From contig JAHHHI010000074.1 in NCBI GenBank assembly GCA_019359435.1, positions 1 to 64,000 of the forward strand: DNA of 64,000 nucleotides, written 5' to 3'. Below the pieces are notes generated by a model. The model did not search any database and was not told the origin of the DNA. It worked only from the letters and a program-made list of their open reading frames with translations. The translations under genes were made by a program, and so were the position numbers. Source of the DNA: Kaiparowitsia implicata GSE-PSE-MK54-09C (GTDB lineage: Bacteria; Cyanobacteriota; Cyanobacteriia; Elainellales; Elainellaceae). Shown here piece by piece: positions 1 through 64,000 of this stretch (position 1 is its first letter; every line of letters starts with the position of its first letter).

Positions 1-262
1 AGAAGATTTGGGTCAAGTCGAGGCGCGCTAGACTCAAAGACATGGCTGAGGTGCTTAGAATTCAATACTTTGAGCGTAACCCTCAGCCTTTCTTTCAGCA
101 CTTCACTCGTTGTCGAACTCAGGTTAACCCCATAACAGTTTGGCCAGTGTCTAGAATCGTGCTGTCTGCGTCGGAAACAGTACGGCGTGGCGTTGTTTCA
201 AACTCACGCTACGGAGATGAAACAACGCTACCGAACTCACGTCACGGGAATCGCTCTTAAGC

Positions 263-301
263 CAAGATAGGGTGTGTCATACCATGACACACCCTATCTT
301 G
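263..301. terminator. Perfect 18-bp hairpin downstream of the sugar transferase
   Basis: The arms 263-280 and 284-301 are perfectly complementary around a 3-nt loop. The hairpin lies 38 nt beyond the stop codon of the minus-strand sugar transferase gene. There is no clear T-run on either side. A transcript-end role is inferred from position and stem strength. Confidence 0.65.
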
Positions 302-338
302 ATTCCATTGGCGTCTTATGGGTCGAAGACTGTTTGAC

Positions 339-1766
339 TTAGTAAGCACCTTTCTTGAGTAAAACCACCCCCACGGTATCTAGCAAAATCTTAAGATCCA
401 GCCAGAGCGACCAGTTTTCAATGTAGTAAATATCCAGACCAATCGCTTGTTCAAAGTCTGTAATATCGGAGCGCCCAGAGACTTGCCACAGCCCCGTGAT
501 GCCGGGCAAAACTTCATGGCGAAGATAGTGATACTCAGAGAATCGTTCAATGTCGCGCAAGGGCAGAGGGCGCGGGCCGACTAAGCTCATTTCACCTAGC
601 AGCACATTGAACAACTGGGGCAACTCATCCAAGCTATAGCGCCGCAACACGTTGCCAACTTTGGTAATGCGAGGATCATTCTTTAGCTTAAACAATACCC
701 CGTCCTTCATCTCGTTACGAGCTTCTAACTCTTTCTGCAATTTGTCAGCATTTTGCACCATTGTGCGGAACTTCCATGCCTTGAACTTGCGCCCATGCAA
801 CCCCATGCGGGTTTGTCGAAAGAAGATGGGACCAGGAGAATCGAGCCGAATCAGAATACTAAGAGCCATAAGGATAGGCGAAAACACAAGAATCAATGCT
901 GCAGACCCAAAAAAGTCGAACAGACGCTTCATCCAAAAGTCAGTACCTGTAATGGCAGGCGGTGCAAATGTCACAGAAGGCTGACCGCCAATAATCCAAA
1001 GTTCTGATTTAGGGAGGGCTGGTTCAACACCGTTGGGAAGGAGATGCACTGTAACACCGGCAGTCTGAAAATGCCAGCAGACAAACATTCGGTTTTTAAC
1101 CGACTCCCAAGAGACAAAAATCTCGGCGATCCCCAATTGCTTAATCCTTAATAGAGTTTCTTCACGACGGTTCCGATCAAGGCAACTGCTATCGGCCACG
1201 CCTAGGATGTCGTATCGATTTTCGCGTGACAGCAGACTGCGGTAGGCTTCTTGGTCATCATCCGAGATGATAAAAATGGGGTACCGAATGGCACCTTTGC
1301 GTCGCGAGCGATCGACGGCCACCTCTACTGAGAACCGCCCTAGACAGACAAAGGTGACGGCAAATGACCAGAACAGCAAAAAGGTGGATCGCGATACGAA
1401 CTGATTAGGATCATATAGAAACGCAGTGAGCAAAATTAGAAACACTGCTAAAGAAATAGATTGAGTCAGCCCAATGTAATCACGACGGCGATCGCCCGGA
1501 GAGTATAAACCGCGTGCCGCAATTACGCCCACGCAAACTGCCAGGATAACCAACAAGAACAGAGACCCCTCTGGCCCTGTCCAAGGGGACTGCATTTGAG
1601 TTCCAATCGCGCGTGCTAGCGTCCAACTGGCAGACAAGAGCAGCGCGTCAAGCAACATGAGCGTTAGCACACGCAGCCAAGATAGCGCAGCCCCACGTCG
1701 AAGCCGTGCTGAGCCCGGAGAGCGCAGATCGAGTTTAAATTCTGGTGATAATTGTGGGGAGGACAT
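339..1766 (-). CDS. Undecaprenyl-phosphate sugar phosphotransferase (exopolysaccharide initiation)
   Basis: A 475-residue polyprenyl glycosylphosphotransferase of the WcaJ/WbaP type. This family starts exopolysaccharide repeat units by moving a sugar-1-phosphate onto undecaprenyl phosphate at the inner membrane. Residues about 30-150 carry four or five hydrophobic segments, followed by a nucleotide-binding-like middle region. The C-terminal 200 residues are the bacterial sugar transferase domain, starting at KRLFDFFGSA, with the basic FKAWKFRTM segment, SLDELPQLFN, VGPRPLP and GITGLWQVSGR. An AAGGA stretch about 8 nt before the ATG supports the start. It probably serves the flippase and glycosyltransferases at 6.4-11.8 kb, although rre1 and a kinase gene lie between. 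The sugar cannot be told from sequence. Confidence 0.93.
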   Translation of the reverse strand: MSSPQLSPEFKLDLRSPGSARLRRGAALSWLRVLTLMLLDALLLSASWTLARAIGTQMQSPWTGPEGSLFLLVILAVCVGVIAARGLYSPGDRRRDYIGLTQSISLAVFLILLTAFLYDPNQFVSRSTFLLFWSFAVTFVCLGRFSVEVAVDRSRRKGAIRYPIFIISDDDQEAYRSLLSRENRYDILGVADSSCLDRNRREETLLRIKQLGIAEIFVSWESVKNRMFVCWHFQTAGVTVHLLPNGVEPALPKSELWIIGGQPSVTFAPPAITGTDFWMKRLFDFFGSAALILVFSPILMALSILIRLDSPGPIFFRQTRMGLHGRKFKAWKFRTMVQNADKLQKELEARNEMKDGVLFKLKNDPRITKVGNVLRRYSLDELPQLFNVLLGEMSLVGPRPLPLRDIERFSEYHYLRHEVLPGITGLWQVSGRSDITDFEQAIGLDIYYIENWSLWLDLKILLDTVGVVLLKKGAY

Positions 1767-2300
1767 AACCTTTATCCTTACAGAATCTTGGCGACAATAG
1801 ACAGGTGAACGGTAGTATGAAGCGTTTACTGATGCAGACGTTATGGGTGATTGGTCTAGTCACCTTTAGCCGCTTAAATGAGGACTGAATCAAACGATAA
1901 ATGAAGCATCAAAACTAAAAATCAATGGATAAACCATGGCACTTCTATGGATGCGGCTCTACTTAGTGGACACCCTAATAGCGCTAAACGCCTCTCTACA
2001 CTACACTTAGGTTGTCCAACGTTCCTTGAGTTTCAAGATTATCTCAGTTCCTCGGGTGCTGGGAGAAACCCCCCCGGTATATACGCAAACTTCACAATGC
2101 CTCTGGGTAAGTTTGGGGAGAGCTTCACACTCCCTAAATATAAAAATCCGGAGAGCTCTGTAAGGTTTCTGTAAAAAGAAATGCATTTTCCATTAGGCAG
2201 TTCTGATTTTCTGGTTTGAGCTCCTCAGTGTCAGTTCAGGTAAGCACAAGTTATTGATGTTTTTCTATGTTGTGTAGACTGCGCGCAACACAGAAAAACA
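1767..2300. other. Intergenic gap upstream of the sugar transferase
   Basis: About 530 bases without a convincing gene. The stretch nearest 1767 must hold the promoter of the minus-strand sugar transferase. An open frame at 1947-2174 has no ribosome-binding site and no recognisable content. The right edge is the hairpin described next. Confidence 0.5.
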
Positions 2301-2351
2301 CGAGAGGGCGTTAAGGAACCGCGCATGGTGCGGTTCCTTAACGCCCTCTCG
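2301..2351. terminator. Perfect 22-bp hairpin downstream of rre1
   Basis: The arms 2301-2322 and 2330-2351 pair without mismatch around a 7-nt loop. It lies about 60 nt beyond the rre1 stop codon on the minus strand and is the longest perfect stem I saw in the window. No U-tract follows. A terminator or mRNA 3'-end stabiliser is the likeliest role. Confidence 0.7.
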
Positions 2352-2409
2352 GAGTATAGGTCGTGCTGTGGATGTTAAGGGTGAAGCGGGAAAGAGCCGT
2401 CGCTCAAGC

Positions 2410-3102
2410 TTACTTGGCCAAGCCATGTTCCAGCGCATAGCGCACTAGTTCTGTACGGCTATTGGTCCCGGTTTTGCTAAACAGACGGCTGACGTACTTC
2501 TCTACATTTCGAACGCTAGTCTCTAACCGCTTGGCAATTTCTTTGTTCATTAGGCCTTCTACCACTAAGTCCAACACGCTTTGCTCGCGCGGGGTGAAGT
2601 CGATGGTGATCGGAGAAGGCGTTTGCACAATACCGCCCTTTTGAGTCAGCATGGCCTTAATTTGAGCAATCTGCTCGCGGATTTCAGCGATGTCGGAGCG
2701 ATCGCCATCGCTGGCAGCTTTCGTCAGGGTGTTACGGCGTTCGAGCAGGGTCGTGACAATTGCAACCAGTTCTTCTGGGTCAAACGGTTTGGGAAGATAC
2801 GCGTCGCACCCCGACTGATAGCCCTGAATTCGATCAGAGGTCATGCCTCTCGCAGTGAGAAAAATAACGGGTAGCGTCTCAAAGCGCGGATCGTCTCGCA
2901 TCTGCTCAAGAAACTGAAAGCCGTCAACCTGAGGCATCATCACGTCAGAAATAACCAGGTCAGGCAACGATTGCTCAAGCAAATCCCAACCTTCCTGGGC
3001 ATTGCTGGCAGTACTCACGGTAAACCCGCTGTCCTCTAAATAGGCCTGAACTGCCTGCCGCAGCCCTGGCTCATCATCAACCAATAAAATCTGCCCACTC
3101 AT
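2410..3102 (-). CDS. rre1: NarL/FixJ-family response regulator, Rre1/Ycf29 type
   Basis: A 230-residue DNA-binding response regulator. The receiver domain (about 3-120) has the acidic pair in LLVDDEP, phospho-acceptor Asp53 in ISDVMMP, Thr83 and Lys105 in the YLPKPFD motif. A linker of about 40 residues leads to a LuxR-type helix-turn-helix (about 168-228: FTPREQSVLDLVVEGLMNKE, then a recognition helix with VEKYVSRLF). The strong match to the cyanobacterial and red-algal Rre1/Ycf29 family, a stress-response regulator, comes from memory of the family. No histidine kinase gene is adjacent, so it is an orphan regulator here. GGAGAG lies 7 nt before the ATG. A strong hairpin follows the gene. Confidence 0.88.
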   Translation of the reverse strand: MSGQILLVDDEPGLRQAVQAYLEDSGFTVSTASNAQEGWDLLEQSLPDLVISDVMMPQVDGFQFLEQMRDDPRFETLPVIFLTARGMTSDRIQGYQSGCDAYLPKPFDPEELVAIVTTLLERRNTLTKAASDGDRSDIAEIREQIAQIKAMLTQKGGIVQTPSPITIDFTPREQSVLDLVVEGLMNKEIAKRLETSVRNVEKYVSRLFSKTGTNSRTELVRYALEHGLAK

Positions 3103-3271
3103 CGCGTTCTCTCCCTGTTCTGGGTTGCCTGACGTAGCAACCTCATACCAAGTGTATCGGGGCTTTGTCCCAGCGGCGCGAATTTTCTGGTTCTATTCAG
3201 TTGCGCCTGGGATTGTTGGAGCTGTTCTCAATTTGGGCAATCTGTAAGGTAGCCATTGCCAATGAGGTTGG

Positions 3272-3397
3272 TCATGGGTATCGAGCAAGCGCTTTTGGCC
3301 CCTGACCAATACCCATCAGCACGTTGAGCACAATAGCGTTGGGCACGACTAGGATGAAGGGGGCAGCAAATAGCGCGGTTCGCTCAGACCCTGGCAA
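3272..3397 (-). CDS. Possible 41-residue single-span membrane peptide
   Basis: A short minus-strand frame. From a TTG at 3397-3395, preceded by an AGAAGG-like stretch, it would encode 41 residues ending at TGA 3274-3272. Residues about 6-28 are hydrophobic and helix-like (ALFAAPFILVVPNAIVLNVL), followed by GIGQGPKAL and a basic C-terminus, as in many small thylakoid or plasma-membrane subunits. The open frame extends upstream about ten more codons without an ATG. I do not recognise the family. It lies in the gap between rre1 and the kinase gene, on the rre1 strand. It could be a real small gene with an unusual start or a chance frame. Confidence 0.4.
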   Translation of the reverse strand: MPGSERTALFAAPFILVVPNAIVLNVLMGIGQGPKALARYP

Positions 3398-3663
3398 GTC
3401 AGAGCCTTCTACAGGCGTATTTGCCTAAACGGTCTTAAGATGCGGTTTTGGACGATGGCCGGGAATCAACGGCTGCTCTGCTGTAGTTATCCCCGCCCTA
3501 GTTATCCGCCATTCGGATTCGATCCTGTGGTGCGGCCAATGCTTAAACCGCTAGTATTGCTGGAAAATTAGGGAATCTTTTTGCGGATGTTCATGCTTTC
3601 CCTGTGAAGAAGGGCAAAGGATCTTAAGTCCTCTCGAACATCGAGACGACGGAGTTGGAGCGG
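3398..3663. other. Upstream region of the Ser/Thr kinase gene
   Basis: About 270 bases with no gene. It holds the promoter and leader of the plus-strand kinase gene. I see no strong hairpin or recognisable operator. Confidence 0.4.
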
Positions 3664-5172
3664 ATGACAGACCCAAACATTGGTCGGGTATTAATCGATC
3701 GGTATCAGCTTGTCGAACTGCTAGGCCAGGGCGCTATGGGTCGGGTCTACGGGGCGAAGGATATTTTGCTGGGCGGGGTGCCTGTGGCCATCAAGTTTTT
3801 GGCGCAAACCTTGCTAAATCAGCGAATGCGCGATCGCTTTGAGCGTGAAGCGACGACCTGCGCTCAATTAGGGCAACGCAGCATTCACATTGTGCGCGTC
3901 ACCGATTACGGCGTCGATGAGAACGAAGTGCCCTTTTATGTGATGGAGCATTTAAAGGGGCATGGGCTAGGTGAGTTGATCATGCAGCAGCCGCTCAAAT
4001 TACCTAAGTTTTTAAATTTTAGTCGCCAGATTGGGCTAGGGCTGCAAACGGCGCATCAGGGCATCATCATTGATGGCAAGGTGTGCCCCATTGTGCATCG
4101 CGACATTAAGCCCAGCAATATTATGGTGTGCCGCGACGATAGCCTGGGCGAGTTGGCAAAAGTGCTGGATTTTGGCATTGCCAAAACCATGCAGGAGAAC
4201 GATGCGAACCAAACAAATTGCTTTATGGGCACGCTGGCCTATGCATCGCCCGAGCAGATGGAAGGGCAAGAACTTGATGCTCGCTCAGATATCTACAGCA
4301 TGGGCGTCATGATGTTTCAAATGCTGACAGGGCGAATGCCCCTAAATGCAGAAACTCATACCTTTGGCGGTTGGTATAAAGCACATCATCATCATTCGCC
4401 GCGCACATTGGTCGAGGCTAATCCTGCTGTCAAGGTGCCCAAGGCCTTAGAAACGTTGGTGATGGGCTGCTTGGCAAAGCATCCGGGCGATCGCCCCCAA
4501 GCCATCAGTGAAGTGCTTAAAGCACTGGAACCCTTCGACCAACGCTTTGGCTCTGGGAGAGAAATTGGCAGGCGCATCGGCGATGTGCTATCAAAAGTTC
4601 CTATTATTGAACCGCCCAGCACGCCCAGCGTGGTAATGCCGGAAGATGTATTTCGGCTAGCCACCTGGCCGTCAAACCAGCCCATTGGCGAAATTTGCTT
4701 TCCCAATGCCATTCGCACAAGCCAGGGTATGTTGGCAACGCTGTGGGTGATGCTGTCGCGGCAAGATGTGCAAAAACGAAAAACCTGCACTCGCTACAAC
4801 CAGTTCCTATTTACCCCGTCTCCTCATCCCACGCTGGCCTGGCTAACGGTGCTGTATAACCCCAAGCATGGAGCGCGCTGGCTACCATCTTATCTGGATC
4901 TAAAAACCTCTCAGGGCCAGAAAATTGCGCGGCTATTGAGTGAGACCGGGCAATATCACGTGATGATGTTTGCCAAAGAAGATCCAGGCAAGTGCAGCGA
5001 CGTGCTGACAGTGCCCATCGATCCTGCAATGTGCACGCTGCTGAAGGACTGGGTGACAGCGGGGCAAATGGCGCCGTCGGTGGCACAGTTTAGCGTGAGC
5101 CGCAGCCTGCTCAAAACCGAAATTGACACCCTCAAACCCAAGATCCTTCAGAAGCTAGAAGCCGGATTTTGA
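3664..5172 (+). CDS. Serine/threonine protein kinase with a distinct C-terminal region
   Basis: A 502-residue Hanks-type kinase from the ATG at 3664, with GGAG 9 nt upstream; a TTG at 3655 is the alternative. The catalytic domain (about 10-290) has the glycine loop GQGAMGRVYGA, ATP-binding Lys44 in VAIKFLA, catalytic loop HRDIKPSN (Asp147), LDFGIAK (Asp169) and GTLAYASPE. All key residues are present, so it should be active. Residues about 300-502 form a separate region with no membrane span that I cannot assign; it includes QPIGEICFPNAIRTSQGML and a C-terminal DTLKPKILQKLE. The protein is predicted to be cytosolic. It is the only complete kinase gene in the window. Its 3' end faces the next gene with a single base between the stop codons. 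Confidence 0.93.
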   Translation: MTDPNIGRVLIDRYQLVELLGQGAMGRVYGAKDILLGGVPVAIKFLAQTLLNQRMRDRFEREATTCAQLGQRSIHIVRVTDYGVDENEVPFYVMEHLKGHGLGELIMQQPLKLPKFLNFSRQIGLGLQTAHQGIIIDGKVCPIVHRDIKPSNIMVCRDDSLGELAKVLDFGIAKTMQENDANQTNCFMGTLAYASPEQMEGQELDARSDIYSMGVMMFQMLTGRMPLNAETHTFGGWYKAHHHHSPRTLVEANPAVKVPKALETLVMGCLAKHPGDRPQAISEVLKALEPFDQRFGSGREIGRRIGDVLSKVPIIEPPSTPSVVMPEDVFRLATWPSNQPIGEICFPNAIRTSQGMLATLWVMLSRQDVQKRKTCTRYNQFLFTPSPHPTLAWLTVLYNPKHGARWLPSYLDLKTSQGQKIARLLSETGQYHVMMFAKEDPGKCSDVLTVPIDPAMCTLLKDWVTAGQMAPSVAQFSVSRSLLKTEIDTLKPKILQKLEAGF

Positions 5173-5173
5173 G

Positions 5174-5581
5174 TTATGCAGATGCGGAGGCGATCGCCCG
5201 CTTATAGGCAATCCAGCCGCCATAGTGCGACACATCGTCCCATCCGTGTTCATCAATCAACGCTTTGGGGTAGAGAAAGGCGATCGCCGTCTCATGTTGA
5301 TCAAGTTGCACCTCATGGGGATACATATGCGGTGGTTCATTTGCAGCCAAATAGTCAAACTGCTCTAGGGTCAACTCATACACTTCACCGGGGATGGCAA
5401 TCCCCCCCTCACCCATCTCATAGATGCCAGGGTGCCAGCCATTCTGCACCGAATGCAGTCGATAAATGGGCTGGGTCTTCGCCTCGCGGACAAATGTAGC
5501 ATCCCCCAGATTTTGGTGGTCGGGCTGCCCCCGCAGGGCAGATCCACAAATAAACACACGCCGAACGTCAGCGTCAGCCAT
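5174..5581 (-). CDS. Gamma-glutamylcyclotransferase (AIG2-like) family protein
   Basis: A 135-residue protein of the gamma-glutamylcyclotransferase fold. The N-terminal FICGSALRGQPDH matches the family's substrate-binding loop (usually YGSL.RGQ..H). GEVYELTLEQFDYLAANEPP carries the acidic residue expected in the active site. Similar domains also end allophanate hydrolases, and some members process gamma-glutamylamines or glutathione. The substrate cannot be named here. AAGGATGG just upstream supports the ATG. The stop codon lies one base from the kinase stop codon, so read-through transcripts of the two genes would be antisense. Confidence 0.8.
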   Translation of the reverse strand: MADADVRRVFICGSALRGQPDHQNLGDATFVREAKTQPIYRLHSVQNGWHPGIYEMGEGGIAIPGEVYELTLEQFDYLAANEPPHMYPHEVQLDQHETAIAFLYPKALIDEHGWDDVSHYGGWIAYKRAIASASA

Positions 5582-6164
5582 AACACCATCCTTAAAATTT
5601 ACGCAGTCAAATCAGTTATGAATTTGTTACCGTAGCCCCTGATTAGAGACATGCGGTAGCTCCCTGCCAGTCGCAGGCGCTAACCGGCTATTCTGGTTCC
5701 GTTGCGGTGCGCGGTGCGCCTACTTTATAAAGAGACTTCATAAAGAGTTGTGCAGCATACCGATTTCAGTGACGCAGGGCCGGGGAGAGCCGCCGCCTCA
5801 ATTGCATCCTGGGCGCACGAAGCCTAACCATTAGTGACAGACAGCAACAGTCGGACAAGTGCTGAAACAACTTGAGTCCAGGATGAGCCAAAATTCGCCT
5901 CACCCCAAACGGAGGTTGTAATAAGCTACTAGGATCTCATAGAACATCCACCAAAATTCACCTAACCTAAAGTTCTGCATTACTCAGATTTCTGTATAGC
6001 CTGGGCTTTAGTCAAAAGCATCTTGGGGGATTAGCGCTATCTACCATTGATCTTCAAATCAAAGGTGCTGCATAGGCTGCATTACGCTTAACGCGCTAAT
6101 TTGAGAGCCTAGCGCTGTTTTACTCTTCTAGACGCGGAATGGAGACGATGCTATCAAACGCATA
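5582..6164. other. Intergenic gap between GGCT-like gene and the EPS flippase
   Basis: About 580 bases with no convincing gene. A 15-nt imperfect direct repeat (CCAAAATTC, then CCT and ACC) occurs near 5888 and 5951. No function is assigned. Confidence 0.4.
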
Positions 6165-6204
6165 GGGATAGCGCCAGAGCTGAACTCAGCCCTGGCGCTA
6201 TCCC
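6165..6204. terminator. Hairpin downstream of the flippase gene
   Basis: The arms 6165-6177 and 6192-6204 are a perfect 13-bp stem; the 14-nt loop can form a further small stem (6179-6183 with 6186-6190). It lies about 160 nt beyond the stop codon of the minus-strand flippase gene and ends with a short AT-rich run. Confidence 0.6.
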
Positions 6205-6361
6205 ATTATTGTCTAGCCACGGCCCTCTAGAAGTCACACACTTGCGGCAGGAAGTGGATTAGCCTTGATCAACCCAATCGAGTCTGCCTGTTTGTTGGCC
6301 TTGGCTGTTGGGTATAGTTTGATGCTGCCGCGTTTCAATTGATGCAGAGGATAACCCGCAG

Positions 6362-7822
6362 CTAGCTCTGAGGCTTTGGTTTTGACATCACAATGCGGGC
6401 AATATCAATCACTTGCTCGAACAGCTGGGGGGCAACCAGGCGAATTAGAGACAGGTAGACCACTGCGCCAAATGCAGTGCACACAGCGACAAGAGCCAAG
6501 GGACTTAGCCACCCAATGAGCGCTTGCTTGATAGCTAAAATAGCTGCCGCCATGATTAACGCACTCATGAGCGGCGAAATAAAGACGCGAAGGTATTTGC
6601 CCAACCCTTCTTTGATGAGCTTGCTGATAGCCCATTGCCCAATTGGAAAGACTAGGTATGACCGAATCACCGCAGCTGACGCTACTGCAAAAATGCCCCA
6701 ACGATAGGCGATCGCAAACCCTGTCAAATTCAGTACTGCATTCAAAGCGCTTAGCCAAAACCACCAAGCAGGCTTGCCCATCGCAATAAACACCGAGCCC
6801 TTAAAAAAGGTAATAGAGCGCAAAATCCCCATTAGCGTCAGCACCTGCATCAGGGGCACCGACGGCAACCACTGCTCGCCAAACAGCACTCGCACCAGTT
6901 CTGGAGACAGGACTGCCATGCCCAGAAACGTCGGCATGGCGATCGCACTGGTTAATTGCGTTGCCGTATAAAAGGCCCGACGAAATCGTTCCGGGTCATC
7001 CTGTAGCCGAGAGAATGTAGGGAGCGCCACATCGCGACTGGTTTTCACTAAGAGCTGCGTCATCACATTCAGCACTCGATAGGCCACGCTATAGTAACCC
7101 AGCGCTGCCGGGCTAAAGAAATAGCCCACCAAAAAGTCATTGGCCTTGGTGTTCAAAAAGCTGAGATAGTTGAACCCCATGATGTGCATGCCCACCCCAA
7201 ACAGGTCGCGGAAATGCCGAACCGATACACTCAGACCGGGTCGCCAATCGCTGAATATCCAGAGGGTCAGTGTTCCCAGCACCTCATACACAATCTGCTG
7301 GGCCACTAGGCTCCACACCCCATACCCCAAAAACGCCATCGTAATCCCTGCGGCACCCCCCGCAAAGGTGGCAACCAACCACCGCGCAGCGATAGTTTTA
7401 TATTCAAACTTGCGCTCTAGAATCGACTGCTGCACCTGCCCTAGTGCCGAAATCACAAACAACACTGAGAAGCATTGCAGAATGGGCGTAAGCGCAGGCT
7501 GCTCAAACGCATTTGCCACTAATCCAGAGACCGAAAACCCCACCAGTGCCACGACTGAACCAATCGTAAGATTGATCCAAAATGCAGTGTTGAGATGCTC
7601 AGGCTCTAGATCTCGCCGCTGAATAATCGCTTGGCCAAAGCCCTGCTCTAAAAACAGCCGCATAAAGGCGAGAAAGACGTTTGCCAGTGCCACCAAGCCA
7701 AAATCTTCGGGCGTCAGCAACCGCGCCAATATAAAGAAGATGATTAACGTGCCAGCCTGGCTACCCCAGTTCTGGATGGCTGACCAGACCACCCCCCGAA
7801 CGGCTTTTTGTTTAATGCTCAT
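6362..7822 (-). CDS. Wzx-type polysaccharide flippase (PST/MVF family)
   Basis: A 486-residue polytopic membrane protein of the polysaccharide transporter group, which flips lipid-linked oligosaccharide repeat units across the plasma membrane. The N-terminal SIKQKAVRGVVWSAIQNWGS is characteristic, and about 12-14 hydrophobic segments follow. FILARLLTPEDFGLVAL and EQGFGQAIIQRRDLEPEHL are typical family motifs. Family length is about 480-500, so it is complete. It lies last in the minus-strand set of three glycosyltransferase genes, separated from the nearest by about 210 nt. An AGGAG lies 11 nt upstream of the ATG. The substrate is unknown. Confidence 0.92.
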   Translation of the reverse strand: MSIKQKAVRGVVWSAIQNWGSQAGTLIIFFILARLLTPEDFGLVALANVFLAFMRLFLEQGFGQAIIQRRDLEPEHLNTAFWINLTIGSVVALVGFSVSGLVANAFEQPALTPILQCFSVLFVISALGQVQQSILERKFEYKTIAARWLVATFAGGAAGITMAFLGYGVWSLVAQQIVYEVLGTLTLWIFSDWRPGLSVSVRHFRDLFGVGMHIMGFNYLSFLNTKANDFLVGYFFSPAALGYYSVAYRVLNVMTQLLVKTSRDVALPTFSRLQDDPERFRRAFYTATQLTSAIAMPTFLGMAVLSPELVRVLFGEQWLPSVPLMQVLTLMGILRSITFFKGSVFIAMGKPAWWFWLSALNAVLNLTGFAIAYRWGIFAVASAAVIRSYLVFPIGQWAISKLIKEGLGKYLRVFISPLMSALIMAAAILAIKQALIGWLSPLALVAVCTAFGAVVYLSLIRLVAPQLFEQVIDIARIVMSKPKPQS

Positions 7823-8034
7823 GCGATCGCCCTACTCCTAACAAAACTCATTCACATATACCGATTGCCGGCTTTCGACAGAGCACTCGTCCGATAGAGC
7901 CTACAGCGACAACTGTAGAGGTTTGAATATTGCGTTCTTTATGATGTGGAACCCTCTCCAAACAGGATTCCACATCACCCCACTGGGTCTTCTGCGCTTG
8001 CCTGCTGCGGCTACGGAATAGCGTCTCAACCCAA

Positions 8035-9186
8035 TCATCGGGCTGATTGAGACAGCTCACCGACATCAGCAGAATTGCCCCCATCTGCTGCGTGAGCCGT
8101 GCTGCCCTCAAGAGTATTCAGTGTGGGCTCTGCAACTGTTTGGCGATAGTGTTGCTGACGACGGGCGTGGCGCTGGGTGAGGTATTGATTGAGCCGTGAC
8201 TCAACCTTTGCAAAGGCCCGAGACAGCAGCGAATTGCCGCGTCCCAGCGTCAGCTTTCTCACCAGCGGGTCGGTGAGGGTCATGTGGCGACGCCAGCCTA
8301 GCTTTTTGTACTTAGAGGTGAAATAGCCATCTTCAGCCAAGTTCCATTTCTGACGCAGGTGGTTTAGGCTGTCCAGAGTCCAAGCATTGCTCCAGCGCAG
8401 CATGTAGTAATGCACATCGCCCCAGTTTTGCGGTGAACCAGGCAAGTAGGTGACAAGCGAGGCCGGCTCAAAATAAACCGTGCCGCCCGCCTCTTGCACG
8501 CTCATGCAAAAGTCGAGATGCTCTTTTGTGTTGAGCATTTGTTCATCCAACTGACCCAGCTTCTCAAAGATAGACATCCGCACCAGCACACAATGGAATT
8601 CTGCCAGTTCTGTCTCAGTTCGGGTAAGGCGATCGCGCATTGTCTCAACCTTACGTCCCTGATCCATCATCTTTTCTCTCAACCGCCGCCGCCCCAGTTT
8701 GTCTTGCCAAACGTGGGACTGCCCTCCAGCAAAGTGAATTTCTGTATGGATAGGTTCGTACTGACACATCAAGGGCCCCACCACCGAGGCATTCGTTTCT
8801 TCGGCGCACTGCACCAGTGCCTTTAGCCAACCCGGCGACGCAATCACATCATTATCCACAAAGACAACATAGGGAGTCGTCACCGCTGCCAAACCAATGT
8901 TGCGGGCCTGATTAGGGTAAAGATAATAGTCGGTGCGAATCAGCGTAAAGCCCTTGGCCTGCGATTGCTCCTGCAGATAATGCTGCACCGCTTTGGGCGA
9001 ATTGCCATCAACATATACGAGGCGAAACGGCATCGTGGTGTGGACATAGATGCTTTCGAGTGATTGCTCAGTGCAGCTAAACCGCTCTCGTGGCACCACC
9101 ACGAGGGTGACCAAAGGCGTATCGTCAGACGACTGATGGGTGGAACCGTTCGAAACATGAGTTGGGATAGCAGTGGACGAGGACAT
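8035..9186 (-). CDS. Family 2 glycosyltransferase
   Basis: A 383-residue GT-A type glycosyltransferase. The N-terminal domain begins with PLVTLVVVPRER and contains VDGNS, NQARNIGLA and the DXD-like metal motif VFVDNDV. SVVGPLMCQYEP and EHLDFCMSVQEAGG follow, giving the acceptor-side acidic motif. The C-terminal 100 residues are basic and hydrophilic, without a clear span. It probably adds one sugar of the exopolysaccharide repeat unit on the cytoplasmic face. AAGGAGA just before the ATG is a strong ribosome-binding site. It is the second of the grouped minus-strand glycan genes counted from the flippase. Confidence 0.9.
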   Translation of the reverse strand: MSSSTAIPTHVSNGSTHQSSDDTPLVTLVVVPRERFSCTEQSLESIYVHTTMPFRLVYVDGNSPKAVQHYLQEQSQAKGFTLIRTDYYLYPNQARNIGLAAVTTPYVVFVDNDVIASPGWLKALVQCAEETNASVVGPLMCQYEPIHTEIHFAGGQSHVWQDKLGRRRLREKMMDQGRKVETMRDRLTRTETELAEFHCVLVRMSIFEKLGQLDEQMLNTKEHLDFCMSVQEAGGTVYFEPASLVTYLPGSPQNWGDVHYYMLRWSNAWTLDSLNHLRQKWNLAEDGYFTSKYKKLGWRRHMTLTDPLVRKLTLGRGNSLLSRAFAKVESRLNQYLTQRHARRQQHYRQTVAEPTLNTLEGSTAHAADGGNSADVGELSQSAR

Positions 9187-9496
9187 CTCTTCTCCTTATA
9201 GGGATAGGTAAGGTTTATATTGATCAGCTCTTAAGCTGTTCTATCTCAGGAAGGGGCAACGCGCTGGGCATAATGCCTAGACCGGCTATAAGCGGTTATA
9301 CCGTGGGAACGGGGCAGGTTCTAGCAGCAACCTTTCTTGCAAACTTGCAAAACAACTTGACTGGCACATAAATCCTCCTAAGCATCTTGCTGATGCATCT
9401 TGGCTCCCGTTGGCACAGGGATAACAATGGGTTGAACCCCTTAGAAGATGGACTGTTATTGCACTGTTCTTGCGCCGTTTTAAAACTATTCTTGAA
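9187..9496. other. Gap between two glycosyltransferase genes
   Basis: About 310 bases with no supported gene. The open frame crossing it (9286-9741) runs into the next gene in another frame. The length leaves room for a separate promoter for the 8035-9186 gene. Confidence 0.4.
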
Positions 9497-10810
9497 CTAT
9501 TTATTGAGCAACACTGAAGGATGGGCAGGGCCCGCCAAGTTGGTAGGGAGCCCCTGCTGCGCCTGAATAGATGCGTCAGTCGCGTGGTTGAGCATTTGGT
9601 ATAGGTCAACCAGTTGATCATTAAGGTGATGTAGATTGTAGTGTTGCTCGACGGCAGCGCGCCCAGCCTGACCCATGCCCTCCCACTGCTCTGGATGCTG
9701 GATGAGCAGTTCGATTTGGGCCGCCAAGGCATCGGCATCACGTTCTGGCACTAATAACCCATTCAGGCCATGTTCCACTAATTCAGGAATTCCGCCGTGC
9801 CAAGTGCTAATCACAGGCATGCCCATCGCCATGGCCTCCTTTAAAACATTAACCGGGGCATCTTGATTTCCATCTGCGGCGGTGACGCTCGGCGCGACAA
9901 ATAAGTCTGCTTCTTGCAAAATCGCAGCAATCTGCTGCTCGTTCTTCCAACCTAGGAGGTGTACGGCCTGATTCAGGTTGAGGGCGTTGATTAACTCTTG
10001 CAACGGCTGGCGTAGGAACCCATCTCCGATAATGCTGTATCGCAAATCGGGGTATTTGGGCAGCAGCAAGGCCACGGCACGAATCGCATACTCAATCCCT
10101 TTTTTCTCAACCAATCGACCCGTTGTCACGAGATGCACCCCGCGATCAGAGGGGGCCTGCCGAGCCCGGTATGGAAATTTAGCGCAGTCTAGCCCAGACC
10201 GATGCACACGAATCTGGGCAGGGTCGCACCCTAGCTCAATCGCACGCTGCCGAAAAAATTCGCAGTTGGCAAGAAAGAAATCTCCTTCTCGAAATAAAGG
10301 GCTGTACACAGATGCCCCCTCCTGCTTGACGCAGGTGCTGATGTCGTAACCGCGAAAGGTTGTCACCAGTGCGGGACGGGGATGCTGCACTCGGGCAAAC
10401 AGCATTCCGCAAAAGCTTTGGGTTCCAAACTGGCTATGGATGATGTCGTAGGGGGCTTTATCGGCCAGCACGGTAGCTGGGTAGACCAGCCGAAACCCTA
10501 ATGCACTGAGGCCGCATTGAAAGGGGTTGAGCGATCGCCCAAACAGAGCAGGATTGCGATGCCAATGGCGCATCACCAACCACATCCCCTTAAGCACCCG
10601 AGGGATTAGACCCGAGGGCGTCTCAGGGAGTTGATAGGTTCTGTCCCAGAGCCCATACGTTTCGACATCAGGATGAGCCTCAGACGGATCGTGAATGCGA
10701 TTGGTGTAGATATCGACGTCATGCCCCCGGTCAATTAGCCCAGTCGCTTGGTTGAGAACAAACGTTTCCGATAACTTTGGAAAATCGTGAACAAGAAACG
10801 CAACGCGCAT
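9497..10810 (-). CDS. Family 4 glycosyltransferase (WcaL-like)
   Basis: A 437-residue GT-B retaining glycosyltransferase. The N-terminal half begins MRVAFLVHDFPKLSETFVLN, typical of the colanic-acid WcaL/AmsK group. The C-terminal half carries LVTTGRLVEKKGIEYAIRA, the HLLGWKNEQQI segment, and the donor-binding motif LKEAMAMGMPVISTWHGGIP followed by ELVEHGLNGLLVPERDADAL. It is expected to transfer a sugar from a nucleotide donor to the growing lipid-linked repeat unit. AGGAG about 6 nt before the ATG supports the start. It lies between the two GT2 genes on the same strand, 43 nt from the upstream one. Confidence 0.93.
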   Translation of the reverse strand: MRVAFLVHDFPKLSETFVLNQATGLIDRGHDVDIYTNRIHDPSEAHPDVETYGLWDRTYQLPETPSGLIPRVLKGMWLVMRHWHRNPALFGRSLNPFQCGLSALGFRLVYPATVLADKAPYDIIHSQFGTQSFCGMLFARVQHPRPALVTTFRGYDISTCVKQEGASVYSPLFREGDFFLANCEFFRQRAIELGCDPAQIRVHRSGLDCAKFPYRARQAPSDRGVHLVTTGRLVEKKGIEYAIRAVALLLPKYPDLRYSIIGDGFLRQPLQELINALNLNQAVHLLGWKNEQQIAAILQEADLFVAPSVTAADGNQDAPVNVLKEAMAMGMPVISTWHGGIPELVEHGLNGLLVPERDADALAAQIELLIQHPEQWEGMGQAGRAAVEQHYNLHHLNDQLVDLYQMLNHATDASIQAQQGLPTNLAGPAHPSVLLNK

Positions 10811-10853
10811 GTCATCTCCTGAAATTGGCGTGAGTCTTAATCTAGAGTTAGCG

Positions 10854-11837
10854 CTATCCCCGCTGAGTTCGGCCTCCCAGCCTTAGGCGGATCTTCTCGT
10901 AAGCGCTGATACTCTTCATCAGGTAGATAATGCCCAGCACCTTTATGCGGGTTGACACTCCCCCTAGGCGCTCGTCTCGCAATACGCTTTTTGTGGTGCC
11001 GACAACACGCAGCACTAAGTCATCTGCGACTAGGCGCACAAAGCGCTTATTGCGCTTCCACATTGAGGATTCTTGTGTGACATAAATATCGTAGACGCCG
11101 CCCGCCAGCCGCAGGGTGCGACGGCAGATCTCGCGTAAGGATTTTCGGGTAGGGTGAGCCACACAGACATCCTCAGCATAGATCTGCTGAAAGCCCGCTT
11201 CAAATACTCGGGCTCCCCACTCTAAGTCTCCCTGTGATTTTAGATGTGCCCGAAAGATGCCGACCTTATCGATCACAGGCTTCCGCGTAAAGATGTTAGC
11301 AGTCATTCCAGCCTTGCGCCGTTTGACGAATTCTTCTTGAGGAAACCCCATCACAACGTGGTCATACAACTCAACAACAGAAACGTTATCAGGATCGTCA
11401 AAAAACATTTCGATCTTGCCCGCCACTAACCCACAGTCTGGGTTTTCCAATAGATAGTTCACCCCAGTTTCTAACCAAGTAGAGGAGGGAATACAATCTG
11501 CATCCGTGAAGGCAATGACATCGCCACGAGCAACTGAAATTCCTTTGTTTCGAGCTGCATAGGAGCCAGGAGCTAGCTCTTTGATAACGACAACATGCTC
11601 ACATTGAGTGGCGATCGCCCCTACGTCCTGGTCTGGATCAGACCCATTATCAACTACAACAATTTCGTAGCAATCTGGTCGATAGGTTTGCTGCTCTAAT
11701 GCAGCCAAACAAATCTGCAATCGTTTTGTGTCGTTGTATACCGGAATAATGACTGAAACAAATGGTTCCGTGATCGGTTTCTCAGACATTGAATTCGATG
11801 GCATAATCTGAGATTGATCTGAATGAGTACTAACCAT
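10854..11837 (-). CDS. Family 2 glycosyltransferase
   Basis: A GT2 glycosyltransferase of about 328 residues from the ATG at 11837. Other in-frame ATGs lie at 11804 and 11789, and a TTG at 11864; none has a strong ribosome-binding site, so the start is uncertain. The catalytic domain opens with FVSVIIPVYNDTKRL and carries IVVVDNGSDP, SYAARNKGISVARGDVIAFT and the DXD-type DADC motif. GDLEWGARVFEAG matches the acidic acceptor-site motif. It is the first of the minus-strand glycan genes, and a long AT-rich gap upstream probably holds their promoter. Confidence 0.9.
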   Translation of the reverse strand: MVSTHSDQSQIMPSNSMSEKPITEPFVSVIIPVYNDTKRLQICLAALEQQTYRPDCYEIVVVDNGSDPDQDVGAIATQCEHVVVIKELAPGSYAARNKGISVARGDVIAFTDADCIPSSTWLETGVNYLLENPDCGLVAGKIEMFFDDPDNVSVVELYDHVVMGFPQEEFVKRRKAGMTANIFTRKPVIDKVGIFRAHLKSQGDLEWGARVFEAGFQQIYAEDVCVAHPTRKSLREICRRTLRLAGGVYDIYVTQESSMWKRNKRFVRLVADDLVLRVVGTTKSVLRDERLGGVSTRIKVLGIIYLMKSISAYEKIRLRLGGRTQRG

Positions 11838-12700
11838 TAGAGATAGAAAACCTCGCTGCTGCAAAACTTAAGGCGACTTCTGAGTATTAAAAGTAAAAGA
11901 CCAAGCAAGCATTTAGGTGATGAATTCTCAAAAACAATCAGCACTTCATAATCTTCTTAAAACTATACGCGAGCCTACTGACTAGCTCGCAACAGTAATC
12001 CAGCTTCTTTATGGAGCCTTCATATATTTCTAAATTAGCTTAAGCGTGTTCTTACAATTGGCAAGAGACTGTGTGAGTAGGATAAAAAATTTTCTCTTGA
12101 AATTATAATGTTGAACCATCCAATTTGAGTGGAGGGGTATCACCCATCTATAGGAAATTCAGACAAAGAAAGAGAAGAATTATCTCTTTAGATATAGGCC
12201 ATTTAGTCAATCTTCACTTAATAGGGCTGATCCATTTTGCAAATGCTTTAGATTAAGCAGTTGTTAATAGTTGAATACGTATCTTTTTGCCTTTTTCACA
12301 TTCAAAAAGGAGCGGATGCCCAAGTTAAAAAAAGACTCGATGCCTGTAAAAATTGAACGCTTCCTCTAAATATAGCCGTAATCATTCTGTCATTTAGTAA
12401 CGCCATAATGCCGGGTCTCAAAGTGTTGAGATGCTAGCCTAGTTCAGATGTATATTTTGTGCAGCAGCATTGCCATAGAGGATTGCTGATTCCTCAAACA
12501 ACCCTCTAGATTGAGCTGCAGGGGGAAGACAAAGTCGTGGCGCTATCTCTACAACACCCAACCGAAACATTGCGTCCGCAATGCAGACGCATGTCAAGCG
12601 TTCTAGTTAATATAAACTCGATCGTGTTGCCCACCTCGCAGACAGCACGCTTTTGAGCAGGGGATGAGAGCTATCTCCCAAAACCGGGATGCACTCGCGC
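11838..12700. other. Long AT-rich intergenic gap upstream of the glycosyltransferase genes
   Basis: About 860 bases without a supported gene. It is visibly more AT-rich between 11880 and 12400 than the neighbouring genes. A 6-bp hairpin (11969-11974 with 11985-11990) lies in it. It probably contains the promoter of the minus-strand glycan genes. Confidence 0.5.
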
Positions 12701-12946
12701 TTATGCGCCTTCTTCTTGCAGGAGCTTATCTTTCGAGTCGGCCCAGTAAGCACTACAGGTCCACTCTTCGTTGTTGTCGCTAACCTGCATAGACCAGCGA
12801 TAAACTACGCTGTTGGGATCAACACCAACTTCTAGGAGTTTGGCGCCCATGTAGTATTCCATTTGCTCTTTTTTGAGCTGTTTGTAGTCTTCAGACCGAA
12901 AGCGCTCAATTTTGCGGGTGAGATGAGCCTGAGTATGCTTTGACAT
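12701..12946 (-). CDS. Small hypothetical protein
   Basis: An 81-residue protein from the ATG at 12946; a GTG eight codons upstream would give 89 residues. The sequence is hydrophilic with a basic first third and an acidic C-terminus (WADSKDKLLQEEGA), and contains WSMQVSDNNEEWTCSAYW. There is no signal peptide or membrane span. I do not recognise the family, but composition and codon choice look protein-coding. It follows the PRC-barrel gene on the same strand by 43 nt and may share a transcript with it. Confidence 0.65.
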   Translation of the reverse strand: MSKHTQAHLTRKIERFRSEDYKQLKKEQMEYYMGAKLLEVGVDPNSVVYRWSMQVSDNNEEWTCSAYWADSKDKLLQEEGA

Positions 12947-12989
12947 AGAGCGATCGCCGTTCACAGCCACAATACTAGATAACTAGAGG

Positions 12990-13913
12990 TTAATAATCCT
13001 CTTCTTCATACTCTACGACACGCTGCCGCTCGGGGATATTCACCTGCGGTGCGCGATACGGTTCAGGGTTTTCGTCATCTTCCCAAACGTCATCCAGCAC
13101 ATCTTCCTCGTACTCGGCATCCAAAATAGGCTCTGGTGCAGGATAGGCGGGCGCAGGCGCATCGTAGTAATCTGGCTCTACCTGGCGCTGCCGCATGGGT
13201 TCGCGGATCTCGCGGCGTTGATCCCAGGCTTCATCGTCCCAAGTATCGCGGGCGGGGGCAGCGGTGCGAGCAGGCGGCGGTGCAGTCGCTTTCACCCCAG
13301 TGCCCAGCTGATTCGCCACTGGCGTCGGCATAATATATTCGTCTTCGTCGCGTTCCCACGGGGGGCGGCCAATGCCAACCCGCTCCAGCAGGCCAACACT
13401 CAGCTGCACCATTTTTTGCTCTGCCCCTTCAAACACAATCAGGCGATCGGGGCCGCTGCTGACTACTTCGTCAATCGATAGCTCGTAGGTGCTCACGACT
13501 TGATCGGGAATGAATGCCATCCCCAGGGAGGCAATCACAATGGAGGTAAGCTCGCCTGTTTCCGCGTCAAACCTAAAGCCCCGCACCTTGCCCAGCAGAT
13601 CGCCGGTCTCGGTAATGACTTCACAGCTAATCAGACTGCTATAGATATCAACATTGATGTCGTCTTCTATGGCGGTATCGTCTTCCACCAAGATCACATC
13701 GCCAATTTGACGGACGCTGCTCAGCAGCATGGTTTGCTGCGTACTCGACAGAATGCCGGAGATGACGCTTTCTCGAACCCCAAAGGCCACCACATCCCGC
13801 CGATCAACATCGACCCAGATTTGGCTAACCACCCCTAGCCGTTTGCCAGTGGTGCGAGTAATAACTTGGGTTCCGATCAGGTCAGAACGCTGGCGAATTT
13901 GTTCAGATGTCAT
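12990..13913 (-). CDS. PRC-barrel domain protein
   Basis: A 307-residue protein with two PRC-barrel-like units. The first (about 8-80) contains LIGTQVITRTTGKRLGVVSQ, and the second (about 92-165) ISCEVITETGDLLGKVRGF. PRC barrels occur in photosynthetic reaction-centre H subunits and in RimM and usually mediate protein or RNA contacts. The C-terminal 120 residues are low-complexity, acidic and proline-rich and look disordered. There is no membrane span. It lies about 200 nt downstream of smc on the same strand, which may or may not mean a functional link. Confidence 0.85.
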   Translation of the reverse strand: MTSEQIRQRSDLIGTQVITRTTGKRLGVVSQIWVDVDRRDVVAFGVRESVISGILSSTQQTMLLSSVRQIGDVILVEDDTAIEDDINVDIYSSLISCEVITETGDLLGKVRGFRFDAETGELTSIVIASLGMAFIPDQVVSTYELSIDEVVSSGPDRLIVFEGAEQKMVQLSVGLLERVGIGRPPWERDEDEYIMPTPVANQLGTGVKATAPPPARTAAPARDTWDDEAWDQRREIREPMRQRQVEPDYYDAPAPAYPAPEPILDAEYEEDVLDDVWEDDENPEPYRAPQVNIPERQRVVEYEEEDY

Positions 13914-14109
13914 GTCCGAGTCCTAATCTCGAAGCGGGTTAAGGCGGGAGGATGCAGGGTAGGGGCGATCGCCCTAATCTAAAATCAAGGGGGCGTTTAG
14001 AGCAAATCGCACCGACGCTACAAATATCAATACTAATAGAATTAATAGAAGTTTACGGATTCATCGTGCCAATTTGAACCCTGGCTATTCAGGATCGACA
14101 GGCTCGCAC

Positions 14110-17100
14110 TTACCGTGTGGCGGTTTGAGATTCCAGATCGATCCCCAAGACTTGGGTAAAGGCCCCCCGCGCCTGGGTCACGCCGATGGTGCGCTGAGCG
14201 GATTCAATCATGGGACGACGCAGACTTACCACAATAAACTGTGCTTGCTGCGCTTGCTGTTTGATCATTTTAGCCAATCGCTCTACATTTGCCCCATCCA
14301 AAAACATGTCTACCTCGTCGAAGGCGTAGAACGGGGAGGGGCGATAGCGCTGCAGCGCAAAGATAAAACTGAGCGCGGTGAGTGACTTTTCGCCTCCAGA
14401 CATAGAGGCGAGGCGGCGCACGGGTTTGCCCTTGGGGTGGGCCACCAGATTGAGGCCGCTGGCAAAGGGGTCTTCCATATTGTCGATCTGAAGGTAGCCG
14501 TCACCATCCGACAGCTCAGCGAAGATTGACTGAAAGTTTTGGTTGACCGCATCAAAGGCTTCTTTGAAGGCGCGTTGCCGCAAGGTGGTGAAGTTTTCAA
14601 TCCGCAGCAATAGCTCGGTGCGCTCTTCCTCTAGGGTGCCGAGCTTTTGACTCAGTTCATCCAACCGGGTTTGGGTGCGCTTGTGCTCTTCTAGCGCCAG
14701 CATGTTGACAGGCTCCATGGCCTGCATCCGCTTTTGGAGCGATCGCAGCTGATTTTGCAGGGTCGTGAGATCAGGGGCATCGTCAGGCAGATCCGGCAGG
14801 GGATCGGGCAATTCTGCCCGTTTGGCGGCTACCTCGGCGTCGAGAGTCGTGTGGGCGGTGCGGCGCTCTTGCTGAGTTTCTTGGAGTTTGTTACGCTGCC
14901 ACTCCGTTTGCTGCTGAAGCAGTTGCTGCTCGCGCAACTGTCGTTCGGTCGCGTTGCGCTCGTCTTTGGCGGCTTTGAGCTGTTGTTCTAAGGCGGCTAG
15001 GTCGCTCTGGAGGGCGAGAATTTGCTGCTGTAGGCTGTCTTGCTGTTGGCGCAGAGCCGTTTGCTGGTTGAGCTGGGCGGTTTGCTGGCGGCGTTGCTCT
15101 TGGAGTCGCTGCTGCTGCTGGGTGAGGCGCTCTTGGAGTCGCTGGCGTTGGGTTTCCAAATCTTGCAGGCGCTGCTCGGCGGCGCGAACGGCCTGTTGGC
15201 GATCGCCCACTACCGATTCCTGCTGGCGAATTGCGGCCTGCATCTGCTGCCATTCGCTATGGGTCTGGCTGGCCTCTAGCTCTGCCAGGGTATGGCGCTG
15301 CTGTTGCAGCTCAGCATCTAGCCCAGGCAACTCGCCATCCAACTGTTGCAGACGGGTTTGGGCGGTGCCTAGCTCCTGTCGATGCTGGGAGAGCTGAGTC
15401 CGGGTTTGCCCTTCTTGGGCGACCAGGGTGGCTTGCTGGGTTTGCAGTTGCCCCAAGAGCAGCTCGGCTTCGCGCTGCTGTTGCCGCGCCTGAGTTAGCC
15501 GGTCGGTTTGGTCTTTGAGGGTGACGCTGGCTTGGGCGATCGCCCCGTCACAGCGGCCCAAAATGCGGTCGAGTTCTTGCAGGCGATCGCGCAACGCCTC
15601 AGCCTCGGCTGATTCACTTGGGGCAACGGTGCCAAACCGCAGGCTGCCCCGCTGAGGCGAGAGGCTACCCCCCGTCATCGCGCCACTGGTTTCTAATAGC
15701 TCACCATCCAGTGTGACGATGCGAAACTTGCCCAGGTAGGGTCGCGCGGTCGCCAAGTCTGCAAATACTGCCGTGCCGCCAAACACATAGGCAAACACCT
15801 CGCGATAGCGGTCGTCGCAGTCAATCAGGTTCACCGCATAGTCAATGAATCCCTCAGGGCGGTTCCAGGCGGGCAGGGGCTTAAAGCTAGAGGGTCTAAT
15901 TTTGGTAAGCGGCAAGAAGGTGGCGCGTCCGGCTTTGCGCTGCTTGAGTAGGGCGATCGCCGCTGCCGCAACGCCATCATCTTCCACCACAATATTGCCC
16001 AGCCGCCCGCCCGCTGACAGTTCTAGCGCCCGCTGATACTGGGCATCCACTCGTCCCAGTTGCGCCACTAGGCCACACACGCCCGACAATCCCATTGTTA
16101 AAATGGCTTGGGCTGCGCCAGTGCCTTGGGCCTCTTGGGTGGCCTGAGCTTGGGCTTCGAGCTTGTCGAGCTGCCGCTGCCGATCGCGCTGCTCGGCTAG
16201 CAGTCGGGTCTGGGTCTCTTGTTGAAGGCTGAGGTCTTGCTCAGCCGTGGCGATCGCCCCTGCCAATTGCTGCACCTGGGTAACCGCTTGATCATGCTGA
16301 GCCTGCACAGCGTCTCGGTCTGCTGCTTGGGCTTGCAGCGACTGGGCGATCGCCCCCAGCGCGTCTGTCTGCTCCTGAATTTTTTGCTGCAGTTGGGTGG
16401 CCCGCTCTTGCAAGCGTGCCTGCTCAGTGCGCTGAGGCTCGACCTGCTGCTGCAACGCCTCAATCTGGCGGCGCAACGCCGCCTGCTCTTGCACCCAGGC
16501 GTCCGACGCAGCGGCGATCTCATCGGCCTGGGCGCGGCTATGGTGCAGCGTTTGCTGGGCGGCGTCGCACTGCCGCCGCAGCGTCACCAAATCGTGCGTG
16601 GTGAGGTGGGCGATCGCCCGCTCCACTTCTGCCAGTTCCTGCGTGGCCTGCTGAATCTCCTGCTGATGTTGCTGGATCGCAGCGTCTGCCTGCTGTCGCT
16701 GCGTGTCTAGCTCATGGGCCTGCCGCCGCATCTGGCGTAGCTCTGCTTCACGCGTGGCCAGGGTTGATTGCAGCGCCAACTGCTCATCTTCGCCCAGGGC
16801 TTTCACCCGCATATTCATCTGCTCTAGCATCGCCTCTGACGTGCGAATCTGGCCTTGCAGCGCCTCAAGCTGTTGCGCCAGATCTGTCAACGAGCGATCG
16901 CCCGCTGCAAGCTGCGCCACCACCTGCTCCACCTGCTGCACCTGCGCCTGCCAGGCCAGCACCGCTTCCCACTGCGTCTTTGCCTGAAACTCTGCCCGCA
17001 AGCGCTGATATTTTTCTGCCTTAACCCGATCCTGCGCCAGCCGCTCCAATTGGGTAATCAGCTCTCGCTCCACAATGCGGAATTTTTCTTCGTGCTCTTT

Positions 17101-17823
17101 AACCGCATCGAGCTTGTCCTTCGCCTGATGGATTTTGCGATCAAAGGCCGCCACCCCCGCCAGTTCGTCAATGATCTCGCGCCGCTCGCGAGAATTCATC
17201 GAAATGATGCTGGTGACATCCCCTTGCAGCACCACATTGTAGCCCTCGGGATAAACCCGAAAGCGGTTGAGCTGTTCATGCAGATCGGTCAGCGTGCAGG
17301 ATTGACCATTAATGAAATAGGTGGAAGTGTAGGTGCCCTGCTGCGTCACCCGCAGTTTGCGCGTTACGTTCCACTCGTTGAACGGCACCAGCGTGGGCGC
17401 AACGATGAGCTGCTCGCCCTGAATCGCCTTGCCGTTGCCATTGGTTTGACCTAGCTCGTCTGCGGCGCGGGTTGCAGGATGGCCGTTGCCGTTGGTCGGC
17501 GTGCTGCTGCTGGCTGGGGGGCTCTCGTTGTCCCCCACATACGCCGCAAGATCGTCTTCGTCGAGGGCAAAGGTGACGGTGACGCTGGCCTCAATAGTTG
17601 AACGCCCCCGAGTCGCAACCGATTGGTTCACCAAATCCGGCAGCCGCTCGGCACGCATCCCCTTCGACCCCGACAACCCCAGACAAAACAGCAGCGCATC
17701 TAAAATGTTGGACTTGCCGGACCCGTTGGGGCCAGAGATCACTGTAAACCCTGGCAACAGGGGAACCTGGGCCGTACCGCCGAAGGATTTAAAGTGGGAG
17801 AGCTCTACGCGCTTAATATGCAC
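14110..17823 (-). CDS. smc: Chromosome partition protein SMC
   Basis: A 1237-residue SMC ATPase that compacts and segregates the chromosome. The N-terminal head has Walker A GPNGSGKSN (31-39). Long coiled coils flank a hinge (around GVCGLVAQLGRVDAQYQRA and GNIVVEDDGVAAAAIAL). The C-terminal head has the signature SMSGGEKSLTALSF and Walker B YAFDEVDMFLDG. The length is normal to slightly long. An insertion of about 40 residues rich in Ser, Asn, Gly and Pro sits in the N-terminal head at about 98-138. The start is GTG (17823-17821); the residues after it align with the usual family start. No scpA or scpB gene is nearby. Confidence 0.97.
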   Translation of the reverse strand: MHIKRVELSHFKSFGGTAQVPLLPGFTVISGPNGSGKSNILDALLFCLGLSGSKGMRAERLPDLVNQSVATRGRSTIEASVTVTFALDEDDLAAYVGDNESPPASSSTPTNGNGHPATRAADELGQTNGNGKAIQGEQLIVAPTLVPFNEWNVTRKLRVTQQGTYTSTYFINGQSCTLTDLHEQLNRFRVYPEGYNVVLQGDVTSIISMNSRERREIIDELAGVAAFDRKIHQAKDKLDAVKEHEEKFRIVERELITQLERLAQDRVKAEKYQRLRAEFQAKTQWEAVLAWQAQVQQVEQVVAQLAAGDRSLTDLAQQLEALQGQIRTSEAMLEQMNMRVKALGEDEQLALQSTLATREAELRQMRRQAHELDTQRQQADAAIQQHQQEIQQATQELAEVERAIAHLTTHDLVTLRRQCDAAQQTLHHSRAQADEIAAASDAWVQEQAALRRQIEALQQQVEPQRTEQARLQERATQLQQKIQEQTDALGAIAQSLQAQAADRDAVQAQHDQAVTQVQQLAGAIATAEQDLSLQQETQTRLLAEQRDRQRQLDKLEAQAQATQEAQGTGAAQAILTMGLSGVCGLVAQLGRVDAQYQRALELSAGGRLGNIVVEDDGVAAAAIALLKQRKAGRATFLPLTKIRPSSFKPLPAWNRPEGFIDYAVNLIDCDDRYREVFAYVFGGTAVFADLATARPYLGKFRIVTLDGELLETSGAMTGGSLSPQRGSLRFGTVAPSESAEAEALRDRLQELDRILGRCDGAIAQASVTLKDQTDRLTQARQQQREAELLLGQLQTQQATLVAQEGQTRTQLSQHRQELGTAQTRLQQLDGELPGLDAELQQQRHTLAELEASQTHSEWQQMQAAIRQQESVVGDRQQAVRAAEQRLQDLETQRQRLQERLTQQQQRLQEQRRQQTAQLNQQTALRQQQDSLQQQILALQSDLAALEQQLKAAKDERNATERQLREQQLLQQQTEWQRNKLQETQQERRTAHTTLDAEVAAKRAELPDPLPDLPDDAPDLTTLQNQLRSLQKRMQAMEPVNMLALEEHKRTQTRLDELSQKLGTLEEERTELLLRIENFTTLRQRAFKEAFDAVNQNFQSIFAELSDGDGYLQIDNMEDPFASGLNLVAHPKGKPVRRLASMSGGEKSLTALSFIFALQRYRPSPFYAFDEVDMFLDGANVERLAKMIKQQAQQAQFIVVSLRRPMIESAQRTIGVTQARGAFTQVLGIDLESQTATR

Positions 17824-18698
17824 AGTGTTGCCACAGAAGGAGGAGAGAAATTCGGGCGATCGCCCGCGCTTAGTTCACCATAAAACGTTCCGACAGATGC
17901 CCAAACCTTAACGTGAGACTTGAAGTTTTTAAGGCTATTAGCGAAGCCCCAAACCTGATTAACCAACCCTGAGTATTCGTGAATTGACGACGTATCAACG
18001 ATGCCTCACGATTGCCCAGCCACCGTTATAACAGCTTGCTGCCCTACCGACACAGCCAGCCATATCTGTCTTGGCAATCTTGGCAATTATGAGCAGGATA
18101 GTTAATTAGTCTGAATAGTCCCTGATAGTCATAGATTTGCTGGATAGATAGCCAAGCCCTTACCTCAAATCCCCACGGAGTGAAGCGTAGCCATACTGCC
18201 CGTAGAGGTCTATACCCTAGATATGGCAAAAGATATGGCACAAAAACCTTGGCACGTTGATAGCTCTAATCTCATCTGAGGCAGAAACACTACAACACGC
18301 AACCGCTTGCGGACGGTGATGTAGAAAAACTAACGTTGGATCAGAACGTGAAATCAGAATCACAGCCTAGGCGGATGTAAAGATTAGAAACCCAGTCAAC
18401 CGTTAAGTACAAATATACTGAATAAGTGGAGAGTTGGCATCCGTGGTTGGACTCAGTGAATGCACCAAGGCGCTGACCGACGCTGCAAGGTCAGTCCCTA
18501 CAACACACAACCCAATCGGGAGAGCAGGGAACCCAGAGGAAAAGCATTGAATCTGGTACTCTCATGGGGTACGCCCAGCCCAGATTCTAGATGATTGATT
18601 AGGTGATCGGTTGGATGCTTCAGAAGCACTCAGCAGACTCCTATTTTGCATTGCGTTCTAGTTTACAGTTGCATTGTGCCTTTTCCTTATCAACGCCT
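17824..18698. other. Divergent intergenic region with a structured leader before mgtE
   Basis: About 870 bases between divergent smc and mgtE. No convincing gene: a 65-residue minus-strand frame at 18044-18241 lacks support. A TATACT (18414-18419) could be a -10 element for mgtE. The following 280 nt contain two stems (18473-18478 with 18489-18494, and 18549-18556 with 18580-18587). A transcribed, possibly regulatory leader is inferred; it did not match a riboswitch consensus I know. Confidence 0.4.
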
Positions 18699-20093
18699 AT
18701 GACGCAGATTCCGCCACAGCCCACTCCAACCCGGTCTCGCACCGAGCTGCAAGAGCTGGTGCAGTCTCAGATTGAGATGATGCTAGAACAAGGCAACTTG
18801 GAGGGTGCTAAGGCACTGCTGCGTCCCGTGCGTGAAGCCGATATTGCCGAAGCGATTTCGGCGCTGCCCAAAGCAAGACGGGCGATCGCCTTTCGGCTCT
18901 TGACCAAAGGCAAAGCTATCAAGGTCTTTGAGTATCTCGATACTAGTATTCAAGAGGATTTGCTGACTGAGTTTAAGCAGCAAGAGTTTCTCGACATCGT
19001 GAACCAGATGTCGCCAGACGACCGGGCGCGCCTGTTCGACGAGCTGCCGTCCCGTGTGGTCAACCGCATGCTAGATCGGCTGAGTCCGCAAGAGCGAGAC
19101 GCCACTGCGCTGCTGCTGGGCTATCGCCCTGGCACAGCAGGGCGCATTATGACACCAGAGGTTATGGCGTTAACCGAAGATCTCACCGTCGCCCAAACAT
19201 TTGCGCGCATCCGCCAATCTGCTAATTCCGTCGAAACCATCTATGAGCTGTATGTAAAAGACCGCGAGGGAAGCCTAGTAGGAGTTTTCTCGTTGCGAAA
19301 GCTTGTAACTTCTAGGATGGATCAGCGAATTGGCGACATCATGACGCGTGATTTGGTCTCGGTGCAGACCGATACGGATCAGGAAGAAGTCGCTAAGCTC
19401 ATCCAGCGCTACGACTTTCTGACGCTGCCTGTGGTGGATATCGATGGCAACTTGGTCGGCATCATCACTGTGGATGATGTGCTGGACGTGGTGGAAGAAG
19501 AAACCACCGAAGACATCTATACGTCTGGCGCGGTTGCGGCTGGGGGCGACAGTTATTTTGAAAGCAACCTATTTCAGCGGGCGCGCAAGCGAGTGACGTG
19601 GCTGCTGATTTTGTTGGTAGCGAATACTGGCACTGCTGCAGTCATGCAGGGAGGCGAAGCAATTTTGAATCAGGTTGTGGCACTGACCTTCTTCATTCCT
19701 CTCTTGATTGGCACAGGTGGCAATGTAGGGGCGCAGTCATCAACAGTGGTGATTCGCGGTTTGAATACAGAGGATCTCAGTATTAAAAAAGCGCTAGCTA
19801 CGATTCAACGCGAGGCTGTGGCAGGTTTGCTGCTGGGAATGATGCTGGGGGCGATTGTCACGGTGTGGGCCTATGTGCTAGAGCGAAGTTGGGGGGTGGC
19901 TTATTCGGTGGGCGTGAGTTTGGTAGGTATTTCGGTGCTCTCTGCCACAGCAGGGACGGCACTGCCGCTTTTGTTTAAGCAGATGAAGCTTGATCCGGCG
20001 CTGATGTCGGCTCCGTTTATCACTACGATTGTGGATGTGCTGGGCGTGTTGCTTTATCTGAATGTGGCCCGCGCTATTCTGGGTCTCGGGTGA
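18699..20093 (+). CDS. mgtE: Magnesium transporter MgtE
   Basis: A 464-residue MgtE-type Mg2+ channel in the plasma membrane. The cytosolic N domain (about 10-130) is a superhelical repeat fold with DRARLFDELPSRVVNRMLDR. Two CBS domains follow (about 135-255; LVGIITVDDVLDVVEEE ends the second). A long connecting helix leads to five membrane spans, with PLLIGTGGNVGAQSS and LDPALMSAPFITTIVDVLGV, which holds the pore-lining Asp of the family. The ATG at 18699 is preferred over the open frame's earlier start because the N domain begins soon after it. The N and CBS domains normally close the channel at high internal Mg2+. Confidence 0.95.
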   Translation: MTQIPPQPTPTRSRTELQELVQSQIEMMLEQGNLEGAKALLRPVREADIAEAISALPKARRAIAFRLLTKGKAIKVFEYLDTSIQEDLLTEFKQQEFLDIVNQMSPDDRARLFDELPSRVVNRMLDRLSPQERDATALLLGYRPGTAGRIMTPEVMALTEDLTVAQTFARIRQSANSVETIYELYVKDREGSLVGVFSLRKLVTSRMDQRIGDIMTRDLVSVQTDTDQEEVAKLIQRYDFLTLPVVDIDGNLVGIITVDDVLDVVEEETTEDIYTSGAVAAGGDSYFESNLFQRARKRVTWLLILLVANTGTAAVMQGGEAILNQVVALTFFIPLLIGTGGNVGAQSSTVVIRGLNTEDLSIKKALATIQREAVAGLLLGMMLGAIVTVWAYVLERSWGVAYSVGVSLVGISVLSATAGTALPLLFKQMKLDPALMSAPFITTIVDVLGVLLYLNVARAILGLG

Positions 20094-20449
20094 TTGGCCT
20101 AGTCCATACCTTTTTAGTGTGTGTAGAGTTTAGTGTGTGTAGAGCCGCTAGTGATAAAATTCTGATGATTTCTGGATTTCAGGCGTCATTGCACTAGTCC
20201 ATAGAGTGGTGGGTTTGTCTCAATGACCTCCATGCTCTATCAAGCTGTATGAGATATGCTCTGGTAGTGGCTAGGGCGATCGCCCCAACAATTCGTCCAA
20301 TTCGTCTGGTATTAGCCGCGTAGTTACACCCGTCAAGCAAAAGCACTGCCGCAGTCACTGAGCTTGCAGTTTGAGGTGTTTTATGGCGCTCTACATCGGC
20401 TTGTTCTGAACACTGTGGGTTTCCCTTTCGCGTTGATTTGATGCTGATG
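20094..20449. other. Gap between mgtE and the amidase gene
   Basis: About 355 bases without a gene. Near 20117-20142 there is a short tandem duplication of TTTAGTGTGTGTAGAG. No hairpin terminator is obvious. Confidence 0.4.
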
Positions 20450-21265
20450 ATGAAGTCTTACCTTGCTGCCGCTGTGCAGATGAACAGTGTGCCAGACCTG
20501 AGCAAAAATCTGGCCCAGGCAGAAGATTTAATTGAACTGGCGGTGCGCCAAGGGGCAGAACTCATCGGGCTGCCCGAAAACTTTTCCTTTTTAGGAGATG
20601 AGATGGAAAAGGTGAACCAAGCGGGAGCGATCGCCCAAGCTAGCGAAAAATTTCTTAAAACTATGGCGCAGCGGTATCAAGTGACGCTGCTGGGGGGTGG
20701 CTTTCCGGTGCCGACTGATGACCCCAACAAGGTATTTAATACCGCGTTGCTGGTGGATACCGACGGCTCAGAGCTTAGCCGCTATGAAAAGGTGCATCTG
20801 TTTGACGTGAACCTGCCCGACGGCAACACCTATCGCGAATCCAATACGGTGCTGGCAGGGGTGCAAATGCCTGCCGTCTATGCATCTAAAGAGCTTGGCA
20901 ACTTAGGTTTATCGGTCTGCTACGACATCCGCTTTCCCGAACTGTATCGCCATCTGTCGCAAATGGGGGCCGAGGTGCTGTTTGTGCCCGCCACGTTTAC
21001 AGCCTACACCGGCAAAGACCATTGGGAAGTGTTAATCAAAGCCCGCGCGATTGAAAACACCTGCTATGTGATTGCACCTGCGCAAACGGGGCAGCACTAT
21101 GGCATTCGCCAGTCTCACGGGCACGCATCCATTGTCGATCCGTGGGGATTGGTACTGGCCGATGCTGGCGATAAACCCGGTGTGGCGATCGCCCCCATTA
21201 ACCCCTCTCGCATTGAGCAGGTGCGCCGTCAAATGCCCTGTTTGCAGCACCGAGTGTTTATCTAG
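20450..21265 (+). CDS. Carbon-nitrogen hydrolase, probable deaminated-glutathione amidase (Nit1-like)
   Basis: A 271-residue nitrilase-superfamily amidase. The catalytic Glu-Lys-Cys triad is present: Glu43 in GLPENFSF, Lys114 in YEKVHLFD and Cys157 in SVCYDIRFPEL. HYGIRQSHGHASIVDPWG resembles the Nit1 branch, which hydrolyses deaminated glutathione as metabolite repair; omega-amidase (Nit2) is the alternative. It should be cytosolic and form oligomers. Three ATGs cluster at the start (20441, 20447, 20450); the last gives the usual N-terminus MKSYLAAAVQMNS. The 3' flank carries a large palindrome. Confidence 0.9.
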   Translation: MKSYLAAAVQMNSVPDLSKNLAQAEDLIELAVRQGAELIGLPENFSFLGDEMEKVNQAGAIAQASEKFLKTMAQRYQVTLLGGGFPVPTDDPNKVFNTALLVDTDGSELSRYEKVHLFDVNLPDGNTYRESNTVLAGVQMPAVYASKELGNLGLSVCYDIRFPELYRHLSQMGAEVLFVPATFTAYTGKDHWEVLIKARAIENTCYVIAPAQTGQHYGIRQSHGHASIVDPWGLVLADAGDKPGVAIAPINPSRIEQVRRQMPCLQHRVFI

Positions 21266-21459
21266 CGAGCCTGGTTTCGCTAAGTTCTATCGAGAGTCAT
21301 CACATTTTCCCCTAGCTTGGTATAGATCGAACCGAGATAGGTCTAAAGGCTGCCCTGCCTAAGTTTGAGCAAGTTTGCGCTAGAACGCGGCATATTGCTC
21401 ATAGACCTAGCTAACCTAACAATTGTGACAGCCGCTAAAGCGCTACCGATTGCCATGCA
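21266..21459. other. Left part of the amidase-antiporter gap
   Basis: Together with the palindrome at 21460-21516 and the antiporter leader, this forms a 350-base non-coding gap. I see no gene in it. Confidence 0.4.
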
Positions 21460-21516
21460 GCAGCATGATTTGAATGAAACCCTTTCTGTATCGGGGTTTC
21501 CCTAAATCATTGCTGC
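21460..21516. terminator. Nested palindrome between amidase and antiporter genes
   Basis: The outer arms 21460-21471 and 21504-21516 pair with one bulged base; the inner arms 21476-21482 and 21494-21500 pair perfectly. The palindrome covers 57 nt, about 195 nt after the amidase stop and 97 nt before the antiporter ATG. It could end the amidase transcript or sit in the antiporter leader. Confidence 0.5.
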
Positions 21517-21613
21517 TCTTTACAGAGCCGAATAAACCTGATCGCGCAACCCAGTAAAGAATCGCCCAAGTAGCAGGATGCTCAAACCTAAAAGACCTTA
21601 TAGAGTAAACTGA

Positions 21614-23224
21614 ATGCGTTTTGCGCTCATCCCGTATCCCTATAAGCTCATGCCACTGATATTGACACCGCTTTCACCGTACCTCTCCACACTGCTGCCT
21701 CCAGGGCTGTTCTGGCCGGGTAGTCTGCTGGCAGATGCCGCCTCTGGTGATACCGTCACCACAGCCATTACAGAGGCGGCAGCAAACGTTGCCTCAGAAG
21801 CCGCCTCAGACGCTGAACTTGGCCCCATTATTTTGGCAGGGGTGCTAGTGAGCCTAATTGTGGTCTACGTTGCCTCCAAGATGGGCGGCGAGCTGTGTGC
21901 TCGCATCAACCTGCCGCCAGTGCTGGGGGAACTGGTGGGTGGCGTGGTGGTCGGGATTTCGGCCTTGCACCTACTGGTATTCCCAGAAAGCGTGGGCGAC
22001 CCAAGCGCCTCATTGATCATGCAACTGCTAGAGCGCACGGCTGGTTTGGAGCCAGCCTCTGCGCTCAGTGTCTTTGAGTCTCAGAGCGAGGTGATCGGTC
22101 TGCTGGCAGAGTTGGGCGTCATTATTCTGCTGTTTGAAATTGGCTTAGAGTCTGATCTAAAGGAGCTCATTCGGGTTGGGCCCCAGGCAGCAGCAGTTGC
22201 TGTCGTGGGGGTCGTCACCCCGTTTGCGCTGGGGACGGTAGGCTTGATTGCGCTGCTGGGTGTGCCGACGATTCCGGCCGTATTTGCCGGGGCAGCCCTG
22301 ACCGCCACCAGCATCGGCATCACCGCCAAAGTGCTGGCAGAGTTACGGCGGCTCAGTTCTAGAGAAGGTCAAATCATTATTGGGGCAGCCGTTCTAGATG
22401 ATGTGTTGGGCATCATCGTGCTGGCGGTGGTGGCTAGTCTGGCAAAAACCGGAGAAATCGAAATTCTGAATGTGGTGACGCTAATTGGCAGCGCTGCCGG
22501 GTTCTTGATCGGCTCTATTTTTCTAGGCCGATTGCTCAGTCCTTATTTCGTGAGCTTGGTTGATCAGCTCAAAACGCGAGGCCAACTGCTGCTGACGTCG
22601 CTCATCTTTACCTTTGCGCTGGCCTACTTGGGCGACATTTTGCACCTAGAGGCAATTTTGGGTGCGTTTGCGGCTGGCCTAATTCTGGCCGAAACGGAAA
22701 AGCGGGAGGAATTAGAAGAGCAAATCATTCCGATTGCAGACATGCTGGTACCCATTTTCTTTGTGACGGTGGGCGCTAAAACCGACCTGAGTGTCTTGAA
22801 TCCGCTGGTGCCTGAAAACCGAGAGGGACTAATTATTGCAGCTTTCCTGATCGTGGTGGCCTTTGTTGGAAAGGTAGTGTCAGGTCTGGCGGTGTTTGGG
22901 CAACCCAACATTAACCGCCTGGCAATTGGGATTGGGATGGTTCCTCGTGGGGAAGTGGGACTGGTCTTTGTCGGTGTGGGTTCCGCTAGTGGCGTGCTCT
23001 CCAAACCGCTAGAGGCAGCTGTGATTGTGATGGTTATTTTGACCACATTTCTGGCTCCTGCCCTGTTGCGGGTGGTATTCAAAGACGATGACGATGAGGC
23101 TGAACCGCCTGCAGTATCTAGTTTGAGCAGCAGCGCAGAACAGCCTGTATCTATCGACGCTGAAGACGCTGGGCCATCGGAGGCGGCTGACCGTGAAGGG
23201 GTTGAAATCACCTCTCAGGAGTAG
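21614..23224 (+). CDS. Na+/H+ (cation/proton) antiporter, CPA2 family
   Basis: A 536-residue antiporter of the CPA2/Kef-NapA type. An N-terminal extension of about 70 residues has a hydrophobic start and then an Ala-rich acidic stretch. About 12-13 membrane spans follow, with ELVGGVVVGISALHLLVFPE, the paired-residue region GAALTATSIGITAKVLAELR and VLDDVLGIIVLAVV (adjacent Asp residues of the ion site). FAAGLILAETEKREELEEQI and GMVPRGEVGLVFVGVGSA are also typical. The last 50 residues form an acidic cytosolic tail. There is no TrkA-N regulatory domain. It probably exchanges Na+ or K+ for H+ across the plasma or thylakoid membrane. Confidence 0.93.
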   Translation: MRFALIPYPYKLMPLILTPLSPYLSTLLPPGLFWPGSLLADAASGDTVTTAITEAAANVASEAASDAELGPIILAGVLVSLIVVYVASKMGGELCARINLPPVLGELVGGVVVGISALHLLVFPESVGDPSASLIMQLLERTAGLEPASALSVFESQSEVIGLLAELGVIILLFEIGLESDLKELIRVGPQAAAVAVVGVVTPFALGTVGLIALLGVPTIPAVFAGAALTATSIGITAKVLAELRRLSSREGQIIIGAAVLDDVLGIIVLAVVASLAKTGEIEILNVVTLIGSAAGFLIGSIFLGRLLSPYFVSLVDQLKTRGQLLLTSLIFTFALAYLGDILHLEAILGAFAAGLILAETEKREELEEQIIPIADMLVPIFFVTVGAKTDLSVLNPLVPENREGLIIAAFLIVVAFVGKVVSGLAVFGQPNINRLAIGIGMVPRGEVGLVFVGVGSASGVLSKPLEAAVIVMVILTTFLAPALLRVVFKDDDDEAEPPAVSSLSSSAEQPVSIDAEDAGPSEAADREGVEITSQE

Positions 23225-24284
23225 TACGTTCTGGCAAAGATTTCGCTATCAGGCGACAACTCAAGCAAGGGGTCTGGGTCATCTCTGCCAAAGAATTGAC
23301 CTGCATTGAGCGAACAACCCGAATGACTTTGGCTGTTGCTCAATAGCTGAACTTGCGTCATTTGGTACTGGTTTGGAGTAGGCTATTCAGCCTGGCTTCT
23401 CCTGTTTTTGATCGGTGCTCTAACCCTGAGCAGGAATTAGGTTTAAGACGTGGCCCTTAGCCCTGTAAGGGGTCTATGACTCAAACCCGTCAATGCTAGA
23501 CGGCTACGACTCTGGAGTAAACACTTCAGCAGCAGTGTCCGTTGAGAATGATGTCAACTGCGGAGGGTGAAGCCAATGTATTGGCTCTTCTTCGGGTTGA
23601 ATGGCTATAGCGCGTATCCACAGATGTTTGAGCATGCAATTAAAGGAAAGATAATGCAATACAGCATTAATGACCCATTAATTTGCACGTTCATTCATAC
23701 AACAGATACGCAGTAGAACGGCCTATGCATGGAGAAATGAGGGGGCGATCGCCCTCTGGCTTCTATCAGCAATGGGCCTGCTCTAACGGTTTAATTGCGC
23801 TATGAATTAGGGATCAGGGCTTCTCTTGCAACCCTTGCTTGATGGAGCTTGCGGGCGATCGCTCTAACCCTTCATCGAACAATAGCTGTGCTAGGCACAC
23901 CTATACCGTTGCATCATTCAACAACCTATTATGTCCATCAAGCGAACCTCTAGATCCGGGGAAATTGGTGTCATTTAGCCCTCCGCAAGTCACGTTTTTT
24001 TCATGACGTTTATTAGGGAACCAACCCCTACTTAAACGCTTCTAAATAATCACCTGCGCTCTTAAATGGGTAGCTGAAGTGGATACATTCACCCGTGAAG
24101 GTATGTTCAGGGGTGTGGCTCTCTGGTGCGTGTTTTACAGCTTCAACATACAGAAATGTGGAGCAAGGTTCAGATTCTTAGCTACTATTTTGCTGGGTTT
24201 TTGTGAGCCATTCAGCGTACTGGATAACCAATTTCAGTCCAAACAGGCGTGGGTTTGTTCCTCACACGTTGCAAGAGGTTGATC
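23225..24284. other. 1-kb intergenic gap
   Basis: About 1060 bases with no supported gene. A small hairpin with arms GAAGCCAAT and ATTGGCTCTTC lies near 23570-23592. A 67-residue frame at 24079-24282 overlaps the amidase leader and has no family features. The promoter of the AMIN amidase should lie in the right part. Confidence 0.4.
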
Positions 24285-25811
24285 GTGAAATTACGGTGGA
24301 TTCTGCCCGGATTTCTGGGTGTTGTGGGTTCCTTGCTGGTGGCGATGTCGGTCGAGGCAGGCACGCTGCAGTCCTGGCGGTTTAACCCGTCAGCCAATCA
24401 GTTGGTGTTTACCACCACGGATGGCGTGCAGCCTCGGGCACAGCTGATTGCCAATCCCACTCGATTGGTGATTGACTTGCCCGGCATTAGCCTGGGGCAA
24501 TCGACCCTGCGGCAAACCGTGGGTCGCGGCATTCGCGAGGTGCGAGTGGGGCAGTTTGAAAACGAAACAACCCGCATGGTAATCGAACTGGAGCCGGGCT
24601 ACACGATTGACCCGGATGGGGTCATCATTCGGGGCGCGACGCCGACTGAATGGTCGGTTCAGCTGCCCACGCCGCAGCAGGTGGCAATAAACCCTGGCAA
24701 CGGCAGCCCCGCTCCCTCTACGCCGCCGGCTAACGGGGCAACCCGGGTAGACGGTCTGCAAGCCACCAACGACGGCTTTATTTTGCAAACTAGCGGTGGC
24801 GTGCCCAGTGCCCGCTGGGATCGAAGCCGCGATCGCCGTCAGCTCACCCTAGAACTCTCCAATGCCTCTCTATCGCCGCAACTGGTCGATCAGGCCATGG
24901 CGCTGAACCGCAACGGGGTGCAGCGAGTAGAATTTAGCCAACGAACCGGGCGATCGCCCCGCGCTCGCGTCATCTTTCACTTGAGCGATCGCGACAGCGG
25001 CTGGCTAGCTAATGTGCGCAGCAATAGCGGCATTGTGCTGGTGCCCACTCGGCGCGATCGCGACGAGGTGCTGGTGTCTCAAGACCCCATCACTCGGCCT
25101 ACCCCTACCCCTACCCCTACCCCTGCCCCTGCACCACCGCGTCCCACACCGGCTCCCGCTCCCGCTCCCGTGCCGCCGCGTCCGGCTCCGGCTCCGCCTC
25201 CTCAGCCTGCACCGCCGCCTGTGGTGACGCCGCCTCCTACGACACCGCCCCGCGTTCCCAATAGTCGCATTGTGGTAGCCATCGACCCAGGGCATGGCGG
25301 CATTGACCCCGGCGCCGTGGGCATTGGTGGGCTACGAGAAACCAACGTAGTCATGCCCATCAGTCTAGAAGTCGCGGCACTGCTAGAGCAGCAAGGCATT
25401 CAGGTGGTGCTGACGCGACGCGACGAAAGCCGCACAGTGGATCTAGCTCCCCGCGTTCAGATTGCAGAAGCTGCTCGTGCCAATATCTTTGTCAGCATCC
25501 ATGCCAATGCCATCAGCATGAGCCGCCCCGATGTCAATGGCATTGAAACGTACTATGCATCGGAATCTGGGCGGGTGCTAGGGCAATATATCCACAACAA
25601 TCTGATTCGTTCAACTGGGATGAACGATCGGGGGTTGAAGCGGGCTAATTTCTACGTGATTCGTAACACCTCGATGCCAGCCACGCTGCTAGAAGTGGGG
25701 TTTGTAACGGGTGCGCAAGATGCACCTCGCCTCGCCACCCCACAATTCCGCAGTCAACTGGCAGCGGCGATCGCCCAAGGCATTTTGCAATACGTGCAGC
25801 AAAACCTATAG
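24285..25811 (+). CDS. N-acetylmuramoyl-L-alanine amidase with AMIN domains (AmiC-like)
   Basis: A 508-residue exported peptidoglycan amidase. A GTG start at 24285 with AGAGG 6 nt upstream gives a signal peptide (residues 1-25, ending VEAG). Two AMIN-like beta domains follow (about 27-120 and 150-260); these target septal peptidoglycan. A low-complexity Pro/Thr/Ala linker built on a tandem DNA repeat (about 25099-25130) leads to the Amidase_3 domain. Zinc ligands are His337 (DPGHGG), Glu352 (RETN) and His406 (SIHANA); catalytic Glu470 is in LLEVGF. All are present. It cleaves the amide bond between MurNAc and the stem peptide, for cell separation or septal-junction formation in filaments. Confidence 0.95.
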   Translation: MKLRWILPGFLGVVGSLLVAMSVEAGTLQSWRFNPSANQLVFTTTDGVQPRAQLIANPTRLVIDLPGISLGQSTLRQTVGRGIREVRVGQFENETTRMVIELEPGYTIDPDGVIIRGATPTEWSVQLPTPQQVAINPGNGSPAPSTPPANGATRVDGLQATNDGFILQTSGGVPSARWDRSRDRRQLTLELSNASLSPQLVDQAMALNRNGVQRVEFSQRTGRSPRARVIFHLSDRDSGWLANVRSNSGIVLVPTRRDRDEVLVSQDPITRPTPTPTPTPAPAPPRPTPAPAPAPVPPRPAPAPPPQPAPPPVVTPPPTTPPRVPNSRIVVAIDPGHGGIDPGAVGIGGLRETNVVMPISLEVAALLEQQGIQVVLTRRDESRTVDLAPRVQIAEAARANIFVSIHANAISMSRPDVNGIETYYASESGRVLGQYIHNNLIRSTGMNDRGLKRANFYVIRNTSMPATLLEVGFVTGAQDAPRLATPQFRSQLAAAIAQGILQYVQQNL

Positions 25812-25864
25812 CGCCACACCCTCAAAACTAAATTCCAAAAATACATCAGTTCGGCAAATGCCTA
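25812..25864. other. Start of the 640-base gap after the amidase
   Basis: The gap 25812-26451 holds the amidase hairpin (25865-25899), then about 550 bases without a convincing gene. The frame at 26058-26321 has no ribosome-binding site or recognisable content. The division-gene promoter is probably in the right half. Confidence 0.4.
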
Positions 25865-25899
25865 AACCCGTGCTGCCCGCGTCGCGGGCAGCACGGGTT
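25865..25899. terminator. Perfect 16-bp G+C-rich hairpin after the amidase gene
   Basis: The arms 25865-25880 and 25884-25899 pair perfectly around a 3-nt loop, 53 nt beyond the amidase stop codon. No T-run follows. Position and strength argue for a transcript end. Confidence 0.7.
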
Positions 25900-26451
25900 C
25901 GCGCTGTTTCAGCTACACATTAAATGATGATAGAGAAAAGGACCGATTCCTGAGGGTCTTGAGCGATCGCGTTTGCAATGCAAATTGCCGCGTTGATCCA
26001 GGTTGATTATTGTAGAATTCGCGCAGGGCGGGTCTCATGCGCTAGGTCAGACTTCTTGTGGGAGAAGTGCTTGGGGCATCATGGATTGAGAGGGCGTACT
26101 CATCACACTTGAGAGAGAAGAGATCTGACCCAAGAAGAGATCTGAGGCAAGGTGCATCAAGTCAAACAATATGCGGTATAAAGGCGCTGAGCAGGAAAAA
26201 AGTCGCTCCTGTTTTACAACCGTCTAAAGGCAGATCTTGCTCGCAATCAGGATCATCAGCCACAGGATCGGGGATAAGAGCCCGCGATGAGTTCTTCAAT
26301 CCGGGTCATATCAGGAATTGATGCGAGGCTGCTGAGCTTTAGGCTAAATTGGTGGGAACTGGTTTGGGTTTCCCCGGCTGCATCCGATGCGTTGCGCCAA
26401 CGCGTTTTCAAAGCAGTGCCGGGGTATGAATGTGTGTGAGGAGAGATGGGA

Positions 26452-27375
26452 ATGACCGCTGCGCCGCAACCGATACGTCGAGATCTTCGAGGGCGCTCTC
26501 GACGATCGTTACCCTATGCACCACCCGTCGAGAAAGATAGCCATAGCAAAGTTGCAATGTTTCCGCCGCTGCGGGATGCCATCGGAGACGCGGGGGCGAT
26601 GACAGTGGCGGCGGCAGCGCCCTTAGCGCCCTTAGCGCCCGTTGCGGCTCCCGTTTCAACAGCTAATCCTCAGCGCCCTCGCTCTGCAATGCCGCTCACT
26701 CAGCGACGACCTGCGGCAACTCGACTCGGCAGAAAAGATTTACGGAGTACCCTGACGGCATCGACTCCACAGGGGGCGCGTTTTCAGCCATTGCCAAAGC
26801 GGGCCGAGCCTCACCCTGCAACCGCCGCACCGCTGGCCTTGCGATCGCCCCAGAAACCTACGCCACGTCCAGCCATCCCTATCAAAGCGACGCCCCTTCC
26901 GGCCTCAGCTCGACCGCCAGCTCAGCCGTCGATGCCAGCCCCGATCACGCGCACCATTAACACCACGGCAGTATCCGCCACGGTAAAACCCCTGCCCAAC
27001 CGAGTGGCGCGGCCCCTTTGGTTGCGCTATTTGCTGCTGGGCCAGCGGCTGTCTACTCCGCTCACGCTAGTGCTAATAGCGGGAGTATCCGTGATCTATG
27101 GCTGGATGGTGTATACCCAGCAGGCTTGGAGCCGCAGCTATTCTGAGTTAGAGCAACTGCAGCGTCAGGAGCGCCAACTGTTATCGACGGATGAAGTGCT
27201 GAAGCATCAGTTGGCTGAGCAAGCAACTCAACCCGAGAGCGGTCTGGCTCTGCCTAATTTAAATAACACGCTGTTCCTGCCAGCCCCTGCCCCACAGCCC
27301 CCGGTCAACACCGCACCAGATGTCGCTCCTCCTGCACCCCCTTCTGCACCTGCTGTGGAGCCATTGGGGTATTAG
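26452..27375 (+). CDS. FtsL-like membrane protein upstream of FtsI (putative)
   Basis: A 307-residue protein with a basic, Pro/Ala-rich N-terminal cytosolic region (about 1-190), one membrane span at about 200-220 (TPLTLVLIAGVSVIYGWMVY), a short coiled-coil-like stretch rich in Glu, Leu and Gln (SYSELEQLQRQERQLL, about 228-250) and a Pro/Ala-rich periplasmic tail. The order cytosolic tail, span, short coiled coil directly before ftsI is that of FtsL, which scaffolds FtsI in the divisome. Similarity to E. coli FtsL is not visible, so the call rests on topology and position. The ATG at 26452 has GAGGAG at good spacing; the ATG at 26446 is too close to it. Confidence 0.6.
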   Translation: MTAAPQPIRRDLRGRSRRSLPYAPPVEKDSHSKVAMFPPLRDAIGDAGAMTVAAAAPLAPLAPVAAPVSTANPQRPRSAMPLTQRRPAATRLGRKDLRSTLTASTPQGARFQPLPKRAEPHPATAAPLALRSPQKPTPRPAIPIKATPLPASARPPAQPSMPAPITRTINTTAVSATVKPLPNRVARPLWLRYLLLGQRLSTPLTLVLIAGVSVIYGWMVYTQQAWSRSYSELEQLQRQERQLLSTDEVLKHQLAEQATQPESGLALPNLNNTLFLPAPAPQPPVNTAPDVAPPAPPSAPAVEPLGY

Positions 27376-27518
27376 GACTGCGTGATCATGCGTTTCCTCC
27401 GTTCCCGTTCCACCCGATCGACGCCGTTAGGTTACAGCCAGCTTACGACTCCAGTTCACCACACGCGCACGCTTCATCCGCTATTGATGCCGGGTAATGC
27501 AGGGGCTAAACAATTGCC

Positions 27519-29618
27519 ATGACGATATTTGAACCTTCTTCCTCTGGCGATCGCCCCACCCATCGCCGCCGTGGTGCTGGGCCAGTCCAGCGATCTCTGG
27601 CTCAGCCGCGCAGGCAACAGCCCCGGCCAACCTGGGGCAAACGGATCAAGCAAATTTTGCGTCAAATGCTGAGCCCCAGCCCCAGCTCGACTGCAAGACG
27701 GCATCCCCAGCGTCGGCGCTCACCCATTTGCCATCCCTCGGCTTTAGCGCCTTCCTCTACCCAGCGACCTGTCAGGCGTCCCGTAGCGCGGTCGCGTCGG
27801 TCGCGTCCGCCTGCGGCCATGCGTAGGGCGATCGCCCCACGCCGGTTGGTGCGCCAGCGCCCGATTCGCTTTCGCCTGCTGCTGGTGTGGGGTGTGCTAG
27901 CATTCGGCATCCTCGGGCTAGCGGTTAACCTATTTCGCCTGCAAATTTTAGAGGCTCCGACCCTGCAAGCCCGAGCCCTCGCTCAGCAAACTCGCTATGT
28001 GGCACCCCGGCTGCCGCGTCGTCCTATTCTCGACAGCCGGGGTGACGTGCTGGCAATTGACCAGCCCGTCTATACGCTCTATGCCCATCCCACCCTGTTT
28101 AAGCAACCGGCTCAGGCGATCGCCCCGCAGGTTGCACCCATTATCAAGCAGCAGCCTCAAGCGGTCTATCAAGCTCTCAATAGTGCAGAAAGTGGCATTG
28201 AGCTAGCCTACAGTGTGTCAGAAGATGCAGCCGATCGCCTCCGCGCACTTCAGATTGACGGGCTAGAGCTGATTGAGCGAGAGCAGCGGCTTTATCCCCA
28301 GCAAGATTTGCTGGCACAGATTGTGGGCTATGTGAATGCCGATCGCCAACCCCAAGCGGGTGTGGAATTTAGCCAACGGCAAGCGTTGGAACGTCCCATG
28401 CGGGAGCGGGGGCGTTATTTAAACCAGCGCGGCAATGGGGCGCTGTTGCCCAATAATGTACCCCGCACGTTTTTCCAACAGGATAATCTGAGCCTAAAAC
28501 TCACCGTAGATAGCGCCCTGCAGCGGATTGTGCGGGACGCGCTACGGAAATCGATGCAGCAGTTCAATGCCAAGCGGGGTGCGGTGGTGGTGATGGATGT
28601 TCACAGCGGTGCCATTCGCTCGCTGATTTCTGAACCCAGCTATGACCCCAACCAATACTTCCTGCATGATCCGGAGCAAATGCGGAATTGGCCTGTGGCC
28701 GATACGATGGAGCCGGGTTCAACCTTTAAGCCTATCAATGTGGCGATCGCTCTAGAATCTGGTGCCGTGTCTGCGACCGATAGCTTCAACGACGACGGAC
28801 AAATTATGGTGGGGCCATGGCCGATCGAGAATAGCGACTACAGCTATGCCGGAGCCCGAGGCGTGCAGTCGGTGACTGAGATTGTGCAGCACTCGAGCAA
28901 CGTGGGCATGGTGCGGATGATGCAGCGGCTCACCGCCCAAGACTATTACACATGGCTCGAAAAAATTGGGCTAGGGCAGACCTCAGGCATTGACCTGCCG
29001 TTTGAGTCGCCGAGCTATATCAAGTCCCAAGATCAATTCTTAAACGATCCGGTTGAAGCGGCAACCACCGCGTTTGGTCAGGGTTTCACCATCAATGCAA
29101 TGCAACTGGTGCAGCTGCACAGTGCGATCGCCAACGGCGGCTATCTTGTGACGCCTCATCTCGTTGACGGGCTGTATGACGCGACGGGCGATCGCTACTG
29201 GCAGCCGTCGCGCCCTGAGCAACAGCGCATTTTCTCGGCTGACACGACTCAAGCAGTGCTGTCGATGATGGAGGCCGCCGTTGAGGATGGCACGGGCACC
29301 TCCGCCCAAATTGACGGCTATCGCATTGCGGGCAAAACGGGCACGGCCCAGAAAGCAAGCGATCAGGGTGGCTATCTCGACAATGCTAGAATCACCAGCT
29401 TTGTCAGCCTCTTTCCGTCAGATTCACCTCGCTATGCCATTTTGGTGGTGGTGGATGAACCGCAGGGAGCGGACGCCTATGGGTCTACGGTGGCGGCTCC
29501 TGTCTCGCGGGTCGTGATGGAAGTGCTGGCGGCAACAGACGGCATTTCGCCCACCCTTCCTCTTTCTGACTCTGGCTCTGAGGCCAACGCCGACGCTGAG
29601 GCATCCGAAACTTTTTGA
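27519..29618 (+). CDS. ftsI: Division-specific peptidoglycan transpeptidase FtsI (PBP2/PBP3 class)
   Basis: A 699-residue class B penicillin-binding protein that cross-links septal peptidoglycan. Residues 1-115 are a very basic Arg/Pro/Ser-rich cytosolic extension, longer than in E. coli FtsI. One membrane span (about 118-140) is followed by the pedestal domain (LPRRPILDSRGDVLAIDQPV). The transpeptidase domain has all three motifs: S401-T-F-K404, S459-S-N461 and K606-T-G608. It follows the FtsL-like gene by 143 nt. It acts with a SEDS glycosyltransferase (FtsW), which is not encoded in this window. The extension resembles that of other filamentous-cyanobacterial FtsI as I recall them. Confidence 0.95.
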   Translation: MTIFEPSSSGDRPTHRRRGAGPVQRSLAQPRRQQPRPTWGKRIKQILRQMLSPSPSSTARRHPQRRRSPICHPSALAPSSTQRPVRRPVARSRRSRPPAAMRRAIAPRRLVRQRPIRFRLLLVWGVLAFGILGLAVNLFRLQILEAPTLQARALAQQTRYVAPRLPRRPILDSRGDVLAIDQPVYTLYAHPTLFKQPAQAIAPQVAPIIKQQPQAVYQALNSAESGIELAYSVSEDAADRLRALQIDGLELIEREQRLYPQQDLLAQIVGYVNADRQPQAGVEFSQRQALERPMRERGRYLNQRGNGALLPNNVPRTFFQQDNLSLKLTVDSALQRIVRDALRKSMQQFNAKRGAVVVMDVHSGAIRSLISEPSYDPNQYFLHDPEQMRNWPVADTMEPGSTFKPINVAIALESGAVSATDSFNDDGQIMVGPWPIENSDYSYAGARGVQSVTEIVQHSSNVGMVRMMQRLTAQDYYTWLEKIGLGQTSGIDLPFESPSYIKSQDQFLNDPVEAATTAFGQGFTINAMQLVQLHSAIANGGYLVTPHLVDGLYDATGDRYWQPSRPEQQRIFSADTTQAVLSMMEAAVEDGTGTSAQIDGYRIAGKTGTAQKASDQGGYLDNARITSFVSLFPSDSPRYAILVVVDEPQGADAYGSTVAAPVSRVVMEVLAATDGISPTLPLSDSGSEANADAEASETF

Positions 29619-29778
29619 CCCGCGACTCGTCCCTAACGATAGCAGCGTCCGTCCTTCCCCTCAGTGCTTTGTATTGCAGTGTGCGGGAATAGATGCCCTA
29701 AGCACGATGGCAACGGCCAGGTTGATGACAGACAATGCAAAAGATATGAATGATTCGCAGCGGCTAGGAGATGAGTGT

Positions 29779-30312
29779 ATGGCATGGCGTTGGAACGTAG
29801 GACTGGCGGCGATCGCCGGTGTGTTATTTTCTGCATCGGGGGCGATCGCCGCAGATGAGATCATTCTCAAATACGGCCCCTTTCGTCAGTCTGTGGCAGT
29901 AGAAGACTTGAACCAGCTCGCAGAAACTGGAGAAGCGACCCCACGACTGCGACGATTTTTGAACCGCGCGAATCAAACCCCTGAGACAGCGCAAGAGGCG
30001 CTCACTCAACAGCTAACGATGGATGTTGTCACGGCTGACCGCATCCTCAACCATCCCCTAGCGACGCCAGCCCTCGAACAAGTGGGTGAGGTCATTTATC
30101 CCAGCTCTCGCACGGCGACTGTGCAGGCGATGCGGTCGGCCATTGTGCTGTCTGCCAGCAACGACGGCACGGTGACCCCAATTGAGGTTATCAATAACTA
30201 TCCCACCCGCCGCGTCTTTGTAGAGGGCGATCGCCTAGTTGAGACGTTTCAGCAGTTTGGCTCAATTCAACAGCGCGTCAACGATTTGTTGGGCGTGTTG
30301 CGCCAATTCTAG
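29779..30312 (+). CDS. Exported DUF1400 protein
   Basis: A 177-residue secreted protein. The ATG at 29779 has AGGAG 8 nt upstream and gives a clear signal peptide ending ASGAIAADE. The mature part (ILKYGPFRQSVAVEDLNQLA, then QQLTMDVVTADRILNHPL and RAIVLSASNDG-like strand) fits DUF1400, which in cyanobacteria often precedes an alpha/beta hydrolase domain. Here the hydrolase part is absent, so this is the stand-alone form. The function is unknown. It follows ftsI by 160 nt on the same strand and is followed by a strong hairpin. Confidence 0.8.
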   Translation: MAWRWNVGLAAIAGVLFSASGAIAADEIILKYGPFRQSVAVEDLNQLAETGEATPRLRRFLNRANQTPETAQEALTQQLTMDVVTADRILNHPLATPALEQVGEVIYPSSRTATVQAMRSAIVLSASNDGTVTPIEVINNYPTRRVFVEGDRLVETFQQFGSIQQRVNDLLGVLRQF

Positions 30313-30330
30313 AAGGAGTTTAATCCGCAC

Positions 30331-30378
30331 AACGCCAATAGCGGCAGGAAGGTTTGACTTCCTGCCGCTATCGGCGTT
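30331..30378. terminator. 21-bp hairpin after the DUF1400 gene
   Basis: The arms 30331-30351 and 30358-30378 pair with a single A-C mismatch around a 6-nt loop, 18 nt beyond the stop codon. It is the clearest terminator-like structure in the window by position. The repeat element at 30421-30548 follows. Confidence 0.75.
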
Positions 30379-30420
30379 GCTGATTGGGGTTTGGCGAATT
30401 AGAGTCTGATGCAGACCCCT

Positions 30421-30548
30421 GGGGCGTGTCATCAATTCCAACCAAACGCCTCTTATGCTATGAGCGTTACCACGCCTAACCCAAAAACCAAGCTAGGGAC
30501 TGTGACTGTTGATTTCTAGGATATCAGAGGCTGATTGATGATCCCTAG
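30421..30548. repeat. Dispersed palindromic repeat, family 1, copy A
   Basis: A 128-nt element of two neighbouring imperfect palindromes. The left one is bounded by GGCGTG and CACGCC with an inner AACGC/GCGTT pair; the right one by CTAGGGA and TCCCTAG. It matches 40376-40505 along its whole length at roughly 85-90% by eye. It lies between convergent genes, and its right end overlaps the stop codon of the minus-strand gene at 30545. Confidence 0.85.
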
Positions 30549-30745
30549 TAAGCCAAGGTTTCTAGCGTTTCTTTTAGGTAGCGGCTAACGCACTGATCGA
30601 GCGAGAGCTCACGCATCTCGGCATCATTGAGTGTTTCTATCTGCCAGCGCTTAAAGCCAGAACTTGTGGCGATCGCCTGCTTCAAGCTGTTCCAAATTTC
30701 TTGATCGTTGGGTTGCGCGTTTCGAGAAGCTGAGAAAGACGCCAT
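30545..30745 (-). CDS. Small conserved-looking hypothetical protein
   Basis: A 66-residue hydrophilic protein with a GAGGA ribosome-binding site just before the ATG. It contains QEIWNSLKQAIATSSGFKRW and the C-terminal SLDQCVSRYLKETLETLAY, which looks helical. There is no signal or membrane span. It resembles short cyanobacterial proteins of unknown function, but I cannot name a family. Its TAG stop lies inside the end of the family 1 repeat, so the repeat may have fixed the present C-terminus. Confidence 0.75.
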   Translation of the reverse strand: MASFSASRNAQPNDQEIWNSLKQAIATSSGFKRWQIETLNDAEMRELSLDQCVSRYLKETLETLAY

Positions 30746-30859
30746 AGAATCCTCGTGGGTCGTGTGATGGGGTGAGCGAGACAGAGGTGCAGTCCACTTT
30801 CAAGATAACCCATACATCTCAAGATACTGTGTGATCGAACACCAACCCTAACGTCGCGA

Positions 30860-32188
30860 TTAGCCTTGAGAACTTTCGTCGCTAGGTTCAGGGCGAGGCT
30901 CAGGTGGGTTGTCTGGCGTAGTGTCTGGCATCAATTCAGAATTGCCATCAGAGGGCTGCTCTGCGGGGGGCTCTGACAGTCCCTCGTCTGTTCTATCCGC
31001 GGGTGTCTCTGGTGCAGAACGAGGCTCCGCGTCCTGAGTCTCTAACAAATTCTGATTGATCACCTGGGAAGGATCCAATTCGCCGTGCTCTAACGCCTGA
31101 ACCTCTACTGTGTCTGCTGCCTTGATGGGGGTAGATGTCTCCGCAGCAGACAGTGCATCCTGATTCGTTGCCCCATTGGCCCCATTGACTGGCAGGTCAG
31201 CCACTGTGTCAGGCAATTGGTCAGCTAATGGCGATGAGTCTATCTCTTGAGGCGGCATTTCGCCTTCGGGAGTCGCAGGTTCTAAGGCTTCCTCGGCTAT
31301 ATTGATAGCCTGATCAGACGGTTCAAACCCTGGCTCAAGAGGCTGCACTGGAGACATCTCTGGCGTTACTTCTAGCGCATCGTCTGATGTTGACTCTAGT
31401 CCCAGCTCTGAGTCTGGATCTAGGCCCACAGCAGACCTATCACCCGTCTTCGATGCAGGCGATGCAGACGGTAGAGGCTTATCCTGAGGGGTCGCCGTTG
31501 CATCATCCCACGGGGAGTCATCGACGCTCCAGTTGGGTGAGTCTGCGGTCTTAGATGGCGCTGCGGGAGTGGGAGACGCCGCGCTAGGAGACAGCTTGGG
31601 TTCCATAACTAGCGGCGGCAGCAGGTGCGCTAGCCGCCAGCCCAGAGTGGTGAAATCTTTTGGGATTTGATCGGGAGGATAGGGCGTGAGTTTGGCAGCG
31701 GCGGCGGCGGAAATGACGAGAACCCGCCCTGCGCTGGCAGCGATTTGCATCAGTAGATTACTCAGAAAGAAGGCGATCGCCCCCAACCCTAACCCAGCCC
31801 ATCGGCTGCGACTCGATGCAACCGATGCGATCAGGGGCGCAGCTTGGTAGATCTTCCACAGCAGCACCAACATCAGAACGGCCACGGCGATCGCCAAGAT
31901 CTGCGTTTCTAACGACTTGAGGGGCCGCAACGTCCGCCGCTGCTGCTCCGTTAGCTCAGACGGCTTGAGGCACACCGCATAAATGCTATAGAGATTAAAG
32001 GGACGCTGCCACTGCAACCAGAGCGGCGGAGCGATGCCCGCGATGCCTACCAGCAGCACCTCCACCGGCACCGGCAAGACAGGGTCTCCCGCTGCCAGCC
32101 CCAGCGCACAAACCTCTAGGCAAAGGGGCACCGCCGCCGCACCTGCCAAATGAATCCACAGGTAGGGATCAGACCAGAAAGAGCGCAT
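30860..32188 (-). CDS. Membrane protein with low-complexity acidic tail
   Basis: A 442-residue protein from the ATG at 32188. The first 180 residues hold about four hydrophobic segments (WIHLAGAAAVPLCLEVCALG, LLVGIAGIAPPLWLQW, ILAIAVAVLMLVLLWKI and a later LGLGAIAFFLSNLLMQIAAS). A conserved-looking LGWRLAHLLPPLVME follows, and the last 230 residues are Pro/Glu/Ser/Asp-rich low complexity. This architecture matches a cyanobacterial group of low-complexity-tail membrane proteins of unknown role. It follows the photolyase gene by 90 nt on the same strand and may be co-transcribed with it. Confidence 0.8.
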   Translation of the reverse strand: MRSFWSDPYLWIHLAGAAAVPLCLEVCALGLAAGDPVLPVPVEVLLVGIAGIAPPLWLQWQRPFNLYSIYAVCLKPSELTEQQRRTLRPLKSLETQILAIAVAVLMLVLLWKIYQAAPLIASVASSRSRWAGLGLGAIAFFLSNLLMQIAASAGRVLVISAAAAAKLTPYPPDQIPKDFTTLGWRLAHLLPPLVMEPKLSPSAASPTPAAPSKTADSPNWSVDDSPWDDATATPQDKPLPSASPASKTGDRSAVGLDPDSELGLESTSDDALEVTPEMSPVQPLEPGFEPSDQAINIAEEALEPATPEGEMPPQEIDSSPLADQLPDTVADLPVNGANGATNQDALSAAETSTPIKAADTVEVQALEHGELDPSQVINQNLLETQDAEPRSAPETPADRTDEGLSEPPAEQPSDGNSELMPDTTPDNPPEPRPEPSDESSQG

Positions 32189-32278
32189 TGTTGTCACCTT
32201 GGCTACCAATGCCATCCTACAGCGGTTTGCGCCTGCCTTCATGGAGGGCGAAAGCGGCAGGCGGTCAGAATATCGCGC

Positions 32279-33937
32279 TCACCCCAACAGGCTGAGCTGA
32301 ATGAAGGCATCCTCCTCTGCCGTTGCGTTAGCCTTGCGCTTACGGCGACCTTTGGGCTTGTGGGGGCGAATGTCTACATGGGCCACAAACCAGGTTCGCA
32401 GCGCCTGTGCCTGCTCCAGATCTAGCGCTTCAAGGTTGAGCGCTGCGGGGTGTAAATCGGGCGTGGGCGTCTGCGCCCAGCTCACCTCGCTATCGAACCA
32501 ATCCGCAGCTAAGGGCAGCACTGACTCTGGCAGCCGCGCCAAGTAAGGCAACACATTGTCCTGGTTCAGAAACGTCTGACGCTGCTGTTCCAACTGCTTC
32601 ACCCACCGCTGACGGGCTTTTTTATAGTCCAAAATGGGCGGCGGATAGTCGCACAGGCGCGGCGGTCTGCCCAGTTGCGCTGGCGGTAGATGCGCGACCT
32701 CTGGCACCCACTGCTTAATGAACAAGCCCTCTGGATCGCAACGATCCACCGCGACCTGTTCTGGGTTGTAGATGCGCGTCCAGGTTTTATCAACGCAGTG
32801 GGTTACACCGGCCTGCATGGCCCACTGGTAATGGTCAATGGGGCAGTCTCCGTCGATTAGGTGCCGCATAAAGTGCAACGCGCCAAAGCGCCAGTCCATG
32901 CCCACCAAATTGCTCAGAAAGCTGGAGTACAAAGCGCGGACGCGGAAGTTGAGCTGCTTCCAGCCGCCGGTAGCGTCTAAACACCGCGCCGCCGCATCCA
33001 CAATGGGGAAGCCTGTTTGCCCCTCTCGCCATGCATCATACAGGCCTTGGTCAAAGGCCCAGCCGTCCTCATCAAAGATGCTGTAGAGCGATCGCACCTC
33101 CAATTGCGGCAAATAGCGAAAGCGCTGGGCAAAGCCGCTACCCCACCGCAGTCGAGCGATCAACTGCTGACGGCTGCGCTCAGCCCGGTTGTCGGGACAC
33201 TCCCACCGTTGCGCTGTTTGCACACACTCCCGCACTGAGATCGCCCCAAACTTGAGGTGAGGGCTAAGCCCCGTTGTTGCTTCTGCACCTGGATAGGAGA
33301 GCTGCCAATAGTAACGCGTAATCTTGTCGTCATAAAATTCACGCAGCATTTGCCGCGCGGGTTCAATGCCACCGGGGGGAATCTCCTTGCCGTCTGGTTC
33401 TAGCCCTAGGTCTTGCAGCGTGGGAATAGGGGCACAGGGCACACCGTCTGGCAGCTCAACCCGGCTGGGCGCGGGAATTTGCGGGGAATGCATGTGCAGA
33501 TACCACAGATCCCGATAGCGCGGATACGGGATTAAGTCAGGCGTAGTTCCCGCTGGCTCAAACCAGCGAATTTTCATATGCGCTTGGTCTAGAGCCTGAT
33601 TAAGCCGGGCATCTCGCACCCGTCCATAAATCCGTTCAACGTCAATATGGGCGTAAATGCCGTCGGCCTGCGTATCGCGTACCAACTGCGGCAGCACCTC
33701 CACAGGGTCACCATAGCGAATGATTAACTGACCGGAGCGATCGCGCAAATCTTGATCCAGCGCCTGCAGGCACTCCAACATAAACCCAACCCGTGCGACC
33801 GCTGTTTCGGGATGGGTCAGCAGGGCTCGGTCGAAAATAAAGACTGGAATCACCGCACCCCGCATCGCCGCACGATACAGCGGCGCATGGTCAAACACGC
33901 GCAAATCTCGCCGAAACCAGACGACAGTGCGATTCAT
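32279..33937 (-). CDS. Photolyase/cryptochrome-family flavoprotein, divergent
   Basis: A 552-residue member of the photolyase/cryptochrome family. The N-terminal antenna-type domain begins VVWFRRDLRVFDHAPLYRAA. The FAD domain has TTGLSPHLKFGAIS and GFPIVDAAARCL. Aligned by eye to E. coli photolyase, the Trp triad appears as W293, W349 and W372. The usual WREF(Y)RH motif is replaced by RWGSGFAQRF, and the NNGGWQW loop by the shorter DHYQWAMQ, so the Asn next to flavin N5 is missing. A basic tail (about 530-540, PKGRRKRK) precedes the end. It could repair DNA with altered specificity or act as a blue-light sensor; sequence does not decide. Confidence 0.85.
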   Translation of the reverse strand: MNRTVVWFRRDLRVFDHAPLYRAAMRGAVIPVFIFDRALLTHPETAVARVGFMLECLQALDQDLRDRSGQLIIRYGDPVEVLPQLVRDTQADGIYAHIDVERIYGRVRDARLNQALDQAHMKIRWFEPAGTTPDLIPYPRYRDLWYLHMHSPQIPAPSRVELPDGVPCAPIPTLQDLGLEPDGKEIPPGGIEPARQMLREFYDDKITRYYWQLSYPGAEATTGLSPHLKFGAISVRECVQTAQRWECPDNRAERSRQQLIARLRWGSGFAQRFRYLPQLEVRSLYSIFDEDGWAFDQGLYDAWREGQTGFPIVDAAARCLDATGGWKQLNFRVRALYSSFLSNLVGMDWRFGALHFMRHLIDGDCPIDHYQWAMQAGVTHCVDKTWTRIYNPEQVAVDRCDPEGLFIKQWVPEVAHLPPAQLGRPPRLCDYPPPILDYKKARQRWVKQLEQQRQTFLNQDNVLPYLARLPESVLPLAADWFDSEVSWAQTPTPDLHPAALNLEALDLEQAQALRTWFVAHVDIRPHKPKGRRKRKANATAEEDAFIQLSLLG

Positions 33938-34033
33938 AGCAGGGCTGGGGCAAGGGCTAGAGAGGGCTGCGCATTATTAATCAATGTAACGCAGTCGCCA
34001 ATCTCCGGCTTTTCACTCATTCAACCTGAGTCT

Positions 34034-34147
34034 GGGATAAGCTCAACCCCTTGATGCGCAACACGCCATGCACACGGCCCATCAATGGTTTTAGGGTACT
34101 GTGCGTCGCGCAGTGCCCCAAAACTCCCTTTAACCCGAACTTAACGT
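34034..34147 (-). repeat. Dispersed repeat, family 2, longer copy
   Basis: Read on the minus strand, this 114-nt stretch matches 39496-39583 in its first 45 nt and last 30 nt, with about 37 extra nt between. An internal hairpin pairs 34090-34105 with 34111-34124, with G-U pairs. It lies just after the DUF4335 stop codon, so it may also serve as a transcript end. Confidence 0.75.
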
Positions 34148-34157
34148 ACTTGAAACG

Positions 34158-35675
34158 TTAATTCATCTCTTCTAAGAAGGTTTGCACCCGCCCATTCGGA
34201 GCCAACACTACGCGAATCAGCGCGGGCTGACCGTTAGTGGTGGGCGACACAAACGACTCGCCCATCAGGGGCATTCCGGTTCGATCGATGTAGTTTCCGG
34301 CTACGATTCCTAACGGCAACACCTGCTGCACGGTGCCGTCTGCATTAACCAACACGCGATATTCGATGGCCTGGTTGAGCGACTCGGGCGGCGTCCATCG
34401 CTCCTGGAAGTATTGATTGGCTTCGTCAAGCTGGGAGATGCCTGTCGAGCGTCGAGTGGGAATCCCCGCTGGGTTTAGGGCGGCAGAGCTAGTGCTGTCA
34501 CCAGAAGGAAGGACAGTGCCGCTAGGCCCAGCTTCGTCAGAGCGCAACAGCCCTGATTCCGGCATCTGTGCGCCTTGGCTGGGCACTAACACGCCTGGGT
34601 TTTGGGGCTGCTCTAACGGAGACGCCTGCATCGGCGCTCTGCCCGTTTGAGTGGGTGCTGCAGCGATAGATGCGCCCGCAGGTGGCGCGGTGGTAGCCCC
34701 CGTGGGGAATTGAGGCGCCTGAGCTAAAGGTGCTGGGGCTCCTTGAGGCTGCGGCTGCGGCTGCGGCACTGCACCAGGCTGTCTAAAAATCCCAGGTTGT
34801 GGCCCCTGAGCCACGCCTCCGGGTGGCACTGGCGGCACCGCATTGGGATTCGCTTGATCCGGGACGAGCAGGCTGCCATTCGGCCCCTCCTCTTCAAACA
34901 GTTGATCGGTAGCAGGGGAGCCAGCAAATGCTTCGGGCGCAGCGTCTGCGGTGGTGCTGGCGTCGCGTGTGGCGACGGTAGGGCTAGGGGTCTGGGTTAC
35001 ATCCATCACAAACTTGGTGATGCCGCCCGTTGCGCCTAGAGCCAGCACTAAAACTGCTGCCGTTCTTAGCCAACCTGTGGTGGGACTCGACCAGCGCGAT
35101 CGCCCCATCGCAGGCAGCGCAACGGCTTCTGCCGCATAGTCATCCAGCGCATTGGCTAGGTCAAACAGCTGCGTCGCGCTCAACCGCAATACCTCACCTG
35201 ACGCAGCGGTTGCCAATGGCCCTAGGTGCAAGTCGTGGGCCAGTAGCCCAGCGGGTTTTAGGTAAATCGCGGTCGGCATGGCCAGCACAGTATTTGGCTC
35301 AGGTCGGGATGATGACGCCGCCGTTGCGTATCGAGGTGTCTCAGGTTGGAGCAGATGTTGGGGCAGAGGCGCGATTGGGTGCCCACCGTCGGCAGGGTGC
35401 AGGTGTTGCAAGGCCGGCTGCATCTGCTGGGCATCTGGTTCTAGCAACTGCTGCACATAGGTTCTCACGGCTTCGCTCAGCGCGTCTAATTGCAGGCGAT
35501 CGCCCGACACCATCACCTGCTGATGATCCGCCAGTTTGGGATCATCAAAACTTAGATCAAAGCGCACTTGCCGCAGCACCGTGCGATCCGTCCAGCTCGA
35601 TAGCGCTGACCGAGCTGCCGCCACCTCAAGAGTGCAGGTGGGAGGAGTGTATCGACGAAGGACAGAAGAGGTCAT
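34158..35675 (-). CDS. DUF4335 membrane-anchored protein
   Basis: A 505-residue protein from the ATG at 35675. The N-terminal domain (about 1-210; SSVLRRYTPPTCTLEVAA, then LRQVRFDLSFDDP and DRLQLDALSEAVRTYVQQLL) fits DUF4335. One membrane span (about 240-262, AAVLVLALGATGGITKF) leads to a long Pro/Gln/Ala-rich stretch and a compact C-terminal domain (LDEANQYFQERWTPPESLNQ and VLVNADGTVQQVLPLG). The topology suggests a cytosolic DUF4335 domain and an external C-terminus. It follows the DUF3038 gene, its usual partner in cyanobacteria as I recall. The function is unknown. Confidence 0.85.
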   Translation of the reverse strand: MTSSVLRRYTPPTCTLEVAAARSALSSWTDRTVLRQVRFDLSFDDPKLADHQQVMVSGDRLQLDALSEAVRTYVQQLLEPDAQQMQPALQHLHPADGGHPIAPLPQHLLQPETPRYATAASSSRPEPNTVLAMPTAIYLKPAGLLAHDLHLGPLATAASGEVLRLSATQLFDLANALDDYAAEAVALPAMGRSRWSSPTTGWLRTAAVLVLALGATGGITKFVMDVTQTPSPTVATRDASTTADAAPEAFAGSPATDQLFEEEGPNGSLLVPDQANPNAVPPVPPGGVAQGPQPGIFRQPGAVPQPQPQPQGAPAPLAQAPQFPTGATTAPPAGASIAAAPTQTGRAPMQASPLEQPQNPGVLVPSQGAQMPESGLLRSDEAGPSGTVLPSGDSTSSAALNPAGIPTRRSTGISQLDEANQYFQERWTPPESLNQAIEYRVLVNADGTVQQVLPLGIVAGNYIDRTGMPLMGESFVSPTTNGQPALIRVVLAPNGRVQTFLEEMN

Positions 35676-35837
35676 GAGCAATCTAAGGAAACGGTAAATA
35701 CGTGCAACTGAAACGGGTATAGACGACCGTGCTAGAAATCCCAGCACAGAAGATCGAAGCAGATTCTGATGCTAACGGGCAGAACTTAGAGATTCTATTG
35801 CGCCTGCGAGTGCAAGCTATCAAAGCAAACGGTGTCT

Positions 35838-36422
35838 CTATCGGGCTCGATCGAGCAGCGCCAACCACAGACGACGAGATCCATGAGGCGCGCTGTAAAA
35901 CAACAGGTCAATCAGCAGCTTAAGCGCAAGCTGGGTCAGTTGTTCAGGCTTAGCCAGCTCTGTTTCATCCATCCGCTCTTCGTAGGTGTTGGTAAAGTTA
36001 TCGAGATAGTCACCCAGCAGCGCGGCCTCGTGAGGGGCGCGGCCTTGTTCCGTCAACTGTTCCAACAGCGCCACGGCTCGGCGAATGAGCTCTTGATGCT
36101 GCTTCGCCAAATGACACACGATTAAGACGAGCGATCGCGCCTCCTCTACATCCATGCGTTTGCGACCCTGCCCCTTGCGCAAAGGACTCGACTGCCTTAG
36201 CCGCCATAGGGCCACCCGATCAGCCACCACCTCCGTCAGGTTTAGATCTTCTGCCGCCCGCAACATGGCATCTGAACCCAACCCCACCAAAGCTTCTAGC
36301 GCCAACAATACTAAATCTAGATGCGCCTTAATGTTGTCGAGCTGAGCTGCATCGAGTTGGTGAGCCAGGGGCAAGTCATCTCGATGGGGCTGTGATACAG
36401 GGTGATTAGCGGTCGAAGGCAT
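35838..36422 (-). CDS. DUF3038 protein
   Basis: A 194-residue, mostly helical, cytosolic-looking protein. The core (LDNIKAHLDLVLLALEALVG, ADRVALWRLRQSSPLRK and ARSLVLIVCHLAKQHQELIR) matches DUF3038. There is no signal peptide or span. It lies 163 nt upstream of the DUF4335 gene on the same strand, and the two are probably co-transcribed. The pairing is typical of cyanobacteria and suggests that the products work together, but no activity is known to me. Confidence 0.87.
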   Translation of the reverse strand: MPSTANHPVSQPHRDDLPLAHQLDAAQLDNIKAHLDLVLLALEALVGLGSDAMLRAAEDLNLTEVVADRVALWRLRQSSPLRKGQGRKRMDVEEARSLVLIVCHLAKQHQELIRRAVALLEQLTEQGRAPHEAALLGDYLDNFTNTYEERMDETELAKPEQLTQLALKLLIDLLFYSAPHGSRRLWLALLDRAR

Positions 36423-37436
36423 AACTCTAGACTAAGGGGGGAACAAGGGAAACGTAACGCTGGTTACAGCTCTTGAAACACAATAAGGCAAGTCCATCCA
36501 ATGGACTCGTGAACAGTGGCACCCGGTAGAACTGACCACCACCACCACCCTCAAACTAGCCCCATTGCAACAATTGAGTGGGTTAAACCCCGTATTTTCA
36601 TGGGCCCCTGTCTAACAACGGTTCCATGAAACCATAAACGCTAATCAGGGCTTCAAGTGCTCTATCCGATGCAGCGACAAGCTGCTACGACGCCATCCTA
36701 GCTGAGAATAGTTGCATTTCTCTACTCCCTTGTCCTTATGATTTCTTTATAACTACGTGAAGCAACGTAGAATCTATCCGAGCTACGGGGATTTGACGGA
36801 CACAATCCCGTAAAACAGAAGAGACAAATTTCACAAACGTTTAGAAATATATAGGAAGGCGGGGCAGTGCCCACGCTTTCATGCCAGGGTTAAGCCCCCT
36901 CCCCAATCAATCCAAACGTGTTAATCGAGGCTCGGTAACGGTAGCAGCATTGCAGTGACTTGGCCCTTTAGCAATAAGGATTGATGGAGAGCAATTAAAC
37001 CGTGGCAGCAAGAATACAGCGGTATTGAATTTTGTCTTGATATTGGGGGCATCTGCAACAGAATAAACCTAAATCCATACCCTAGAGTGGTATTTTCGTG
37101 GGAATGTTATTTGAAATTGGTTACGGTTTCATCTGCGGTCAGAATCATTGAGTCCTGAGTGAATCGGTAGCCAGAATTGAGCACTGCAAGTTTGGGTCTG
37201 GACTGTTCGCCTAGCGGGCACCGCCACACTCTAGCTCTAGATTTTGATTGGCTTAGGCTGCCGATTCGGGTGCATCGGTTGATTTGAAGTATTGGCTCAG
37301 TATGAGTAAGCAAGTGGAATTAACGCTTGCAAAGGTTTATCGCGTGCTGGCTCAATGTAGTGCTGACTCAACGCAGCACAGAGGCACAGCAGCGGCTTGG
37401 ATGTCACCAGATTTTCTTTATTTCGGATATAGCGCA
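36423..37436. other. 1-kb divergent intergenic region
   Basis: About 1010 bases between the divergent DUF3038 and CNB-protein genes. I see no supported gene; frames at 37107-37313 and the upstream extension of the CNB frame lack ribosome-binding sites. Promoters for both neighbours must lie here. The region near 36720-36860 is AT-rich. Confidence 0.4.
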
Positions 37437-38015
37437 ATGAAAAAGGTTCTATTTCTATTGGGTGAGTTAACTGATCAAGATGTGGATTGGTTGGTTCAGG
37501 CGGGCAAAAAAGAGCAGGTTCCCGAAGGGAGTGTGTTGATTCACGAAGGGCAGCCTGTGGATACTGTGTATGTGTTGCTAGATGGGGCCTTGGTTGTGTC
37601 TATCTCAGCATTGCAAGGGCGGCAAATTGCTCGGTTATCGAGTGGAGACGTGGTCGGTGAGATGTCGTTTATTGACTCACGCCCGCCCTCAGCTACGGTG
37701 CAAACTTTAGAGCCCTCTACGGTGCTGGCTATTGAGCGATCGCACCTGTCTGAAAAGCTTCAGCAGGACGAAGGCTTTGGCTGCCGCTTTTATCGGGCGT
37801 TGGCAATCTTGCTGTCTCATCGGCTGCGCGGCACGGTCAAATCTCTGGGTGAGCCAGAGCAGTTGCCCTCGCCACCGCGCCCATCACCCGCTTCTATTCC
37901 GGCGGGTCAAACCACATCCCAAGGACTCCTCATCGTAGACGATAGTGCTGAAACGCTGGCTCTGGCACAACAGCGCTTTGAACGGCTGCTGAACCAGCTA
38001 GATGCCGTCTCGTGA
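37437..38015 (+). CDS. Cyclic-nucleotide-binding-fold protein without DNA-binding domain
   Basis: A 192-residue protein from the ATG at 37437; earlier in-frame starts at 37284 and 37401 are possible but poorly supported. Residues about 5-130 form a CNB domain (LTDQDVDWLVQAGKKEQVPE, then VYVLLDGALVVSI). The phosphate-binding cassette reads GEMSFIDSRPPSATVQ: the Glu is present, but the Arg that binds the cyclic phosphate is replaced by Pro. The C-terminus has a Pro-rich linker and a short helix, without a Crp-type HTH. It is therefore probably not a transcription factor and may not bind cAMP. It could be a CNB scaffold. Confidence 0.85.
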   Translation: MKKVLFLLGELTDQDVDWLVQAGKKEQVPEGSVLIHEGQPVDTVYVLLDGALVVSISALQGRQIARLSSGDVVGEMSFIDSRPPSATVQTLEPSTVLAIERSHLSEKLQQDEGFGCRFYRALAILLSHRLRGTVKSLGEPEQLPSPPRPSPASIPAGQTTSQGLLIVDDSAETLALAQQRFERLLNQLDAVS

Positions 38016-38052
38016 GCGATCGCCCCTAACCGCATCCACACTGCACCAAACA

Positions 38053-38100
38053 TAAGGGGAGGATAAAACGCTCATGTTGTGGCGTTTTATCCTCCCCTTA
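38053..38100. terminator. Perfect 19-bp hairpin after the CNB-protein gene
   Basis: The arms 38053-38071 and 38082-38100 pair perfectly around a 10-nt loop, 38 nt beyond the stop codon. No U-tract follows. The family 1 repeat copy follows at 38131. Confidence 0.75.
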
Positions 38101-38130
38101 CTCGATCAAAATGTCAGTCTAGATTCCCTA

Positions 38131-38183
38131 GGGGCTGTCATCAATTGACGGCTGTTGACCTAGCAATCAGCGGTTTCAGCCCC
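38131..38183 (-). repeat. Dispersed palindromic repeat, family 1, short inverted copy
   Basis: A 53-nt palindrome bounded by GGGGCTG and CAGCCCC. Its reverse complement has the same length as the right-hand palindrome of the copy ending at 40505 and matches it at about 40 of 53 positions, including AATTGATGA next to the terminal AGCCCC. It lies between the convergent CNB-protein and ccmK4 genes. Confidence 0.7.
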
Positions 38184-38252
38184 TGCCTGTTTTTTGGTCG
38201 AGCGTAGCAACGCTGATGCAGTAAGGATTTTAGCCAAAATTGATGATGTGCC

Positions 38253-38591
38253 CTACGCGCCGCGCAAAAACGCGCCATCTAGCGATTGATGAAACTGCTG
38301 CACATTTTCTCCAACCTCAATGGGCAGCACCACCTCCACATTTTCATGCGGACGCGGAATAATCACCCAGGTTTCCAACGTGCCGCCCGGCGTGTTTTGT
38401 GCCGCCTCAATGCCAGCATCCATCGCCGTTTTCACCTCAGACACATCGCCCCGAATCATAATTGTAAAGCGAGCGCTTCCGGCGCGGATATAGCCAACCA
38501 GCGTGACTCGACCCGCTTTCACCATGGCATCCGATGCTGCTAACACAGCCGGAAACCCTTTTGTCTCTAACGCTCCAACCGCAATTGGCAT
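38253..38591 (-). CDS. ccmK4: Carboxysome shell protein CcmK4
   Basis: A 112-residue single BMC-domain protein that forms hexagonal tiles of the beta-carboxysome facets. FPAVLAASDAMVKAGRVTLV and VGYIRAGSARFTIMIRGDVS, then AMDAGIEAA, identify the family. GYIRAGSARF and the C-terminal WVIIPRPHENVEVVLPIEV are like CcmK4 rather than CcmK2. The segment around KAGRVTLVGYIRAGSA lines the central pore. AGGAGAG before the ATG supports the start. It lies 197 nt downstream of ccmK3 on the same strand, the usual satellite pair away from the main ccm locus. CcmK3 and CcmK4 are known to form mixed hexamers. Confidence 0.95.
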   Translation of the reverse strand: MPIAVGALETKGFPAVLAASDAMVKAGRVTLVGYIRAGSARFTIMIRGDVSEVKTAMDAGIEAAQNTPGGTLETWVIIPRPHENVEVVLPIEVGENVQQFHQSLDGAFLRGA

Positions 38592-38787
38592 TGTTCTCTC
38601 CTAAATAGACCCCTGAGCAGGGGCGATGTTGATGACTCGTTTCGGCTCCATGCACTCTGTTGGCCAAATCTCTACCAAACCCATTCACCGTGGGCATGAG
38701 AGTGTTTAGAACAGGTCTGTTGCAGGAGGATAAGGCGCTACGACAGATGCCAGGCTTAGCTGGCATAGCAGCGTTGTCAAGCCCTGG

Positions 38788-39093
38788 TTACATAAATCGT
38801 TCTACCTCGGGCGTGTATTGAATCGGCAAAGTGGCTTCCAGGTTTTCAGGCGGATTTGGAATAATCCAGTAGTCTACCAGCTCTGCCCCAAACACCTTGC
38901 CGACCGCTTCAATGCCGGCTTCAACAGCAGGGCGAACTTCAGAGGTGCTGCCGCGCACCGCGACCAAAAACTCACCTCGTTCTGCTAGGCCAAAATAAAC
39001 CAGAGTCACTCGACCCGATTTCACCATTGCATCGGCAGCGGCTAGAACGCCAGGAAACCCTAAGGTTTGAATCACACCAACTGCTGCTGGCAT
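38788..39093 (-). CDS. ccmK3: Carboxysome shell protein CcmK3
   Basis: A 101-residue single BMC-domain protein. AVGVIQTLGFPGVLAAADAM, RVTLVYFGLAERGEFLVAVR and YWIIPNPPENLEATLPI fit CcmK3. In this type the pore loop is bulkier than in CcmK2 and CcmK4, and the protein is thought to work only in mixed hexamers with CcmK4. Its neighbour ccmK4 is directly downstream. I saw no other carboxysome gene in the window. Confidence 0.95.
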   Translation of the reverse strand: MPAAVGVIQTLGFPGVLAAADAMVKSGRVTLVYFGLAERGEFLVAVRGSTSEVRPAVEAGIEAVGKVFGAELVDYWIIPNPPENLEATLPIQYTPEVERFM

Positions 39094-39495
39094 ACCGTTA
39101 CTCTCCGATGGGCGCGTGTCGTTGGGTGGACAATGTCTTAAACCTGTGGGCGAGGATGGAACAAAGGCTTTGCGTCTGCTCTATCAATCCCAACAATAGC
39201 TTTGAAACACCGCCGTTGTTCTAAACAGGGCGATAAATGCACAACAATGATGAGAGAGAGGGGCGATCGCCGCATCTGCATCCTGTCTGGTGCACTACCG
39301 CATTGACATTATTCTATGGACAAGTGGGGAGATTCAGTGAATATAACTTTGCAAAGTGATTGAAAAGCAATGGTTATATGTGGTCGGCAGTCTTGGGATG
39401 ACATTCTTAATCTCGCGTTGCGACAATAGGCCACCTCATCTTGGAATATCTGGTGAAACCCATGCGGAACAAAGGCTCCATAGGTCGAGCGCTAT
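39094..39495. other. Gap upstream of ccmK3
   Basis: About 400 bases between divergent ccmK3 and the DUF1818 gene, ending at a family 2 repeat. It holds the ccmK3 promoter. No gene is supported. Confidence 0.4.
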
Positions 39496-39583
39496 TTAAC
39501 GTCAGTTCGGGTTAAGGGAGTTTTGGGGCACCGCGCGACGCGCACGACACATTGAGGGTTTGAGCTTATCCCGAACTCAGGTT
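39496..39583 (+). repeat. Dispersed repeat, family 2, shorter copy
   Basis: An 88-nt element bounded by a near-perfect 12-bp inverted repeat (GTTCGGGTTAAG and CTTATCCCGAAC). It ends 20 nt before the DUF1818 ATG, so it probably lies in that gene's leader or promoter. It matches the minus-strand copy at 34034-34147. Confidence 0.75.
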
Positions 39584-39603
39584 ATTTAGCAGGGTGTGCC
39601 GGA

Positions 39604-39969
39604 ATGACTCGACAGATCAAGCAGGGTGAAGGCTGGCGCATTGGCTGGGATGCTGCGGCTCTAGAATTTTGTGGCTTGGTGGGCGGTGAGGACTGGGCGC
39701 TGGAGCTGACCGATGCAGAAATGCGAGACTTTGAGCGGTTGGCGCTAGAACTGGCCGATACAATGCAGGCGATGACAGCTGAGCTAATGGCAGAGGAACA
39801 GATTTGCTGTGAAGTGGAGAGCGATCGCCTCTGGTTAGAAGCCGAGGGCTTTCCCCAGGCCTATGGGCTGCGGCTGCTGGTGCTGACGGGGCGTCGAGGC
39901 GAGGGGGCATGGGCAGCGGCAGCAGTGCCAGGGCTGATGCAGGCGCTACGAACCCTGACGCTGTTTTAG
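39604..39969 (+). CDS. DUF1818 protein
   Basis: A 121-residue protein matching the cyanobacterial DUF1818 family. Typical features are the opening IKQGEGWRIGWD, GEDWALELTDAEMRDFERL and the C-terminal GLMQALRTLTLF. It is small, slightly acidic and cytosolic, with no span. The gene is followed 48 nt later by the MIF-like tautomerase gene on the same strand, so the two may form an operon. The function of the family is not known to me. Confidence 0.85.
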   Translation: MTRQIKQGEGWRIGWDAAALEFCGLVGGEDWALELTDAEMRDFERLALELADTMQAMTAELMAEEQICCEVESDRLWLEAEGFPQAYGLRLLVLTGRRGEGAWAAAAVPGLMQALRTLTLF

Positions 39970-40017
39970 GCTCAAAATGCCTGGTATACAGTTTAGAAGT
40001 TGCAATGATTAAAGACT

Positions 40018-40371
40018 ATGCCGTTAATTTCTGTGCAGACCTCTGTAGCCCAGCCGGATGCCGATACCGTAAAGCACCTGCTGCAAGCCCTGTCTACGAG
40101 CTTGGCAACCCACGTGGGCAAACCTGAGTCCTATGTGATGACGGCGTTCAACGCTGATGTGCCCATGACCTTTGGCGGCACGTTTGACCCCGCCTGTTAT
40201 ATCGAAATTAAAAGTGTGGGGTCGTTTCAGCCGAGCCAAACCCAGGCCATGACTCAGGCCTTTTGCCAGATGGTGAGCAAGACGCTGGGTGTGCCGGGCG
40301 ATCGCACCTACATTGAATTTGCCGATGCCCAGGGGTATCTCTGGGGCTGGAACGGTCGCACCTTTGGCTGA
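40018..40371 (+). CDS. MIF/phenylpyruvate tautomerase family protein
   Basis: A 117-residue member of the MIF branch of the tautomerase superfamily. The Met is followed by the catalytic Pro (MPLISVQTS), which becomes the N-terminal base after Met removal. SYVMTAFNADVPMTFGGT and PCYIEIKSVG-like strand (ACYIEIKSVG) and YIEFADAQGYLWGWNGRTFG follow the family pattern. Length equals that of typical MIF proteins, which act as trimers. The natural substrate in cyanobacteria is unknown; phenylpyruvate-type keto-enol tautomerisation is the family activity. Its 3' end lies 5 nt from the family 1 repeat. Confidence 0.92.
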   Translation: MPLISVQTSVAQPDADTVKHLLQALSTSLATHVGKPESYVMTAFNADVPMTFGGTFDPACYIEIKSVGSFQPSQTQAMTQAFCQMVSKTLGVPGDRTYIEFADAQGYLWGWNGRTFG

Positions 40372-40375
40372 GGGC

Positions 40376-40505
40376 AGGGCGTGTCATCGATTCCAACCAA
40401 ACGCCTGATGCTATGAGCGTTGCCACGCCCGGCCCAAAAACCAGGCTAAGGGGCTGTGACTGTTGATTTCTGGGATATCAGCGGCTAATTGATGATAGCC
40501 CCTAG
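40376..40505. repeat. Dispersed palindromic repeat, family 1, copy B
   Basis: A 130-nt element homologous to the copy at 30421. The left palindrome is bounded by GGGCGTG and CACGCCC; the right by CTAAGGGGCT and AGCCCCTAG. It fills nearly the whole gap between the convergent tautomerase and ppk genes, ending 2 nt from the ppk stop codon. The terminal stem sequence differs from copy A but still pairs. Confidence 0.85.
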
Positions 40506-40507
40506 CA

Positions 40508-42688
40508 TTAATGCCCTGCGTGGACAGCTTCAACCGCTAACTGCATGAAGATATCCTGAGCACTGCGCTCATCCTCATCTTCATCGGGAACCCGCTGAGT
40601 ATAGCTGCCATCGGGCTGAAGCTCCCAGGCATGGCGATTGTCTTCGAGAAAGATATCGAGAATGTCTCGAAGAGCCTTCACCAGCGATGGCTCCTCAATG
40701 GGCGTGACCGCCTCGACGCGGCGATCGAGGTTGCGCGGCATCCAGTCGGCGCTGCCAATAAACACCTCAGCATTGCCATTGTTGCCAAAGTAAAAGATGC
40801 GCGAGTGCTCCAGATACCGTCCGATCACGCTGAGCACACGAATCGTGTCGCTGACCCCTGCCACACCAGGGCGTAAGCAGCACATGCCCCGCACAATCAG
40901 GTCAATTTCAACCCCTGCTTGCGAGGCTTCGTAAAGTGCCTGGATGATGGCAGCATCCACCAGAGAGTTCATCTTGGCAATGATGAGGCCGGGGTTCCCC
41001 TGGCGGGCATACTCAGTTTCGCGCCGAATCATCGCCATCATGCGATCGCGCAAATTAACCGGAGCCACTAGCAGCTTGCGATAGGAGTGCTGGCGAGAAT
41101 AACCTGTCAGATAGTTGAACAAATCCGTTAGGTCAGCCCCCAACTCTTCTCGGCAGCTTAATAGCCCGATGTCGGTATAAAGCCGAGCGGTCTTGGGGTT
41201 GTAGTTGCCTGTGCCAATGTGAACATAGCGGCGGATGCGATCGCCCTCTTGCCGCACCACCAACACAACCTTGGTATGAGTCTTTAGCCCCACCACTCCA
41301 TAGACCACATGCACGCCCACCTGCTCTAGCTTGCGGGCCCAGTTAATATTGTTCTCTTCGTCAAAACGGGCCTTCAGCTCTACCAAGACCGCAACCTGCT
41401 TACCATTTTCGGCAGCATCGATCAGCGATTGAATAATGGGTGAGTCGCCCGAAGTGCGATAGAGCGTCATCTTGATTGCCAGCACCTTAGAGTCATGCGC
41501 CGCTTGGGTGATAAACTGCTCCACTGACCCGGTGAACGATTCGTAAGGATGGTGCACCATCAGATCTGCCTCACGAATTGCGGCGAAGATCTTCATCGGG
41601 TTTACTTGGGGCAGTGATGGATCATCCATGGGCGATCGCAACCGAGGCGGAATCGTCGGCGTAAACGGCTGATCGCGATGCTGCGGCAGCGGAAACCCCG
41701 TCAGCGAAAATAAATCCTTCAGGTTGAGCAACCCTTCGACTTCATAGACATCGTTCTCCTCTACCTGCATTTCTTCCATCAGCGTTTGACGAATCGACTT
41801 AGGCATCGACGAGTGCATTTCTATCCGCACCACAGAGCCGCCAAACCGCCGCTTCCGCAGCTCTTGCTCAATCGCTAACAGCAGGTCATCGGCCTCTTCT
41901 TCCTCTAGCGCAATATCCGCATCGCGGGTCACGCGAAAGGGATGATAGTCCTGAATATTCATGCCAGGGAAGAGCGCTTCGAGATTGTGGGCAATCACCT
42001 GTTCTAGCGGCACTCCCGTCCACACCGTCCCGTTCTGATCCTGATGTTGCAGCTCCTTTGGAAACGCCACAAACCGAGGCAAACTGTTGGGCACCTTCAC
42101 CCGAGCAAACTTTTCGCTATTGGTTTGCGGATCTTTGACCAGCACCGCCAGGTTGAGACTAAGGTTCGAGATGTGGGGAAAGGGATGCGCGGGGTCGATG
42201 GCGAGGGGCGTGAGCACCGGAAAGATGCGCTGTTCAAAGTAGTCTCGCAAAAACAGTCGCTGTTCTTGATCTAAGTCGATGTAATTCAGCACATGAACGC
42301 CGTTGGAGGCCAGCAGGGGGCGCAGGGTTTTCTCGAAAAAGCGGTGTTGTTCCACAGCCATTGGGCGCAGGCGGCTGCTAATGTCGTCTAGCTGCTGACT
42401 CGGCGTGCGGCCATCGGGCGTAATGAGGCTGACATTGGCTTCAACCTGCTCTTTGATAATGGCAACCCGCACCATAAAAAACTCGTCCAGGTTGGCGCTA
42501 AAAATAGCTAAAAACTTGAGCCGCTCTAGCAGGGGTGTGCGAGAGTCAAAGGCTTCGTAGAGAACGCGATAGTTAAACTCTAGCCAACTCAGTTCGCGAT
42601 TGAAGTAATAGGCGGCATCGCTCAAATCCACCGAATCAGATGAATCAACTGAATCAATAGTGGGCTTTGATTGCTTTACTTCAGTCAT
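40508..42688 (-). CDS. ppk1: Polyphosphate kinase 1
   Basis: A 726-residue polyphosphate kinase that reversibly makes polyphosphate from ATP. The ATG at 42688 is chosen because the conserved start (AAYYFNRELSWLEFNYRVLYEA) follows soon after. FLAIFSANLDEFFMVRVA, HPYESFTGSVEQFITQAAHD, the His region VVYGVVGLKTHTKVVLVVRQ and RYVHIGTGNYNPKTARLYTD match Ppk1; the His in KTHTK is the expected phospho-acceptor. IFYFGNNGNAEVFIGSADWM near the C-terminus carries the second conserved site. Length is normal. No ppx gene is adjacent. The gene ends at the family 1 repeat. Confidence 0.96.
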   Translation of the reverse strand: MTEVKQSKPTIDSVDSSDSVDLSDAAYYFNRELSWLEFNYRVLYEAFDSRTPLLERLKFLAIFSANLDEFFMVRVAIIKEQVEANVSLITPDGRTPSQQLDDISSRLRPMAVEQHRFFEKTLRPLLASNGVHVLNYIDLDQEQRLFLRDYFEQRIFPVLTPLAIDPAHPFPHISNLSLNLAVLVKDPQTNSEKFARVKVPNSLPRFVAFPKELQHQDQNGTVWTGVPLEQVIAHNLEALFPGMNIQDYHPFRVTRDADIALEEEEADDLLLAIEQELRKRRFGGSVVRIEMHSSMPKSIRQTLMEEMQVEENDVYEVEGLLNLKDLFSLTGFPLPQHRDQPFTPTIPPRLRSPMDDPSLPQVNPMKIFAAIREADLMVHHPYESFTGSVEQFITQAAHDSKVLAIKMTLYRTSGDSPIIQSLIDAAENGKQVAVLVELKARFDEENNINWARKLEQVGVHVVYGVVGLKTHTKVVLVVRQEGDRIRRYVHIGTGNYNPKTARLYTDIGLLSCREELGADLTDLFNYLTGYSRQHSYRKLLVAPVNLRDRMMAMIRRETEYARQGNPGLIIAKMNSLVDAAIIQALYEASQAGVEIDLIVRGMCCLRPGVAGVSDTIRVLSVIGRYLEHSRIFYFGNNGNAEVFIGSADWMPRNLDRRVEAVTPIEEPSLVKALRDILDIFLEDNRHAWELQPDGSYTQRVPDEDEDERSAQDIFMQLAVEAVHAGH

Positions 42689-42799
42689 GGGGTTGCCTGG
42701 GTAGTGAGTGTTTTTGATTGTCCCAAAGGATTTTGCAAAGGGAAGGTATTCTAAGCGACATCGCCGCACGTAAGAATTCTGGAAGAGCCTGTAGCTAGC

Positions 42800-43015
42800 T
42801 TACTGAGACGATGGACGGGGCAGTGGATCTATGCAGCGCAGGCTGACATCTGTGCGTCTCACCTGCACGTCTCGCCCAGAACTGAATCGGAAAACGGCCA
42901 AGAGAGAATTATTGAGATGCACGCGAGTGGATTGATTGTTACCGATCCCCAATGGCAAGAGATAAGGCACACTAAAGAATAGCGCGTTGGGCTGGCTCTG
43001 CCCACTTATAGCCAT
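42800..43015 (-). CDS. Short hypothetical protein (weak)
   Basis: A 71-residue minus-strand frame upstream of ppk. It opens with ATG and contains PYLLPLGIGNNQSTRVHLNN and FRFSSGRDVQVRRTDVSLRC, which read like the strands of a small domain rather than random sequence. No ribosome-binding site or family is visible. It may be a real gene, the 3' remnant of one, or chance. Confidence 0.35.
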   Translation of the reverse strand: MAISGQSQPNALFFSVPYLLPLGIGNNQSTRVHLNNSLLAVFRFSSGRDVQVRRTDVSLRCIDPLPRPSSQ

Positions 43016-43245
43016 GGGCTCGGGACAGAGCGTGAGTCATGCCGTGTCTATTCTCATTATGGCGATCGCCATCTCGATACCATCTTGCCTGGGTGCACCC
43101 TGTGGGGGCGCAGTTTAATGTATGGATAGGTGGGGTGTAGAAGCATGGCTATGGCGGCGCACCCTCGTCTTTGGTTGCTCTAACGCTCTCTCATTGAGCA
43201 GCCTGATTCCGGTTTACGTTTGTTTAGCAGTGTTTGCAAAAGCTC

Positions 43246-44067
43246 ATGGTTTGGTTTTTAAAGCGGTCGTTTCGGAAACAAATTGCGCGCATTGAAATTA
43301 CAGGGGCGATCGCCGGTGCCACGCGAACTCGCGTGCTCGAAGCATTAAAGACAGTTGAGGATCGAAAATTTCCGGCTCTGCTGCTGCGAATCGACAGCCC
43401 AGGTGGCACCGTGGGCGACTCTCAAGAAATTTATGCAGCACTGAAGCGACTGCAAGAAAAAATCAAAATTGTGGCGAGCTTTGGCAACATCTCTGCGTCT
43501 GGCGGTGTATACATCGGCATGGGTGCGCCGCACATTATGGCAAATCCAGGCACAGTGACCGGCAGCATTGGTGTGATTTTGCGGGGCAATAATCTAGAAC
43601 GCTTGCTGGATAAGGTTGGTGTGTCCTTTAAGGTCATCAAGTCTGGCCCTTATAAAGATATTCTTGCCTTTGATCGAGAGCTGACCGATCCCGAGCAATC
43701 GATTCTGCAAGAGCTGATCGACACGAGCTATAACCAGTTTGTGAACACGGTTGCAGAAGGGCGCAACCTAGCAGTAGACACGGTTAAAGGGTTTGCCGAT
43801 GGGCGCATTTTTACTGGACAGCAAGCATTAGAACTAGGGGTGGTCGATCGCCTCGGCACTGAGGAAGACGCCCGCCGATGGGCTGCAGAACTCGCAGGGC
43901 TTGATCCTGAGAAAACCCCGTGTTTCACGCTAGAAGAAAAGAAACCGTTGCTTAGCCGCCTTAACCCGTTCGGCGGAAGTTTAACGGGACGGATCTCCGC
44001 TTCGGCGCAGTGGCTCGATTTTGAACTCTCTACGAGTGGGTTGCCGCTGTGGATGTATCGTCCGTAG
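43246..44067 (+). CDS. sppA: Signal peptide peptidase SppA (36-kDa type)
   Basis: A 273-residue serine protease of the short SppA class, which degrades leftover signal peptides at the membrane. The ATG at 43246 is preferred to a TTG 12 nt upstream. LLLRIDSPGGTVGDSQEIY, nucleophile Ser85 in NISASGGVYIGMG and general-base Lys137 in SGPYKDIL are present. FADGRIFTGQQALELGVVDR is the conserved C-terminal motif. The N-terminus is short and basic, without a strong membrane anchor. Family members assemble as octamers. Confidence 0.94.
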   Translation: MVWFLKRSFRKQIARIEITGAIAGATRTRVLEALKTVEDRKFPALLLRIDSPGGTVGDSQEIYAALKRLQEKIKIVASFGNISASGGVYIGMGAPHIMANPGTVTGSIGVILRGNNLERLLDKVGVSFKVIKSGPYKDILAFDRELTDPEQSILQELIDTSYNQFVNTVAEGRNLAVDTVKGFADGRIFTGQQALELGVVDRLGTEEDARRWAAELAGLDPEKTPCFTLEEKKPLLSRLNPFGGSLTGRISASAQWLDFELSTSGLPLWMYRP

Positions 44068-44368
44068 GATGCGAGGCGATAGAACTGGATTGGGCGATCG
44101 CCCTACCTAGATCCATAAGAATCTTATAAAGCAGCAAAAAATCAACACTATTGCCAGATTTCAAGGCATTTAGGGCATGCTGAACAGTGAGCTGTGCCTA
44201 TAGGCGGACTGACCCAAGCCCCGCAGGTGCGATCGTAATAAATGCAAGCCGGTAGGTGCGATTGGCCAAGAGATCCGCTACAAAGAGAAGCCTGTAGGCC
44301 CCTTCTGCAAAACCAAGCGTTTAACATTGCTGTATAAGTGAGAGAGCGCTGGCGTGGCAGCTTTAGTC
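44068..44368. other. Gap upstream of the chorismate mutase gene
   Basis: About 300 bases without a gene. Two copies of a short motif (GTAGGTGCGAT, GCAGGTGCGATCG) occur at 44224-44260. No terminator hairpin is clear. Confidence 0.4.
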
Positions 44369-44824
44369 ATGCAGCAACCGCAGCATTTAGACCACTACAT
44401 CTTCGCAACCGAGGAGGAAAGCTACGTGGGTTGGCGAGTTCAAGCAATTCGAGGAGCGGTTACCGTTCCTGAAAATTCTAAAGAGGCGATTCGGGATGCA
44501 GTGACAGAACTGCTGGATGAACTGGAGCGTCGAAATCGGTTTAACCCCGATGATATTGTGAGCGTGATGTTTTCAGTCACCCAAGATTTAGATGCAATTT
44601 TTCCTGCGGCGATCGCCCGCCAGCGACCCCATTGGGGGGATGTGCCGTTTCTTGATGTGCAGCATATGTATGTCGCCGGAAGTCTGGAGCGATGCATCCG
44701 AATTTTGATTCAGATCAATGCATCAACACCTGTGGAGTTTAATCATGCCTATCTACGTGAAGCTCAGGTGCTGCGCCCTGACTTATGTGTAGAAGAGATG
44801 GAAACGGTGTCGCTACAATCCTGA
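44369..44824 (+). CDS. aroH: Chorismate mutase, AroH class
   Basis: A 151-residue monofunctional chorismate mutase that converts chorismate to prephenate for Phe and Tyr synthesis. GWRVQAIRGAVTVPENSKEA contains the active-site Arg, and EERR-like helix then SVMFSVTQDLDAIFPAAIAR follows, with the second Arg in AIARQRPHWGDVPFLDVQHM. The C-terminal YLREAQVLRPDL is typical. The ATG at 44369 is chosen; a GTG at 44354 is an alternative. The AroH fold is trimeric. No regulatory ACT domain is fused. Confidence 0.94.
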   Translation: MQQPQHLDHYIFATEEESYVGWRVQAIRGAVTVPENSKEAIRDAVTELLDELERRNRFNPDDIVSVMFSVTQDLDAIFPAAIARQRPHWGDVPFLDVQHMYVAGSLERCIRILIQINASTPVEFNHAYLREAQVLRPDLCVEEMETVSLQS

Positions 44825-45030
44825 CTGTCACCTGCTGCGCGCCCTCTAGACCTTTTGTTGAGATGGATAGTGAGATGGATGAGTAGGGTGGGAACTGTGG
44901 GATAGCAAGGTTCGCCACAATCTATCGTCCTGAATCTTCTTTTTGTTGCAGCCGCTAAAATTTACTAAGTTCGGACATTCTCTTCGTCTTGTGTGAGATT
45001 TGCTTCACAAATCTAGCCGAGCCACTACGT

Positions 45031-45083
45031 TAAGAATTCTGTAGGGTAGATTGATGGCAGCCATCCACTCTACAGAGTTCTTA
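45031..45083. other. Imperfect palindrome in the leader of the YdcF-like gene
   Basis: The arms 45031-45044 and 45070-45083 pair with one mismatch; the interior can form GATGG/CCATC around CAG. It ends 16 nt before the ATG at 45100. It could be a leader structure of that gene or a terminator of the chorismate mutase gene, whose stop is 205 nt upstream. Confidence 0.5.
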
Positions 45084-45099
45084 CAGGCAGTTCCTCGTC

Positions 45100-45924
45100 A
45101 TGCTAGAAGCACTTCGCTCCTTCATTGGGTTACGTTGGACTCGGTTCTCTTGGGGGTTGTATAACTTACTGACGAGTCCTTTTGCGGTGACGCTAGCGCT
45201 GCTTGTATTCATTGCAGTGATGCTACTCGCACGCTCGCCCCGAATACGGCGCTGGATGACTCGCGGGGCGATCGCCCTACTTGGGACTTATTGGTTTGTC
45301 ATTTCACCACTCTTTTCAATCCCTGCAACGCAGTTGTTGGTACAGTTTGTCCCCAAAGATGCTGGGCAGGCGGCAGATGCAGTCGTGGTGCTATCCCGCA
45401 GTCGAGAGATAGAGGGCGATCGCTACAACATGGCGGTAGACATGATGTCCACCGGGCGAGTGCCCCGAGTGTTTGTCACTGGACGTCAGCAAAGCATTAA
45501 CTTAGTCGAAAAAATTCAGCAGACTAACCTTGCGAAGGAGCAAGTTCTAGGAACCATCTGCGCCCGAACCACCCGCCAAGAAGCCTATTCTGCAGCCTCA
45601 ATCTTAGGGCCGCAGGGCATCAATAGCATTGTGCTCATCACAGATTCCCCTCACATGCTGCGCTCCTGGCTGACGTTCAAGAGCCTAGGCTTTTCTGTGA
45701 TTCCCCACATTGCGCCCTTGCCTCAGCATGTAGGGTGGAGCGATCGCTCCTTCTTGGCCGTTCGAGAATATCTGGGTTTGATTAGCTATGCAGCCTTAGG
45801 TCGCTTTAATCAGCGCCCACCCGAATCGCTCTCACAGCCCGCCAACGATATTCTGGAAGATTTTCCTGCTGAACGTTGTGCTATCACCTCCGAGCGACTC
45901 CGGCAGTGGACAGCTCAGCGCTAG
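45100..45924 (+). CDS. YdcF/ElyC family membrane protein (DUF218)
   Basis: A 274-residue protein with two N-terminal membrane spans (about 22-46 and 55-78). The DUF218 domain follows: ADAVVVLSRSREIEGDRYNM, GRVPRVFVTGRQQSINLV, the CARTTRQEAYSAASILGPQG helix and IVLITDSPHMLRSWLTFKSL. Relatives such as ElyC act in envelope biogenesis and lipid-carrier metabolism, but the biochemical activity is not established. Conserved acidic and Arg positions of the domain are present. It is preceded by a 53-nt palindrome. Confidence 0.88.
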   Translation: MLEALRSFIGLRWTRFSWGLYNLLTSPFAVTLALLVFIAVMLLARSPRIRRWMTRGAIALLGTYWFVISPLFSIPATQLLVQFVPKDAGQAADAVVVLSRSREIEGDRYNMAVDMMSTGRVPRVFVTGRQQSINLVEKIQQTNLAKEQVLGTICARTTRQEAYSAASILGPQGINSIVLITDSPHMLRSWLTFKSLGFSVIPHIAPLPQHVGWSDRSFLAVREYLGLISYAALGRFNQRPPESLSQPANDILEDFPAERCAITSERLRQWTAQR

Positions 45925-46075
45925 GCCAAAAAATTGACCGCGTGTTTTTTCTAAACTCAAGTCGCGCGATAGGCGATACCCCAAAGCTTTTAATGTTTCG
46001 TATCATGGCGCATTAGGGGTTTATGCCCATCTCAAACCCACGTGTTCATATACAACTGCTGCTGCAACAGGGTGT
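45925..46075. other. Convergent gap
   Basis: Part of a 308-base gap between convergent genes; the hairpin at 46076-46102 lies in it. No gene is supported. Confidence 0.35.
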
Positions 46076-46102
46076 GTCAGTCGGCGCTAAGTGCCGACTG
46101 AC
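46076..46102. terminator. 10-bp hairpin in the convergent gap
   Basis: The arms 46076-46085 and 46093-46102 are perfectly paired around a 7-nt loop. It lies between the 3' ends of the YdcF-like gene (+) and the PPC-domain gene (-) and could serve both. Confidence 0.55.
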
Positions 46103-46232
46103 GAAAGCTTTCCACGGTGAGATTTGCTTGCTCAGAACTGCCGTGGCAGAGAGAGACAGCCTCAACCCTCAGCATTTGGGGAGAGCGGCTCACTCACACT
46201 ACATCAACGTGCTAAATGATCATTACACTCGC

Positions 46233-46682
46233 TTAGTCAAGCACCATCACCTCTAACGTATAGGCTCCCCGACTCGTATTGTCTAACCCATTAGCGATCA
46301 CGACAAATGTGCCGTCACGCGGTAGCGTTACTTCGAGTTGCGAATCATTGCTGTCAGAGACGTTGCCGTTTTCTCCTAGCACTGGATTAGCGGGATTTTC
46401 TGGGTCTAGGATAGCCAGATACGTCACAAAGTCTTCGCTCTTCATCCGCACCATTAGCCGCTGCCCCTCTGTCCCCTCGATTTGAAACTCATCGTAGAGA
46501 CTGTTATCTGACGGCAGCACCATGTCACCCTCTTCGAGAGCTCCATTCTCTTCTAGCAAAACGGTTTGAGCCCAAGCAGTGCTAGTCGTAAAGGGCATAA
46601 CTGTAAGCGCTAAGCTGGCAATCACACTAGCTAAACCAACGGTAGCTAAACCAACGGTTAACTTGCGGGTATATGGATTCAT
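46233..46682 (-). CDS. Exported protein with PPC-like beta domain
   Basis: A 149-residue protein from the ATG at 46682, with a signal peptide (basic start NPYTRKL, hydrophobic core, end at about TAWA). The mature part looks like a bacterial pre-peptidase C-terminal beta sandwich: EFQIEGTEGQRLMVRMKSED, then FVTYLAILDPENP, LEVTLPRDGTFVVIANGLDN and GAYTLEVMV. It stands alone without a protease domain. A role in binding surface or envelope material is plausible but not shown. It is probably periplasmic or secreted. Confidence 0.85.
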   Translation of the reverse strand: MNPYTRKLTVGLATVGLASVIASLALTVMPFTTSTAWAQTVLLEENGALEEGDMVLPSDNSLYDEFQIEGTEGQRLMVRMKSEDFVTYLAILDPENPANPVLGENGNVSDSNDSQLEVTLPRDGTFVVIANGLDNTSRGAYTLEVMVLD

Positions 46683-49248
<2,566 letters not shown>

Positions 49249-49441
49249 TGAGATTGGCTAAAGCATGTTCTGCCCACTTGCAGTTCTCTTGCATCCCTTG
49301 CGCCTGGGCCAATGGGGCTCCATGCTAACGGTGGATGCACAAGCCGGGGCAGACTGCTAAAGTAAAGATATTAGAAACAATGTAAACTTTCTTTGCATTT
49401 CTCTTTCGCTGTTGCAGCACCCGTGCGATTGCTCCACTATC

Positions 49442-50206
49442 ATGCCTGATTTAGCGCCTCTCAAGCTCTCTCATCAACTGCTGTCGTTGATGCAGACCCA
49501 GCTCTATACCTTCTTCCAAGATCGGATTCCCCAAGAGGGGTCGCTGATCGTGGTGAGCAATCACCGCAGCATTATGGATGTGCCTGTGGTGATGGCAGCA
49601 CTCAACCGTCCGGTACGGTTTGCCTGTCACCACTACATGGGGCAAGTTCCAGTACTGAAAGATGTTGTAACCCAGTTAGGGGCCATTCCGTTAGATGAGC
49701 CTGCTCAGCGCCAACAGACGTTTTTTCAGCAGGCCTCTGATGCGCTGCACAACCAAGACGCGATCGGCATTTTCCCTGAGGGGGCACAGCCGATGGTGAA
49801 TTCGACGCTGCCCCAAGCCATTAGCAACTTTCACCGAGGGTTTGCGCACTTAGCGCTGCGGTCTACGGCACCCAAGATTACGATTTTGCCGGTTGCGATC
49901 GCCTCTCGCCGCGAGCGCAATGCCCAGTTTTTTCCGGTGCGAATGCTGAGCTGGTTTGACCCAACTGAGCCCCTGTTTTACCAGCCAGGGCTGCATCCCT
50001 TCATCATCTACCAACGGGTTAATGTGCTGATTGGGCGACCGATTCAGATTACGCCAGCCCATCGTGAGGGCTATCAGGGAAAGCTGGCTCGCCAGATGGT
50101 TTCTAGTATTACCCAGCAGTGCCATACCGAAATTGCGACCCTGCTCAGCAGCCCTGCTTCTTTGCCTACGTTGAGCCCCCGAACTCAGGTCTCAGTTTCG
50201 ATATGA
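49442..50206 (+). CDS. PlsC-like 1-acylglycerol-3-phosphate acyltransferase
   Basis: A 254-residue LPLAT-family acyltransferase. The HX4D motif is His41-Asp46 in SNHRSIMDVP, and the acceptor-site motif is FPEGAQP. The ATG at 49442 is taken; the longer frame begins at a TTG. The family adds a fatty acyl group to lysophosphatidate or related acceptors at the membrane. The N-terminus has only a weak hydrophobic segment. The next gene, 118 nt downstream, is an alpha/beta hydrolase, and together they mirror the two halves of plant phytyl ester synthases. Confidence 0.88.
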   Translation: MPDLAPLKLSHQLLSLMQTQLYTFFQDRIPQEGSLIVVSNHRSIMDVPVVMAALNRPVRFACHHYMGQVPVLKDVVTQLGAIPLDEPAQRQQTFFQQASDALHNQDAIGIFPEGAQPMVNSTLPQAISNFHRGFAHLALRSTAPKITILPVAIASRRERNAQFFPVRMLSWFDPTEPLFYQPGLHPFIIYQRVNVLIGRPIQITPAHREGYQGKLARQMVSSITQQCHTEIATLLSSPASLPTLSPRTQVSVSI

Positions 50207-50324
50207 AGTAGCTTGTCTGAAACTCCGGTCAACGCATGGGCATCGTTCAGCACACCGGAGATTGACTTGAGCCTGACCCCAAGTGCCCTTCCGTTTCAAT
50301 TTTTTTTCACCTGTTACTTCGGTT

Positions 50325-51176
50325 ATGGATTCTTTGAACCCTCACCTTCCACATCATCCATTGCGGTTTCGGACGCCGCTACCCCAACATCCTGACGCGC
50401 CTCTGTTTATCTTTTTGCCTGGCATGGATGGAACGGGAGAGCTGCTGCGGCTTCAGCTTGAGTCGTTAGGAGCGGTGTTTGACATTCGGTGTTTGGTGAT
50501 TCCGCCGGATGATTTAACCAGTTGGGATGATTTGGCAAACCAGGTCATTACGCTGGTGCAGGACGAGTTAGACTCGAATCCCCGACATCAGGTCTATCTC
50601 TGTGGTGAGTCGTTTGGCGGGTGTCTGACGCTGAAGGTGGCCCAGCGGGCAGCGCGCCTGACTAAGCCGGATCAGACGCCCTTATTTGATCGAGTGATTT
50701 TGGTGAATCCGGCTTCGGCCATCCGCCGGATGCCGCTGCTGCGATCGCTCTCTGCCTTTACCCACTGGTTGCCAGATTTCACTTACTTGCCGGGTTCATT
50801 TGTGCTGTTTCCATTGCTGGGGGCATTGCATCGGCTTGCGCCAGACGTGGCGCAAGAGCTGCTGCACGCGACTCAATCGGTTAGCCCCAAGAGCGCCTAC
50901 TGGCGGGTGGAATTAATTCGCACCTTTGAGATTGCGCCGATTGAGCTGGCGACCATTGCTCAGCCGGTATTGGTGGTGGCAAGTGGGAGCGATCGCCTGT
51001 TGCCGTCGATAGAAGAAGGGCGTGCCTTGGTGCAGCAGCTTCCCGATGCGCAACTGCACATCCTGCCTCAAAGTGGGCACACCTGCCTATTAGAAACCAA
51101 CGTTCACCTCTACCAAATTTTGGATGAGACTGGTTTTTTGGATGCGGTGACATTGGCCGATCGGGCGATCGCCTAA
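50325..51176 (+). CDS. Alpha/beta hydrolase, similar to the N-terminal part of phytyl ester synthases
   Basis: A 283-residue alpha/beta hydrolase from the ATG at 50325. FIFLPGMDGTGELLRLQLES, FDIRCLVIPPDDLTSWDDLA and YLCGESFGGCLTLKVAQRA give the oxyanion region and nucleophile Ser96. SGSDRLLPSIEEG supplies the acid, and LPQSGHTCLLE the His, so the triad looks complete. The pattern resembles the esterase-like half of plant PES proteins, which release or transfer acyl groups. There is no signal peptide. Its stop lies 26 nt from the stop of the convergent rimM gene. Confidence 0.87.
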   Translation: MDSLNPHLPHHPLRFRTPLPQHPDAPLFIFLPGMDGTGELLRLQLESLGAVFDIRCLVIPPDDLTSWDDLANQVITLVQDELDSNPRHQVYLCGESFGGCLTLKVAQRAARLTKPDQTPLFDRVILVNPASAIRRMPLLRSLSAFTHWLPDFTYLPGSFVLFPLLGALHRLAPDVAQELLHATQSVSPKSAYWRVELIRTFEIAPIELATIAQPVLVVASGSDRLLPSIEEGRALVQQLPDAQLHILPQSGHTCLLETNVHLYQILDETGFLDAVTLADRAIA

Positions 51177-51202
51177 CCAGCATTGCTCGGAGTCCACAGG
51201 GT

Positions 51203-51754
51203 CTACAAATCCAGCAATCCAGCAGGGGGGATCACCTCTACCCGTCGGTTGTCTAGATCAACCACGGGCACAATGGCTTTAACGAACGGAATCAGAGCCG
51301 TTGGATGCTTAGGGCGTGGCGTCGTGAGCTTCACTTCTAGCAGATCGTTGCCTGCTGGGATGATGCTGATGACGGTGCCAATCAGCGCCTGGGTGGCTTG
51401 GTCGAAGACCTCTAGGCCGATGAGATCCACCAGATGATACTCATCGTCTTCTAAGGGGGGGCGATCGCCCTCGGGCACCAACAGTAGAGCATTCCGCAGT
51501 TCATCAGCCTGGCTGCGGTCATCAATGCCCGCGAGCCTCACCACATAGAGCCCCTTCCCCTGCATAAACCGCCCCGCCAGCAGCTCTATCGCCTGCGGCT
51601 CAGCCGCATCAGAGCGCAACAGCCACCGCTGCCCCGGATGCTCAAACCGTTCTGGAAAGTCAGTATCGGGATAGACACGCAGCTCACCTTTGAGCCCCTG
51701 CACGCCGACAATTTTGCCAATGGTTAACCAGCCATCAAGATTGGATGTTGCCAT
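51203..51754 (-). CDS. rimM: 16S rRNA processing protein RimM
   Basis: A 183-residue ribosome assembly factor for the 30S subunit head. The N-terminal RimM domain has WLTIGKIVGVQGLKGELRVY and ends at about residue 95. The C-terminal PRC barrel has YHLVDLIGLEVFDQATQALI and a conserved end KAIVPVVDLDNRRVEVIPPA. Its ATG shares one base with the TAA of the upstream aminotransferase gene (TAATG at 51756-51752), which indicates translational coupling. trmD and rpsP, the usual neighbours in many bacteria, are not here. Confidence 0.96.
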   Translation of the reverse strand: MATSNLDGWLTIGKIVGVQGLKGELRVYPDTDFPERFEHPGQRWLLRSDAAEPQAIELLAGRFMQGKGLYVVRLAGIDDRSQADELRNALLLVPEGDRPPLEDDEYHLVDLIGLEVFDQATQALIGTVISIIPAGNDLLEVKLTTPRPKHPTALIPFVKAIVPVVDLDNRRVEVIPPAGLLDL

Positions 51755-53055
51755 TACACTTGCACCGTTGCTTGCGGCATGGCCGGGGCTGCGGCATACA
51801 CCTGTGTCGCCACCTGGGCTAGACGCTGCATCGCCGTTTCAAGCTCGGCATCGCTAGCGGTCAAGCTAATCCGAAAACACTCGTGCTTGTGGCTCCAGTC
51901 TTCATCCAACCCTGGGAAAAACGGCTCACCCGGAACTAGGATCACGCCAACGTCTTTGAGGTGTTGGTAAAACTCCCAATCGGTCACGGGAAGATCTTTG
52001 AGCCAGAGCCAGGCAAAAATTGCGCCCTCGCCTCGATGCAAAAACCAGGGCAACTCTCCCGGCATCGCGGCATCTAGCGCCGTTTGCAGCACGTTGAACT
52101 TGGCTTGGTAGTAGGGGCGGATGATGCGGGTCGAGAGGTCTGCCAGTCGCCCAGACTGAATGGCCCGAGCGGCGATCGCCTGCCCATATCGCGATGAGTG
52201 CAGACACATGTTCGTCAAAAACGCCTCTAGCACTTGGATGATGCGCTCGTCGCCGAGGGCAATGCCGAGGCGCTCACCCGGCAGACCCGCCTTCGACAAG
52301 CTGACGCAGTGGATAATATTGCGTCCAAAAAACGGCGTCATTTCGGTAAAGTTGAGACTCGGAAACGGAGGCGCATAGGCTGAGTCCACAAACACCGGCA
52401 CATCTAAGGGATCTGCCAGAGCGGCAATTTTTCGCACTTCGTCATCCGTCAGCACGTTGCCCGTGGGGTTGCAGGGGCGCGAAAACAGCACAAAGCCGGT
52501 GGTGCTATCGATCTGAAGTTGGCTAAAGTCAGGACGATATTTGAAGCGATGGTCAGCAGCCTCAATCTCTAAAGTAGGGCGATAGGCCTTGAGCGCCTCG
52601 GGGATCAGGGTGACGCCCCCATAGCCGGTATAGTCAGGGCTGAGAGGCAGCACAATGCGCTTGAGCGCGCCGTCGGTGGTGTAGCCGCCGAGAGCGTTGG
52701 CTGCCAAGAAGTAGAGGCTCTGGCTGCCGGGCGTAATCAGAATGTTGCGATCGCTCAACGCCAGTCCATAGCGGCGGTTATAGTCTGCCAATACGGCGTC
52801 GATCAGCGGTTGATAGCCCGTACTCGACCCATAGCGACAGACGACTTCACCATACTCAGCGCTGGCCAGCAGTTCTTCAGTGCAGTCGCGCCAAAGCTGT
52901 TCAACCTCTGGCAGAATGACAGGATTGCCAGCACTGAGGTTAATGAAATCTCTCCCCCCTGAGGTTTTCAAGGTTTCGATAATGTCTTTCATAATGGCGC
53001 GAACCCCGGTGAGGTGCGACATCTGCTCGCCAAACTGGGTTAAGGCTGGATTCAT
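51754..53055 (-). CDS. avtA: Class I aminotransferase, AvtA (valine-pyruvate transaminase) type
   Basis: A 433-residue PLP enzyme from the ATG at 53055. INLSAGNPVILPEVEQLW, RYGSSTGYQPLIDAVLADYN, LFSRPCNPTGNVLTDDE and DSAYAPPFP are typical, and the PLP Lys is Lys255 in CVSLSKAGLPGERLG. C-terminal CFRISLTA holds the substrate-carboxylate Arg. The best family match by eye is AvtA, which exchanges amino groups between valine or alanine and the keto acids. Substrate specificity could differ. It is overlapped by rimM by one base. Confidence 0.9.
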   Translation of the reverse strand: MNPALTQFGEQMSHLTGVRAIMKDIIETLKTSGGRDFINLSAGNPVILPEVEQLWRDCTEELLASAEYGEVVCRYGSSTGYQPLIDAVLADYNRRYGLALSDRNILITPGSQSLYFLAANALGGYTTDGALKRIVLPLSPDYTGYGGVTLIPEALKAYRPTLEIEAADHRFKYRPDFSQLQIDSTTGFVLFSRPCNPTGNVLTDDEVRKIAALADPLDVPVFVDSAYAPPFPSLNFTEMTPFFGRNIIHCVSLSKAGLPGERLGIALGDERIIQVLEAFLTNMCLHSSRYGQAIAARAIQSGRLADLSTRIIRPYYQAKFNVLQTALDAAMPGELPWFLHRGEGAIFAWLWLKDLPVTDWEFYQHLKDVGVILVPGEPFFPGLDEDWSHKHECFRISLTASDAELETAMQRLAQVATQVYAAAPAMPQATVQV

Positions 53056-53439
53056 GGCAGTGGGTGGAGGAATGTAACGAGATTGCAGATCAGAGATTCG
53101 GTGAATCTGTTCGAGAGAACATGCTCTCACTGTTGTCTAATGTCTAACTTAGAACGCAGAGCTGTGCTGACATCCATGCTGCCATCAGCTCTCAAGTCAG
53201 TTCTCAAAGCGGGGGCCAACGGAGACTACAACGTGTGTAGCCCTAAATCTACCTGTGACTCCCTAGCATAGCGTGTGTTTTGGCTGGCGCGATCGCCCCC
53301 TTAACCCCAGAGCCAGGCAGCGCAACGTCGAGTCATGCATGACATTGCAGCCTTTTTTCGATTGATTTTCGAGTGATCCGATAACCCGATCCTGCCTGCG
53401 GGGGGTAGATCAATTCAATAATTCGGCATACCGACAGCC
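53056..53439. other. Gap between the aminotransferase and FtsX-like genes
   Basis: About 380 bases without a gene. It contains the aminotransferase promoter and the end of the FtsX-like transcript. No strong hairpin was seen. Confidence 0.4.
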
Positions 53440-54342
53440 TTAGCGCAGGGCAAAACGGCGAACTGCCAGCAGGCTGCCCATTAGCCCGACAGAGCTGCCC
53501 AGCGCCAGCAGTGCCAGCGGCAATAGCAACGCCTTATCAGCACCCAGGCTTAACCCCTGTGCCACAAACTGAATAAAGTCGGCTTGCTCTGCCAGCAAAC
53601 TGCCGACAAACTCTTGCAGCCCCACTATCATGCCCCACGACACCAACGCCCCCACAATGCCAAAGGCGATGCCTTGAAAGATAAACGGCAGATAAATCCA
53701 GGCGGCGGTTGCGCCCACCAACTGCATTACCTCGATCTCGCGCCGCCGCGCCATGACGATCAGGCGAATGGTGGTGGTGATTACGGCGATCGCCGTCAGC
53801 GTCAAAATCGAGACCACCCAAAGGCTGACCCAGCTCAGGCCACGATTGAGCTGAGCAATGCGTCGCACTGCCTCATCCACATACAGCACCTCATCCACAC
53901 CTTGCATCTGGCCAATCTGCTGCGCTAGCGCCACCACATGGTCTGAACCGCTGGCCTTAACCTTCATCTCATCCACGAGGGGATTACCATTGAGCTGCTC
54001 TGTGGCACCGCGAATATCAGCAATGCCCATGTCCTTGACCAGGTTTTCCCAGGCCACCTCTTTGGGAATAGAGCTGACATCGGTGACATTGGGCATTTGC
54101 TGGAGCATGGGTTCCAACGTAGCAGCCTGCACCCCCGACTTGAGGAAGACCGAGATCTCAAGCTGGCTGCCAAATTGATTGAGCAACCCTTCCAACTGCC
54201 AAGAGGCCTGTAGGCTAATGCCGAACAAGAATAGCAGCACCGTCACGGTACTGATCGCGGCCCAATTCATCCAGCCGCCCCGCTTGAGCCCCAAAAAAGT
54301 TTCGCGAAGCAAGTAATCAGATTTGGTGAACAGTTTCAGCAT
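53440..54342 (-). CDS. ftsX: FtsX-like cell-division ABC permease
   Basis: A 300-residue membrane protein of the FtsX type. One N-terminal span (about 25-45) is followed by an external domain of about 100 residues (QLEISVFLKSGVQAATLEPM, then VAWENLVKDMG), then three spans at about 170-190, 220-245 and 270-292. RLIVMARRREIEVMQLVGAT is the conserved FtsX coupling motif. With FtsE it activates peptidoglycan amidases from within the membrane; an AMIN amidase gene lies 29 kb away. ftsE is not adjacent, which is common in cyanobacteria. Confidence 0.92.
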   Translation of the reverse strand: MLKLFTKSDYLLRETFLGLKRGGWMNWAAISTVTVLLFLFGISLQASWQLEGLLNQFGSQLEISVFLKSGVQAATLEPMLQQMPNVTDVSSIPKEVAWENLVKDMGIADIRGATEQLNGNPLVDEMKVKASGSDHVVALAQQIGQMQGVDEVLYVDEAVRRIAQLNRGLSWVSLWVVSILTLTAIAVITTTIRLIVMARRREIEVMQLVGATAAWIYLPFIFQGIAFGIVGALVSWGMIVGLQEFVGSLLAEQADFIQFVAQGLSLGADKALLLPLALLALGSSVGLMGSLLAVRRFALR

Positions 54343-55142
54343 GATACAGAGACAGAATGAGGTGACGATGCCGACATCTGCGCAACCCTGAATGTTTGAT
54401 TTTAAGCGCTAATGCAAAGAATCATGCATAAGACTATCGCGTTTACTTTCCTGCATCTACATAAAATACATGTCAATACTTGTTGCGGTACCTGGTGCGG
54501 TCGGGCATGACCGGGCTGCTTTACATTCACTGACCGAAAACACTGACCGAAAAAAGTATGGAGGAATGTTGAGCTTGAGGAAGGGGATGCAGGCTGGCTT
54601 GCCGCATGATTCAGCATTGGAGTGCAGAGATTTAGAGGTGAATCAGACTATCAAGATCAAAAAAATCAAAGGAGCGATCGCCCTTAAGATGCCACATCTG
54701 GGCCAGACTTAGAATTTAATTGCAAAAATACGCTACATCTAAGGTGTGATTTATAGACCTAGGTTTAACTATCCTGGGTTAAATTATTAAGTTTGATATC
54801 GAATTGATATCGGGCTGAGCTTGCAGCACTAAAAGCGGGCAACAGGCTTTGACCAAAGTCCCCAATGTCTCGATGCAAGAACCAATCCACGGCTTTTGCT
54901 CTGTCATTACTTGGGCCTTGTTCATCACCTGGGCATCCTCCATCATCTGAGCATCACCCAGTACCTAGGTATCAACGGGGGAGTATCAACTGGATTGATC
55001 TAACTGACCATCCCTTTACAAGATTCACTAAGATGGAAATACGTAAGAAATAATCAATCTAGAGTCAATCTAGTTAATCACAGTAGCCAATCCCAGCGTC
55101 TTGATACCGTCGTCGTTAATCGTGTCGTAATAGTCTTCCACC
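54343..55142. other. 800-base gap upstream of def
   Basis: No supported gene lies here. The FtsX promoter should be at the left end and the def promoter at the right. The stretch 54909-54980 holds four imperfect 18-nt repeats, listed next. A 62-residue frame at 54865-55053 runs through these repeats and lacks other support. Confidence 0.4.
54909..54980. repeat. Four imperfect 18-nt direct repeats upstream of def
   Basis: Units begin at 54909, 54927, 54945 and 54963, exactly 18 nt apart. Their shared core is ACCTGGGCATC with changes; the first unit is the least alike. They lie 160-235 nt before the def ATG. They may be a slipped tandem repeat or a set of phased binding sites. Confidence 0.6.
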
Positions 55143-55706
55143 ATGACAGCCCAAATTCTAGTTGAAAAAAAGAAACTTAAGCAGCCGCCTTTGAAGTTGC
55201 ACTACTTGGGCGATCGCGTGCTGCGCCAGCCCGCCAAGCGCATCACCAAGGTTGATGACGAGGTGCGGCTGTTTGCGCGGCAAATGCTGCAAACCATGTA
55301 TAGCGAAGACGGCATTGGGCTGGCTGCGCCCCAGGTAGGGGTAAACAAGCAATTGATTGTGATTGACACAGAGTTAGACAACCCAGAAGCACCACCGCTG
55401 ATTTTGATTAACCCCAGCATTGTGAAATCTGGTGAAACGCTGTGTGCCCTGCAAGAAGGGTGCCTAAGCGTACCCGGTGTGTATATGGATGTGGTGCGGC
55501 CTGAGGTGATTGAAGTTAGCTTTAAGGATGAAATGGGACGCCCACAGCGTCGTAAAGCCGATGGGCTGCTGGCACGAGTCATCCAGCACGAGATGGATCA
55601 CCTCAACGGCGTTATGTTTGTGGATCGGGTTGATAATTCCCTAGTGCTCAACCAAGAGCTGTCGAAGCATGGTTTCTCGGCTCAAGCGGTGAAGGCTGTT
55701 TCCTAA
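55143..55706 (+). CDS. def: Peptide deformylase
   Basis: A 187-residue metalloenzyme that removes the formyl group from new proteins. All three motifs are present: GIGLAAPQVGV (about 57-67), EGCLSVP with metal ligand Cys107, and QHEMDH with ligands His149 and His153 and catalytic Glu150. A basic N-terminal extension of about 15 residues precedes the core. Length is normal. A strong hairpin follows 54 nt after the stop. fmt is not adjacent. Confidence 0.97.
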   Translation: MTAQILVEKKKLKQPPLKLHYLGDRVLRQPAKRITKVDDEVRLFARQMLQTMYSEDGIGLAAPQVGVNKQLIVIDTELDNPEAPPLILINPSIVKSGETLCALQEGCLSVPGVYMDVVRPEVIEVSFKDEMGRPQRRKADGLLARVIQHEMDHLNGVMFVDRVDNSLVLNQELSKHGFSAQAVKAVS

Positions 55707-55760
55707 CGCAAATCCCTGATGCAATTTACACGAGCGTGATCCACAGAAGCGCCTTCACAA

Positions 55761-55821
55761 TTAGCTAAAAAATAACAGGACACTGCGTGATGGGCATGAG
55801 TCCTGTTATTTTTTAGTTAAC
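55761..55821 (+). terminator. Rho-independent-like terminator of def
   Basis: The arms 55761-55781 and 55800-55820 pair over about 21 bp with one G-T pair, with an 18-nt loop. The right arm contains ATTTTTT, which gives a U-run in the transcript. This is the most classical terminator in the window. Confidence 0.75.
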
Positions 55822-55899
55822 CGTACATGTGGCGTTATCGTAGGGGCGTGTGAAAAATCCTGGCTGCAAGGCCGATTCCTGTTTTGTACCCTTTGCAGG

Positions 55900-56196
55900 G
55901 TGGGGACTCTAGGTGCGGCTTTGGTTTTGCCGCTAGTGCGTGATTGGGCGATTGGTTCAAAAATTATTGAAATTGTTATTACAGAGGCGAGGCGTGACGT
56001 GACTCCAAAAAGTGGTGGACTGTTGATGGTGTCTTGTGTGGCGGCGATCGCCGCAGTGGGTAGTGTATTCGAGCTGTCGTCTGGGGTGCCCGATTTGGGC
56101 ACGCCGGTCACAGCCGGGATTTTGGCGTTGAGTATTCCTGCCACAATCGTCAGCTTTTATGCGGCAGTGCAAGATGCTCGCGCGAATCAGCGTTAG
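55900..56196 (+). CDS. Small membrane protein of unknown function
   Basis: A 98-residue frame starting at GTG 55900; no upstream ATG is in frame, so the start is unsure. A first hydrophobic stretch at residues 3-12 precedes an amphipathic helix (SKIIEIVITEARRD). Two membrane spans follow at about 40-60 (GLLMVSCVAAIAAVGSVFEL) and 66-90. The C-terminus is short and basic. It reads as genuine protein but I do not recognise the family. It follows the def terminator and precedes the FHA-PrsW gene on the same strand by 143 nt. Confidence 0.65.
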   Translation: MGTLGAALVLPLVRDWAIGSKIIEIVITEARRDVTPKSGGLLMVSCVAAIAAVGSVFELSSGVPDLGTPVTAGILALSIPATIVSFYAAVQDARANQR

Positions 56197-56339
56197 ACAG
56201 CAGCATGATGAAAATTGATGGCAATTAAAGCCGCCTCCAGAGTGGGCATACGGGCGATCGCCCCCTTGCTGCCTGGTGTGAAAGGCTGAAACACTGGGAC
56301 TAATATGATCAGAGCATTCTGAGAGAGGTAGGGATCAGC

Positions 56340-57647
56340 ATGGATGAGACTCCTCAAGGGGCGGTGCTGCGGCAAGTCTCGCCAGAGGACGGGCAAGGAG
56401 TCGTTCATCTGCTGACGTTAGGGGAAGACGCCGTGATTGGGCGAGAGCCAGACTGCCACATTGTGTTGGATTCTGCCACCTATCGCGGCGTGTCGCGCTA
56501 TCACCTCAAGCTGCAGGCAGTCAGCCGAATCGGCTGGCAGGTCTGTGACTTGGGCAGTACGAACGGAACCTATATCAACGGACGGCGAGTGCTGGGCTGT
56601 CGGACGGTGCGTTCGGGCGATCGCATTGCACTGGGGCATCGAGGGCCACAGTTCTTGTTTGAGCCTGTAGCGGCGTCATCACCCGTTGCCGTGAGGACAG
56701 GGGAGCGATCGCCCATCCACATTCCCCAAGGCGAGCGAGTCACGGCCAGCCAGCTGTTCCCGCTGCTTTCTACCGAACACGATTGGGTTCAAAAAGCATA
56801 TCTGCTGCCGGGTTTGCTCACGGTATTTTGCGTCGCGCTACTCTTTGTGGCGGTGGGCGAACCGTTGCTGTTTAACGGACTGCTGGCTGGCTATCTAGGC
56901 GCAGCCGCGTATTTCGTGGTGTACCAACTTTGCGGTAAGCCCAAACCCTGGTGGCTGCTGCTGGCAGTCGCAGGATCGACGATGCTGCTGCTGGCGAGCC
57001 CAGTGCTCGACGCCTTCTCGTTTGTATTTCAGCAGGTGCTCCCGGGTCAGCTTATGTTAGACGCATCTCCCACGCTGGCACAGCTGTGGGTGGGCATGTT
57101 CTTTGGGGCGGGCCTGATGGAGGAACTGCTCAAGGCGATTCCGGTGCTTCTGCTGGCGGGGCTAGGGCTAATGAAGGGAAATAGTTTGAGCGATCGCCTC
57201 ACTGTTCGAGAGCCGCTAGACGGCATTTTGCTCGGGGCAGCTTCGGCGGTGGGCTTTACGTTACTAGAAACGCTGGGCTACTACGTTCCCGATTTAATTC
57301 AGGTTTTAGAATCTCAATCTGGCTACGATATCGGACAACTTTCAGGACTCCAGCTCCTCATTCCCCGCATGTTGGGGTCGATTGCTGGGCATATGGCCTA
57401 CAGCGGCTATTTTGGCTATTGCATTGGCCTAAGTATGCTCAAACCGGGGCAGCGCTGGCGAACGCTGCTTGTGGGCTATTTGATTGCAGCACTGCTGCAT
57501 ACCCTATGGAACGTGAGCGGCATAGTAAACCTGCTGCTATTGCCAGTGGTGGGCATGGCGTCCTATGCGCTGTTGATGACGGCCATCCTCAAGGCTCGGG
57601 CGTTGTCCCCTCAGCGGCACATAAACTTTGCCACACGGATTCACTAA
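56340..57647 (+). CDS. FHA domain fused to a PrsW-type intramembrane protease
   Basis: A 435-residue fusion. Residues about 25-105 form an FHA phosphothreonine-binding domain with all key residues: Arg35 (IGREPDC), Ser52 and His55 (GVSRYHL) and Asn75 (STNGTYING). Eight or so membrane spans follow with the PrsW-family motifs: Glu261-Glu262 and Lys265 (MEELLKAIP), Phe306 and Glu310 (GFTLLETLGYY), His351 (GHMAYSG) and His387 with Asn391 (LLHTLWN). PrsW cuts membrane-bound substrates in other bacteria, such as an anti-sigma factor in Bacillus. The FHA domain could recruit phosphorylated substrates. Kinase, phosphatase and CHAT-FHA genes occur in the same window. Confidence 0.93.
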   Translation: MDETPQGAVLRQVSPEDGQGVVHLLTLGEDAVIGREPDCHIVLDSATYRGVSRYHLKLQAVSRIGWQVCDLGSTNGTYINGRRVLGCRTVRSGDRIALGHRGPQFLFEPVAASSPVAVRTGERSPIHIPQGERVTASQLFPLLSTEHDWVQKAYLLPGLLTVFCVALLFVAVGEPLLFNGLLAGYLGAAAYFVVYQLCGKPKPWWLLLAVAGSTMLLLASPVLDAFSFVFQQVLPGQLMLDASPTLAQLWVGMFFGAGLMEELLKAIPVLLLAGLGLMKGNSLSDRLTVREPLDGILLGAASAVGFTLLETLGYYVPDLIQVLESQSGYDIGQLSGLQLLIPRMLGSIAGHMAYSGYFGYCIGLSMLKPGQRWRTLLVGYLIAALLHTLWNVSGIVNLLLLPVVGMASYALLMTAILKARALSPQRHINFATRIH

Positions 57648-57663
57648 CGGTTTTCCCAAACCG
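57648..57663. terminator. Short hairpin between convergent genes
   Basis: The arms 57648-57653 and 57658-57663 pair perfectly around a 4-nt loop, directly at the PrsW stop codon. The stem is only 6 bp, so this is weak. Confidence 0.35.
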
Positions 57664-57705
57664 GGTCTATAGAAATAGGAATCACCCAGTACCCGTTAAG
57701 CATCC

Positions 57706-58329
57706 TTAGGCATCGTCGGGAGTAGACTCAGCCAGCGCCACACGGGCGATCGCCAGACTCAACCGCGCCTGCTCGATACTCGACAGTTTCGACCATTCTG
57801 TGCAGCGAACCGACTGCAGCACGCCGTTTACAGGCTCGGTGCCTGCGCCGTCACGCATTGCATAGGCAAAGGGGCGAGCCAGCACAATCAAATCATCTTC
57901 GTTCCACTCGGTGAGCACTGCCTGGACACACAGCACCAGTTGATCGGAAAGCGAGCGATTTGTCGCAGAGACCTGTTTCACTTGAGCCAGAATGCGATCG
58001 ACAATAGCAGCCGGAACCTGAGCCGTAAATCGCTGCCACAGCGGGGCCGAAGCTCCAGACATGGCGCTTGCTGCGGGCGCGGGGCGATCTGCCCACACCT
58101 GATCAACGGTGGCCGTTAGCGACTGCACATAGGGTGACCAGTCTTCACTCTGCCATCCATCTGCAGCCATTTCCTGTTCTAATGCGTCGAAGTATTCAGA
58201 TGAACTTGCTTCAGCAGGGTCCCACACATAAGGCGTTTCACGCTGATTTAGCAACAGTTGCAGCAGCTCTAGCTCTGCCTGCGCCTGAAACGGGGTGAGG
58301 GATGGACGGTGGTGAGAATCGCTAGTCAT
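57706..58329 (-). CDS. Hypothetical helical protein
   Basis: A 207-residue soluble-looking, mostly helical protein without signal or span. FQAQAELELLQLLLNQRETP opens it, and the middle has LWQRFTAQVPAAIVDRILAQ and DQLVLCVQAVLTEWNEDDL; the C-terminus is KLSSIEQARLSLAIARVALA. I do not recognise it, but it looks like a conserved cyanobacterial protein. It lies between the FHA-PrsW gene (convergent) and the CHAT-FHA gene (same strand, 306 nt upstream), so it may belong to the same signalling group. Confidence 0.75.
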   Translation of the reverse strand: MTSDSHHRPSLTPFQAQAELELLQLLLNQRETPYVWDPAEASSSEYFDALEQEMAADGWQSEDWSPYVQSLTATVDQVWADRPAPAASAMSGASAPLWQRFTAQVPAAIVDRILAQVKQVSATNRSLSDQLVLCVQAVLTEWNEDDLIVLARPFAYAMRDGAGTEPVNGVLQSVRCTEWSKLSSIEQARLSLAIARVALAESTPDDA

Positions 58330-58635
58330 AGGTCAAAGCAGTCTCCAGAAATGCGCCGGTAGTGAAATGTCAACATCATTGGCTACAAGGCTCGCTGTGG
58401 CAGTTCCGCAAGTGGCTAGAAAATTATTCAGCCCGTCCCTCAAATGCGCTGCCCCCCTAAGGATGGTTTGAATGATAAGGCATTTATAGGAAAAAGGTGA
58501 GGTAACCCAGACCCCTAAGCGGTCGGTGGTTCACCGATTCCACCGCGCCTCTATGAGAAGCCATGTGGGGGCAATCCCATGTCCTAAGGATGCTGACCTT
58601 ATTGTTTAGGATCTCGCTGGTCTTAAACAGAGTTG
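58330..58635. other. Gap between two minus-strand genes
   Basis: About 306 bases without a gene. It should hold the promoter of the 57706-58329 gene. A short imperfect GGATTGCCCCCACATGG-like pairing near 58560-58600 is not convincing. Confidence 0.35.
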
Positions 58636-60279
58636 TTAAGAATCTTCAAGCCGGAATTCCAGCTCATGGGTGCCTAAGCGAAGTCGGGTGGGTGAGCTCA
58701 GGGGAACTTCCTGCTGATGCACCCGCAGCCACTGGCTGTTGACCCCCTGTAGCGAGGTGCCATAGCGAGAGCGATCGCGCAAAAAATAGCCCGCCGCCTC
58801 ACCGGTTTGGACTCCGGCTCGGTACACAATTTCGGCATGTTGTCGCGATACCCCCGTGCCGCCCCGCAACACAGCGTCGTTGCCGTCTTGGCTGCCAATT
58901 CGCATCACCCCGCCATACACCCGCCAAGATTGTCCTGCGGGCTCAATGGAATGCAGCACGGCTGGCGGAAAGTAGGGCTCGATCCAACTATCTGGATTAT
59001 TGGGGATTTCGGTGATGCCATCGGTCAAGGGTTTGACCAATTCACCGTTAAATTCTGGGTGCATGTAGAGCACCGGCAGCGTCCAGGTGACATGGTTGAA
59101 CTTAAACAGGAATAGCAAGTGCTGCCGGGCGATCGCCACGGCTTCATCAATGGGCGATCGCTCCACTAACGCCTGCACCACCTGTTGAATAAAGGCATAG
59201 GCCTCGGGGTCAGCAATGGTATCGCGCATACCCAACACCGCCGGCACCCCATGGTGAATCAAAACCTCTGCCAGGCTGCTGCGGGGCAAGGCTAACCCAT
59301 CTTGCTCATCAGGCTGGGCTCCCCAACAGGCATTGAATAGCGCCAGCTTGACTTGGCAACGGGTGAGCACCTGCGCCAGTTCTGTGCCGCTCAGGGTGGC
59401 GTCGGGGCGCAGATAGAGCTGCCCCCCGCCTGGCCCTGGCATCCCGTGCCCTGAGTAAAACAGCACATTAAAATGGCGGGTTTCAAGATGCGCGGTCAAC
59501 TCGGCCGGAGTCGGCTGCACGAGCACCGTCACCTCGCAGGGCACCGGAGGCGGAAAGCGCGTCGTCTGGTTAGAGCTGGCGGCGCGCAGCACCTCAGCAA
59601 TGGCCAACGCCTCTTGCTCCAACGCTAGCTTAGAGCTGCCGTGCTCCGATTGCGCCTGCGACTCTGCGTTAGGGTTCATAGCGTCGGCTGTCACCGTCTC
59701 CTGACCCTGCACAAGCAAAATCTTAAGGGCATAGTCCTCTTTCTGGGGCGCGAGGGTGCTCACCTCATTAGTAGTGCGGCTAAACAGCACGCGTTGGTTT
59801 ACCCCCACTGCAGGCATCCCCGACTGCGGCTGCATGATTTCCCACGGCAGCATCACCAATTCGGGCGATCGCACCTCTAACCGCAGTCGCAACGGCTGAC
59901 TGCGGCCCCGCGACACCCCTCGGCTTTGCTCAAAGCTCGTGTGGGTCGGGCCATCAAAGACCCATTGCCAGAGGTTTACCCCCAAGTGCTGCATCAACCG
60001 AGCTGAATAACTGGTCGCCGCTGCCGGATCGGGATTGGCAGAAAACACAATATCAGGAGGCGGAGCATTGGCCGAAGCGGCCCGTAAGGAGAACAGCGCC
60101 TGCCAGGCCTGCCAGGTTTGGGTCAGCTCGTTGCCCCAATGCTGCACATGGTGCACCAACCCCGCCTGCAGCGGCGCTTGAAGCACCCAAATTGCATAGT
60201 GATCGGCCTCTGCCTTGACCGCCAGGCTATCAATTGCCAATCGCAAACACGGAAACCCATTAGAAGAGTGGTCAGACAT
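58636..60279 (-). CDS. CHAT-domain (caspase-like) protein with C-terminal FHA domain
   Basis: A 547-residue protein from the ATG at 60279. The CHAT peptidase domain (about 130-410) holds the catalytic pair His278 (LFYSGHGMPG) and Cys318 (ALFNACWGA). It ends with VPAVLGMRDTIADPEAYAFI and DEAVAIARQHLL, the normal CHAT finish. The C-terminal FHA domain (about 440-545) has RIGSQDGN, VSRQHAEI and DRSRYGTSLQG; Arg460, Ser478 and His481 are present, but Tyr506 replaces the usual Asn. CHAT proteins cleave other proteins in cell-death or defence pathways. The FHA domain would bring it to phosphoproteins. It has no signal or span, so it is probably cytosolic. Confidence 0.92.
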   Translation of the reverse strand: MSDHSSNGFPCLRLAIDSLAVKAEADHYAIWVLQAPLQAGLVHHVQHWGNELTQTWQAWQALFSLRAASANAPPPDIVFSANPDPAAATSYSARLMQHLGVNLWQWVFDGPTHTSFEQSRGVSRGRSQPLRLRLEVRSPELVMLPWEIMQPQSGMPAVGVNQRVLFSRTTNEVSTLAPQKEDYALKILLVQGQETVTADAMNPNAESQAQSEHGSSKLALEQEALAIAEVLRAASSNQTTRFPPPVPCEVTVLVQPTPAELTAHLETRHFNVLFYSGHGMPGPGGGQLYLRPDATLSGTELAQVLTRCQVKLALFNACWGAQPDEQDGLALPRSSLAEVLIHHGVPAVLGMRDTIADPEAYAFIQQVVQALVERSPIDEAVAIARQHLLFLFKFNHVTWTLPVLYMHPEFNGELVKPLTDGITEIPNNPDSWIEPYFPPAVLHSIEPAGQSWRVYGGVMRIGSQDGNDAVLRGGTGVSRQHAEIVYRAGVQTGEAAGYFLRDRSRYGTSLQGVNSQWLRVHQQEVPLSSPTRLRLGTHELEFRLEDS

Positions 60280-60370
60280 CAATACACCACACTGAACACC
60301 ACACTGACCAGCAACGCCCTCACTCCAAGACCTACTGCTTATACACAATCTTGGCCCTTACACAATCTTG

Positions 60371-60478
60371 GCCCTCACCCCCTCAGTCCCCCTCGCCCAA
60401 AAATGGGCGAGGGGAGGCCAAACAAGGCTTTTCGGCCCCCCTTCTCCCAGAACAGGAGAAGGGGTTGGGGGATGAGGA
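60371..60478. repeat. Pyrimidine/purine-rich double-hairpin element
   Basis: Two strong hairpins in tandem: 60389-60399 with 60404-60414, and 60438-60447 with 60455-60464. Outer flanks (CCTCACCCCC on the left, GGGGGATGAGG on the right) can also pair. This composition is typical of multicopy intergenic elements in cyanobacterial genomes. A 17-nt tandem duplication (ACACAATCTTGGCCCT) precedes it at about 60345. It lies between PP2C and CHAT-FHA genes, both minus strand. Confidence 0.7.
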
Positions 60479-60757
60479 AAAAGCTCTGGTCGCAAGGGTT
60501 TCAGGACTTATCTATACACAGTAGCTCCAAGACAGACTCTTACGTCTGCGCGAGGCCTGTTCCATTTGGGGCGCACCACCGCGCCCATAACAGGCTCAAA
60601 ACTTCGTTCCATCTAGTCAGGGCCACAACTCAGGAGACAGTGCAGATCTAGTCTATCTGGTTATCTTCCTGCGCCCCAAACTAATAACCTAAGAATCCCA
60701 GCATTTCTGAGTTGGATGTTTTGAAGGGCGATGGATCAAAGAGTGGGACAGTTGGCC

Positions 60758-63400
60758 TTACCCCAACGGCTCTAGAGGCTCGGCTGGACTTGGTTCCAAG
60801 GGGCTAGTTGGGTCTGCGGGGCTAGGCGTCGCCTCCCCGTTAGGAGCAACGGGATCGGTAGCACACCGCCCCTGCTGTTCTGGCGTCAGGTTTTGGTTTA
60901 GCCGCCATCGGGTAGAAAGGATGGGTTCTGCAACCCAGCCTACTTCGCCCGCCTGCACCACCGCTTCCGGTGGGAGAGGCGGGTCAGGCTCAGCATTTAA
61001 TGCCGGGTCTGGCGCTGCATTTGCACCTGCGGGATCGGCCAGCGGCGGGGTCTGCGTCGTCCCTACGGGCTGCGTCAGCAGGTCTGTCCCAACTGAGCAG
61101 ACTCGCACCTGTAGCCAGCGATCGGGCAGCACGCCTTGCTGGCTCACCAGTTGCAAAATGCTACCCGGAGGCACTCGCTTGGTGAGGGCATTCAGTGGTG
61201 TATCTGCGGGCAGTTCTGGCACTGGCGCATCTAGCCCTGGGTCACCTGGCGATGCGGCGGTGGGCGGTGGGCTAGGAAGATTGGCGGAATCAGGTGGATT
61301 GGCAAACGGAGCAGCAGGGACGTCAGCAGAGGTCGCAAAGGGCGGCTGAGGCGACAGAACAACGGGCGGCGCTGTGGGATCTGCGCTGCGCCCTAGCTCG
61401 ATGAGCGCGCCTGGCTGAAGCGCTTGGGCCGGATCGGGATCGGGATCGGGAGCCACGGGGCGGGGCGATCGCCCTAAGAAGGCATCTAGCCGATCAGGCG
61501 CATAGCGCGACAGCAGATAGAGCCCCCCTGCCCCCAGTGCGAGCACCAGCAGCAGCGCGCCTAACAGTGACAGTAAGGGCGATCGCCGGGCAGGTAGGGC
61601 GGCAGGTGCCACCCGCTGAGTTTTGGCACTGGCAGCATCGGGCTCACCCGAGAGGGCGTGGGCCGGCGGCATCCAGGTCGCCTGAGGCGAAACTGCCGGG
61701 GCGCTGGGGGGTATAGCATTCGCCTTCACCGGTGATGGGGTAGACCGATGGGCAGCCTCTACCTGGCAGTGCAAAATGCCCAGGGTCACATTGTCATGCC
61801 CATTGAGGCGATTGGCCAAGTCAACCAGCCGTTGGCAGGCCACACCCAGATCGACCTCGCGTTCACCGCGTGACCCAGCGTCAGACGGCTGCAGGGATGC
61901 CAGTAGCGGAGCCAGTTCTACGTCCCAAAACTGCTCTACCCGATCACCATCGCTCAGACCATCGGAGCACAGCAGCACAATGCAGTCTTCATCTAGCACG
62001 AACCGCTGCACCGTGGGGTGCAATAGCGCTGAATCGTTCATGCCCAAGGCCTGGATCAGGGAACCTGAGCTGGGATGCTGCAAAGCTTCGCGGTGCAGAC
62101 TATAGCCCAGCCGCACCTCGCGGGTCGCCACATCATCATCCAGGGTGATTTGATGGCAGCCTCGGCGGGTAATCCAGTAAGCGCGGCTGTCGCCCACATG
62201 GGCCAGATACAGTTCATGCTGGCGCACTAGCCCCATAACGAGGGTTGTGCCCATGCGCTGGCGATCTTGTCGCTGTTCACTATCGTTGCGCTGGCTAATC
62301 TGATTGTTGGCAGCGGCGGTCGCCTGTATCAACGCGTGGTGAATGGCGTCGGGTTCTAGGTTAGCCAGCGGGAGCGGTTGCACATGCTGCTGAATGGATG
62401 CGATCGCCAGTCCCGATGCAACATCGCCCCCTTGGTGTCCGCCAATGCCATCGCAGACAATCACCATGGGCGCAGCCCCCTCTGCCAGTTGCGTCGGCAG
62501 CGTCTGGCTGACGGTGCCGCTGGGGGGATAGCAGGCGTCTTCGTTGCGGGCGCGGGTTGGGCCTTTGTCGGTGGCGGTTGCGAGGGAAATGGTGCGGGGG
62601 ATGGATGGGGCGATCGCCCTAAGCTGCTGATCCAATTCAACAGTCACCTGAGCCGCACTAGAGAGACTGCCATCGACCAAGGCTTGGCTCAGGTGCTGCA
62701 CCCCTGCCGCAACCGTGGGGTGCGCGGCAGTCGCCCACTGTTGCCACAGTCGGCCCAAGTCTGGCAGAGTGGCGATCGCCCCTGGCTGATCTGGCTGCAG
62801 TTCTAACAGCCGCACGAGGGACTCTTCTACCCGAATCAGCTCTGGGTTGAGCAGGGTCGATGCCACCTGTTCTACGCTGAGAGGCTGCCATAGGTTGGCC
62901 ATTTGCCAGAGCCAGTTGAGCTGGCGCTGGGGCGAGGCGGTGGGCCAATCTTGGGCGATCGCTGGCAATGGATAGACCTTCTCCAGATCACCCGATGCCG
63001 AAGACACCGTTTCGCCAGAGCGCGGTACCCAGACTGCTGCCCCTTCTAATAGCACTAACAAGGCCCCAGGCGCTGCTGCATCAGGCACCACGGCATCATA
63101 AAGTTGGGGCACATGCACCCGCTGGGGCATCAGCCGCAGATAGGTGAGCCATGACTCAGGCAGTCGATCCGCCGATGCCGTAGGGTAGTAGCCTGGCAAT
63201 GTATCCAAAAAGATGCGATCGCCCTGATAGAGATAGCGGTTGGCGACCATCGCTCCTGCTGCTAGCCCTGAAGGGAACACACCCACTCCCCACAAATAGT
63301 GCTTGGGCAGTGGCACACCACAGGTTTGGCAGGTTCGCTGGGTTGGCGAATTAGGCGCTTGGCACGATTGATTGGGGCAGTAGAGCATCGGTTGGGGCAT
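60758..63400 (-). CDS. Zinc-ribbon PP2C phosphatase with membrane span and SH3-like tail
   Basis: An 880-residue multidomain protein. Residues 8-27 are a four-Cys zinc ribbon (Cys8, Cys13, Cys24, Cys27), as found at the start of many cyanobacterial Ser/Thr kinases. Residues about 40-260 may be a degenerate kinase-like domain. The PP2C domain (about 272-545) has Asp278-Gly280, RNED, DGIGGHQGGDVASG with Asp317, GDSRAYW, SDGLSDGD and GHDNVTLG with Asp536, so all metal Asp residues are present. A membrane span (608-631) leads to a Pro-rich linker and an SH3-like region (about 740-850). It removes Ser/Thr phosphates and may oppose kinases that feed the nearby FHA proteins. Confidence 0.92.
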   Translation of the reverse strand: MPQPMLYCPNQSCQAPNSPTQRTCQTCGVPLPKHYLWGVGVFPSGLAAGAMVANRYLYQGDRIFLDTLPGYYPTASADRLPESWLTYLRLMPQRVHVPQLYDAVVPDAAAPGALLVLLEGAAVWVPRSGETVSSASGDLEKVYPLPAIAQDWPTASPQRQLNWLWQMANLWQPLSVEQVASTLLNPELIRVEESLVRLLELQPDQPGAIATLPDLGRLWQQWATAAHPTVAAGVQHLSQALVDGSLSSAAQVTVELDQQLRAIAPSIPRTISLATATDKGPTRARNEDACYPPSGTVSQTLPTQLAEGAAPMVIVCDGIGGHQGGDVASGLAIASIQQHVQPLPLANLEPDAIHHALIQATAAANNQISQRNDSEQRQDRQRMGTTLVMGLVRQHELYLAHVGDSRAYWITRRGCHQITLDDDVATREVRLGYSLHREALQHPSSGSLIQALGMNDSALLHPTVQRFVLDEDCIVLLCSDGLSDGDRVEQFWDVELAPLLASLQPSDAGSRGEREVDLGVACQRLVDLANRLNGHDNVTLGILHCQVEAAHRSTPSPVKANAIPPSAPAVSPQATWMPPAHALSGEPDAASAKTQRVAPAALPARRSPLLSLLGALLLVLALGAGGLYLLSRYAPDRLDAFLGRSPRPVAPDPDPDPAQALQPGALIELGRSADPTAPPVVLSPQPPFATSADVPAAPFANPPDSANLPSPPPTAASPGDPGLDAPVPELPADTPLNALTKRVPPGSILQLVSQQGVLPDRWLQVRVCSVGTDLLTQPVGTTQTPPLADPAGANAAPDPALNAEPDPPLPPEAVVQAGEVGWVAEPILSTRWRLNQNLTPEQQGRCATDPVAPNGEATPSPADPTSPLEPSPAEPLEPLG

Positions 63401-63605
63401 TGCCAGCTCTAGGCAATAGCGGCTTTACCAGAATAGCTCACTCGGCTCAGACTAATACAGGAGAATCTCAGTACTCCCTCGTCGCGAGTCAGCCGTTTTT
63501 ATGACATTAGCTTGTTCTGCCCAATTTGCTAGGCCAGTCTTGCCCCTGTCCCACAGCAGTGGCTACAGCGGTGGCTTGAGCCTGTGCGATCAGCCGTTCG
63601 GTTGG

Positions 63606-64000
63606 TTAACCGTCAGATTGGCTCCAGAGGCTCTGATCGGGGGTGAGCTGGGGTGGCAATTCCCCTGTTTCGACCTGAGCGCGGAGGGTCTCTGGGTCGC
63701 CCCAGGCCACTAGTTCTAAATAGGTGCGGCCTACACCAAGGCAGGTGCCCGCCTGATCAAAGACTTCAATCCACCCGTCGTCACCATCGGTCTGCACCCT
63801 TACGATCAACAAGCGGCGCTCGTCGACTGTGGTTCTGTGCAGCGTCACGGAGCCCCAGTCGCGCTCCATCACTGTTTTGGCGTAGTAGTCATAGGCGGCT
63901 TGCACGGGCGTAGGCAGCGGTTGGGTTGCGGGGGCGATCGCCCCGCCTGCATCCCCAAAGCTGATCTGCTCAGGCTGATCAGTTCCCTGTTGATAGGCGG
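63606..64000 (-). CDS. Hypothetical protein, partial (cut by the window end)
   Basis: A minus-strand frame open from 64000 to the stop at 63606-63608; about 130 codons are visible and the start lies beyond the window. A GTG at 63905 is internal to this frame, and the reading frame continues upstream without a stop. AYDYYAKTVMERDWGSVTLH, RLLIVRVQTDGDDGWIEVFD and LGVGRTYLELVAWGDPETL read like a genuine soluble protein. I do not recognise the family. It lies 205 nt upstream of the PP2C gene on the same strand. Confidence 0.7.
   Translation of the reverse strand, partial: AYQQGTDQPEQISFGDAGGAIAPATQPLPTPVQAAYDYYAKTVMERDWGSVTLHRTTVDERRLLIVRVQTDGDDGWIEVFDQAGTCLGVGRTYLELVAWGDPETLRAQVETGELPPQLTPDQSLWSQSDG

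Follow-up and report, generated by a model that had tools for sequence, protein, structure and literature searches.

The window analysed here is the whole stretch of 64,000 nucleotides from Kaiparowitsia implicata GSE-PSE-MK54-09C (contig JAHHHI010000074.1), and at positions 56340-63400 it contains four genes that an earlier note had described as FHA-PrsW, a 207-residue gene (U207), CHAT-FHA and a zinc-ribbon PP2C phosphatase. The ORF positions and the Pfam matches agree with that description, and the features are as follows:

56340..57647, + strand: FHA-PrsW, from Pfam, conserved residues and hydrophobic segments
57706..58329, - strand: U207, 207 aa, all-helical in the model, a near-obligate partner of CHAT-FHA with no family in Pfam, NCBIfam, PADLOC or PHROGs
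58636..60348, - strand: CHAT-FHA, 570-aa ORF, from Pfam CHAT and FHA matches, likely start at 60279
60758..63400, - strand: phosphatase with zinc ribbon, predicted pseudokinase-like domain, PP2C domain, hydrophobic segment and Pro-rich tail, from Pfam PP2C and the fold model
62585..63265, - strand: predicted pseudokinase-like domain of the PP2C protein, residues ~46-272, from Foldseek, VIA-align and a profile match
63266..63400, - strand: four-Cys zinc ribbon of the PP2C protein (C8, C13, C24, C27), from conserved Cys

The 6.7-Mb genome contains eight FHA matches, two of which are only 2 kb apart at this locus; a second adjacent FHA pair is found on contig C10. FHA-PrsW is convergent with the other genes of the unit, and therefore no operon link is possible for it. 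The gene cut at 63606, a 169-aa ORF (63606-64115) running past the end of the window, had been suggested as a partner or substrate, but it has no Pfam or NCBIfam family and, because none of the 40 loci compared has a counterpart of it, it was placed outside the unit.

FHA-PrsW combines an N-terminal FHA domain (residues ~32-99; Pfam E=1.1e-16) with a PrsW-type intramembrane protease (~202-413; PF13367, E=7.2e-36, 124 bits against a cut-off of 23.5) and hydrophobic segments, and misses the stricter NCBIfam PrsW equivalog (21.2 vs 225 bits). Proteases of this type are marked by EExxK and FxxxE motifs and by His residues; E261, E262 and K265 are present in 29/29 rows, E310 in 28/29 and H351 and H387 in 27/29 each, the exceptions being confined to two short ORFs. 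CHAT-FHA has a HetF-type CHAT domain at residues ~121-440 (PF12770, E=7.3e-18, 65.4 bits against a cut-off of 24) and a C-terminal FHA domain at ~483-559 (Pfam E=2.4e-09); orthologues begin to align at residue ~29, which favours the ATG at 60279 as its start. Its His301/Cys341 dyad is present in all 81 rows (the window and the best 80 of 436 matches), and the catalytic residues are thus intact in both proteases, bar the two short PrsW ORFs. The NCBIfam model CellDiv_HetF matches CHAT-FHA at residues 121-439 only (E=1.2e-41) and, at 142.9 bits against an equivalog cut-off of 1200 (model of 836 positions), excludes it, whereas a true HetF from another sampled genome scores 1480.2 bits. In a tree of CHAT domains, CHAT-FHA forms a single clade (94/83) that is sister to the HetF-type sequences, with other CHATs outside (99/98). 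The match to the EACC1-caspase model is marginal (E=0.065).

The phosphatase is recognised by Pfam as a PP2C (PP2C_2, E=5.8e-12; PF13672 and PF00481 at 46 and 37.4 bits), and its metal residues are intact, as the note had it: D288, D317, G318, D404, D480, D536 and N537 are present in 52/52 rows and H322 in 50/52. The zinc-ribbon Cys residues are all four conserved in the 48 rows that reach that part, four more rows stopping short, and the C-terminal part of the protein contains one hydrophobic segment (residues 604-622) and a Pro-rich tail. Behind the ribbon, the model (pLDDT 93.5) gives residues 44-270 a kinase fold, for which the best Foldseek match is PknG (E=1.3e-5, with a TM of only 0.49). 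VIA-align gives Z scores of 9.9-10.7 over 170-196 residues against kinases, including 10.0-10.4 to Rv3910/MviN and PknG, with which many other kinases tie. The four-Cys prefix also occurs on kinases of the same genome, and hhalign matches the kinase-like domain to these at a probability of 88.5 % (E=2.7e-6); the PP2C alignment (A4) comprises 43 of the 52 PP2C matches plus the window, and the kinase alignment (A5) 11 of 12 kinases. The HRD motif is found in 0/44 rows of the kinase-like domain, where the HRDIKP of kinases aligns with V-A-S-T-L-L-N-P; a loose D[FLM]G pattern matches 16/44, and by eye a later DLG is seen in the rows viewed. The model thus predicts that the phosphatase carries a previously unrecognised pseudokinase-like domain. 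Zinc-ribbon PP2Cs of the same architecture are not restricted to the module, and there are five matches in the K. implicata genome.

For U207, scans of Pfam, NCBIfam, PADLOC and PHROGs rule out membership of a known family. A few individual members have weak Pfam hits (Globin, 3.9e-4; coronavirus polymerase, 0.0065, two members), and the family profile hits designed helical bundles of the PDB (best E=2.0e-4); all of these were judged to be due to chance. The AlphaFold2 single-chain model consists of helices only (mean pLDDT 81.5, pTM 0.58) and gives no Foldseek match at E<=0.001. An alignment (A3) of the window with 57 of the 63 linked U207 proteins, from which near-copies (>90%) and one short ORF were excluded, has five invariant columns in its 58 rows, indicating fast divergence around a short conserved core. 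Conserved positions include A155 (58/58), M158 and R159 (57/58 each), in a motif A-x-x-M-R followed by Gly, Ser or Asp that closes a helix and precedes a variable loop; this Arg could owe its conservation to structure alone. No Thr for recognition by an FHA domain is invariant in U207.

The strongest association at the locus is between CHAT-FHA and U207. Each is found in 94 of 194 cyanobacterial genomes, about half of the Cyanobacteriia sampled, and both in 93 (phi 0.979); in an overlapping sample of 146 genomes, CHAT-FHA is accompanied by U207 in 37 cases out of 37. In the larger count the best match was taken where a genome has several, and a weak U207 match (G159, E=1.6e-4) was excluded together with the CHAT matches of G154, G219 and G245 (223-240 bits, in HetF-type ORFs); these last three genomes, which have the HetF type without CHAT-FHA, are also without U207. 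The exceptions are G005, with U207, PrsW and PP2C but no CHAT-FHA, and G123, with U207 and no CHAT-FHA. The two genes are at most 5 kb apart in 75 of the 93 genomes, representing 17 of 21 families, and in all 75 they are on the same strand; at three Laspinema loci U207 lies on the other side of CHAT-FHA, still adjacent and co-directional. In the other 18 genomes they are more distant or unlinked, on different contigs in 15 and 0.5-1.1 Mb apart on one contig in three. Linkage thus recurs in many families rather than only in this genome and its close relatives, and the grouping that the earlier note had made dependent on such a survey holds. The suggestion that the 207-residue gene could be a partner or substrate has gained in substance, as U207 is the closest companion of CHAT-FHA, although the partnership itself is deduced from this co-inheritance.

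The core of the unit is therefore CHAT-FHA with U207, and not the pair of FHA proteases that had been placed at its centre. Co-occurrence of CHAT-FHA with PrsW is weak across the 194 genomes (phi 0.29), a PrsW match being missing in 22 of 94 CHAT-FHA genomes and CHAT-FHA in 48 of 120 PrsW genomes; the query was residues 116-435, so the PrsW count requires no FHA. PrsW-FHA is thus a looser associate of the core. The remaining linkages were taken from named loci, the best 80 of 436 confirmed CHAT-FHA matches, which therefore resemble the window more closely than does the family as a whole. Among these best 80, PP2C adjoins CHAT-FHA in 51, or, counting loci with over 3 kb upstream, in 47 of 65, and a kinase is linked to the unit in only three, and a dedicated linked kinase was rejected.

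We favour, at a probability of roughly 0.5, the reading that this is a chromosomal signalling unit of the Cyanobacteriia, in which a HetF-like CHAT-FHA and its dedicated U207, as substrate or regulator, act under kinase/phosphatase control. It would be built on CHAT-FHA and U207 genes that mostly run in the same direction and frequently share a gene string with the phosphatase, itself probably a single membrane-anchored chain of zinc ribbon, putatively dead kinase-like domain and active-looking PP2C. U207 would be a substrate or regulatory subunit of CHAT-FHA, by analogy with the cutting of PatU3 by HetF and of Csx30 by TPR-CHAT, with a possible cut site after Arg159. The CHAT-linked FHA and the predicted pseudokinase may position or adjust the protease in response to a phosphorylation state that some Ser/Thr kinase of the cell, not encoded near the unit, would set and the PP2C would reset. 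FHA-PrsW would be an older companion, less tightly associated with the unit, that may provide a second output at the membrane. A more specific version, which we offer tentatively, is a heterocyst-independent second HetF-type switch, in which CHAT-FHA would cut U207 after Arg159 and the dead kinase domain of the phosphatase would time the cut by docking on, or releasing, the FHA proteases at the membrane.

The earlier note had instead supposed that phosphothreonine marks recruit substrates to both FHA proteases and that PP2C erases the marks, with U207 a bystander or one of several substrates. FHA domains contact phosphothreonine through Gly-Arg, Ser-x-x-His and Asn-Gly residues, and the PrsW-linked domain is in keeping with the idea, G34, R35, S52, H55 and N75 being canonical in 29/29 rows. 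The CHAT-linked domain gives a mixed picture over the window and the best 80 of 436 matches: Ser501 and His504 are present in 81/81 rows and the Arg in 57/81, but in K. implicata this position is Ser486, the Arg is also lost in 23 of the 80 relatives, and the Asn of the TNG motif is found in only 11/81. PP2C is nonetheless next door to CHAT-FHA in 17/20 Arg-less loci, compared with 30/45 Arg-bearing ones (best 80 of 436), and since it is kept there, phosphothreonine recruitment to CHAT cannot hold the unit together. Phosphothreonine binding was accordingly rejected as the common denominator of the two proteases, and recruitment to CHAT in this organism appears doubtful, judged from the missing Arg. 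While the 17 kinases of the genome and the linkage of all four genes in 18 of the best 80 of 436 loci are in keeping with the recruitment scheme, PrsW and CHAT-FHA are largely independent of one another, and we consider the scheme unlikely.

The near-obligate pairing, the fast divergence of U207 and its helical model without a known fold would also suit a U207 that inhibits or activates the CHAT protease, in zymogen-type or antitoxin-like fashion, with the true substrate of the protease elsewhere, and a cyanobacterial caspase homologue is described as cleaving an antitoxin encoded beside it (PMC7935541); known CHAT neighbours are, however, described mostly as substrates (PMC9729208), and this role for U207 strikes us as rather doubtful. 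It is very improbable that the genes are neighbours merely by descent, through slow-changing gene order and without shared function, and for CHAT-FHA with U207 this has largely been refuted already, while PrsW may still be such a neighbour. In one family (f6) runs of about ten genes are kept whole around the unit, PrsW is convergent, and the peptide deformylase gene beside it is also kept in several families; but flanks turn over between families, and CHAT-FHA and U207 are found together even where unlinked. At ten loci, 22 of 492 flanking genes and 138 of 143 module genes are shared, of which only the flank figure is unbiased because each locus was picked for carrying three or more module genes. 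A role in anti-phage defence or another kind of conflict, with CHAT as effector and U207 as immunity or activating partner, would be in line with the abundance of caspase-like peptidases in cyanobacterial conflict systems (PMC7159879), but none of the four unit proteins matches a PADLOC model, PHROGs has no family for U207 or CHAT-FHA, and the unit is single copy, present across entire families and not scattered, with housekeeping neighbours such as ndhM and def, all of which leaves this reading the least probable.

That CHAT-FHA and U207 are almost always inherited together suggests a regulated cutting system, which seems not to have been studied previously; a literature search of open-licence papers found no combination of CHAT and FHA, with or without PP2C or PrsW, in cyanobacteria. 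Since a sister of HetF is present in 94/194 genomes with a dedicated partner gene, it may represent a general protease-partner pair outside heterocyst biology, and a wholly unannotated protein family, U207, acquires a candidate function. The phosphatase adds a kinase-like domain that sequence searches had missed. PknG is paired with the FHA proteins GarA and OdhI, and it shares with MviN (Rv3910)-FhaA of Mycobacterium the presence of a kinase fold near FHA partners at the membrane, as proposed here; unlike in those systems, the kinase-like domain is fused to PP2C and the FHA proteins are proteases. In the MviN case the phosphorylated pseudokinase binds FhaA (PMC6180346). Zinc-ribbon PP2Cs have been described for Cyanobacteriota (PMC12088040), where the available text does not name a kinase-like middle; the four-Cys prefix and PP2C are common to PRK14559 and the phosphatase here, which differs in its score (256.6 bits against a cut-off of 374), hydrophobic segment and Pro-rich tail. 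Fusion of PrsW to FHA was reported previously (PMC3482391), in an account whose available part describes no linkage to CHAT or PP2C.

Among protease systems, the EACC1-caspase/MoxR-vWA ternary conflict systems of multicellular bacteria similarly pair small partner genes with caspase-like peptidases, CHAT and PrsW not being named in the part of that account available (PMC7159879). CHAT substrates are commonly encoded nearby, and in Craspase (gRAMP/TPR-CHAT/Csx30) a CHAT protease likewise lies beside such a gene, that of Csx30 (PMC9729208). Unlike Craspase, which is CRISPR-triggered, CHAT-FHA has FHA rather than TPR as its added domain, and Pfam recognises no gRAMP or CRISPR-type gene among the eight window proteins scanned. 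HetF belongs to the small group of bacterial caspase-like proteases for which a role in development and a target are known. It has a transmembrane segment and TPRs (PMC8406250), whereas CHAT-FHA has no hydrophobic segment, no TPR match in the Pfam scan and an FHA domain at its C-terminus. The closest parallel is nevertheless HetF-PatU3 in cell division and heterocyst differentiation of Anabaena, HetF being the nearest CHAT relative and having a dedicated target, PatU3, which it cuts (PMC12288457). U207, which tracks CHAT-FHA and not HetF, would resemble PatU3 in role.

The four genes proposed in an earlier note from the sequence alone were recovered at exactly the same positions on re-reading of the ORFs, and Pfam confirmed its domain calls (FHA with PrsW, CHAT with FHA, and PP2C):

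56340-57647 (+), FHA-PrsW, an FHA domain with an intramembrane protease fold
57706-58329 (-), U207, a 207-residue protein
58636-60348 (-), CHAT-FHA, a HetF-like caspase-like protease with a C-terminal FHA domain
60758-63400 (-), PP2C, a zinc-ribbon/pseudokinase-like/PP2C chain

The Pfam scan of the window proteins assigned no family to U207. CHAT-FHA matches the NCBIfam model of HetF, the cyanobacterial cell-division CHAT protease, across its CHAT domain (E=1.2e-41), far under the equivalog cut-off, and the PP2C protein matches PRK14559, a zinc-ribbon PP2C. In a tree of 23 CHAT domains the 14 CHAT-FHA proteins form a single branch (94/83) with four HetF-type proteins as its sister (98/94), and five other CHAT proteins fall outside both (99/98); one of the HetF-type proteins scores 1480 bits against the HetF model and another 795, below the cut-off. 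We found no description of the CHAT and FHA combination (with or without PP2C or PrsW) in cyanobacteria in the open-licence literature; FHA-PrsW fusions as such are already reported in a portion of PMC3482391. The genome (G000; G numbers denote sampled genomes) has 8 FHA matches and 17 kinases in 6.7 Mb. A second close FHA pair lies on its contig C10 (22791-23935), where a kinase match (24323-24943) shares a 491-aa open frame with the second FHA.

The unit is CHAT-FHA plus U207, with PP2C a frequent neighbour and PrsW an occasional one, as judged by the co-occurrence of the first two in 93 of 94 genomes against the weak correlation of PrsW. Among 194 genomes of the class, U207 and CHAT-FHA are each present in 94 (phi 0.979), a count made after setting aside a single weak match to U207 and three CHAT matches of HetF type. 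The exceptions are G005, with U207, PrsW and PP2C and lacking CHAT-FHA, and G296, a MAG of 1200 contigs with CHAT-FHA and lacking U207. In an overlapping genome sample U207 accompanies CHAT-FHA in 37/37 genomes and occurs without it in two (G005 and G123). Among the 194 genomes, U207 is absent from G154, G219 and G245, which have a HetF-type protein only. In 75/93 genomes (17/21 families) no more than 5 kb separates CHAT-FHA and U207, always on the same strand. These counts are uncorrected for relatedness, for which the best guard is provided by unlinked and re-linked cases: both genes are present on different contigs in 15 genomes, both are retained 0.5-1.1 Mb apart on a single contig in three, and at three Laspinema loci (L203, L211 and L230) U207 precedes rather than follows CHAT-FHA but remains its immediate, co-directional neighbour.

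Linkage is repeated elsewhere, the support that the earlier note had asked for: in a 146-genome sample of the phylum, several families show the order PrsW> <U207 <CHAT-FHA <PP2C. Eighty named CHAT-FHA loci, the best 80 of 436 confirmed matches and hence those nearest to the window, all carry cyanobacterial record titles. U207 adjoins CHAT-FHA in 63 of these, PP2C lies upstream in 51, a convergent PrsW is present in 28 and all four genes occur together in 18, several contigs stopping too early for neighbours to be judged; U207 is present in 61/74 loci with more than 1.5 kb downstream, and PP2C in 47/65 with more than 3 kb upstream. With starts assigned mechanically, the median spacing is 123 bases from PP2C to CHAT-FHA over 51 pairs, the closest of which overlaps by 41 bases, and 157 bases from CHAT-FHA to U207 (63 pairs, three in swapped order). 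At ten loci picked for having at least three module genes, 22/492 flanking genes are shared between families versus 138/143 module genes; only this between-family comparison counts, since within one family, f6, the flanks are also conserved. The f6 loci (e.g. L126, 4103-7475) adjoin genes for a nitrate-reductase-like molybdoprotein, a PsiE protein and a nitrate-reductase-associated protein. At many loci ndhM (NDH-1 subunit M) precedes PP2C (L126, 14188-14544, and 18 others, such as those in f6, G011, G062 and G005), and an unrelated 169-aa ORF occupies the equivalent position in the window.

The two FHA proteases do not form a tight pair. PrsW occurs in 120 of the 194 genomes, with phi 0.29 to CHAT-FHA and 0.32 to U207, and is at most 5 kb from U207 in 43/73 genomes (7/19 families), always convergent. 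Its FHA is canonical in 29/29 rows, and its catalytic residues are retained except in two short ORFs. A peptide deformylase gene (55143-55706, +) immediately precedes FHA-PrsW in the window; the same neighbour is seen in G000, G005, G008, G011 and G129 (four families), and in G131 it adjoins an unlinked U207. The intervening 98-aa ORF (55900-56196, +) has a counterpart in G011 only, among 40 loci compared.

The catalytic dyad of CHAT-FHA (His301 and Cys341) is present in 81/81 rows and in 35/35 of a second set, and its FHA retains Gly485, Ser501 and His504 in 81/81. An FHA Arg usually contacts phosphothreonine; here it is found in only 57/81, being Ser in the window and Phe in G011, of the same family, and the TNG motif has its Asn in 11/81. 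PP2C is next door in 17/20 relatives without the Arg versus 30/45 with it. The proposal that phosphothreonine marks recruit substrates to both proteases, with PP2C as the off-switch, is partly supported: the underlying observation is confirmed and phospho-controlled proteolysis is reasonable overall, but the phosphothreonine reader on this CHAT protease looks altered from its residues (Ser for Arg), PrsW is loose, and U207 is the tight partner that had been overlooked.

HetF cleaves PatU3 (PMC12288457), and substrates of CHAT proteases, Csx30 among them, are often encoded close by (PMC9729208); U207 is the first candidate substrate of CHAT-FHA. Its model is all-helical (pLDDT 81.5, pTM 0.58), with no clear fold match in Foldseek. 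The best-conserved stretch, D146-L-x-V-L-A-R152-P-x-A155-x-A-M158-R159 (58 rows), and the helix both end at 159, followed by a length-variable, mostly Gly-first loop; R159 is present in 57/58 rows. Separase- and orthocaspase-type proteases prefer Arg, and our guess is that CHAT-FHA may cut after R159. Csx30, the substrate of TPR-CHAT, is cut after a Leu according to part of PMC9729208, which speaks against a general Arg rule.

The PP2C metal residues are intact in 52/52 rows and one neighbouring His in 50/52; in Moorena (L214 and L220) the GGH motif has Gln in place of its His. The front half of the protein, residues 1-272, was modelled from a 44-sequence alignment (pLDDT 93.5) and has PknG as top Foldseek match (E=1.3e-5, probability 1.00, TM 0.49), and the only three chains at E<=0.001 are all kinases. 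In VIA-align this half scores a Z of about 10 against kinases generally, PknG and the Rv3910 (MviN) pseudokinase included, and as rows within 1 Z were counted as tied, no closer kinship to any one is claimed. Profile comparison matches it to kinases of the window's own genome that carry the 4-Cys prefix (probability 88.5 %, E=2.7e-6); no kinase family is among the 25 Pfam families listed for the 44 members. HRD is found in 0/44 rows, and a loose DFG-type pattern in 16/44 resembles a later DLG in the rows printed. Hence we term this half pseudokinase-like. One VIA-align entry that it matches is the Rv3910 pseudokinase in complex with the FHA domain of FhaA; the kinase-like domain of Mycobacterium MurJ/MviN, when phosphorylated, complexes with FhaA, as a section of PMC6180346 describes, and this complex is a precedent for docking of a domain of this kind on an FHA domain.
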